A stretch of DNA of 33,957 nt from a virus. Positions 1-33,957 of this stretch are shown in pieces. The stretch lies in the IMG/VR virus record IMGVR_UViG_3300028840_006264, positions 1 to 33,957 of that record; one strand, 5' to 3'. Positions within the stretch are counted from its first letter, which is position 1. The number at the start of each line of letters is the position of its first letter. Made by a program: the position numbers and the translations under genes. The notes beneath the pieces are model-generated. The model ran no database searches, was not told the DNA's origin, and worked only from the letters and a program-made list of their open reading frames with translations.

Positions 1-20
1 AGAAGCGGAATTTTATAGAT

Positions 21-102
21 ATAACTAACTGAAATCATTAAAATAAAAAAAAATCAAAAAAAAATTAAAAATAATTATCTTTATAACTATCTAAAATCAT
101 TA
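21..102. repeat. 20-bp direct repeat pair upstream of the left promoters
   Basis: Two 20-bp copies at 21-40 and 83-102 match at 18 of 20 positions; both start ATAACTA and end AAATCATTA. They are separated by a very A-rich spacer. They lie 37 bp upstream of the first -35 box, so they could be regulator sites or an upstream activating region. The function is inferred from position only. Nothing else is recognisable in 1-138. Confidence 0.4.
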
Positions 103-138
103 TATAATATTTTATAACGAGATATATCAGGCGCGCGG

Positions 139-167
139 TTGACATAAATATATGTTTTTATTATAAA
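139..167 (+). promoter_or_regulatory. sigma70-type promoter P1
   Basis: A perfect -35 box TTGACA (139-144) is followed by a 17-bp spacer and the -10 box TATAAA (162-167). It is the upstream one of two tandem promoters before the left plus-strand gene block. A GCGCGC tract at 131-136 just upstream stands out in this AT-rich sequence. Confidence 0.75.
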
Positions 168-176
168 TCTTTTTTC

Positions 177-205
177 TTGACATTTATAATATGACGCATT
201 ATATT
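177..205 (+). promoter_or_regulatory. sigma70-type promoter P2
   Basis: TTGACA (177-182), 17-bp spacer and TATATT (200-205). The 16 bases from the -10 box onward, TATATTTTAATTATCA (200-215), recur exactly downstream of the -35 box of the leftward promoter (14148-14163, minus strand). The -35 context TCTTGACATTTA recurs at the rightward replication promoter near 16609. These look like co-regulated early promoters of one phage. Confidence 0.8.
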
Positions 206-252
206 TTAATTATCAAAAGGAAATTGCAACTTTAAAAAAAAGGGAGGAAGCC

Positions 253-450
253 ATGAAATTAATTCACGAATTCAAAAATCTTTCGGTTTGTCGCTCTATC
301 GGGGGCGACTATTATATCGAAAACGACAACGGCGATATGATTTTGATATTGTCGGCATCTGGGAGCGATGAGGATAAAATATTAATCAAATGGATGGAAT
401 CTGATTCAAGAATTGAATCAGATTTTTACGAATATCTTAGGGAGGAATAA
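253..450 (+). CDS. small acidic protein of unknown function (65 aa)
   Basis: First gene after the tandem promoters. ATG preceded by a strong AGGGAGG site at 240-246. I do not recognise the product. It is acidic, with no membrane segment or metal motif. Its C-terminal part contains the repeat ESDSRIESDFY, which is nearly identical to the end of the next gene (ESDSRSESDFY). The DNA for this repeat forms a perfect 12-bp hairpin with a 3-nt loop followed by five T's (398-427), so the gene end may also act as an RNA structure or weak terminator. The next gene follows after 4 nt. Confidence 0.65.
   Translation: MKLIHEFKNLSVCRSIGGDYYIENDNGDMILILSASGSDEDKILIKWMESDSRIESDFYEYLREE
398..424 (+). repeat. 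intragenic hairpin followed by T-run
   Basis: A 12-bp perfect stem (398-409 with 413-424), loop GAA, then T's at 423-427. It lies wholly inside coding sequence and is terminator-like but AU-rich. The same structure recurs at 537-563 with a compensatory base-pair change. Confidence 0.7.
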
Positions 451-454
451 TATA

Positions 455-592
455 ATGATGGCAGAAATCAAAATAGATATAAATTGCGAATGCGAAAAAA
501 ATAATTGGCGTAAAAACACGCTCATCGCTTGGATAGAATCCGATTCTCGAAGCGAATCGGATTTTTATCAATTTACAACGAACGAAGGATAG
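455..592 (+). CDS. short chimeric protein (45 aa)
   Basis: Starts ATGATG, with GGAGG (441-445) about 9 nt upstream. Function unknown. The DNA is a mosaic. 470-496 is identical to 1355-1381 of the zinc-ribbon gene at 1337. 495-516 is identical to 1448-1469 of the same gene but is read in another frame. The 3' end is a diverged copy of the end of the gene at 253. It therefore seems to have arisen by internal deletion and joining of its neighbours. The intact start site and ribosome site suggest translation, but the protein may have no selected function. Confidence 0.5.
   Translation: MMAEIKIDINCECEKNNWRKNTLIAWIESDSRSESDFYQFTTNEG
537..563 (+). repeat. intragenic hairpin, paralogue of 398-424
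   Basis: A 10-bp stem (537-546 with 554-563) with a 7-nt loop, followed by T's at 562-566. Compared with 398-424, the central T-A pair is replaced by C-G on both arms, and both codon changes (TCT to TCC, TCA to TCG) keep serine. Confidence 0.7.
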
Positions 593-620
593 ATTAGAAC
601 GTAGGCGAAGGAGGGACGGC

Positions 621-953
621 GTGATAGTACAAATAATTGACAGATATATTTCACATCGGAATTGCCCGATATATCGGGCAATTGATAAAAACAGATATGA
701 ATATCGATTCAGATCTTCAAAATATTTCGAGATTGAATCGATATGGGATTTTAAAAATTGCGAAATTTCGCCACAAAAATATGATGGCAAAATTTCTAAA
801 TTCGAAAAAACATATATGGGAATAGACGGATCATATAGGAAAATGAAAATCGGCAGATCTCATAAGCTTGAGGCCTCGGCGGATGATGTTAGAGAGCCCC
901 ATGGCCTCTCATTAAAAGAAATGATAGAATATATAGAGGAAGAATCGAAATAA
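621..953 (+). CDS. hypothetical protein (110 aa)
   Basis: GTG start with GGAGG at 610-614. The reading frame is open for 110 codons and the next gene starts directly after its stop. The product is basic and rich in Tyr/Lys/Arg, and I do not recognise it. The gene is interrupted by several exact inverted repeats: a 24-bp palindrome at 660-683, an 11-bp stem at 701-711/734-744 and the 12-mer palindrome GCGAAATTTCGC at 760-771. Such density is unusual for coding DNA. Confidence 0.55.
   Translation: MIVQIIDRYISHRNCPIYRAIDKNRYEYRFRSSKYFEIESIWDFKNCEISPQKYDGKISKFEKTYMGIDGSYRKMKIGRSHKLEASADDVREPHGLSLKEMIEYIEEESK
660..683. repeat. 24-bp perfect palindrome inside a gene
   Basis: Twelve bases AATTGCCCGATA are followed at once by their exact reverse complement. 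It lies near the 5' end of the gene at 621. It could extrude as a cruciform, form an mRNA hairpin or bind a dimeric regulator. Confidence 0.75.
701..744. repeat. 11-bp inverted repeat inside a gene
   Basis: ATATCGATTCA (701-711) pairs exactly with TGAATCGATAT (734-744). Four further pairs are possible in the 22-nt loop (713-716 with 730-733). Confidence 0.65.
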
Positions 954-1325
954 ATGAAAATAACAGCAATAAACATATTCGAAAAAAATATCGAATATTC
1001 ATACATATTCGATAATGAATTAGAGGGCTTGCGTTTTGATTTCAAATTCAAAAAATGGCTTAGTTTGAATTTGATAGCCGATTCGTTATTAAAAAACGAT
1101 ATCGATTCATATGGATATCGTTTTATTGAAATATCTAAAAAACGGCTATGTGAACGTAAAAACGCGGCAAAGGCATTAAAAATTGAAAAAAAAATAACGC
1201 TTTCAAAATGCCGCATTTATGCGGCGGCGCATGGATTTAAGATAAAACGGGAAAACGGAAAATATTATATTGACGAATTTTGTTCAAATTCGCCAGAACA
1301 GTTAATGAAATTTATGAAATTATAG
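954..1325 (+). CDS. hypothetical protein (123 aa)
   Basis: ATG follows immediately after the stop codon of the upstream gene (TAA then ATG), so the two are probably translationally coupled; I see no strong separate ribosome site. Lys/Ile/Phe/Tyr-rich, basic in its middle (KKRLCERKNAAKALKIEKK), no recognised domain. It holds five perfect inverted repeats: 975-982/991-998, 1042-1052/1064-1074, 1093-1103/1114-1124 (with a T-run), 1210-1216/1219-1225 and 1274-1280/1286-1292. This points to an unusual mode of sequence evolution or to RNA structure. Confidence 0.55.
   Translation: MKITAINIFEKNIEYSYIFDNELEGLRFDFKFKKWLSLNLIADSLLKNDIDSYGYRFIEISKKRLCERKNAAKALKIEKKITLSKCRIYAAAHGFKIKRENGKYYIDEFCSNSPEQLMKFMKL
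1042..1074. repeat. 11-bp inverted repeat inside a gene
   Basis: TCAAATTCAAA (1042-1052) pairs exactly with TTTGAATTTGA (1064-1074), with an 11-nt loop. Confidence 0.6.
1093..1124. repeat. 11-bp inverted repeat with T-run inside a gene
   Basis: AAAACGATATC (1093-1103) pairs exactly with GATATCGTTTT (1114-1124), with a 10-nt loop. The right arm ends in four T's, giving a terminator-like shape within the reading frame. Confidence 0.6.
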
Positions 1326-1336
1326 GAGATATGAAA

Positions 1337-1534
1337 ATGCAAATAGCAGATATAAAAATAGATATAAATTGCGAATGCGAACATTGCGGGCGGAAATATT
1401 CGCCGCTCGCATATGATGAAATCGGCGATATAATTGAAGCCATTTCAAAAAAAATAATTGGCGTAAAAATAAATGATCTCGTAGCAAAATGCGAATATTG
1501 CGAACGAGATCAAATGATCTCGTTGGAATTTTAA
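1337..1534 (+). CDS. small zinc-ribbon-like protein (65 aa)
   Basis: AGGAG at 1324-1328 fits the ATG at 1337 (8-nt spacing) better than the in-frame ATG at 1331. The protein has an N-terminal CECEHCGRKY and a C-terminal CEYCERD, two CxxC knuckles about 40 residues apart, as in zinc ribbons. The start region is shared at DNA level with the chimeric gene at 455. The 3' end contains competing hairpins (1475-1524). Substrate unknown; it could bind nucleic acid or mediate protein contacts. Confidence 0.6.
   Translation: MQIADIKIDINCECEHCGRKYSPLAYDEIGDIIEAISKKIIGVKINDLVAKCEYCERDQMISLEF
1475..1524 (+). repeat. mutually exclusive hairpins at gene end
   Basis: Segment 1 (1475-1482, GATCTCGT) pairs with segment 2 (1504-1511, ACGAGATC). 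Segment 2, extended to 1503-1511, pairs with segment 3 (1516-1524, GATCTCGTT) across a 4-nt loop. Only one pairing can form at a time, an arrangement like attenuators. A TTTT follows at 1529-1532. Confidence 0.5.
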
Positions 1535-1615
1535 AAAAAACCAAAAATGAAAGGCTTGGGGGCAACATTACGCCCCTGCCGCTTAATTCGGCGTTAGAAG
1601 AGGGAGGAGGAATAA

Positions 1616-2077
1616 ATGAAAAAAAGTAATACAAAATACGAGACACAAATGGAATTAAAAACTCAAAAATTGATGGAAAAGTGGAGAAGCTGCCCTGAGC
1701 GATATCCGGTTTTGATTATCGCGCCGTCTAATCCAAAATCCTATAATGAAAATGATATGATGGAATTTGTCGAATTGATGGACGCCCGAATGATAGATAT
1801 GGAAAACAGATATGCGGGCAAATTGAGTGATTTCATAGTCTGGCGGCAAATTCAAACTGAAATAGTCGAGTCGGCGGAACAAAAAACAACCGTGGTTGTC
1901 AATGCCGAACATTTTTATGATAAATGGCAAGCGACGGAACGAGTGTCCTTTTTAAAGTCATTGTTGCGGAGAGACGGCCATAAAGGAATTTTGTTGCTGA
2001 TCTTTTGTAATGAAAATCTGGCTGGAATTGCATCGGAAATATCGAAATCGGAAAGAGGCGTTATCTGGACACCTTAA
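1616..2077 (+). CDS. hypothetical protein with ATPase-like layout but no P-loop (153 aa)
   Basis: Strong GGAGGAGG ribosome site before the ATG. The protein has a hydrophobic strand PVLIIAPSNP where a Walker A loop might be expected, but no GxxxxGK[ST]. It also has a later strand TVVVNAEHFYDKW resembling a Walker B region, followed by LLLIFCNE. The order resembles a small AAA-like or BrxF-like fold that has lost nucleotide binding, but that is a weak resemblance seen by eye. It could equally be an unrelated alpha/beta protein. It sits between a zinc-ribbon gene and another zinc-ribbon gene. Confidence 0.6.
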   Translation: MKKSNTKYETQMELKTQKLMEKWRSCPERYPVLIIAPSNPKSYNENDMMEFVELMDARMIDMENRYAGKLSDFIVWRQIQTEIVESAEQKTTVVVNAEHFYDKWQATERVSFLKSLLRRDGHKGILLLIFCNENLAGIASEISKSERGVIWTP

Positions 2078-2100
2078 TCTCAATTGTGTTTGTAAGAAGT

Positions 2101-2271
2101 ATGGGTGTAAAAATGGAAATTGAAAACATAAAAATGATTTGTGAATGCGGAAAGCGTTTAAAATATATAGGGACGCAAAAAAATCATTATCTCTTTGAAT
2201 GCGATGACTGCAATAAAACAAAGAAAATCCCAAAAAGATGTACGTTTAACATGACCAAACAAAATAATTGA
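2101..2271 (+). CDS. zinc-ribbon protein (56 aa)
   Basis: Four cysteines in two pairs, CECGKRLKY near the N-terminus and CDDCNKTKKIPKRC near the C-terminus, form a typical short zinc ribbon. Three starts are possible: GTG 2086, ATG 2101 and ATG 2113. AAGAAG just upstream of 2101 decides weakly for that one. It is the last gene of the left plus-strand block, and the stop is followed directly by a terminator hairpin. Probable DNA- or protein-binding accessory factor. Confidence 0.6.
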   Translation: MGVKMEIENIKMICECGKRLKYIGTQKNHYLFECDDCNKTKKIPKRCTFNMTKQNN

Positions 2272-2274
2272 TAA

Positions 2275-2312
2275 AAAGCGAGCCTTTAACTAATCCAGCC
2301 CGGGCTCGCTTT
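2275..2312. terminator. bidirectional intrinsic terminator
   Basis: A perfect 10-bp stem, AAAGCGAGCC (2275-2284) with GGCTCGCTTT (2303-2312), is followed by a T-rich tract on both strands. It sits between convergent genes and overlaps the stop codon of the minus-strand gene at 2290, so it can end both operons. Confidence 0.8.
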
Positions 2313-2862
2313 CTTTTTCTTCGTCAAAATTGAACTTCAAATCAAAGATTATTTTTTCCGTATCTTTATCTAATCCTAAATCCATCTTTATGGCGTGTAT
2401 TTCTTTTACAATTTTAAGCACTTGATTTTGCGCGGCGTGCAATTCATTTGAAAAATCTCTCAATCGATGCAGCGTCACATATTTATTCCCGTCAGCATCC
2501 TCTCCGTTCTTAGAAAGTGTTTCCATATCCAGCCCATTGGCTTTTACTTTTTCTCTTTCTTCATAATAAGTTCTTTGGGCAACTATCATTTTCGCGTGAT
2601 TTGATATTGCAGAAACAAGATGACTTTTCAATAACTCCAAATGATCGCCGGATGCAAGTTCTACCGACAAAGCTTGAACTTTTTCTTGATCATCTCCGAC
2701 ATATAATTGAGAGTAAAAACTATGTTTGAAAGCGTTTTTATTTTTTTTTGGAGCGCCTGGAGACTTGCCGCCATGATAGTAGCATACTTTTTTTCCGTTC
2801 ATGGCGGGGCGTTGGCAACGGTTCCCTGTGCGTTTGCTTTTTGCTTTACATTGCGGGTTCAT
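2290..2862 (-). CDS. HGG-motif protein, possible small terminase subunit (190 aa)
   Basis: The N-terminus has a four-residue metal-type pattern CKAKSKRTGNRCQRP...CYYHGGKSPGAPK (Cys5, Cys16, Cys27, His30), then a charged helical body. This CxxK...CxxPA...C.yHGG..pGAP start is widespread in phage proteins, some annotated as small terminase subunits that recognise packaging sites. No other terminase gene is in the window, so that role is only suggested. It is the last gene of the leftward operon. No strong ribosome site precedes the ATG, so translation may depend on upstream genes. Confidence 0.6.
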   Translation of the reverse strand: MNPQCKAKSKRTGNRCQRPAMNGKKVCYYHGGKSPGAPKKNKNAFKHSFYSQLYVGDDQEKVQALSVELASGDHLELLKSHLVSAISNHAKMIVAQRTYYEEREKVKANGLDMETLSKNGEDADGNKYVTLHRLRDFSNELHAAQNQVLKIVKEIHAIKMDLGLDKDTEKIIFDLKFNFDEEKESEPGLD

Positions 2863-2924
2863 TATTTATCAAGAGGTTATTCCGAGAAACGGCGTAACCA
2901 TAAGGATACACCGTTATTTTAAAT

Positions 2925-3080
2925 TTACCGTTTTATTGTGATAGTTCTTGGAAATCCGCCATCTTTAGGAACATAAGTTACGGTCGTCTTCGTACTTCTT
3001 CCTGATTCCGACGTCACAGTATTAAATACCGCGTCTTTTGTAAGATTCGATTTTTGAATTCTAATTCCAAAATCAATCAT
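2925..3080 (-). CDS. small basic protein (51 aa)
   Basis: ATG at 3080 overlaps the stop of the radical SAM gene (ATGA) and has a perfect AGGAGGT site within that gene's end. The 51-residue product begins MIDFGIRIQKS, contains a Thr/Ser-rich middle and ends TITIKR. It looks beta-rich and is not recognised. The tight overlap and consensus ribosome site argue that it is real. It may work with the radical SAM/ParB pair upstream. A quasi-hairpin (about 2888-2915) follows before the HGG gene. Confidence 0.65.
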   Translation of the reverse strand: MIDFGIRIQKSNLTKDAVFNTVTSESGRSTKTTVTYVPKDGGFPRTITIKR

Positions 3081-4303
3081 AATAGTACCTCCTTTCCATA
3101 TAAATCAACGACACTTGAGTTAAACTCAGAGCGCCTGAACATATAATAAGGCATTCCGTAATCCTCGCAGACAGGTTTTTTAAGAAATCCATCTTTAGTT
3201 ATCTCGCAACCATAAACGGCGAACCATTCTTTTACGCCTATCCCCATTTTACCCGCTTTCGGATCAAACCACATTATACGCATAATCTCATCAAAGGTCA
3301 TTTGAGATTTTAAAGCGTATTTTTTATTCATCCGAAATCCCTTATTTAGTATATAATTCTTTATATTGTATCGCCCTTTGGGGAATTTGTCAACTATATG
3401 GCGCTTGAAGTATGAGTAAGCGATTACAGTATCGTCTTCCAATGAATTAAAACAATGTCTGATAAAATCAATCGTATTCGGAAAAAGCGTATCGTATGTT
3501 TCGTCAAAAACATCCCAATATTTTGTATTCCAATTATAGGATGATCCGAAAACAATACCTGAATCTTTAATCATAGATTGAAGAGTATCGATATATTCTG
3601 TTAATTCTGGGGACGGGTTTTTTAAGCCTTCGTTTATGATATCTCCAAAAGCAATCTTGACTTTTGGCGATATATTTTTAATCTGTTTTCGATTAAAATG
3701 AATCTTTTCGGCCCATATGCCTTCCACGCCTGAATTCTTTAATCGTTCAATAAAAGATGCAAGCTGTTTATTATAACCCAACCATTCCCTCACCATAGGA
3801 TTTATTCCGACTTGTACTCGATGTCCTTTTGATCTTAATTTTTCACATAATGTGAAACGACTATCAATATCCGGGGCGTTACGTTCAAAAATCTTACGAG
3901 TTTGATCAGAGCTATGTGTAATTGTTATATACCAACATGTTGGCTTATCCAACATGTCAAGCGCTTCATCTATTCCATATCCGCCTTTTGTCTGAAACGC
4001 CATTGGAATTCCGACTTCACTCATCAATTTAATGATTGATAAAGCCTGCTCATAATTACTCCTTGCGAATGGGTCCGATCGGTTTGACATCAAGACCGGA
4101 TATCCTTTTTTGAGTAATTTGGCAACAAACGTTTCTCTGTTGTTGAAATCAGTCAACAGTTTTGTTAACGGCGCCATATCGCAGTGTTTATTCATTCCGT
4201 TCAGAATATTAAAGCAATAAGCGCATCCATGAGAGCAAGGGTTAAAACTCAATTCTAACGGAATTTTATGGAATAACAATTCGCCCCAAAACGGTACTAT
4301 CAT
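3077..4303 (-). CDS. radical SAM protein, SplB-like (408 aa)
   Basis: The cluster motif is CSHGCAYC (Cys23, Cys27, Cys30; CX3CX2C), binding the 4Fe-4S cluster that cleaves S-adenosylmethionine. Downstream segments SNRSDPFARSNYEQAL, PMAFQTKGG, WYITITHSSD, a conserved RxxL region and VGINPMV follow the order seen in the spore-photoproduct-lyase (SplB)/Rv2578c-like group. Some of these enzymes act on DNA photolesions. Its start overlaps the ParB-fold gene by 4 nt (ATGA), so the two are co-translated. A phage DNA-base modification or repair role is an inference; the substrate is not visible from sequence. Confidence 0.85.
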   Translation of the reverse strand: MIVPFWGELLFHKIPLELSFNPCSHGCAYCFNILNGMNKHCDMAPLTKLLTDFNNRETFVAKLLKKGYPVLMSNRSDPFARSNYEQALSIIKLMSEVGIPMAFQTKGGYGIDEALDMLDKPTCWYITITHSSDQTRKIFERNAPDIDSRFTLCEKLRSKGHRVQVGINPMVREWLGYNKQLASFIERLKNSGVEGIWAEKIHFNRKQIKNISPKVKIAFGDIINEGLKNPSPELTEYIDTLQSMIKDSGIVFGSSYNWNTKYWDVFDETYDTLFPNTIDFIRHCFNSLEDDTVIAYSYFKRHIVDKFPKGRYNIKNYILNKGFRMNKKYALKSQMTFDEIMRIMWFDPKAGKMGIGVKEWFAVYGCEITKDGFLKKPVCEDYGMPYYMFRRSEFNSSVVDLYGKEVLL

Positions 4304-5016
4304 TTTTTATCCTCCTCCAACAAAGTTTCAAAATATTCAATAATTTTAAGAATCGCTAATGTATCACCCTTAACTTTAAATTTTGTCTTTTTTAACGATT
4401 CCCATTTTTCATACTGGCTTCTATCGAGTACAATTGCAATTGGCCGCTTTTTACTATTTTCGAGTTCTCTTATTTTTCCTGATGACATATCCATCATATC
4501 TTGCGATTCAAATTCATCCAGATCGGATGATTCGTCGTCAATAAAGCCTTCTCGGTTATTGAAAAATTCAGAAGCTGTAAGATCAATTTTTTGAACGTTT
4601 CCGAGAATATCGTCCATGATTACTTTTGAAATTCCGGTTATTTTTGGGTCAACGCCTTTTTCAACAAGTTCATGGATTATTGAATCCCGCTTTTGACGAT
4701 TCACTGTAGCGAGTCGAGCAAGATTATTATCCGCCAAAATATCAGCAAGCTCTTGCTCTTCTGAGTCATAATCCTGATATTCAACCGGTAACTCATTATA
4801 GTCTAATTTTTCGGCAGCTTTCAAAAGACCGTGACCGGCCGTAATAAATCCAGAAAAATTAGATATTCTTATTGGTCTTCTTATACCTTGATCTTTTATT
4901 ATTTCGGCATATAGCTCTATTTGTTCTGTTCCGTGCTGATTATAATTTCGAGGATGTTTAAGTGTTGTCAATTCCGATATTTTAACCAGCTTATCGTACT
5001 TGCATTTTATCTTCAT
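4300..5016 (-). CDS. ParB/Srx-fold protein (238 aa)
   Basis: Residues about 10-100 carry a ParB N-terminal-type domain: HPRNYNQHGTEQIELYAEII, GIRRPIRI and then TAGHGLLKAAEKL, matching the loop that holds the GxxR motif in true ParB. The arginine is missing (GHG). I do not see the helix-turn-helix that recognises parS. This fits the phage ParB-like nuclease/kinase relatives that occur beside methylases, rather than a partition ParB. The chosen ATG at 5016 overlaps the upstream stop (TAATG); a GTG at 5046 would add 10 residues. Stop overlaps the radical SAM start. Confidence 0.8.
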   Translation of the reverse strand: MKIKCKYDKLVKISELTTLKHPRNYNQHGTEQIELYAEIIKDQGIRRPIRISNFSGFITAGHGLLKAAEKLDYNELPVEYQDYDSEEQELADILADNNLARLATVNRQKRDSIIHELVEKGVDPKITGISKVIMDDILGNVQKIDLTASEFFNNREGFIDDESSDLDEFESQDMMDMSSGKIRELENSKKRPIAIVLDRSQYEKWESLKKTKFKVKGDTLAILKIIEYFETLLEEDKK

Positions 5017-5210
5017 TATATTTTCTTCTTTGCTGTCTTGATGCACCTAACTTTCCCATTGCTATTTATTCCATCATTGCAGTCTTGCCATTGAGAGCAA
5101 AACTTCGCATCCAATGAATCATATTTTATTTTTTCATGATCTCTTGAATGATAGCAAGACCAACAATCTATTGTCGATCCTGCTTTTATGCATTTAACAT
5201 AATCGCCCAT
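5016..5210 (-). CDS. Cys-rich small protein (64 aa)
   Basis: Six cysteines, including CWSCYHSRDHE and a later FCSQWQDC, suggest one or two bound metal ions. The arrangement recalls the small Cys protein at 20598 (ICLDCNYYSK...C...C), so the two may be distant relatives. The stop overlaps the start of the ParB-fold gene as TAATG. No clear ribosome site before the ATG at 5210. Function unknown. Confidence 0.6.
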   Translation of the reverse strand: MGDYVKCIKAGSTIDCWSCYHSRDHEKIKYDSLDAKFCSQWQDCNDGINSNGKVRCIKTAKKKI

Positions 5211-5235
5211 TTACCAACATTTTCTTTCAATTTCA

Positions 5236-5760
5236 TTATTTATTAATAACGTTTTCAATTTTCTTATATCTTTCCCCGTTTTTTGAACCCCATATCTCAT
5301 TGCATATTTCATATTTTGATTTTCCACTAATATGCAATCTGATTATTTTTTCCTCTTCTGTTTCATTCCGATATGGATATAAATCATCCCCTATTCTATT
5401 CGATTTTTTATGCTCAATCAACGGGGCGTCACCATTTTTTTCATCACTGGTGACGTGGTCCTGATATTTATTATTTTCAGTGTTTTCAAAGTGATTCGCT
5501 GGTGATTGGCGTTGATATGATGGACAATCAGCTATCCTATTATCGAATGCGATTACAGCCCCATCTCGAACAATAAAACTGTTTTCAAATTCCTCTTTTC
5601 TCCATTTTATTTGATTTTTTCTCCAAAAAACGATACAAAAAAAACATACCAATGCAAAAATGATCAATCCGACAAAAAACTTACCAAAAAGATCAGTCAT
5701 TATAAAAACATATCCGATTCCGGCTCCAGCGATTAATACACCTTGTTGAATTTGATTCAT
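5236..5760 (-). CDS. two-TM membrane protein with C-terminal HTH-like region (174 aa)
   Basis: Two hydrophobic segments at about residues 6-21 and 26-46 anchor the N-terminus. A polar linker (about 50-130) leads to a C-terminal region EEEKIIRLHISGKSKYEICNEIWG that looks like a helix-turn-helix. A membrane-bound DNA-binding protein is therefore plausible. ATG overlaps the stop of the nuclease-fold gene (ATGA), so the two are co-translated. The HTH call is by eye. Confidence 0.6.
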   Translation of the reverse strand: MNQIQQGVLIAGAGIGYVFIMTDLFGKFFVGLIIFALVCFFCIVFWRKNQIKWRKEEFENSFIVRDGAVIAFDNRIADCPSYQRQSPANHFENTENNKYQDHVTSDEKNGDAPLIEHKKSNRIGDDLYPYRNETEEEKIIRLHISGKSKYEICNEIWGSKNGERYKKIENVINK

Positions 5761-6293
5761 TGTGGTAACATAATCCTGTCATTATTTCTCATATCGCGGT
5801 GATATCTATCATTATTGTTTCTTGATTCACGAGGAACTCGCATGTCAACAGGATCAACAATTTGTTTGTATTTTTTTATATCCGGGATATCATCCAAATA
5901 TGACGATATATCCACGCCATCTACAAAAACTCTCCCGTAAAGATAAAATCCATCCGCCCCTCTCAAATGTTGATGTAATCTTATTTCTTTCGCATTTTCG
6001 ATTGTTTTTGACATAATATTCAATATCATATCAGCCGCAAATTTATGAGTCGGATTGTTTATATCCAGATTAGGAAAATCCATCAATCTTATTTTTATCC
6101 TGCTTGATACTATATTATCTTTAAATTCAGGAATATTGCATATGATTGTTCTGTAGTCGGCGTATTCTAAAAATTCTATATGCTTTCCCGGACTAATTTC
6201 AATCTTTTCTATTTTTTTAGGTTTATCGTCTTTTAGAATCCAGGCGAAAAAAGCGCAAATTATCAATATAGATATTCCTGTTTCAATTCCCAT
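5757..6293 (-). CDS. membrane-anchored SNase-like (thermonuclease family) protein (178 aa)
   Basis: A single N-terminal membrane helix (residues 4-20) precedes a staphylococcal-nuclease-like OB fold. IKIRLMDFP aligns with the active-site strand (Arg69 and Asp72 equivalent to nuclease Arg35 and Asp40), and LYGRVFVDGVDISSYL aligns with the Arg87 strand. The usual glutamate after the P (Glu43 equivalent) is Asn75 here, so activity may be reduced or the fold may be used for binding. The anchor would place it at the membrane, where it could meet incoming DNA. Ribosome site GGGGTG. Overlaps both neighbours. Confidence 0.7.
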   Translation of the reverse strand: MGIETGISILIICAFFAWILKDDKPKKIEKIEISPGKHIEFLEYADYRTIICNIPEFKDNIVSSRIKIRLMDFPNLDINNPTHKFAADMILNIMSKTIENAKEIRLHQHLRGADGFYLYGRVFVDGVDISSYLDDIPDIKKYKQIVDPVDMRVPRESRNNNDRYHRDMRNNDRIMLPQ

Positions 6294-6672
6294 TATTCAC
6301 CCCGCCTCTATAATCTATAAGATACGAATAATCATTATGATTCAATTGACTTATATCTATAAAGCCTTTATCCTTATAAGTTTTTATCGATTCTATTTTT
6401 TCTTTATGCTTAAAAAGCATAAAAGAAAATACAAGCGCGCCTAAAATACATATCAGAACAATTAAAAATATCATATTAGCGCTTACGCCGGAATTATTCA
6501 TATTCGATATTGCAAGATCCATCAGGCGCTTATTTGCATCTTTTAGCGCTTCTATTTGAGCTATAGCAACTTGATCCGTCTCTGTGAAGTCAATAACGCC
6601 GAAAAAATCAAGGCCCATAATAGCGAATAATACCGTCGCCGCGCCGCACAATATAGCTGCTATTTTTTCCAT
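6283..6672 (-). CDS. membrane protein (129 aa)
   Basis: An N-terminal hydrophobic segment (about 3-24) and a second strong one (about 67-87, MIFLIVLICILGALVFSFML) flank a helical stretch. The C-terminus is polar. Not recognised. It overlaps the nuclease-fold gene by 11 nt, and three consecutive membrane proteins (5236-6672) suggest an envelope-acting module. Weak ribosome site; probably coupled to the upstream gene, whose stop is 1 nt away. Confidence 0.6.
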   Translation of the reverse strand: MEKIAAILCGAATVLFAIMGLDFFGVIDFTETDQVAIAQIEALKDANKRLMDLAISNMNNSGVSANMIFLIVLICILGALVFSFMLFKHKEKIESIKTYKDKGFIDISQLNHNDYSYLIDYRGGVNNGN

Positions 6673-6673
6673 T

Positions 6674-6991
6674 TTATTTCTTTATTTTTCTTTCAAATCT
6701 CATACACCAAAAATCATCTTTTTCATTCTTCCCTTTATACACGCATTTTATGTGTCCGGGGATATCAGAAGGTATCGAATATTTACAATATTTACATTTC
6801 ATCTTAAAAGTCCTTTGCACGCAACCAATGATTATTGTGGCTAATATGTCCCCATAAGCATCAAGCGCGTCATCCAACCTTTCAAAATAAAGAGCGTCGC
6901 CGAGTTCGTTCAATTTTTCAGATATTTTTTCAACCTGCCTTTCGGAATTTTCTTTTTCCACGATACTCACCAACGAATATTTACACTTCAT
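6674..6991 (-). CDS. MazG fragment fused in frame to a small Cys protein (105 aa)
   Basis: The original gene appears to start at 6802 and encode a 42-residue Cys protein (MKCKYCKYS...KCVYKG...FWCMRF). A 189-bp insertion duplicated its ribosome site (AAAGGA) and start region. Between the copies lies a piece of the neighbouring mazG (QVEKISEKLNELGDALYF...DALDAYGDI). Because 189 is a multiple of three, the frame stays open and a fusion starting at 6991 is possible. 36 nt (6880-6915) are identical to mazG 7280-7315. The MazG part lacks its first helix and C-terminal third, so it is unlikely to be an enzyme. Confidence 0.65.
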   Translation of the reverse strand: MKCKYSLVSIVEKENSERQVEKISEKLNELGDALYFERLDDALDAYGDILATIIIGCVQRTFKMKCKYCKYSIPSDIPGHIKCVYKGKNEKDDFWCMRFERKIKK

Positions 6992-7008
6992 CTTAAAAGT
7001 CCTTTGCA
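6787..7008. repeat. 33-bp direct repeat flanking the mazG fragment
   Basis: Copies at 6787-6819 and 6976-7008 are identical except for one base and lie 189 bp apart. Each includes a ribosome site and ATG on the minus strand. Confidence 0.85.
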
Positions 7009-7025
7009 AATAATATGTTATTTTA

Positions 7026-7094
7026 CATGCCGCCTATTGGACAGGTGGGAGACTAACCCGACGTGATCGGAAACGTCATTTTATAGGCGGCATG
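7026..7094. repeat. 12-bp inverted repeat at the mazG 3' end
   Basis: CATGCCGCCTAT (7026-7037) is the exact reverse complement of 7083-7094, with a 45-nt loop that contains the mazG stop. It is GC-rich for this genome. It could stabilise the mRNA end or mark a recombination site; no T-run follows, so it is not a standard terminator. Confidence 0.6.
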
Positions 7095-7424
7095 CAAAGA
7101 ATCCTTTATAAATGTTCCGTTTAATGTAAATCCGCTTCTATCTTTTATTTCTTCATACGCCGAATTAACAGCATCTATAATTCTCGAATGATTGATATTT
7201 TTTTCAAAACAAAATTGAGCGTAACCAATTATGATTGTTACAATTATATCCCCATAAGCGTCAATGGCGTCATCTGTATTTTCAAAATAAAGAGCGTCGC
7301 CGAGTTCGTTCAATTCTTCAAATGTTTTTTCAACCTGTCTTTTGGAATTTCCTTTTTCTCCGATAAGATCTTTATCTTTGCCCCACTTTATAATTTGGTT
7401 TTCTATCCATTCAAAATCATTCAT
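7053..7424 (-). CDS. MazG-like NTP pyrophosphohydrolase (123 aa)
   Basis: Single-domain all-alpha MazG-like protein. The metal-binding helix is EELNELGDAL (Glu36, Glu37, Glu40), followed by DDAIDAYGDI (Asp55, Asp59). Family members hydrolyse nucleoside triphosphates to monophosphates; in phages they may clean modified nucleotides or lower alarmone levels. Its start overlaps the previous gene by 8 nt. A partial, diverged copy lies just downstream (6820-6975). The C-terminal end (KMTFPITSG) runs into an inverted repeat and may be remodelled. Confidence 0.8.
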   Translation of the reverse strand: MNDFEWIENQIIKWGKDKDLIGEKGNSKRQVEKTFEELNELGDALYFENTDDAIDAYGDIIVTIIIGYAQFCFEKNINHSRIIDAVNSAYEEIKDRSGFTLNGTFIKDSLHAAYKMTFPITSG

Positions 7425-7794
7425 CGTTTGCTCCCCTAAAAGCCCCTTTTGGTTCCAGATGATCAGTCAATTTATATTTTACTATTTCAATTCTTTCGAT
7501 TCTATCAAAACCGGCATGTACAAATTTATATGATCCGTCGGACTGCAATATTCTATGATTGCGTGATATCATCATGATTTTCCCGCCAAGCAGCATAAGA
7601 GTTTCTTTTTGCATCTCAATTGGCATAACAACAATCGCAACGTCGCACCAATCAAGATCTTCTTTTATTTCAACAACGCTATTTATCGTTTTATCTATTT
7701 GTCTGATATTTAATTCTTCCGAAAACAAACAGTTCAAATCGTTTAGTTGCTCTTTTGTAAGAGAATGTCTTGAAAACCACAATATTTTTTTCAT
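7417..7794 (-). CDS. conserved-looking alpha/beta protein (125 aa)
   Basis: Begins MKKILWFSRHSLTKEQLNDL, then a strand-helix pattern (DVAIVVMPIEMQ, GKIMMISRNHR) compatible with a small Rossmann-like fold. I have an impression of similar short proteins beside phage mazG genes but no firm family name. Ribosome site GGAAAC upstream of the ATG. The stop overlaps the mazG start, so the pair is probably co-translated. Function unknown. Confidence 0.6.
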   Translation of the reverse strand: MKKILWFSRHSLTKEQLNDLNCLFSEELNIRQIDKTINSVVEIKEDLDWCDVAIVVMPIEMQKETLMLLGGKIMMISRNHRILQSDGSYKFVHAGFDRIERIEIVKYKLTDHLEPKGAFRGANDE

Positions 7795-7807
7795 ATTGTT
7801 TCCAAAT

Positions 7808-7987
7808 TTATGTTTTTTTCATGGATTGATAAATACGTTTTTTGAGAGATGGCGCTTTATGAGTTATGAAAAAATAAATTTCCAGCGCCTCTCTTATGAT
7901 TTCAGATCTGTTTTTATCGACTTTATGGGCATGTTCTTTTAATCGTTTGAATTCCTTAAGGCTCGTATAATATGTTTTTTGTATCAT
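7808..7987 (-). CDS. ribbon-helix-helix regulator (59 aa)
   Basis: Short CopG/Arc-type protein: a beta strand (MIQKTYYTSL), helix 1 (KEFKRLKEHAHK) and the turn-helix KNRSEIIREALEIYF, ending with a basic tail. Such proteins bind DNA as dimers through the strand and act as repressors or antitoxins; no toxin gene is obvious next to it. Two copies of a 10-bp repeat (7984-8009) overlap its start, a likely autoregulatory operator. A TTGACA (8016-8021, minus strand) lies upstream. Confidence 0.75.
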   Translation of the reverse strand: MIQKTYYTSLKEFKRLKEHAHKVDKNRSEIIREALEIYFFITHKAPSLKKRIYQSMKKT

Positions 7988-8009
7988 AAGCTTACAATCT
8001 CATAAGCTT
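7984..8009 (-). promoter_or_regulatory. candidate RHH operator (two 10-bp direct repeats)
   Basis: The minus-strand sequence AAGCTTATGA occurs at 7984-7993 and 8000-8009, centres 16 bp apart. It lies between a TTGACA box and the RHH start codon, and the nearer copy covers the start. Direct half-sites of this kind are common for RHH repressors. The -10 box is poor. Confidence 0.55.
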
Positions 8010-8024
8010 TTAAATTTGTCAATC

Positions 8025-8504
8025 CTATATTCCGTGATTATCCAAATAAGTTACCGCTAATGCGAAAGCTTGCCAAATGTCTTTTTTAAAGCCGTAAAAA
8101 AAACCAGGTGATTTTTTAGTACCTTTTCCTCTATTTGGCGTATTCGGGGCGAATCTATCTATAAGCGCCGTTATTATATTCGAATCTTTTGCTCTTGAAT
8201 CATGACATATGCGCATTTTCACTTCCATTCTTTTGATTCTTTCAAATGGCTTAAACGAAGCTTCAGCGAATCTTCCAGACCAGAAAACAGTTTCAAAAAC
8301 AGACTCGCCTACACTCATCCCATACGAGCTTATCTGTTCGATGACGCAAACGTCATATTTATAATGCAGCAATTTATCAAATATTTTTTGATTAGGGATT
8401 TTTCCAAATCCAAAAATTGATAAACCATCCCAAACAACAAAAGCGCTTTCAACTGCTCCTGGATCAATAGCGAGCACAATCATTTTCTTCTCTGTCGGCG
8501 TCAT
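8025..8504 (-). CDS. RuvC-like Holliday junction resolvase (159 aa)
   Basis: RNase H-fold nuclease with the expected acidic residues: Asp14 in VLAIDPG, Glu56 in VCVIEQIS and Asp142 in KKDIWQAFALA near the C-terminus. Phage members cut four-way junctions and branched DNA before packaging, and support recombination with the polymerase and DUF2800 nuclease encoded further right. Clear GGGGGA ribosome site. The intergenic DNA upstream carries one copy of a 25-bp repeat and a possible 22-codon mini-ORF. Confidence 0.8.
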   Translation of the reverse strand: MTPTEKKMIVLAIDPGAVESAFVVWDGLSIFGFGKIPNQKIFDKLLHYKYDVCVIEQISSYGMSVGESVFETVFWSGRFAEASFKPFERIKRMEVKMRICHDSRAKDSNIITALIDRFAPNTPNRGKGTKKSPGFFYGFKKDIWQAFALAVTYLDNHGI

Positions 8505-8540
8505 AGTCCCCCTTTTTTATCTCCTTTTCAATACATATAA

Positions 8541-8565
8541 TAGTTTCCTTACCGTGAATTCTTTC
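8541..8565. repeat. 25-bp perfect direct repeat, copy 1
   Basis: Identical to 9065-9089. The minus-strand sequence starts GAAAGAATTCACGG. This copy lies 36 nt upstream of the RuvC gene start, in a stretch with no convincing gene. The two copies fall in different reading frames relative to the short ORFs that cover them, so they are conserved as DNA or RNA. Confidence 0.8.
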
Positions 8566-8631
8566 CGCTTAATTCTTCGTCTCATACGTTTCCCCCGTGC
8601 TTTTTTTTTCGCATATTATATGTTGATCGCC

Positions 8632-9039
8632 TCATTTCAGAATTTCCCATTTTTCGTCCAATAAATACGCTTTGCCGTGTGACCATACACTTGTTTTGAT
8701 TACCGGCTTAACGCCCGTATAAAATTGTTCTGTCTCAAGGCTTGTCTCAACAATGATTTCTTGTCTATGGTCGAATGGCACGTTAATTCTGTTGAAAGCA
8801 AAAAGAGATTGACTTAAAAGCCATTCATTCGCTTTATCTGAAATAAGCTTCAGCTTTTCCGTGTCATTTTCATAGATCGGTGTTGAAAGGCCGAATACTT
8901 TCATTTTTTTCAGGGTTTCAACGGTATGCTTAATTCCAGTTTCATGTGTCATTATTCGAGCGTATGAATAAGCATCATCAATATCATCGAAATATTCTTT
9001 CCATTTAAAATTACGTTTGTTCCCTACTGCGTATCGCAT
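8632..9039 (-). CDS. hypothetical protein (135 aa)
   Basis: Mixed alpha/beta protein of unknown function, beginning MRYAVGNKRNFKWKEYFDDI. No motif, membrane segment or metal site is visible. The start overlaps the upstream small gene as TAATG. It is followed by a short intergenic region carrying the first 25-bp repeat copy. Confidence 0.6.
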   Translation of the reverse strand: MRYAVGNKRNFKWKEYFDDIDDAYSYARIMTHETGIKHTVETLKKMKVFGLSTPIYENDTEKLKLISDKANEWLLSQSLFAFNRINVPFDHRQEIIVETSLETEQFYTGVKPVIKTSVWSHGKAYLLDEKWEILK

Positions 9040-9149
9040 TATTTGATATGCTCCATCCCTTTTATAGTTTCCTTACCGTGAATTCTTTCAATGTCGTTCA
9101 TGATATAACCACATTTAACACAAATAAAATTTTTCCTTGGATCAGACAT
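9039..9149 (-). CDS. tiny Cys protein (36 aa)
   Basis: 36 codons: MSDPRKNFICVKCGYIM, then IERIHGKETIKG. A single CVKCG knuckle suggests half of a zinc site. It overlaps the HTH gene upstream by 8 nt and the next gene downstream by TAATG, a packing that favours a real gene. The second copy of the 25-bp repeat (9065-9089) lies inside it. Confidence 0.5.
   Translation of the reverse strand: MSDPRKNFICVKCGYIMNDIERIHGKETIKGMEHIK
9065..9089. repeat. 25-bp perfect direct repeat, copy 2
   Basis: Identical to 8541-8565. It ends 25 nt upstream of the start of the 135-residue gene on the minus strand. Each copy therefore precedes a gene start by a similar short distance. Confidence 0.8.
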
Positions 9150-9618
9150 CTTTTACCGCCAAATATTTATAAACTGTCGCGCTACACCATCCTGTCAAAG
9201 CCGTAATATCTTGAGGCGTATGCCCCTCTTTTCTTAAGCGCCTAATTTCATTGCCATCGGCCTTTAATCTTTTTTTTGATTTTGAAGAAAATATATAACT
9301 CTCAACTGTTCTAAAGGAAATGTTAAACATTTCAGCTATTTCATACGAATCATAGCCTGATTTTTTTAATTCCCTCATTCTATCAACTTTTCTCTGTCGC
9401 CTTAAACCTTTTGCCGAGTATCCGGCGATAGCTTCTTCAATAGGTATCCCATTGCAATTTTTTTCATAATTGCAATCTCGTACTTGATGATCTCTATTAA
9501 ATCTATCTATATCCGGATCACACATGTATCTTTTGCATTTTATGCAATACATGTTTCCGTTTATTCTTGCCGCCATATCAAGACAATTATAATAATTAAT
9601 ACAATCTGTTTTTCTCAT
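9142..9618 (-). CDS. zinc-finger and double-HTH regulator (158 aa)
   Basis: An N-terminal Cys-rich part (CINYYNC, CIKCKRYMC, then DCNYEKNC) probably binds zinc. It is followed by two helix-turn-helix segments: MRELKKSGYDSYEIAEMFN (LuxR/sigma region 4-like, about residues 82-112) and IRRLRKEGHTPQDITALTG (about 124-154). This layout suggests a DNA-binding transcription factor for the phage operon. AGGA ribosome site 7 nt before the ATG. The target is unknown. Confidence 0.7.
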   Translation of the reverse strand: MRKTDCINYYNCLDMAARINGNMYCIKCKRYMCDPDIDRFNRDHQVRDCNYEKNCNGIPIEEAIAGYSAKGLRRQRKVDRMRELKKSGYDSYEIAEMFNISFRTVESYIFSSKSKKRLKADGNEIRRLRKEGHTPQDITALTGWCSATVYKYLAVKDV

Positions 9619-9627
9619 GATATGATC

Positions 9628-9831
9628 CTAAATGTTTGCATGAGTTATTACATTAGCACATCTGGCGCAAATAATTTTACCGCACGAAGGACATACACAT
9701 GTGAAGCCATGACCTTGATGCCTAAAACCGTTATCAACGATCGTTTTAACAATTTCATCCCATTTTTTACAGCTATGCCGCCAATCGCCATTTTGGTCTA
9801 AGTTTTCTTTTATTTCTGTACATTTGCACAT
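9628..9831 (-). CDS. zinc-ribbon protein (67 aa)
   Basis: The C-terminal half has CVCPSCGKIICARCA, a compact zinc-binding knuckle pair; further cysteines lie at the N-terminus (MCKC) and at HSCKKW. Its start lies 22 nt inside the upstream gene, so translation is probably coupled. Likely a small nucleic-acid- or protein-binding accessory factor. Confidence 0.6.
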   Translation of the reverse strand: MCKCTEIKENLDQNGDWRHSCKKWDEIVKTIVDNGFRHQGHGFTCVCPSCGKIICARCANVITHANI

Positions 9832-10199
9832 TTTAATCTATTTGTTCGATTGTTTTCATCACAAAGGCCAACAGATCCATATATTTTTTTACAATTCAAA
9901 GATCTGCCTAAATTGACGTTTCCTGAAATATTTCCGCAATTTACGCTCCCTCCCGCGTTCACATCTCCGAATACGTTCCCTTTCACAGTAATAGATGCAT
10001 CAGAATCTATGTTTGCTTTTGTATCGCCATCTATAGTTATATGAACAATTTGTGATTTTTGATTAGAATGATCATCTGTAACGTCAACGCCATCAATCAT
10101 TATTCTATTACCTTTAATACTAACCGAACCGCCTTCATATTTATTCACGTTAATTATTACATACTGTTTTTCTTCTTTATGGCATCGATCACATTTCAT
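9810..10199 (-). CDS. bactofilin-like beta-helix protein with N-terminal zinc knuckle (129 aa)
   Basis: Starts MKCDRCHKEE (one CxxC). The strand-rich body has regularly spaced Gly/Val/Asn turns: SITVKGNVFGDVNAGGSVNC, GNISGNVNLG and KIYGSVGLC. That is the rung pattern of bactofilins (polymer-forming proteins). Polymerisation is known for the family; here it is an inference. ATG at 10199 is favoured by GGAGG upstream; an earlier in-frame start at 10235 would lie within the 10216-10249 hairpin. Confidence 0.6.
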   Translation of the reverse strand: MKCDRCHKEEKQYVIINVNKYEGGSVSIKGNRIMIDGVDVTDDHSNQKSQIVHITIDGDTKANIDSDASITVKGNVFGDVNAGGSVNCGNISGNVNLGRSLNCKKIYGSVGLCDENNRTNRLKCANVQK

Positions 10200-10215
10200 T
10201 TTTATTAAACCTCCA

Positions 10216-10249
10216 TATTCCCATAAAACATCCATATTTTATGGGAATA
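10216..10249 (-). promoter_or_regulatory. 13-bp hairpin adjoining a ribosome site
   Basis: A perfect 13-bp stem (10216-10228 with 10237-10249, arm TATTCCCATAAAA), 8-nt loop, ending immediately before the GGAGG of the bactofilin-like gene. The position suits an operator or a translational control hairpin; no T-run follows. Confidence 0.6.
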
Positions 10250-10260
10250 GATAATCGCAA

Positions 10261-10398
10261 TTAAGGTTTCAATCCATTTTTATATTTTTCCGGACATGGC
10301 GGAACTTCAGATTCATTTGAATTTGCGATCCCGAACATTATCCCCCACATAAAAAAAGCGATTAAACTTAAACCTATTATTTCTTTTATCATTTTCAT
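10261..10398 (-). CDS. small membrane or secreted peptide (45 aa)
   Basis: 45 codons from ATG 10398 after GGGGG. A hydrophobic segment of about 20 residues (IGLSLIAFFMWGIMFGIA) follows a Lys start; a short Pro/Cys/Lys tail (SEVPPCPEKYKNG) follows. It could be a single-span membrane peptide or a secreted peptide with a cleavable signal. Unknown function. Confidence 0.55.
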   Translation of the reverse strand: MKMIKEIIGLSLIAFFMWGIMFGIANSNESEVPPCPEKYKNGLKP

Positions 10399-10410
10399 TT
10401 TATAACCCCC

Positions 10411-10764
10411 TTATTTCATCCACCACGGTTTGAAATTTTCAATTTGATCAATTGTCGGAAATACACCATCCCACGGCGGAAATGATCTGTCGTCTATTGA
10501 CATATATGCGGGCGGCTTAATTGCACTTACAACAATATCAGGATTGAATCCATTATTATATAGCCAATTACAAATCGCCAATCGCCCTTTATCTGAAGAA
10601 CATCGGCTTGAAAAAATATGAATTTCAAATCCATTCTTAATGTATAAATCTATTGCCTTCTTTGCCCCATTTACAGGAAGATCCTGAATTTTATCTTCTC
10701 CGAGCCATCCCGATTTGTAAGAATGAATCACTCCGTCAAAATCCATCGCTATTATTCGCCCCAT
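10411..10764 (-). CDS. HAD-superfamily hydrolase (117 aa)
   Basis: All core HAD motifs are visible: MDFDGVIHS (Asp8 nucleophile, Asp10), IFSSR (Ser52/53), Lys83 in AIKPPAYMSI and the acidic IDDRS (Asp91/92). The short length means a minimal cap. Phage relatives act as phosphatases on nucleotides, sugars or polynucleotide ends; the substrate cannot be decided here. Good AAAGGAT ribosome site. Confidence 0.75.
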   Translation of the reverse strand: MGRIIAMDFDGVIHSYKSGWLGEDKIQDLPVNGAKKAIDLYIKNGFEIHIFSSRCSSDKGRLAICNWLYNNGFNPDIVVSAIKPPAYMSIDDRSFPPWDGVFPTIDQIENFKPWWMK

Positions 10765-10787
10765 TTTTTTATCCTTTCGTTGAAATA

Positions 10788-10892
10788 TTATTTAAAATCA
10801 CCGTATGCCGCATGATTATTACTTCTTCTTATCATCCAGTTTCCTTTTTTTAAAGATTCTCCCACAAGTTTTTTTATTTCGTATGATTCCAT
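10788..10892 (-). CDS. tiny basic protein (34 aa)
   Basis: 34 codons beginning MESYEIKKLVGESLKKGNW, with a strong TGGAGGT site. No family recognised. It lies in series between two well-supported genes with the same spacing style as the rest of the operon. Confidence 0.5.
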   Translation of the reverse strand: MESYEIKKLVGESLKKGNWMIRRSNNHAAYGDFK

Positions 10893-10912
10893 ATTACCTC
10901 CATTAATTTTTT

Positions 10913-11284
10913 TTACTTGTCGATACACATTAAAAATTTTCTAATCAATATCATTTCTTCGCATCTATACATTGAGATAGCATATATATGAGCTTTTCTT
11001 AAATTATGAGCGTTCATATCAATGTATTTTTGTGCCGCTGTTTCCGTAAAGTGCGCGTTTACGAATCGTTCTTTTTCGATGAAGAAAATTTTATCTGATT
11101 TCTCATCTTCTATTTCAATAATTTCTCCTTCATCGTTAATCCATTTAAAATCAGCATCGCTATGATATTCAGGATCAACGCCCCATATTATTTCTTTCTC
11201 AAAAACACAAAATAATGGATCTTTTGTCATTCGATTATTTTGTGTTTTTAGTTTTTTAGATATTTTTTTCAAATCGGTTTCCAT
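10913..11284 (-). CDS. conserved phage protein of unknown function (123 aa)
   Basis: Contains NNRMTKDPLFCVFEKEIIWGVDPEY, acidic stretches (DEGEIIEIEDEKSD) and FTETAAQKYIDMNAHNLRKAHIY. This pattern (NRmTxdPiFcV..., then TExxAxxYixxNxHNL) is one I associate with uncharacterised phage proteins. ATG 11284 is preferred over the upstream TTG at 11314. Function unknown. Confidence 0.65.
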   Translation of the reverse strand: METDLKKISKKLKTQNNRMTKDPLFCVFEKEIIWGVDPEYHSDADFKWINDEGEIIEIEDEKSDKIFFIEKERFVNAHFTETAAQKYIDMNAHNLRKAHIYAISMYRCEEMILIRKFLMCIDK

Positions 11285-11298
11285 CTTCTTTGTCCATT

Positions 11299-11430
11299 TC
11301 AGACATTTCGGCAACTCATTAACATAACAAGCAACATCCTTATGGCGATTGCCAATCCCACAGCATAATCGCCCGCAAGTTCGTTATTTATGTAATTGTA
11401 GAAAGTTTTGTCTTGAAAACTTTCTTCCAT
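11299..11430 (-). CDS. possible small membrane-associated peptide (43 aa)
   Basis: 43 codons from ATG 11430: MEESFQDKTFYNYINNEL, then a hydrophobic stretch (YAVGLAIAIRMLLVMLMSC). No clear ribosome site is visible. A 9-bp hairpin (11401-11409/11416-11424) covers its first codons. It fills an otherwise empty gap between two genes, which is the main support. Confidence 0.35.
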   Translation of the reverse strand: MEESFQDKTFYNYINNELAGDYAVGLAIAIRMLLVMLMSCRNV

Positions 11431-11435
11431 GAATT

Positions 11436-11612
11436 TTACGAGAAATGCTTCTTATCCTTTATATTATGCTGCCAATTTACGATTATTTTTCTCCATTGAG
11501 ATATAAGTTCTTTTTTAATATCATCGTCAAGATTTGTTATTATTCCATCAAATCCTCTTCTTCCTTCCAGATCATCTATCAACTGTTTTATTAATTTCGT
11601 ACTGTCTTTCAT
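11436..11612 (-). CDS. small helical protein (58 aa)
   Basis: 58 codons with an AGGAG site before the ATG at 11612. Predicted helical and charged: LIDDLEGRRGFDGIITNLDD, then ELISQWRKII. It resembles short uncharacterised phage proteins but I cannot name a family. An 8-codon mini-ORF (11631-11657) with a GGGGG site lies just upstream, beside an inverted repeat (11645-11652/11677-11684), and might serve as a leader. Confidence 0.5.
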   Translation of the reverse strand: MKDSTKLIKQLIDDLEGRRGFDGIITNLDDDIKKELISQWRKIIVNWQHNIKDKKHFS

Positions 11613-11734
11613 GATTAATTTTTCTCCTTTTTATAAATCCGGTTGGCGATATTTCATATGATATCCCCCTTTATCGATATCGCCTTGGTTTGCTGCGACG
11701 CCGGACTCGCCGCCTTGGAGGCAGGGGTGAAATT

Positions 11735-14011
11735 TCACATTGGTAATTCAAGTTGTTTATGTGCTTTTTCTGCCCTTTCAAGATTTTTTATGAGTTCGTT
11801 GTAATAAGATTCTTTTAATTCCACTATTTCACATCGTCTATCGTTTGATATAGCCACATAACCCTCAGAGCCTATTCCTCCAAACCACGATACGATCAAA
11901 TCATCCTTGTTTGACCATAAATAAATCGCTCTTTCGATTACGTCCAATTGTAGCGGGCAAGGATGCTTGACATCTTTATCGTCTTTAGCGTTTTTACATT
12001 TTAAAGTTTTTGTTTGTCTGATATCCCACCAAACAGATTCGGCATACCTTCTAAACAAATATTGTGATTTTCTATTTTTTGAATGTTCTTCATCATATTT
12101 TCCACCTGGATTTTCGCATTCAATCCCTATATATTTTGTGAAGCCATCTGGATGTGATATTGGAATTTCATTTTTACCAGGTTTATAAAAAACACATAAA
12201 TAATCAGGCAGGGCTTGTCTCAAGCAAGCCGAATCTTTTATAACGTTTTTATGAGCCAATCCTTTAGCACGTGTTCTTTGGCTTTCGATTAATGGATCTT
12301 TTGGTATTACGATCTCTGAATGATATATGAATCCGTTTTTTTGATGTATTCTTATTATATCATCCCTAAAATTTTTTATTCCTATATATCCATCGCGCTC
12401 TTTCATTGCGGGTATATTCATGCAATGGATCGCCGCAAGTCTTCCAGGCTTCAGAGTTCTAAATTGCTCTTTTACTAAGAAATTGTAATGTTCGAAAAAT
12501 TCATGATATGATTTCGAGTTGCCCATATCCCTCTCGCTATCGCTATATCTATAAATTTCAGCAAACGGGGGGCTATAAATACAAAAATCATATTTATTGT
12601 CAGGTTGTTTTGAAGATATTTCGACGCAATCCCCATAATACGCTGTCCAATTTTCGCCTTTTACGATTTTTTCTTTATAATCGCTAACAATAATTTTGCC
12701 GCTAATGCCTAATTCTATTTTTGTTTTTTCTGACATCGCTTTAACCATTTCGATAGCCATTTCTTCGTTTTTCCTCATTTTTTCTTTTAAATTTTCTATT
12801 ATGGGATTTTCTCTATCTGTTATTATCATATGAACGTTGACATCTTCTTTTGCTCCGAATCTCCAAAACCTTCGTATCGACTGATACCATTCTTCATATG
12901 AATCCGATGGTATTGTGAAACAAGTGTTATTGCATATTTGGAAATTCATCCCAAATCCTGATATTCTCGGCTTTGTGATTAAAACGTCTATTTTCCCGTT
13001 TGCAAAATCATTCATCACATTCGCTTTATATTCTGCTTTCTGTGGGCCTTTAAGCTCGATTGATCCGTCTATTTTTTTAGATAACATTTCACTTTCAGGA
13101 TTAAAATTACACCAAAAAACCCATTTTTCATCTTCTTTTATCAATGATTTGGCACAATCTGTTCTTTTTTCAAGCGTTTTATTTCTTTCATCCCTTCTAT
13201 CCGAAAGGCTTTTGACTTCTTCCCTAAACAATTCATAGTCTCTAATATCTGTTTTTATTATATGTTCATGATAAATTAATTTTGGAAGTTTAAAATTATC
13301 ATCAGAAAAACCTATGTCTGATGGTTTTTTTATCATGACTGACCAATCGGCAAGCCAATCCCAGAAATCTTTTTTTGACCATTCCATCAAAGTCCATTTT
13401 GATGTATTGCCGGAATCGTGGTAAAAATAATTTCCGAGCATTTCGCCGCGTGTACATACACCTAATATTTCAGCATGATTTCCAAGTTCTGTGTAATCAT
13501 TCGGACTTGGAGTCGCAGTGCAACACAATCTGTATTTTATATTTGATATATTATCGAGCAAAAATGATAAATATACACTCGCCTCATTTTTTATGATGCT
13601 TGATTCATCAAGAACAATAAACTCTTTTGTTTTAAAATCGAATTTATGCATTATTTCGTAATTGCATATGTTTATTCCATTTTTTATATCATCTTCGGAT
13701 CTGCAAATATTGACTTCGTATCCAAACTCATCCCCTATTTTTTTTGTTTGACGATTTACAGCAAGGGGGGCTATTATCAATCCATGACTTCCTGGATTTT
13801 CGATTATTTTTGTGACCCATTCAAGTGATTGTATTGTTTTACCTAACCCGCAATCCTCGAATAACGCGCATCTTCCCTTTTTAATCGCCCATTTGACAAT
13901 GTATTTTTGCCAGTCGAATAGAGCAGGATTAAGTGAATTCAGATCTATATCAAATCCGAAATCCGGCAATTTTTTATTTTTATTTCTTAAAAAATCTTTG
14001 TATGTGTCCAT
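11735..14011 (-). CDS. SNF2-type helicase fused to a DNA methyltransferase (758 aa)
   Basis: Residues 30-430 form a superfamily 2 ATPase: Walker A CGLGKT (to Thr59), LDESS (134-138), motif III TATPSP (165-170), GFGMNF (352-357) and QSIRRFWRFG (377-386). Residues about 455-758 form a beta-class DNA methyltransferase: motif IV SPPF (480-483) precedes the S-adenosylmethionine motif FGGIG (710-714). SPPF fits N4-cytosine or possibly N6-adenine modification. Fusing translocase and methylase suggests protection of phage DNA from restriction, as in DarB-like proteins, or host manipulation. Good GGAGG site. The segment after its stop (11685-11734) is locally GC-rich. Confidence 0.85.
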   Translation of the reverse strand: MDTYKDFLRNKNKKLPDFGFDIDLNSLNPALFDWQKYIVKWAIKKGRCALFEDCGLGKTIQSLEWVTKIIENPGSHGLIIAPLAVNRQTKKIGDEFGYEVNICRSEDDIKNGINICNYEIMHKFDFKTKEFIVLDESSIIKNEASVYLSFLLDNISNIKYRLCCTATPSPNDYTELGNHAEILGVCTRGEMLGNYFYHDSGNTSKWTLMEWSKKDFWDWLADWSVMIKKPSDIGFSDDNFKLPKLIYHEHIIKTDIRDYELFREEVKSLSDRRDERNKTLEKRTDCAKSLIKEDEKWVFWCNFNPESEMLSKKIDGSIELKGPQKAEYKANVMNDFANGKIDVLITKPRISGFGMNFQICNNTCFTIPSDSYEEWYQSIRRFWRFGAKEDVNVHMIITDRENPIIENLKEKMRKNEEMAIEMVKAMSEKTKIELGISGKIIVSDYKEKIVKGENWTAYYGDCVEISSKQPDNKYDFCIYSPPFAEIYRYSDSERDMGNSKSYHEFFEHYNFLVKEQFRTLKPGRLAAIHCMNIPAMKERDGYIGIKNFRDDIIRIHQKNGFIYHSEIVIPKDPLIESQRTRAKGLAHKNVIKDSACLRQALPDYLCVFYKPGKNEIPISHPDGFTKYIGIECENPGGKYDEEHSKNRKSQYLFRRYAESVWWDIRQTKTLKCKNAKDDKDVKHPCPLQLDVIERAIYLWSNKDDLIVSWFGGIGSEGYVAISNDRRCEIVELKESYYNELIKNLERAEKAHKQLELPM

Positions 14012-14030
14012 ACCCGCCTCCGTTTTTTGG

Positions 14031-14126
14031 TTAAATTATTCCTTTTGCATTCTTAAGATTAACGTCATTTAAATCAACATACATTAAATTTGCGCCCGCT
14101 TTTATTTTATATCCGTTTATTTCCAT
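14031..14126 (-). CDS. tiny pentapeptide-like protein (31 aa)
   Basis: 31 codons, first gene after the leftward promoter, with a strong GGGAGGTG site. The stretch ANLMYVDLNDVNLKNA has the A(N/D)LxxxxL spacing of pentapeptide repeats but only about three turns, so it is either a relic or a leader-type peptide. Confidence 0.5.
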   Translation of the reverse strand: MEINGYKIKAGANLMYVDLNDVNLKNAKGII

Positions 14127-14147
14127 ATTCACCTCCCATATTATTAA

Positions 14148-14186
14148 TGATAATTAAAATATAACAAATCGTTTTTTATTTGTCAA
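14148..14186 (-). promoter_or_regulatory. sigma70-type promoter for the leftward operon
   Basis: On the minus strand: TTGACA (14181-14186), a 17-bp spacer, TATATT (14158-14163), continuing TATATTTTAATTATCA to 14148. The last 16 bases are identical to 200-215 in the left tandem promoter. The flanking DNA also carries two similar blocks (CAAATCGTTTTTT and CAAATATCGTTTTTT) that may bind a regulator. Confidence 0.8.
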
Positions 14187-14245
14187 ATAAAATCGATAAT
14201 ATTTTTTAGATTAGCAAATATCGTTTTTTTGGTTCGGCGGTGTTA

Positions 14246-14274
14246 GGCGCTGTATATTATATATATACAGCGCC
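14246..14274. repeat. 12-bp dyad next to the iteron array
   Basis: GGCGCTGTATAT (14246-14257) is the exact reverse complement of 14263-14274, with a 5-nt AT loop. The right arm ends in GCGCCA, the core of the adjacent iterons, so the same protein may bind here in inverted orientation. The loop and surrounding DNA are AT-rich and could melt. Confidence 0.65.
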
Positions 14275-14278
14275 AAAA

Positions 14279-14520
14279 TTACACCAGTGATTGCACCACC
14301 TTGCGCCACTTTTTGCGCCACTTGTATTTTTAATTATATTGGATACTTCCGGTACGAAAAAAAACAAGATGCTCCACCTTGCGCCACTTTTTGCGCCGCT
14401 TGCCTGCGCCACTTTTTGCGCCACTCGGATGTAATGATTTCAGATACTTATGGAAATCGCCTAAAAAATTGCACCGCCTTACACCACCTTTTGCGCCACT
14501 TTGCGCCACGGTTGCGCCAT
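14279..14520. repeat. iteron array, candidate replication origin
   Basis: About 14 copies or near-copies of TTGCGCCAC(C/T) in one orientation, in three groups: near 14279, 14291, 14301, 14313; then 14369, 14379, 14391, 14404, 14416; then 14469, 14479, 14491, 14501, 14512. Spacing within groups is 10-13 bp, about one helical turn. Variants include TTGCACCAC and TTACACCAC. This 443-bp region (14127-14568) has no convincing gene. It adjoins the prim-pol/helicase gene and an AT-rich stretch, as in iteron-type origins. Binding by a replication or regulator protein is inferred. Confidence 0.75.
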
Positions 14521-14568
14521 CTTGTAAAAGCAACGTCTTATAGCGATTCATCCGCGCTACCACTTTGT

Positions 14569-16344
14569 TTATTTGGCTTTATGGATATCTTCAGAAATAA
14601 AACCTTTTGTTATAGCGTCTTCACGAATTTTACGGATTTTTCGCCGGTTCATATTGAATTTTTCGGATAATTTTCTATCCGAAATTCCGTTCATCATATT
14701 TTCAATGATTAGATTTTTTAATTGATCGTCTATATCTGCCTGGTCAATTTTTTTCAAAACTACTGATTCTATTATATTTCCAAAATCTAAAATCCTAATC
14801 TGCTTTTCAAAATAAATATTTTCGACTTTTTCCGAGTCTTTCATTTTCGTATTTGTCAAAATTAAAAGCGGTTTGTTGCTTTCTTTATCCGCCTGCGAAT
14901 TAAACGACATGCGAAATTCAGAATCAAGGGCCGCTCTTAATGCGCTACTTCCTCTCGCCCTATCTTTTTCCATCAATCCTGTATGATGTATTAATAAAGA
15001 AGCGGATTCAACGCCGACTGAATCGACCTCATTTATAAATTTCACCATATCCGCTGTTTTATTTTCATCGCCGCCGCCGAAATTTCGCGCCAGGGTATCG
15101 TAAATGATTAATACCGGATTAACAGCAGCAATTGATTTTTTTATCTGCATCACGTTTTCAGGATCAAGTAAATTAGCCGATGAACTACTCAAATACATAT
15201 CTATATCAGCTCCGTTAACTGAATTTTCTTCCGCCCAAGCTTGAACTCGTTTAGGAATGCCTCTAAGTCCCTCTCCCGCGATATAAACAACCGGGCCTTG
15301 CTCTATATCTCGCCCATACCATTTAGTCCCTGAAGCGATACTACACGCGATTGAAACGGCTAAAAATGATTTATACGCGCCACTTTCCCCATAAATCATA
15401 TTTAGGCTTTTTTTTTCAAAAAAACCGTCAATCAGCCATTCAATTTTTTCAATTTTTCCTAAAAGTTCTCCTATTCGAATGAGTTGAAAACCGGTTTTTG
15501 ATTTTTTTTCTTTTTCCAGGGGGGAGTCATTTTGAATTTCTTCGAATCCGATAGCCGATACTCCAATTGGCAATTCGCCATATTCGAAAGCATTTTTCAC
15601 TTTCAGTCGAATATCTCGAATATTCCATGGCGGTAAACATCGAGGATTAAATATTTCAATCATTAAATCGCATGTTTTTTCTTCGGATAAGCCCAAATCT
15701 TTTAGTTTACAGGCGGTTTTAAAAGTAGTAATATCGCCGTTTTGACCTTCAATCGCCGGGGAGCATACTAAAAGAAAACGTTTTGCAGTATTGATATTTG
15801 CCGGATCATCCAATATGCCGGAATATTCCTTTTTTTCGATTTTTGGCTTTTCTAAAGCTTTTAACCATTCCGGGATATTTTCAAGCTCATGCCGCCCGTT
15901 CACGATTGAATATTTCCCTTTCCCTGGAACAATCGATCCGGGAACAGGAATCATTCCGGGTAAATCCACAGCCCCTTTTATCAGTTTTCCTGATATGTGA
16001 GATCCTGAGTAAATATGATGATATCCGCCGCTTGGCGTTTTAATCGTTAATGTTTCCGGAAATTCTAATTTATTTTCGGATAGAAAATTTTTGAATTTTA
16101 ATGACCCGTTTTTTTGATTTTTATCGTCAATGTCAATTGCCGACATTTTTGATGCTTTGAGATTCACGCAAAAATAGCAATCAGGCCATTTTTCCGCCCA
16201 CTTTTCAATTTGTCTGTAATCATTTGAACTGTTTAGTTTCCATTTTATAAGCGGCTTATGTTCCCCATCTTTGAATATGGATGGAAAAAGATAAGCTCCC
16301 GTGATTTGCAAAAATTCCATTGCTTTTGATTTATTAGATGCCAT
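14569..16344 (-). CDS. prim-pol primase fused to RecA-like helicase with C-terminal HTH (591 aa)
   Basis: N-terminal archaeo-eukaryotic-type primase-polymerase: AIDIDD (Asp71, Asp73), SGGYHH (105-110) and PVPGSIVPGKGKYS. Central RepA/AAA_25-like ATPase: Walker A GESGAYKS (319-326), Walker B VLIIYD (Asp416) and LIHHTG (451-456), then RGSSALRAALD. The C-terminal 50 residues contain a helix-turn-helix (ISDRKLSEKFNMNRRKIRKIRE). It should lay primers and unwind DNA at the phage origin, and the HTH could bind the adjacent iterons. AGGT site 7 nt before the ATG, just after three 10-bp repeats. Confidence 0.85.
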   Translation of the reverse strand: MASNKSKAMEFLQITGAYLFPSIFKDGEHKPLIKWKLNSSNDYRQIEKWAEKWPDCYFCVNLKASKMSAIDIDDKNQKNGSLKFKNFLSENKLEFPETLTIKTPSGGYHHIYSGSHISGKLIKGAVDLPGMIPVPGSIVPGKGKYSIVNGRHELENIPEWLKALEKPKIEKKEYSGILDDPANINTAKRFLLVCSPAIEGQNGDITTFKTACKLKDLGLSEEKTCDLMIEIFNPRCLPPWNIRDIRLKVKNAFEYGELPIGVSAIGFEEIQNDSPLEKEKKSKTGFQLIRIGELLGKIEKIEWLIDGFFEKKSLNMIYGESGAYKSFLAVSIACSIASGTKWYGRDIEQGPVVYIAGEGLRGIPKRVQAWAEENSVNGADIDMYLSSSSANLLDPENVMQIKKSIAAVNPVLIIYDTLARNFGGGDENKTADMVKFINEVDSVGVESASLLIHHTGLMEKDRARGSSALRAALDSEFRMSFNSQADKESNKPLLILTNTKMKDSEKVENIYFEKQIRILDFGNIIESVVLKKIDQADIDDQLKNLIIENMMNGISDRKLSEKFNMNRRKIRKIREDAITKGFISEDIHKAK

Positions 16345-16356
16345 ATCAATACCTAT

Positions 16357-16386
16357 TGCTTATCAATGCTTATCAACGTTTATCCA
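16357..16386. repeat. three tandem 10-bp repeats before the primase gene
   Basis: TGCTTATCAA at 16357-16366 and 16367-16376, then a variant CGTTTATCCA at 16377-16386. They are exactly one helical turn apart, between the Cro-like gene and the primase start. Candidate binding sites for the HTH protein or a replication factor. Confidence 0.6.
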
Positions 16387-16390
16387 TATT

Positions 16391-16561
16391 TCAATCTCCA
16401 ATAGTTTCAAGATAATCTGATAATTTTTCGACAATTGAATATTTTGGATCCGTTGATTTTAAGGCTTGATATATTTTCCAATGAGGGATGTTTGATTTTT
16501 TTGAAATGGCTCGAATATTCATATCCGATAATCTTTCTTTAATCTCTTTTAATTTAAGCAT
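16391..16561 (-). CDS. Cro/CI-like HTH protein (56 aa)
   Basis: 56 codons. MNIRAISKKSNIPHWKIYQAL fits a helix-turn-helix of the Cro/CI type, followed by YSIVEKLSDYLE. AGGAG site upstream. It lies at the divergent switch between the leftward primase gene and the rightward replication operon, next to a 7-bp dyad that overlaps both promoters, so it is the best candidate for the repressor of that switch. Confidence 0.7.
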   Translation of the reverse strand: MLKLKEIKERLSDMNIRAISKKSNIPHWKIYQALKSTDPKYSIVEKLSDYLETIGD

Positions 16562-16607
16562 TTTTTATTAAACTCCTTTCAATTTTTTTAAAAAATGTGA
16601 TTTTTAT

Positions 16608-16642
16608 CTTGACATTTAGCACATCATTCTGATACTGTCAAG
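16608..16642 (+). promoter_or_regulatory. rightward replication promoter with overlapping dyad operator
   Basis: TTGACA (16609-16614), 16-bp spacer, GATACT (16631-16636). The dyad CTTGACA (16608-16614) / TGTCAAG (16636-16642) covers the -35 box and the end of the -10 box; its right arm also gives a TTGACA on the minus strand, so divergent promoters may overlap. Shares TCTTGACATTTA with the left promoter P2. Confidence 0.6.
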
Positions 16643-16668
16643 TTAATCGAATACAGAAAGGGGAAAAC

Positions 16669-16704
16669 GTGGAGAGAAGGGAATACAGAAAGGAGAGAAC
16701 ATGA
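16669..16704 (+). other. possible 11-codon leader ORF
   Basis: GTG at 16669 after AAAGGGG; reads 11 codons and stops at TGA overlapping the next start (ATGA). The surrounding GAATACAGAAAGG block is duplicated (16649-16661 and 16681-16693), giving two ribosome sites. It could be a coupling peptide or only a by-product of the duplication. Confidence 0.4.
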
Positions 16705-17027
16705 AGTTAATTTTTGAAAATTTAGACGAATTAGTGAAATTCATTGAGTTTCTTGGTTATTCCAAGAATCCATCCGAAAAAGCTTTGGAATCAATTGATT
16801 CCTCAACGCAATCAACGCAACAAGAAAAAACTTTGGAATCAATTGATTCTTCAAATGAATTCTCACGAGAAAAAGCGCACTCTATTATGATGCGACTTTT
16901 TAAATCCAATGGCAAATCTGCAACTGATAGAATCCTGCAAAAATACGGCGTAAATAAATTAGATGATGTTGAAGATTCAGATCTATATGAGCTTATAAAC
17001 TCGGTTAGAGAGGAATTAAACAAATGA
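16701..17027 (+). CDS. hypothetical replication-operon protein (108 aa)
   Basis: N-terminal helical segment, a polar linker with a repeated unit (LESIDSS at two places 16 codons apart) and a C-terminal helical domain (TDRILQKYGVNKLDDVEDSDLYELINSVREEL). That C-terminal pattern often ends phage recombination or ssDNA-annealing proteins, but nothing more specific can be said. The repeat encodes the 14-bp palindrome GAATCAATTGATTC twice (16788-16801, 16836-16849). Strong AAAGGAG site. Stop overlaps the next start (ATGA). Confidence 0.65.
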   Translation: MKLIFENLDELVKFIEFLGYSKNPSEKALESIDSSTQSTQQEKTLESIDSSNEFSREKAHSIMMRLFKSNGKSATDRILQKYGVNKLDDVEDSDLYELINSVREELNK

Positions 17028-18160
17028 TATGTCGGCCTTCAAAATTAGCGGGATACATGCATTGTCCAGGCATGGCGATACTTGAAAAATTTATTCCGGA
17101 ATCTCAACCAAATCCGGGAATGCTTGAGGGGATTCGTGCGCATCATATCGCCGGGAAATGTTTAAAAGCGCGAATTTGGGAAGTGGATAAAATGGCATTA
17201 AAACGGACTCCAGAAGAAATTATTGAAAATGTTCAGTTATATCTCGATGCCATCCACGAAAGAACTCCAAGGGATGAATCTCAGTTCGAAGCGCATACGG
17301 AAATAAAAGTTGATGGCGATTGGATATATAAAGGATTTAGCGGAACTCCTGACCATCATGTGATTAAAATTTATGGGGGTACATGGTCTATTTTCGATTT
17401 GAAATATGGTAAAGGGGTTATGGTTGATCCGATTGAAAATCCGCAATTAGCGGCATATGCAATTATGATTCTCGGAGAAAATCCACCTCTGGAATGCTGC
17501 AAACGGCTTGAATTGATCATATTCCAGCCAAGAGCGACATATGGAGATCAATTAAAAATATGGGAAATCGAAGATGTTTCATTATTCCATAGCGAGTGGT
17601 CGAATAAAATTAAAGATATAATAGAAAAAGTTGAGAGCGAAACAGAGATATATAATCCAGGGGTAGGTTGTCGCGATCATTTTTGTAATTGCACTCATAT
17701 ATGCCCTGCAATAAAAGAGCTTGCTTATAATTCAGCAATCGCAGTATTCAAAGATGATCAAATAACAATGCCGAATCCAGAGACGTTTGGTCCAGATGAT
17801 ATGGCTAAATTTCTACTTTTTGAATCAGTCTATTCCAAATGGGCTAAAACTTGTCGTTCAAAATGCTTGGAATTTATGGAATCAGGCGGTAATATTCCTG
17901 GATATAAGTTGGTGATGTCGAAAACAAATAGGAAATTAAAATCGGAAAAAGAAACAGATCTTGAAAAAATTTTCGGCGATGAAGCTTTTGATTATAAACC
18001 AAAAGGAATCGCTGACCTGGAAAAGCTTTTCAAATCTAAACCGGATTTAGATTTTAATGATTTTGTATTCACGCCCGATGGAAAGCCGACTATCGCGCCT
18101 GAAAATGATAAACGTCCGGCAATCAGTTTAATCAGACAAGCGAAAAAAATTTTTAGGTGA
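17024..18160 (+). CDS. DUF2800-type RecB/Cas4-like nuclease (378 aa)
   Basis: PD-(D/E)XK nuclease core: Glu93, GTPD (Asp110), FDLKYGKG (Asp125, Lys127) and NPQLAAYA (Gln141). Cys14 near the N-terminus plus CRDHFCNCTHIC (Cys216, 221, 223, 227) could hold an iron-sulfur cluster as in Cas4/AddB relatives. Family members are found in phage replication/recombination operons and probably process DNA ends with the ssDNA-binding protein encoded next. The C-terminal quarter is charged and unassigned. Start overlaps the upstream gene by 4 nt. Confidence 0.8.
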   Translation: MICRPSKLAGYMHCPGMAILEKFIPESQPNPGMLEGIRAHHIAGKCLKARIWEVDKMALKRTPEEIIENVQLYLDAIHERTPRDESQFEAHTEIKVDGDWIYKGFSGTPDHHVIKIYGGTWSIFDLKYGKGVMVDPIENPQLAAYAIMILGENPPLECCKRLELIIFQPRATYGDQLKIWEIEDVSLFHSEWSNKIKDIIEKVESETEIYNPGVGCRDHFCNCTHICPAIKELAYNSAIAVFKDDQITMPNPETFGPDDMAKFLLFESVYSKWAKTCRSKCLEFMESGGNIPGYKLVMSKTNRKLKSEKETDLEKIFGDEAFDYKPKGIADLEKLFKSKPDLDFNDFVFTPDGKPTIAPENDKRPAISLIRQAKKIFR

Positions 18161-18188
18161 CCAGAAAAAACAGAAAAGGAGAATAAAT

Positions 18189-18809
18189 ATGAAATCAAAC
18201 ACTTATGGAACAAAGCCGTTTATTACCCAGCCTTTTGTAGTTTCATTCCCGGCGCTTTTTGAAAAAAGATCTTTCCAAGATCAAAAACCAAAATACAGTC
18301 TCGATGCTATTTTTGATCGAAATACTGATTTTTCAAAATTCATATCGGCTATTAAAGAAGTAGGGATTGAAAGATTCGGGGATAACATCCCGTCAAGATT
18401 CAGTAATGATAATGGAAAATTCAAAGATACTTTTTTTAATTTTGTACTTAAAAATGGAGATGAAAAAATAAATATTGATGGTGTTGCGTATGAGGGATAT
18501 CCAGGGAAAGTTTATATGAAATTTAGCTCTATTAATCCAGTTGGCATTGTCGATGCTGAAAGAAATCCTATTATTGATCCGGAAGAAATTTATGGTGGGT
18601 GTATCGGAAGGGCGCAAGTGCGCGCTCGCGCTTATGGCGGTGGAAATAGCGGATTTAAACCTGGCGTTGTGTTTGATATTATTCATTTTCAGAAATTATC
18701 TGATGGCGATGCTTTTGGAGGAAATATTAAACGAACAAATCCAGAGGATGTTTTTGATGATATTGATACAAACAATGACCCATCAAACGATAGAGAAATT
18801 CCATTTTAA
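18189..18809 (+). CDS. DUF2815-type single-stranded DNA-binding protein (206 aa)
   Basis: Matches the DUF2815 layout: an N-terminal strand set (ITQPFVVSFPALFEKRSFQDQKPKYSLDAIF), a central region with GYPGKVYMKFSSINPVGIVD, then DPEEIYGGCIGRAQVRARAY and GVVFDIIHFQKLSDG. The acidic tail ends in Phe (NDREIPF), like gp2.5 and SSB tails that contact polymerase and helicase. It should coat ssDNA at replication forks. AAGGAG site 7 nt before the ATG; sits between nuclease and polymerase genes. Confidence 0.8.
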   Translation: MKSNTYGTKPFITQPFVVSFPALFEKRSFQDQKPKYSLDAIFDRNTDFSKFISAIKEVGIERFGDNIPSRFSNDNGKFKDTFFNFVLKNGDEKINIDGVAYEGYPGKVYMKFSSINPVGIVDAERNPIIDPEEIYGGCIGRAQVRARAYGGGNSGFKPGVVFDIIHFQKLSDGDAFGGNIKRTNPEDVFDDIDTNNDPSNDREIPF

Positions 18810-18825
18810 TAAAAAGGATTAAAAA

Positions 18826-20592
18826 ATGTACGTATTCGATATTGAATGTTATATAAATTATTTTCTCGCGGTTTTTTATGATCCCGATGATGGAAGAAAC
18901 ACAAGAATATTCGAATACGTACAGGATAAAAATAATCCGAATGAGCTTAAAGCATTTTTCAAAAACGAACAAATGCGAAAAACGCTTTTTGTTTCATTTA
19001 ACGGCTTAAATTACGATATTCCGATCATTCAGGCTTTCATACACGGAAATTCTTTGGAAGACTTAAAAAAGATATCGGATGAAATAATAAAAAAGGGGAA
19101 AAAGCACTGGCAAATTTTAAAAGATTGTCCTCAATTAGAACTAAATCATATAGATTTAAAAGAAGTGGCTCCCGGGCACGCAGGACTTAAATTATATGCT
19201 GCTCGAATGCATTATCCAAAATTACAAGAACTTCCAATAGATCCTGAATCGGTAATAGAAAAAAATCAATATTCCGTACTAAAGGAGTATTGCTTAAATG
19301 ATTGTAAAATAACTTATGAATTATTCAATAAACTTAAAAAAGCAATTGATTTGAGAGTTTCTTTATCTGAACAATATGGCGTTGATTTGCGATCTAAATC
19401 CGATGCTCAAATTGCTGAAAACGTTGTTTTGAGTGAAATCGGCATAAAATCAAAAAAGATTGACCATCCTGAAAAAGTAAAATTTATTCGGCCCGAATGG
19501 ATGAAATTTAAACATTTTGATTTAGAAATATTATGTTGTCAATTTGAAGAATTTGATTTTGAAATCGATAATGGAAAAATTAGATTGCCTGGTTTCTTTA
19601 AAGAAAAAAATAACGATACGGTTCAAGTTTTTGGAAATCATTATTCTACCGGTATTGGTGGACTCCACAGCATCGAAAAAAGCAGATCTATAAAATCAGA
19701 TAAAAATAAAATATTGATCGATAGAGATGTTGCGAGCTATTATCCATCGATCATTTTGAACAGAGATTTATACCCGCCTCAATTAGGGAAAAAATTTATT
19801 GATGTATATAGGGGACTTGTTGAAAAAAGGCTTGACGCAAAAAGAATAGGCGATAAATCAACAGCCGATAGTTTGAAAATTACAATAAATGGATGTTTTG
19901 GAAAATTAAATTCGATCTATTCAAATATTTATGCTCCAGAGCTATTTATAAACGTCACAGTAACGGGACAATTCGCGCTCCTGATGTTGATCGAGCGTTT
20001 GGGATTTAATGGAATAAATGTAATAAGCGCCAACACTGATGGCATTTTGATTTATGAATCCAGGGATAGATACGAAGAAATAAATTTAATCATCCAACAA
20101 TGGGAGAAAGATACCGGATTTAATACAGAGGAAACGATTTACAGAGCATTTTATCAAAAAGACGTAAATAATTATATTGCATTCACGGATGACGGTAAAA
20201 CAAAACTAAAAGGCTTGTATTCCAAACCTGGTTTTATGAAAAATCCGACTAATGAAATTTGTGTAGAAGCGGCAATAGAATATCTTAAAAATAAATCCCC
20301 GATTGAAGAAAAAATTAGAAATTGCAAGGATATAACAAAATTTGTAACAATTAGGACTGTAAATGGAGGAGCGTATTTTAATGGGGAATCGATTGGAAAA
20401 ATTTGCAGATGGTATTATGATGGAAAAGGCAGAAATTTTGAATATAAAAATGGAAACAGAGTGCCGAAATCCGTAAACGCTGCCCCATTATTTGATTTAC
20501 ATTTTCCAAATGATTTAGATTATGATTATTATATTAAAGAAACAAAATTAATAATAAATTCTTTTTCAAAATTAAAACAAATTAAATTTTAA
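18826..20592 (+). CDS. family B DNA polymerase (588 aa)
   Basis: 3'-5' exonuclease motifs: FDIEC (Asp5, Glu7), FNGLNYD (Asp64) and YCLNDCKITYE (Asp159). Polymerase motifs: A, DVASYYPSI (301-309); B, KITINGCFG (351-359); C, ANTDGI (Asp405). In motif B the usual Tyr is Phe, and motif C has NTDG instead of the common DTDS; several phage members share a TDG form. At 588 residues it is compact, close to protein-primed and small phage polymerases. It likely works with the prim-pol encoded leftward and the upstream ssDNA-binding protein. Confidence 0.9.
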   Translation: MYVFDIECYINYFLAVFYDPDDGRNTRIFEYVQDKNNPNELKAFFKNEQMRKTLFVSFNGLNYDIPIIQAFIHGNSLEDLKKISDEIIKKGKKHWQILKDCPQLELNHIDLKEVAPGHAGLKLYAARMHYPKLQELPIDPESVIEKNQYSVLKEYCLNDCKITYELFNKLKKAIDLRVSLSEQYGVDLRSKSDAQIAENVVLSEIGIKSKKIDHPEKVKFIRPEWMKFKHFDLEILCCQFEEFDFEIDNGKIRLPGFFKEKNNDTVQVFGNHYSTGIGGLHSIEKSRSIKSDKNKILIDRDVASYYPSIILNRDLYPPQLGKKFIDVYRGLVEKRLDAKRIGDKSTADSLKITINGCFGKLNSIYSNIYAPELFINVTVTGQFALLMLIERLGFNGINVISANTDGILIYESRDRYEEINLIIQQWEKDTGFNTEETIYRAFYQKDVNNYIAFTDDGKTKLKGLYSKPGFMKNPTNEICVEAAIEYLKNKSPIEEKIRNCKDITKFVTIRTVNGGAYFNGESIGKICRWYYDGKGRNFEYKNGNRVPKSVNAAPLFDLHFPNDLDYDYYIKETKLIINSFSKLKQIKF

Positions 20593-20597
20593 ATATC

Positions 20598-20765
20598 ATG
20601 GCGACCAAAAAAAATTTAAAAAATTACATATGCTTGGATTGCAATTATTATAGCAAGATTGAAAAAACAGTGCTTTCGGGATGCGATAAATTTAAATTAG
20701 TCCATTGCCTTTATGGAGAAATGCCGATCAACGGGAAATGTATTTATAAAATCACAAATGATTAA
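20598..20765 (+). CDS. small Cys-rich protein (55 aa)
   Basis: 55 codons, with CLDC near the N-terminus and three more cysteines (Cys29, Cys37, Cys48), probably metal-binding. The pattern resembles the 64-residue Cys protein at 5016. It is the last gene of the rightward operon, 5 nt after the polymerase stop, with no strong ribosome site. Function unknown. Confidence 0.55.
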   Translation: MATKKNLKNYICLDCNYYSKIEKTVLSGCDKFKLVHCLYGEMPINGKCIYKITND

Positions 20766-20791
20766 ATCTTGACAAAGAAATAATAAAAAAT

Positions 20792-20807
20792 TGTTTCACG
20801 TGAAACA
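20792..20807. promoter_or_regulatory. perfect consensus parS site
   Basis: TGTTTCACGTGAAACA is an exact 16-bp palindrome identical to the classic bacterial chromosomal parS, the ParB (Spo0J) loading site. It lies between the convergent replication and late operons. The window's own ParB-fold protein lacks a visible parS-binding HTH, so host ParB is the likely binder. On the minus strand it is followed by AATTTTTT, so it could also serve as a weak terminator stem. Confidence 0.85.
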
Positions 20808-20833
20808 GGATCGTCAGAATTAGTGACGATCCT
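20807..20833. terminator. hairpin between convergent operons
   Basis: A 9-bp stem, AGGATCGTC (20807-20815) with GACGATCCT (20825-20833), loop 9 nt, directly abutting parS. On the minus strand the parS dyad and then a T6 tract follow, so the pair could end late transcription. On the plus strand there is no T-run. Confidence 0.5.
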
Positions 20834-20849
20834 AAATCACGCATAAAGA

Positions 20850-21227
20850 TTATTTCGTTATTTTGCGATAACTCGATCCGTAATCCCCTGTTGTCACAGC
20901 GCTATTATCAAAATAATTTTTATATTGATTGATCGCCGTAATCACGTCTGTTAAAACAGATATCGGCATTCCCTCAAATTCTGTGCCAACAAGATCACCA
21001 GCTACTATTTCATCCGCGCCGCCGCTGTTATATCCTCTGTCAAAATAAACTTCATAAAGATAATCAGAATTCGCTTTTTGAGCTTGCAAATTTGTAGCGA
21101 GGGCTCTAACCGAGGTAATAAAATCAATTTTCTGATTTGTCGGATAATCGGCGATTGCCAAAGATGCGATAAACATAATTGCACTGATGAGCATAATAAA
21201 GATGATTTTTTTGTCTGTTTTTTTCAT
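20850..21227 (-). CDS. small protein with signal peptide, paralogue of 21830-22114 (125 aa)
   Basis: Basic start (MKKTDKK), a hydrophobic core (IIFIMLISAIMFIASLAIA) and a likely cleavage after the Ala/Asp region indicate Sec export. The mature part, with FITSVRALATNL, SGGADEIVAGDLVGTEFEG and ITAINQYKNYFDN, parallels the signal-less protein at 21830 motif by motif. AAAGGA site before the ATG. Role unknown; related small proteins accompany tail-fibre genes. Last gene of the late operon. Confidence 0.7.
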   Translation of the reverse strand: MKKTDKKIIFIMLISAIMFIASLAIADYPTNQKIDFITSVRALATNLQAQKANSDYLYEVYFDRGYNSGGADEIVAGDLVGTEFEGMPISVLTDVITAINQYKNYFDNSAVTTGDYGSSYRKITK

Positions 21228-21242
21228 TTTGTTTGATCCTTT

Positions 21243-21815
21243 CTATTTTGATGATTCTGTTCTACTTCCTATTGAATTTTTTGGATAATGAGAATCTATA
21301 AATGATATATAAATCTCACTTGCGTATTCATCAATCGTTGCTGCTATTCTTGTGAATTTACATTTATAAATTGTAGATATTGTTGTATTACTCGCTGTAA
21401 TATCAGCTATATCCGCTAATCTATGATATGTATTATCATTTGCCGCAACTTGAAATTCAGCCGTAAACGGCGATCCTGACGGCACGTTCCATTGAGAATT
21501 AATTCCCGCTACAATCACATCGATTTTAAATTGAAATCTGTCCCCTATATCTGTTGTGTTCGGCAAAGTGTAATGAATATGAGAGTCTAATATCGTATTT
21601 AATTTCATCCCATGAGATGTTTGTAAATCAAAATATATATAATTATTGACATCAAATCCAAGAAACGGGAAAGTTACGCCGCCAGGTATCCCACAATCAT
21701 AAAGTCGTTCTGTCGGAGCGTTCGAAACAGGTATTCTTATATTTGATATCGATACTTGTAAATCTTCATACATGTGATTGTTATTATCTATTCCGATTTT
21801 AAACGCGTATGACAT
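21243..21815 (-). CDS. late protein, beta-rich (190 aa)
   Basis: Mostly beta-strand-like, with a HIHYTLPNTTDIGDRFQFKIDV segment typical of virion or fibre-associated domains. No named family. ATG 21815 preferred over a TTG at 21821. It lies between the two paralogous small proteins, downstream of the fibre-like gene, suggesting a tail-tip or fibre accessory role. Confidence 0.55.
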   Translation of the reverse strand: MSYAFKIGIDNNNHMYEDLQVSISNIRIPVSNAPTERLYDCGIPGGVTFPFLGFDVNNYIYFDLQTSHGMKLNTILDSHIHYTLPNTTDIGDRFQFKIDVIVAGINSQWNVPSGSPFTAEFQVAANDNTYHRLADIADITASNTTISTIYKCKFTRIAATIDEYASEIYISFIDSHYPKNSIGSRTESSK

Positions 21816-21829
21816 TTTCAACTCATTTT

Positions 21830-22114
21830 TTAATTCATAATTTTTTGCATATTGTCGTCATGGCCAGCATTATACCATGTCTCGAATCCCTGAACGGACG
21901 TAACGCACGCAGTCAACGCAGTCACGCCGAGTCCGTCATAAGTTGTCCCTGTCATATCGCCATCTACAAATTCGTTCGCCCCTCCTGATCCAAATGCAAG
22001 GCTATTCCATTTTTGATCAAGCTCTTTTGCTTTTTTTCTCACAAGATCAAGAAGTTCTGCAAGAGCCCTCATATCTGTTAGAAATTGCGATTTTTGATCA
22101 TTGATTAGTGCCAT
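21830..22114 (-). CDS. small tail-associated protein (94 aa)
   Basis: Helical N-terminus (FLTDMRALAELLDLVRKK) followed by SGGANEFVDGDMTGTTYDGL and a helix ending in FETWYN. This type of short protein recurs beside phage tail-fibre genes. Strong AAAGGAG site. Paralogue of the exported protein at 20850, without a signal peptide. Confidence 0.65.
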   Translation of the reverse strand: MALINDQKSQFLTDMRALAELLDLVRKKAKELDQKWNSLAFGSGGANEFVDGDMTGTTYDGLGVTALTACVTSVQGFETWYNAGHDDNMQKIMN

Positions 22115-22139
22115 TTTTATCTCCTTTCTTTGAATATTA

Positions 22140-22598
22140 TTAAATACTAAAACTTAAAGCTCTCCATCTTGTGGCAACAGGATCATACCAAATCGTGCAA
22201 CATTGATTAACTTTTACTGATATATCTCCCTGTAATATAAATCTGTTGGGCGCTGTTGATGTAATTGATTCATTTACAATTTTTATATCTCCGCCTGAAA
22301 CATTTATTAGTGTTATAATTTTTGAACTTTGAGCGACTATTCCTCTTAATTCATAATTTCCTCCTGTTGTTCCCATCCTTATAATTCTTGCGGAACTTAG
22401 GCCTGTCGGGTTCCAATCATTTTGATGCGCTGCAAAATAAGACGGGCTTATATAATTATCGATAATTTCTTGATTTGCTTTTAATTTTTCTACGTTTAAA
22501 ATATCGGACAAATAAGTTAAATCCGCACTTTCCCCAGGATATCCGCTTGAATCTGCGAATAACACACTTCCTATTGTAAATTTTCCTAAATGTGCCAT
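22140..22598 (-). CDS. fibre-associated or tip-like protein (152 aa)
   Basis: The C-terminal half has strand repeats ending CCTIWYDPVATRWRALSFSI, similar to the closing domain of many phage fibres and of the neighbouring 568-residue protein (YSNGTDWFIF). The N-terminus (AHLGKFTIGSVLFADSS) is unassigned. AAGGAG site. Presumably part of the receptor-binding apparatus. Confidence 0.6.
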   Translation of the reverse strand: MAHLGKFTIGSVLFADSSGYPGESADLTYLSDILNVEKLKANQEIIDNYISPSYFAAHQNDWNPTGLSSARIIRMGTTGGNYELRGIVAQSSKIITLINVSGGDIKIVNESITSTAPNRFILQGDISVKVNQCCTIWYDPVATRWRALSFSI

Positions 22599-22607
22599 TT
22601 TTTCTCC

Positions 22608-24314
22608 TTAAAATATAAACCAGTCCGTCCCGTTACTATATAAACTTATTGATTCGCCGTCTGTATTCATCACATAAGTGTCAACGCCATCTATTTTTTG
22701 TGAGCCCTCCGTATCAATCGTAATAGAATATGTTGAAGCGTTTAATCCGGCATCTTTAATAATGATTATTCTCCCAGAAACTGTTTGCGCGGTCGGCAAA
22801 GTTAAACTTGTAACTGCGCCCGTCGATGTATAAGTCACATGTAAGATATAATCCGTCTCCACAAGATCATAAGTAGCGGCGTTGACAGTCGTCATATTTC
22901 GGATATTCCCGCCGTCAATATGCGTTATTCCTCCAGTAGTTATTTTTAAATCACTTGCCGCCACTTCGTTCGTTTTTATATTCGCATCCGTGCCATCATA
23001 ATAGATTGACATATCGGAGCCCGCGCCCCAATAAGTCTTATCGGAATCAGCAGATCCAAAAACAATATCGCCCGTTGATGTGATAACTAATACGCCCCCG
23101 ATATCAATTTGATTCCCAGTGTTCGTGAGATGCAAATCTCCGCTAGAATCTACGTGGATTTCGCCATATATGATTTCGTCCGTATGTGTTAGCCTAAGCT
23201 GCGGGTTGATGGTGTCTAATATGTCTATATTGCGGCGAGGAGAGTTCGTGCTTATTCCTAAGTTGCCCCCCAATAAATAACTATTGCCGTTAGTATCAAG
23301 TCTTATTGTTTGAACATTACTGGCGTTATATATTCTAAGATAGTTATCATTTCCTGTGTCGAAACCTATTTGAAAAGCTTCAAAACCTGGTCTTACATCG
23401 AAATATCCTGACGTGGTTGTTCTGAAAATTGTTCTATATACAGGGCTTATGCCTCCATCTAAATATATATAATTTGCGCCACTTACTAATAAATTTCCTC
23501 TAACGTCTAATTTTTCTGCCGGATCAATTCCTACCCCTAACCTATTATTTATTATTACTTTTCCGTCGGAGCCTGTTCCGTACCCAATCCCCGCAATAAG
23601 ATATATATCGCCCCCATCAGCATCACCAACAGAGCTGCTTGCCCCATCACCCGCTTTTATTCTTAAATCGCCGCCTATAATATTTGTGCTCGCCGTTGCG
23701 AATGAGTCTCTTGCTTCAATGTATGATTCATGTACCTGGGAATCATTACCCATTTGCCCCCCGTCTATAAAAAATGGATTTGTCGCAGTTCTTGTTCTTC
23801 CGACTAAATAAAATCTACTGTTATTTACATTCGAATCGCCGGAATATATCATCGTTATTGCATCAGCTCTATTTGCAAAATAAAGATTTATATAAGGATT
23901 AGTCGCCCCTTGGCCAAATAAATATGTAATGGCGTTTGACGATAATATTGAGCCAGTCACATTTAAAGACAAATTTCCGGCAGAGCTTGTTTCAAAATCG
24001 GCGTAATTTGATCCATCATACAATAATTTTAATTGCTCTCCAGTCGCGCTTTGTATTTTTAAAAGATCATTTGTGTCATCAAAAAAGAAATTAGAGTTAT
24101 CTTCATGTAGCGCGCCTGTCGCACCTCCGAAAACAACAGATCCCGGCGTTAGACTCCCCACTTTATCATAATCTAACGAGTATGTTCCGGGCACTCCAAT
24201 AGCATCTTGTTTTCCTGTGAAGGGGTTTAAAGTAAAAGTGATTTGTGCTGACACGGTCGACACAACGCCGAAACAAAATAGACTTAATGTTAAAATTATA
24301 AATATCTTTCTCAT
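22608..24314 (-). CDS. tail-fibre-like protein with N-terminal signal peptide (568 aa)
   Basis: Residues 1-23 (MRKIFIILTLSLFCFGVVSTVSA) form a clear Sec signal peptide, unusual for a phage virion protein. The rest is Gly/Asn/Thr/Ser-rich with recurrent beta motifs (LGVGIDPAEKLDVRGNL, GNLGISTNSPRRNIDI, LHLTNTGNQIDIGG), as in trimeric fibre stalks, and a C-terminal domain ending SLYSNGTDWFIF. It may be exported to the envelope or outside, or the leader may be a misread start; the GAGGGG site fits the chosen ATG. Distal fibre, adhesin or decoy are possible roles. Confidence 0.75.
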   Translation of the reverse strand: MRKIFIILTLSLFCFGVVSTVSAQITFTLNPFTGKQDAIGVPGTYSLDYDKVGSLTPGSVVFGGATGALHEDNSNFFFDDTNDLLKIQSATGEQLKLLYDGSNYADFETSSAGNLSLNVTGSILSSNAITYLFGQGATNPYINLYFANRADAITMIYSGDSNVNNSRFYLVGRTRTATNPFFIDGGQMGNDSQVHESYIEARDSFATASTNIIGGDLRIKAGDGASSSVGDADGGDIYLIAGIGYGTGSDGKVIINNRLGVGIDPAEKLDVRGNLLVSGANYIYLDGGISPVYRTIFRTTTSGYFDVRPGFEAFQIGFDTGNDNYLRIYNASNVQTIRLDTNGNSYLLGGNLGISTNSPRRNIDILDTINPQLRLTHTDEIIYGEIHVDSSGDLHLTNTGNQIDIGGVLVITSTGDIVFGSADSDKTYWGAGSDMSIYYDGTDANIKTNEVAASDLKITTGGITHIDGGNIRNMTTVNAATYDLVETDYILHVTYTSTGAVTSLTLPTAQTVSGRIIIIKDAGLNASTYSITIDTEGSQKIDGVDTYVMNTDGESISLYSNGTDWFIF

Positions 24315-24324
24315 ATGTATCCCC

Positions 24325-26079
24325 TCATTTCCTATATATTTTTATTTCAAAATACGGATCACTGACATAAGACCAATACGGATAACTGTAATAACCATCC
24401 AAACAATAACCTTCGCTGTTCCCTTGCGTTACTGTATATTCAGGTATTGGCGCAGCAGTAGGGCCAGCGCCTCTTATTTCGTACATCGCGTTGACAAGAT
24501 CGACTAAAGCGTCAGAAAAATTATCATTTCTTTCTTGTTCAAATGGGTTTTTTTCTTCCTCATCATCGACTTCCCACGGCCAATAATTTACGCCCCCGTG
24601 GCATACAACATTTCTATTCCCATAAGTTGTTCCGCCTATGACCTCGCTGCTGAAATCACACCACGAATTTATGAATGCCTGAACAAGTGTTTTTTCTGAA
24701 TATCTCATAGAATTATCGGCCATTTTAATAGCGTCACATCCATATTCCGCAAGCGTACAAGTACTAAAATATTCTTCTCTAAAATCAATAGGGCAAATCA
24801 TATTATATAATAGCGTATTATTTTGTACAATGCCGATCATGGATGTTTTTCCGCCGGTTGAACTTTGCCATTGATAATAATACCCGTTAAATACCGCGAC
24901 ATCTATTTGAGTATACCCGGGCTGTATTTCCCCAAATATACAATTATATGGCGACCATGTCGTAGTTGTTGTTCTGACTCCCTCATTTTCAACTACTATT
25001 CGGGACAATTCCTCGGCCGTTAATATTTCCCCGCAGCTCTGTGTTTCATCAAATATTGGTTTTGGTTTTGACACATAATCAGATCGGAAAACAGAATAAT
25101 CTATTGTATTATAAAATCTAACTAACATGGGGTCATACGGAAATCCTCTTTCAGCAATAGGGATTGAGTCGTTATCATGATCAACGGTTGTTTCTATTTT
25201 TCCAGACAATGCGGAAACACATTCAGCATAATCGTTAATGCCGGGCAATTCTTCCCAATATGAATCAATCTCCAAATCCCAGATAAATCCGACTTCCCCC
25301 AAATAAACAAAAACTAATTCGTGATCAATACAAGGTTTAGGATCAGTTTTGAACCCGATGACTTTCGGTTTAGACCATTTTGAGTCAGAGCTGTCTTCAA
25401 ACATTACAACAACGTGATCATTTTGCACAAAAGGCTGAGAATTACATGGCGGGTAATATATCGGCACTCCAAAAAGATTATCTGGTAAATTTATCCATAA
25501 CGGATATTCTGATCGTCCTTTTCCTGCATATAACGGTTCAATTTTTACAGAACATGTGTCATTTTCATAATCAATATTATATATTTCCGCATGGCGATAA
25601 ATCGGGTGATATTTTTGTAAACTTGGCGATACGGCGAGATTATACAACTGATTTATAGGATGCATTAATGCTATAGGCTTCATTATCCCATCACGTTCGG
25701 CATTGTATTCAGCAAGATTGTTATAATTTGATTGTATATTCAAATTATCACCCGTGTTTTCTCTATCTATTTCTATTGTTCCTACTTTTTTACCTATTTG
25801 TATAGGCTCATAATGTATGCACCAAGCGAGTTTTTCATCTTCGTTATTCCAATTTGATTTTACATTTTCTAAATGGTCTATTTCTTTTTTATATGATTCT
25901 TTTTGTAATTTATATAAGTTTGAATTTTCAACACCCTCCGATATTTTTTTATCACATAATTCAATTTTATTTTCTAAATTTATTATTCGATTATCTATAT
26001 CAGAATCATATTCTATTATAATTCTATATAATCCCTCTGGGGATAGTTTTTGTTTTATTCGCCCTTTTCCCATTTTCAC
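24325..26079 (-). CDS. baseplate/hub-like tail protein with OB-fold (584 aa)
   Basis: Residues about 24-75 form a coiled coil. Residues about 155-250 (AEIYNIDYENDTCSVKIEPLY, FGVPIYYPPC, FVQNDHVVVMFED, KPKVIGFK) match the OB-fold of hub/spike-type baseplate proteins. The C-terminal half is Tyr/Cys/Trp-rich and unassigned. Starts at GTG 26079 overlapping the upstream stop (GTGA), or ATG 26073. Likely structural tail tip. Confidence 0.65.
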   Translation of the reverse strand: MKMGKGRIKQKLSPEGLYRIIIEYDSDIDNRIINLENKIELCDKKISEGVENSNLYKLQKESYKKEIDHLENVKSNWNNEDEKLAWCIHYEPIQIGKKVGTIEIDRENTGDNLNIQSNYNNLAEYNAERDGIMKPIALMHPINQLYNLAVSPSLQKYHPIYRHAEIYNIDYENDTCSVKIEPLYAGKGRSEYPLWINLPDNLFGVPIYYPPCNSQPFVQNDHVVVMFEDSSDSKWSKPKVIGFKTDPKPCIDHELVFVYLGEVGFIWDLEIDSYWEELPGINDYAECVSALSGKIETTVDHDNDSIPIAERGFPYDPMLVRFYNTIDYSVFRSDYVSKPKPIFDETQSCGEILTAEELSRIVVENEGVRTTTTTWSPYNCIFGEIQPGYTQIDVAVFNGYYYQWQSSTGGKTSMIGIVQNNTLLYNMICPIDFREEYFSTCTLAEYGCDAIKMADNSMRYSEKTLVQAFINSWCDFSSEVIGGTTYGNRNVVCHGGVNYWPWEVDDEEEKNPFEQERNDNFSDALVDLVNAMYEIRGAGPTAAPIPEYTVTQGNSEGYCLDGYYSYPYWSYVSDPYFEIKIYRK

Positions 26080-27104
26080 ACTACAGCGGAGCTATAATCT
26101 ATTGTGAATGAAACCGCCGGATCATCGTCCAAAGTAATATTTACAAGAACAAGCGTGTATATGCCCGCGGGTAATGTTAAATTTTTTTCAATATTTACAC
26201 CGAATCTCAAAAAAGCGTCATTATTAAAATCTTCAAAAGCGGTATATTCTCCATTAACAAGAACAGCTTCAAATCCGAGTTTTCCTGTTTGGCCATCACA
26301 GGAATACCAATCATCTACCATATCGCTAAAACCGACGCTTGAAACGCTTATTGAAATATTCGATTCTTCGGCTAACGTAAAATTAAAATATTTTATATAA
26401 AGGAATCTTCTTAAATCAAGAGATTTTATTATTGATGTGAATCCATAATTTTTTATCGTTGAAAAAAGACATGGCGCTATTAATGGAGGAGTCCAAATAT
26501 ATTGATAACAATCATAATATCCAAGAGTGCTCTCATACGGAACACCATTTTCTAATTCAAAAGTGCATGTTGTTCCGACTGATTCTGTTTCCGTATCACC
26601 TTCATTTAATGTGACATATCCAAAACTATCCGCATTATATTGAGTATTTATCTCATCAATATAACGTTCAATTGAATCATATTCTACAGACATTCCGTTC
26701 TGTATATAGTCTTGTATTTCGCTCAATCTAAAAGAATATGATCCGCCACTTAACTCCATATAACTCACAAGATTGTCAATAACCAGAGGGCTTCCAAGTA
26801 TCGAACCAGAAAAATTGAACGTAAAATTCATATTTATTGTGTTTGATGTCGTTCCATATACAATATCAATATTATCGATCGTTGCCGTCAATATTTCAGT
26901 ATCTACGCCTGTTTTACGCTTTGTTAATGTTAACGTTCCATTTTCCGCTCTTTCAGATATAGATTCAGAATCGTCAGTCCCCTCTATTACAAGTGATCCT
27001 GTTTTTGATTCGCTTGTAGCTCTATATGAAAAACTTGAAACATCAAGTTCAATTGTATCATATCCATCAGCAGATAATGTAAATATATAATTAATCTTAG
27101 TCAT
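26076..27104 (-). CDS. tail protein, beta-rich (342 aa)
   Basis: N-terminal part (MTKINYIFTLSADGYDTIELDVSSF) and Ser/Thr-rich strands suggest a tail-tip domain; the C-terminal third (residues about 240-342) looks like a beta-sandwich. No firm family. The ATG at 27104 overlaps the end of the zinc protein. Sits between membrane/zinc genes and the hub-like protein. Confidence 0.6.
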   Translation of the reverse strand: MTKINYIFTLSADGYDTIELDVSSFSYRATSESKTGSLVIEGTDDSESISERAENGTLTLTKRKTGVDTEILTATIDNIDIVYGTTSNTINMNFTFNFSGSILGSPLVIDNLVSYMELSGGSYSFRLSEIQDYIQNGMSVEYDSIERYIDEINTQYNADSFGYVTLNEGDTETESVGTTCTFELENGVPYESTLGYYDCYQYIWTPPLIAPCLFSTIKNYGFTSIIKSLDLRRFLYIKYFNFTLAEESNISISVSSVGFSDMVDDWYSCDGQTGKLGFEAVLVNGEYTAFEDFNNDAFLRFGVNIEKNLTLPAGIYTLVLVNITLDDDPAVSFTIDYSSAVV

Positions 27105-27285
27105 TTTTAACACAACAATTATCGGCGAAATCTTTGCTGTAATATATTTGACCGCATATTTTGCACCGACGCATTAAAATTAACGGATGATCATAGCATT
27201 TTTTATCAATACAATCTCTAAACGACTGATGAGAATATTCTGTTCCACAATACCTACATTTATAAATTATACGATTTGAATTCAT
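27097..27285 (-). CDS. double zinc-knuckle protein (62 aa)
   Basis: CRYCGTEYS...DCIDKKC and CKICGQIYYS...NCC give two metal-binding sites in 62 residues, a Com-like arrangement. It may bind RNA or DNA. Located inside the late operon, where small zinc proteins are not typical. Overlaps the next gene by 8 nt. Confidence 0.6.
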   Translation of the reverse strand: MNSNRIIYKCRYCGTEYSHQSFRDCIDKKCYDHPLILMRRCKICGQIYYSKDFADNCCVKND

Positions 27286-27287
27286 AA

Positions 27288-27701
27288 TTAATGCATGGAC
27301 TTTTTATCTGCAATTTGCATTTTAAGCGCTTTTTCAATATCATCGTTTGAAACAACGCCGTTTTCAACAAGTATTTGCCCCAGTGGCTTTTGTATCGGGC
27401 ATTCTTCCGTGGCTTTAAGTGTCTCATAATTTATAGCCATTGTTAACAGCATTAACGCCGACCATGACAGCTCCAATTGAACAGGCATAATAAACATACG
27501 TCCATGCGTTATCCAATCGAATGTTAAAAGTAGAAACATAAAACACCAAATGACCATCCATTTGGTAACAAATATCATTTTAAATTGACATTTATCGGGT
27601 ATTTTGTGTTTTTTCATGGATCGGGAGAGTGCCTTGAATAATAGAACAAAACACACAAATAACAAGACTGCATTAATCGATATCCTTGCTATCATTTCCA
27701 T
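27288..27701 (-). CDS. three-TM membrane protein with GspE/MshEN-like C-terminal motif (137 aa)
   Basis: Three hydrophobic helices (about residues 3-24, 40-60, 75-92) are followed by PLGQILVENGVVSNDDIEKAL, the LGeiLvexG(l/v)i...eALxxQ motif of type II secretion/pilus ATPase N-terminal domains. It overlaps the holin-like gene by 29 nt. ATG 27701 has an AAGGA site; a TTG at 27725 is less likely. Placement suggests a lysis or envelope role, but the C-terminal motif is unexpected in a phage. Confidence 0.6.
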   Translation of the reverse strand: MEMIARISINAVLLFVCFVLLFKALSRSMKKHKIPDKCQFKMIFVTKWMVIWCFMFLLLTFDWITHGRMFIMPVQLELSWSALMLLTMAINYETLKATEECPIQKPLGQILVENGVVSNDDIEKALKMQIADKKSMH

Positions 27702-28005
27702 CTTTTTTTTCCTTCGGCACTCCAAATTTTTTTCTTATAATTCTTGAACAGAATATCAACAACTCTTTTCCTATAAACCCGCCTGAAACAACAGCAACAA
27801 CTTGATAGCCGAGCGATAAATTTTTACCATCGATAAGGCCAACTACGACAAGCGCTGATGCGATATATATAAAAACATATTTTAATTTGAATTCTCTTTT
27901 ACTCTCATCGGATCGTGCTACCTCTCCAGCGATAACGCCGAACAGGCTTATTACAATCAATGGCAATTTCTCTTGAATCCATATGATTATTTCTAAATTT
28001 CGCAC
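27673..28005 (-). CDS. holin-like membrane protein (110 aa)
   Basis: Three membrane segments (about residues 13-27, 46-60, 68-85) and a charged C-terminus (KKFGVPKEKKDGNDSKDID) match class I holins, which open the inner membrane for the lysozyme encoded at 32483. GTG start at 28005. Overlaps the downstream membrane gene by 29 nt. Called holin by topology and context only. Confidence 0.6.
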   Translation of the reverse strand: MRNLEIIIWIQEKLPLIVISLFGVIAGEVARSDESKREFKLKYVFIYIASALVVVGLIDGKNLSLGYQVVAVVSGGFIGKELLIFCSRIIRKKFGVPKEKKDGNDSKDID

Positions 28006-28021
28006 AAATCACTCGGTATCC

Positions 28022-28762
28022 TTATTCAATAAAACTTACTTCCTCTAATATTAAATTCTGCCATAATGGAGATGACCCGCCGCTCGATAAAATAAAAAGA
28101 GTTTTTATGTCATCTGTCCCTGGCCAAGGGTCAAGAGAGAATTCTTGTAAACTTGTCGGAGAAACAACGTTCACAAGATTATTATAACTGTTATCCCGCA
28201 ATATTATTTGATCTACAGATCCAAGAGTTGACCAACCAAATCGAACTTTTTTAGGTCTATAACCCACATACCAACTTCCAGTTACAAACCATGTTTCAGG
28301 GCTTGTTATTGTAGGATTCCATGCAGTTCCGTTCCATGTTGGAGATGACCCGGGATTCCAAAAGCTATCTGATGTTTTATTGACCCATTCTTCAACTGGG
28401 GGATCAGGATATATAATTTCTTCAGTCGATACTATTTCTGATGTTAACGTTATGTTTATCGGGACAGGATACGTATTAGGAGATACGGATGATATTAAAC
28501 CGCGAAAAACACCATTTTCAGTAAAAACAGTTATTTCTTCTCCTGAACCCGCCATGCTTAATATCGAATTAATCTGATTTATATTTAATTGTGCGGTTAT
28601 TTCAAAATCATTGTCCGTTCTATTCATTCCACCGTTATGTACATATACCCCGCCTGAAATAAGCTTTACTTTGCTCGTTCTTAATATTCTTGTGCTTATA
28701 TCAGACGTGATTATACATTTGAAATGTATTAATTCCGTATCGTTTGAAATTGAAATTCGCAT
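28022..28762 (-). CDS. distal tail-type protein (246 aa)
   Basis: Begins directly after the tape-measure stop (TAA then ATG), the usual place for the distal tail protein. The N-terminal 110 residues are beta-rich (NDFEITAQLNINQINSILSMA, EEITVFTENGVFRGLISSV). The C-terminal 100 residues (WNGTAWNPT, RFGWSTLGSVDQIILRDNS) look like an added sugar-binding-like or adhesin-like domain. Family not certain. Confidence 0.6.
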   Translation of the reverse strand: MRISISNDTELIHFKCIITSDISTRILRTSKVKLISGGVYVHNGGMNRTDNDFEITAQLNINQINSILSMAGSGEEITVFTENGVFRGLISSVSPNTYPVPINITLTSEIVSTEEIIYPDPPVEEWVNKTSDSFWNPGSSPTWNGTAWNPTITSPETWFVTGSWYVGYRPKKVRFGWSTLGSVDQIILRDNSYNNLVNVVSPTSLQEFSLDPWPGTDDIKTLFILSSGGSSPLWQNLILEEVSFIE

Positions 28763-31700
28763 TTATGTGACCTCGACTAACTGAGCAAAATCATACTCCG
28801 TGCCCCATATTCGTATTTTTGAAAGAAATTCTCTAACCGCCCATTCAAACGCAGGGCCGAACGACTGATCTATTGTGCACGAAATAGCTCTTTTTGTAGG
28901 ATCTCTCAATAAATCGTTTTGTAATTTTTGTTTTTCTATCTGCAATTCTATTGATTTTTTTTGCAGTTCAAATTCTTCTCTTTGTATCCTGATATTCTGT
29001 CTTATCTGCTCTTGCAATAGCCATAATGATCTTAAATCAAGATCCTGCTCAAATTGGCCGAATAGATCGTTTGTTGAATCCGATAAGCCTTGAATTAAAT
29101 CCGATGTGTTCTCGACAATTGTATCAAATTTTCTAAGTTCGGCTTTTATTTTCTCAACGTCTATTTCGGCGTCTAATTTTAATTTTGTTGTTGCGATATC
29201 GTTAAAAACATCTAATTGTTTTTCTATCCTTTTCGTGTCTTCTTCTAATTCTTTGCTTTCTATTTTGAATAAAAATTCTTTATCCTCGGATAACTTTTTT
29301 TTCGTTTCTTCGATTTTATCTATTGAATCCTTGTTTACTTCTCCTATAAATTCAATATATGTTTCGCCGCCTATTTCTTTTACAATGATATCCGACATTG
29401 TTTTCAAATCGTTTGTCGCCGCTGCGATTTCTCTTCTTGCGGGCTCCATATCGATCTGAACTTGGATCTTTTCTTCTGTAAGAGCTTCTATCTTATTTTC
29501 AATATCTAATAATTCTTTATATAATCCTTCATCGCCATCACCAGTTAACAAATCTATTTCTATTTGTCTTTTTCGACTTGTTAAATAATCTATTTCGCCA
29601 TCAATTGAGGTCAGTTTATCTTCAAATAATTCAAGAGAATCATACGGGCTTGTATCAGATATTGTTTTCTTTAAAAATCCCCAGGTGTCTGTTATCTCGA
29701 TGACAGATTCTTTTGCATCGTCAATCCCTTCAACTTTTACGCCCAATGTGGCGGTAGAATCTATCGGCAATTCTTCTTTTATACTTTTTTTAGCGCTTTC
29801 AAGTGCTTTGTCAAACGTATCTTGATTCCAATAAAGATTTATTCGTTTTTCATCAGGAACTTTTTTAATTCTATCGCTTGTATCAACAATTTTTTTATCA
29901 AAACCTTCCAATGCTTGCGTTGCGCCAGAGGCCGCTTCTTTTATATTTTGCGTAAACGAGTAAAGATTGGCCTCAGATAATTCATCTAAAGATTGCCTTG
30001 CATTTTTAATTTTATCACTTAATCCTTCAAAAGGATTGATTTTATCTATCAATTCAGCAAGACCTAAAACTTTGTCAGCTATTAAGAGAATGGATTTTAA
30101 AAAAGCATCAAAAATGCTTTGAATAAAATTTATTACTGTTTTTGATGATCCTGCCAATATATCAAAAATACCTTCAATGGAAATCCCGGCTTGGTTTAAC
30201 GCGGTTACAACGCCGCCTAAAGCAACACCTATTTCTCCCATTAATCCTGCAATGCCAGCAATCTTTCCGAACGTTCTTTCAGATTGAGCGGATAATTCGT
30301 CTGATTTTTGAATTGCTTCTATTATACCTTCAATATAGGGCTTGAATGCGTCATATATACCCGTTGAAACGTTTACAAGAGACTCAAAAGCGTTCACGAC
30401 TAATTGTATTGCTTCAGCTAATCCCTCCGTAGTAGATATATCGATATCAAACGTTGATAAAACAACGCTTTTGAATTCTTCAAGTGACGCTACAAGTCCT
30501 CCAAAATCAACATCCTCGAAAGCATCAGGAAGGTTTTTTGCAATTTCTTTTAATAAATCGCCTAATTCGTTTCCGGCATCTTCAACAAGATTTAAAATGT
30601 CATCAAAAGCGCCCTCACGGACAAGGCTCTTTAACGCCAAATTTATTTCTGTGGCTCCTTCTATGGTGTTTTTACCGGCATCTTTAAACTGTGCCCCTAT
30701 TTGCGCTGCGAGGTCTCTAAATGACGCAATAGCGCGTTGTATCTGAACTTCAGCAGTCCCGAGTCCTCTTGCAAGCTCCTTGTCAAGGGAGCCGCCAGCT
30801 TCAGTTGCGGCTATGGCCGTGGCGTTTAAAGCTGTTTCCATGCCATTCAGCAAGGCTGTAAATTTAGCGGCCTGATCTTTTCCGGCAATCATAGAAGCGA
30901 TTTGAACTTGTTGTGCTTTTGAAAGACCGTTATATACCGGGAGTAATTCATCCAATATTTCTTTTACATTTTTTTGCTCGCCGTTTGCTTTTTTAAGTTC
31001 TATCCCATAAGCGCTAAGAGTTTTTGTCAACTCGCTTGTAGGATCGGCCAAAGATAAAAGCGATGTTTTTAAACCATTCGCGGATTCCGAACCTGAACCA
31101 AAAACTTCAACAACAGGAATTAAAAATCCCGCCATCTCGTCGAATGAAAATCCAAGGCTTTCTGATATTGGGGCGAGAATTGTTAATCCGTTGGTCAATT
31201 CCCCAACTGTTGTAGCATATTCATCAGCAAATTTATTAAAAACATCGGCGAAATGAATCGATTCATTTACAATATCTTCTTCGGCAACTCTGAAGCCTTT
31301 TAATATTGATATAAGCGTTTCAGTGCTTCGGCCCATTTGGAAATTTGCTTCGCTTGCGCCGATAACAAGTTTTGACGCAAGTTCCGCCAAATGTGCTGAT
31401 GCCTCAAGTTCAAAACTCGCTTTTCTAAATTCAGCGGCCGAGTTAACCGCCTCGGCGGTAGTTTGGCCGAACGCTCCGCCAAACTCTTCCATGCGGCTTA
31501 CAAGATTCGGCAATAATTTTTGTTCTTGTTCCGATAAAACTTTATCTAACCCAACTACGGCGGATTCTAATTTTACAGCCTCATGAAAAGAATAGGCTAA
31601 TCCTCCGGCCGCTAATAACGCGAGCTTTTTATCTAAATCTATTACCGAATCGCTTATGGCGGCAAGTGGTTTTTGGATATTGTCAACGAATGCGGTCCTC

Positions 31701-31774
31701 ATATCACTGACAACGCCGGAAACGTTATTTACGCCTTCAAATATTATTTTTATTATTTTTTCGGTATCTGCCAT
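28763..31774 (-). CDS. tail tape-measure protein (1003 aa)
   Basis: Long, helix-rich protein. The N-terminal 350 residues match the phage tape-measure core (TIGR01760-like): LLAAGGLAYSFHEAVKLESAV, TTAEAVNSAAEFRKAS, SFDEMAGFLIPVVEVFGSGSES, QIASMIAGKDQAAKF, QRAIASFRDLAAQIG. Hydrophobic segments lie near 510-570, and coiled coils lie near 745-955. Tail length scales with tape-measure length, so a long non-contractile tail is expected. It follows the chaperone ORFs, and its start is coupled to their stop. Confidence 0.9.
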   Translation of the reverse strand: MADTEKIIKIIFEGVNNVSGVVSDMRTAFVDNIQKPLAAISDSVIDLDKKLALLAAGGLAYSFHEAVKLESAVVGLDKVLSEQEQKLLPNLVSRMEEFGGAFGQTTAEAVNSAAEFRKASFELEASAHLAELASKLVIGASEANFQMGRSTETLISILKGFRVAEEDIVNESIHFADVFNKFADEYATTVGELTNGLTILAPISESLGFSFDEMAGFLIPVVEVFGSGSESANGLKTSLLSLADPTSELTKTLSAYGIELKKANGEQKNVKEILDELLPVYNGLSKAQQVQIASMIAGKDQAAKFTALLNGMETALNATAIAATEAGGSLDKELARGLGTAEVQIQRAIASFRDLAAQIGAQFKDAGKNTIEGATEINLALKSLVREGAFDDILNLVEDAGNELGDLLKEIAKNLPDAFEDVDFGGLVASLEEFKSVVLSTFDIDISTTEGLAEAIQLVVNAFESLVNVSTGIYDAFKPYIEGIIEAIQKSDELSAQSERTFGKIAGIAGLMGEIGVALGGVVTALNQAGISIEGIFDILAGSSKTVINFIQSIFDAFLKSILLIADKVLGLAELIDKINPFEGLSDKIKNARQSLDELSEANLYSFTQNIKEAASGATQALEGFDKKIVDTSDRIKKVPDEKRINLYWNQDTFDKALESAKKSIKEELPIDSTATLGVKVEGIDDAKESVIEITDTWGFLKKTISDTSPYDSLELFEDKLTSIDGEIDYLTSRKRQIEIDLLTGDGDEGLYKELLDIENKIEALTEEKIQVQIDMEPARREIAAATNDLKTMSDIIVKEIGGETYIEFIGEVNKDSIDKIEETKKKLSEDKEFLFKIESKELEEDTKRIEKQLDVFNDIATTKLKLDAEIDVEKIKAELRKFDTIVENTSDLIQGLSDSTNDLFGQFEQDLDLRSLWLLQEQIRQNIRIQREEFELQKKSIELQIEKQKLQNDLLRDPTKRAISCTIDQSFGPAFEWAVREFLSKIRIWGTEYDFAQLVEVT

Positions 31775-31776
31775 GG

Positions 31777-31974
31777 TTAATAATCATTGTAAAATTTTTC
31801 TATTTCTTCATGTGTTTTCCCGGATACTTTTTGAGCGTGATACGCCCAAATCGCAAGCTCTAAATCCGTTGTATATCCATACGGAAAAATATCTGGGATT
31901 GTCTCAAATAACGATTTATTCACGCCCTTAAACACAATCCTGCCATCCATTGAGAAATCTATATTTTGATGCAA
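31777..31974 (-). CDS. second tail-assembly-chaperone ORF, likely -1 frameshift extension (65 aa)
   Basis: A 65-codon frame just before the tape measure. Its only in-frame start is a TTG without a nearby ribosome site. A -1 shift in the upstream gene at the G7 run (31997-32003) leads without a stop through eight linking codons into this frame, giving a 236-residue fusion like lambda gpGT. So it is probably not a separate gene but the T part of the chaperone. Confidence 0.65.
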   Translation of the reverse strand: MHQNIDFSMDGRIVFKGVNKSLFETIPDIFPYGYTTDLELAIWAYHAQKVSGKTHEEIEKFYNDY

Positions 31975-31988
31975 ATAGCAAGTTGATT

Positions 31989-32486
31989 TTACCCTTCCCC
32001 CCCTTCCTTCGTAGATTTTTCTAACTCCCCCAATGGAATAGCCCCCATTTGAGATAATATTAATATCCGATCAGTTATTTTTTTAAAATCTAAAGAAAAA
32101 TGTTTTGATATTAATACGGCGGAAGTATGGTTTATTTCAGGCTCCAACGTTCCATATTTGAATACGCTTATTCTTCTTACTGTTTCCGCTGAAAGATTAG
32201 AATAAGATTCTTTCAATACTTCAAATATGGAGATGACGGCATTCAGAACACTGATTTTATTATCAATGCTTTTTAAATCTTCCAGGCTTTTATTCTTTAA
32301 CGCCTCGGAAATAGAAACTTCGTCTGTCATTTTTTGTATTTCGTCAAAAGACAAATTTTTTATTTTTAAGCTTTTAATTCCATCTTCTTCATCAAATTTT
32401 ATGCATGATAAAAATCCATCAGACAAATCAGTTATTATTTCAGTCCTGTTTACAAGAGATTTAAGTCGGCTTTCATTTATTTTCAT
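31989..32486 (-). CDS. tail assembly chaperone, gpG-like (165 aa)
   Basis: Helix-rich protein without motifs, immediately upstream of the second ORF and tape measure, the position of lambda gpG. It ends in a G-rich stretch (codons GAA GGG GGG GAA GGG then stop). The gpG and gpGT forms of such genes wrap the tape measure during assembly. Start overlaps the lysozyme stop. Confidence 0.7.
   Translation of the reverse strand: MKINESRLKSLVNRTEIITDLSDGFLSCIKFDEEDGIKSLKIKNLSFDEIQKMTDEVSISEALKNKSLEDLKSIDNKISVLNAVISIFEVLKESYSNLSAETVRRISVFKYGTLEPEINHTSAVLISKHFSLDFKKITDRILILSQMGAIPLGELEKSTKEGGEG
31997..32003 (-). promoter_or_regulatory. G7 slippery run, candidate -1 frameshift site
   Basis: Seven G's on the minus strand, read GAA GGG GGG GAA, eight nt before the stop of the gpG-like frame. 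A one-base slip back puts ribosomes into the next ORF. It is not a perfect X XXY YYZ heptamer, so transcriptional slippage is also possible. Confidence 0.55.
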
Positions 32487-32905
32487 TCCGCATCCTTAAC
32501 TATAGATATTAAATTTTTTGATCTATCGCCGACTTGATGATACCATTTTGAATCTTTCATTTCATTTATAGCAGATTCAAAATCTTTCATCTTTATGGCT
32601 TTTATCATTCGTTTGAATCTTTTAAAACCGTTGGCTCCAAGATTATACATCATATCAATCAAAACAATTTTCCATTCGTCATTTAACGAATTAAAAAAGT
32701 CATATCCGAATATGAAATATAAATCATCTATTGATTTCAATATGTCATTTTTTAAAAAATATTCCGCCTCATCTTTAGAAATTCCGCAATCTTCAATATT
32801 TCTACCATATCCTATAGTTAATTTTCCAGCGGGACACTTATAAAGTTTTTTACTGAAACCTTCATGTTTTTTTATTAATTCAAAAACATCTTTAAAATTT
32901 ATCAT
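32483..32905 (-). CDS. T4-type lysozyme / endolysin (140 aa)
   Basis: Glycoside hydrolase 24-type: HEGFSKKLYKCPAGKLTIGYG gives Glu15, Cys24 and Thr30 at the positions of T4 lysozyme Glu11, Asp20 and Thr26. The E-C-T form is common in phage endolysins and active when engineered in T4. No signal peptide or anchor is visible, so it needs a holin (27673). Unusually it lies inside the tail module, between tail tube and chaperone, so a tail-associated murein hydrolase is an alternative. Confidence 0.8.
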   Translation of the reverse strand: MINFKDVFELIKKHEGFSKKLYKCPAGKLTIGYGRNIEDCGISKDEAEYFLKNDILKSIDDLYFIFGYDFFNSLNDEWKIVLIDMMYNLGANGFKRFKRMIKAIKMKDFESAINEMKDSKWYHQVGDRSKNLISIVKDAE

Positions 32906-32916
32906 CTTTTTTATCC

Positions 32917-32935
32917 AGGGCGCTAAAAGCGCCCT
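32917..32935. terminator. short GC-rich hairpin between tail-tube and lysozyme genes
   Basis: 8-bp stem, AGGGCGCT (32917-32924) with AGCGCCCT (32928-32935), 3-nt loop. No T-run follows on the minus strand, so it is more likely an mRNA 3'-end stabiliser or partial terminator that sets tail-tube expression above downstream genes. Confidence 0.45.
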
Positions 32936-32940
32936 TTATT

Positions 32941-33957
32941 TTAAGATGTGAAATCAGCCGTTTCTTTAAGCGACGCTAACGTACATGTCGCCTGATTTTG
33001 ATCAGCTACAGGAAATGTTCTTTGTAATCCGATTGTGGCCATTGTCTTCTGATGTGGAGTCTTATCCCTATCGGGATAGAAAAATACAACCGTCGGCTTA
33101 TCTTTTCTTCGAACAATAAAATCCCTGATACCATCATTCAATCTTGCCGTAAAACTTCCACTTCCGAGACTTGTTGATGACGATGCGTCACTACCGCCGT
33201 AGTATTGCGTGGAACTTGTACTTGGGGTGTTTTCACAAGGCGTATAATCAAGTGTCCTTGGGATTTCTGTCATTGTCGGGACGGCATAATCGCAATAAAC
33301 TCCTTTTGTGACCGAACCTGTATGGATCAAAGGAAGTGCCGATGCAAATTTAACATAAGCTGTTTTTTCCGATGCTGTTTCAGCAAGAATATCCCCCTTC
33401 CCAACATGACTGATTTCAAAAATATCCGGGAAATGAGTGAATTCGGCATGTTGTCCGGGGTTTTGTTTGATTTCTGATAGCTCGATTAGAGCATCCCCAG
33501 AGCTTGTAAGCCGAACTTGTCCAATTTCTATATCAGCAACTTGTATAAACGGCGGGCCGCCAGCAGCGCCCCTTGTTTCTGAGAATGTTGCGCTTGCTCC
33601 GTCAGTTCCGGCCTCTTCCGCAACAGTGGCCGTCCCGTCAACAACAATAGAACAAACTTTAGCTACATCAGCAGCAGGTCTTGTTACAGTTGTATTTCCG
33701 GCAGAAACACTTACAGGAACACCGGAAATATAACATGTAAACGCAGGCCATTGTACAGAATTGTTTGTTGTGTAAGGTGAAAGCAGATTGATTCCACTTT
33801 CTATTCCATCCGCGTGTACTTCAATATCCGGGTCACCGGAAAACTCATCAACGTCAGTGATTTTAAATACATCATGTGCGCCTTGGTCTGTCATTTGAGC
33901 GGCAGTGTACGCAGTCGAAGACGTTTCGATTTTTATCATTGCATTTGAACTTGTAGC
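32941..33957 (-). CDS. major tail (tube)-like protein, 5'-truncated by the window edge
   Basis: The frame is open to the window end; upstream codons ATSSNA precede the first ATG (33939) and no ribosome site lies before it, so the true start is probably outside. Beta-rich with Ser/Thr/Gly/Ala-rich stretches. The C-terminus (GSGSFTARLNDGIRDFIVRR, TMATIGLQRTFPVADQNQAT) fits tail-tube proteins, as does its place before chaperone and tape measure. At least 338 residues are visible. Identity is by context and shape. Confidence 0.6.
   Translation of the reverse strand, partial: ATSSNAMIKIETSSTAYTAAQMTDQGAHDVFKITDVDEFSGDPDIEVHADGIESGINLLSPYTTNNSVQWPAFTCYISGVPVSVSAGNTTVTRPAADVAKVCSIVVDGTATVAEEAGTDGASATFSETRGAAGGPPFIQVADIEIGQVRLTSSGDALIELSEIKQNPGQHAEFTHFPDIFEISHVGKGDILAETASEKTAYVKFASALPLIHTGSVTKGVYCDYAVPTMTEIPRTLDYTPCENTPSTSSTQYYGGSDASSSTSLGSGSFTARLNDGIRDFIVRRKDKPTVVFFYPDRDKTPHQKTMATIGLQRTFPVADQNQATCTLASLKETADFTS

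Follow-up and report, generated by a model that had tools for sequence, protein, structure and literature searches.

The closest described system to the locus reported here is that of the virulent phage phi29, whose genome is entrapped in spores by the host protein Spo0J/ParB (Meijer et al. 2005, EMBO J 24:3647, as cited in PMC9437464). The phi29 genome carries four parS sites at 1 mismatch (positions 10445, 15903, 17243 and 18760), and the site at 17243 is situated between the end of gene 16 and annotated rho-independent terminators. To our knowledge, viral use of chromosome segregation via host ParB is documented only for phi29 in spores, and the part of the literature covered contained no paper surveying how host-type parS is distributed among phages. 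In bacteria, the parS consensus is the 16-bp palindrome TGTTNCACGTGAAACA (PMC7022226). CTP-bound ParB is loaded at parS, where it forms a closed clamp, spreads and activates ParA (PMC12704722), and SMC is recruited at ParB-parS (PMC9564211). Extrachromosomal prophages such as P1 possess a plasmid-type ParABS, in which ParA, ParB and the matching centromere are all supplied by the phage. Sites for host cell-cycle proteins are also borne by phage DNA in the case of CtrA (alphaproteobacterial phages), Spo0A and LexA boxes (PMC9437464); these proteins are transcription factors, whereas ParB is a DNA clamp for segregation.

The window, that is, the whole stretch of DNA analyzed, is an IMG/VR virus record of 33,957 bases with 35% GC. 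The 16-mer TGTTTCACGTGAAACA in it is identical to the chromosomal-type parS consensus at every position, and the mismatch scan revealed no second site with 3 or fewer mismatches elsewhere in the window. By a first-order Markov model, 7.4e-6 exact copies are expected in the window, which agrees with the chance of about 1 in 100,000 given in the original prediction. That prediction had also described the 16-mer as an exact consensus in an intergenic region, and both statements held: the 55-aa ORF on the plus strand stops before the site and the small gene on the minus strand stops after it (Table 1). The site is flanked on one side by a rightward replication operon (DUF2800 exonuclease, ssDNA-binding protein and DNA polymerase) followed by this ORF, and on the other side by a leftward tail operon with the tape measure gene at 28763-31774. 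The small tail-region proteins encoded at 20850-21227 and 21830-22114 are paralogues with 31% identity over 77 aa.

Table 1. Features at and around the parS site and the ParB-fold gene of the window.
Feature	Positions	Strand	Basis or remark
parS, exact chromosomal-type consensus, palindrome TGTTTCACGTGAAACA	20792..20807	.	exact-match scan; consensus per PMC7022226
Gap between convergent operons, 84 bp, containing parS and hairpin	20766..20849	.	
Family-B-type DNA polymerase (phrog_1252), final large gene of the rightward replication operon	18826..20592	+	PHROG match
Small Cys-containing ORF, 55 aa, final ORF ahead of the gap	20598..20765	+	read from sequence
Small unknown protein, N-terminal stretch hydrophobic; located at the end of the leftward tail operon	20850..21227	-	
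ParB-fold protein, N-terminal domain only, without HTH; not a partition ParB	4300..5046	-	best PHROGs phrog_498 (DNA methyltransferase) and phrog_620 (ParB-like)
Strong hairpin AGGATCGTCAGAATTAGTGACGATCCT, 10 bp, about -15 kcal/mol, abutting parS and sharing its last base	20807..20833	.	plus side without T-run
Terminator-like minus-strand reading: weak 6-bp stem, -3.9 to -4.9 kcal/mol, then ATTTTTTATT	20782..20807	-	

Compared with bacterial chromosomal parS (ParABS-SMC), the window site has the same sequence but is located on a phage genome, in single copy and without adjacent parAB. Phi29 is likewise a virulent phage with chromosomal-type parS, and its site at 17243, between a gene end and terminators, is arranged as in the window. 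However, phi29 carries several sites of the GGAACA half-variant and has a known sporulating host, whereas the window phage carries one exact site; the two phages showed no detectable relationship. The original prediction had stated that no well-described lytic-phage system of this kind was known to its author. Because virulent phi29 has four parS sites and its spore entrapment by Spo0J is published, this view was wrong or overstated.

The same virus is also represented by IMGVR_UViG_3300017971_000113 (43,645 bp), a second assembly that is 99.994% identical to the window over 33.9 kb and whose ends overlap by 124 bp, as expected of a complete genome. This assembly holds the same single parS, so the search for further copies which had been suggested for the genome yielded one site in both records. 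Its extra part appears, as read from the sequence, to encode terminase, portal and capsid proteins, with the terminase supported by a protein match. In profile searches of the second assembly, TIGR00180 ParB, HTH_ParB (PF17762) and ParA-type AAA_31 (PF13614) were all undetected, as was a tyrosine integrase. The ParB-fold protein of the window matched N-terminal ParB-like PHROGs only. The claims that a canonical ParA/ParB pair is missing and that the local ParB-fold protein lacks the DNA-binding HTH were thus borne out, and the phage has a centromere-like site but no detectable partition genes. This is the phi29-type combination, found in the virus record as well as in its 43.6-kb twin. It also sets the phage apart from P1-type prophages, which share a centromere-like site on phage DNA but bring their own partition proteins. 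A ParABS system of the phage's own was rejected, as a ParA ATPase and a ParB with central HTH were both undetected.

The polymerase search recovered only one close relative, which is the same virus, and relatives that were 60–90% identical or otherwise moderately diverged were not found. The distant relatives, with polymerases 25–47% identical, were without parS in 13 whole records and in 80 partial loci. The blastn search of the site neighbourhood against annotated phages and plasmids gave no match, and thus nothing points to recent capture of a parS region from a chromosome. The best protein matches of polymerase and terminase were in phages of Proteobacteria. Those of the SNF2-methyltransferase were on Nitrospiraceae and Patescibacteria MAG contigs. 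This gene (11735-14011) encodes an SNF2-type helicase fused to an N6/N4 DNA methyltransferase. The product shares 47% identity with a protein from a Patescibacteria MAG contig (L361), and the match is perhaps a clue to the host. Elsewhere in the window, a 143-bp stretch occurs twice in adjacent small genes (6823-6965 and 7223-7365, 84% identity), which is a recent duplication.

To judge how often such sites occur in viruses, two palindromes of identical dinucleotide content to parS served as controls in complete IMG/VR scans. They were present in 5 and 11 stretches, while exact parS was present in at least 120. The 18-mer consisting of parS and the flanks of the window site was found in at least 119 stretches; since such flanks belonged to 7 of 144 sampled viral sites (about 5%), extrapolation gives at least about 2,400 exact sites in IMG/VR. 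With 5–11 stretches for the controls versus estimated thousands for parS, less than 1% of the exact sites should be due to chance. The window 16-mer could itself be a chance occurrence, as it is a single site in the window and is absent from distant relatives. However, only about 7e-6 copies are expected there and the controls are nearly missing from the whole viral collection, and this is the least probable of the explanations considered.

Annotated phage genomes with parS amounted to about 300 records (297, 315 and 306 for three flank variants), a few of the matches being 16-base stretches in which a flank base is included and one outer base of parS is lacking, while the control query gave 0 records. 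The phages concerned belong to unrelated groups, including Listeria Pecentumvirus P100/A511, L. plantarum Harbinvirus, Gordonia phages Woes and Orchid, Arthrobacter and Microbacterium phages, phi29-like Bacillus phages including B103, Ruegeria phage DSS3P8, a T5-like Vibrio cholerae phage, Spiroplasma phage 4, gut Microviridae and Inoviridae. No host from the Enterobacteriaceae or Pasteurellaceae, which are without ParB, was named among the annotated-phage matches listed. Since IMG/VR may contain some host DNA, the cultured phages and the terminase-defined lineage described below bear the main weight of this comparison.

Several features indicate selection on phage parS. The sites avoid genes, as 44% and 59% of them (two samples) were inside ORFs of at least 100 aa, versus 82–83% of random positions. 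The bases just outside the 16-mer favoured T symmetrically (57% and 50% of sampled viral sites); the window site, with A on one side and G on the other, is not of this T-rich type. Among the near-matches in the fetched loci, 20 of 32 had the substitution that converts one half-site into GGAACA, a known variant of parS, although this count includes and is inflated by one contig, G040. This contig (IMGVR_UViG_3300037518_000322; partly in L087), classed as viral, has 24 parS-like sites, mostly TGTTTCACGTGGAACA, at 90.9–112.4 kb beside a strong ParA gene, and may derive from a chromosome or plasmid, or else from a phage that has its own system. Because the strong ParA adjoins its cluster and it may be non-phage, G040 was left out of the multi-site count, in which 12 of 49 parS contigs had two or more sites at 1 mismatch or less, versus 0 of 46 random viral contigs with any such site.

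In a terminase-defined uncultured lineage, parS was present in 36 of 62 loci, mostly as 2–5 copies in the roughly 2 kb preceding terL, and 106 parS sites were counted in 529 kb versus 0 and 0 for the two control palindromes. Pairs such as L363/L403 and L384/L387, whose terL are 74–76% identical and whose upstream DNA can hardly be aligned (14–16% blastn coverage), each keep 2–3 exact sites. Judging from these sequence patterns, phage parS in general is clearly kept by selection; for the window site, the close relative is the same virus only.

Whether parS phages encode their own binder was examined by profile searches: HTH_ParB was found in 0 of 40 parS records tested and ParB above the family cut-off in 0 of 50, and therefore the binder must come from the host. 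A link of parS to lysogeny or to non-integrating phages was rejected, as tyrosine integrase was equally frequent in parS records (6/49) and random contigs (4/46); thus, no particular life style stands out in these data as the one that benefits.

The position of the site at a convergent operon junction, and a minus-strand hairpin followed by ATTTTTTATT, could mean that the leftward tail operon ends in an intrinsic terminator of which the palindrome forms one arm, the resemblance to parS being incidental. The T-run is present on the minus strand, yet the stem of the palindrome is weak and was not called by the terminator scan, and a separate and far stronger hairpin, which the original prediction did not mention, adjoins it (Table 1). 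Moreover, termination requires no specific 16-mer, and T-runs were next to 26% of viral parS sites versus 15% at random. The control palindromes, which should fold about equally, were as rare as stated above. Because the stem is weak, the adjoining hairpin is far stronger, and the base-specific conservation and the preference for T at the two outer flanking positions across viral loci would be left unexplained, we regard this reading as very improbable. As the only explanation, a terminator was rejected on stem strength and the collection-wide statistics, while the palindrome could still add to a terminator. Hairpins were near 12–14% of viral parS sites versus 4–5% of random positions, an excess which fits siting at operon ends. 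The same placement bears on a regulatory role, in which ParB loaded at the site would silence or regulate transcription at the ends of the two flanking operons. P. aeruginosa ParB is reported to repress promoters adjacent to high-affinity parS (PMC5521831). However, the window site is at gene 3' ends and not at a promoter, and the sites of other phages occupy many differing contexts, so that we give such a role slightly less credence even than the terminator.

The window 16-mer is probably a functional parS which recruits host ParB, most likely for positioning or partition of the phage DNA. Recurrence far above controls in unrelated phages is as expected for recruitment of host ParB. The recruitment reading put forward in the original prediction is supported in part: the site is confirmed as a non-random one of chromosomal type, the phage is without a detectable ParB of its own, and similar sites exceed the controls by far in many unrelated phages; the claimed lack of precedent fell. 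For the window site itself, we infer the binding of ParB, the presence of a host with ParB and the benefit in partition. After infection, host ParB would bind the phage parS, close as a CTP-dependent clamp and slide along the phage DNA. The phage genome might then be handled like the origin-proximal chromosome of the host and be placed where the host places its origins. The benefit would most likely be positioning and partition via host ParA/SMC when lysis is delayed, as in slow, starved or carrier-state infection. By analogy, in phi29 host Spo0J helps to trap the genome in the spore, and the benefit there is spore entry. For the window phage, partition or positioning under delayed lysis would be the most economical assumption.

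Alternatively, the site might titrate or misdirect host ParB, together with SMC or nucleoid occlusion, and so disturb segregation of the host chromosome to the advantage of the phage. Once replicated, the phage DNA would be present in excess over the few parS sites of the chromosome, and some phages have several sites, such as an inovirus with six in 6.2 kb. However, one copy makes a weak sponge, single sites are common among phages (202 of the 233 fetched loci), and many of the bacteria tabulated in PMC7022226 do not require ParB for viability. We therefore consider titration unlikely, although it is the most credible of the alternatives to partition or positioning by host ParB.

The ParB clamp of the host is broadly conserved, and its target is near-universal. 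On balance, we favour the idea that its recruitment by host-type parS is a general and repeatedly evolved phage strategy, extending over tailed dsDNA phages, microviruses and filamentous phages and including those of non-spore-forming hosts, with the window phage as one single-site case. If so, phages without partition genes could use the host segregation machine, and the carriage of parS by many ParB-less phages would amount to a wide viral use of chromosome segregation. It would also explain how phage DNA may be inherited in cells whose lysis is not immediate, and would provide a simple rule for spotting such phages. Ready test systems exist among the cultured phages, namely Listeria P100/A511, L. 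plantarum Bromius, Gordonia Woes and Arthrobacter Atuin.

Site arrangement differed among individual phages. In bajarodino virus 3 (L151, Inoviridae, PQ006097), six exact parS are present in the 6.2-kb filamentous phage genome, which suggests that host ParB is used for inheritance of the replicative form. The T5-like Vibrio phage phi 3 (L358) has two parS-type sites at positions 821 and 2934, in the left terminal repeat, and these possibly lie in the first-entering segment of the genome. Among the terminase-sharing uncultured phages (L362-L393, L403, L405, L415, L422 and L053), most have exact parS arrays whose positions shift among relatives, and this lineage is good for studying phage parS.
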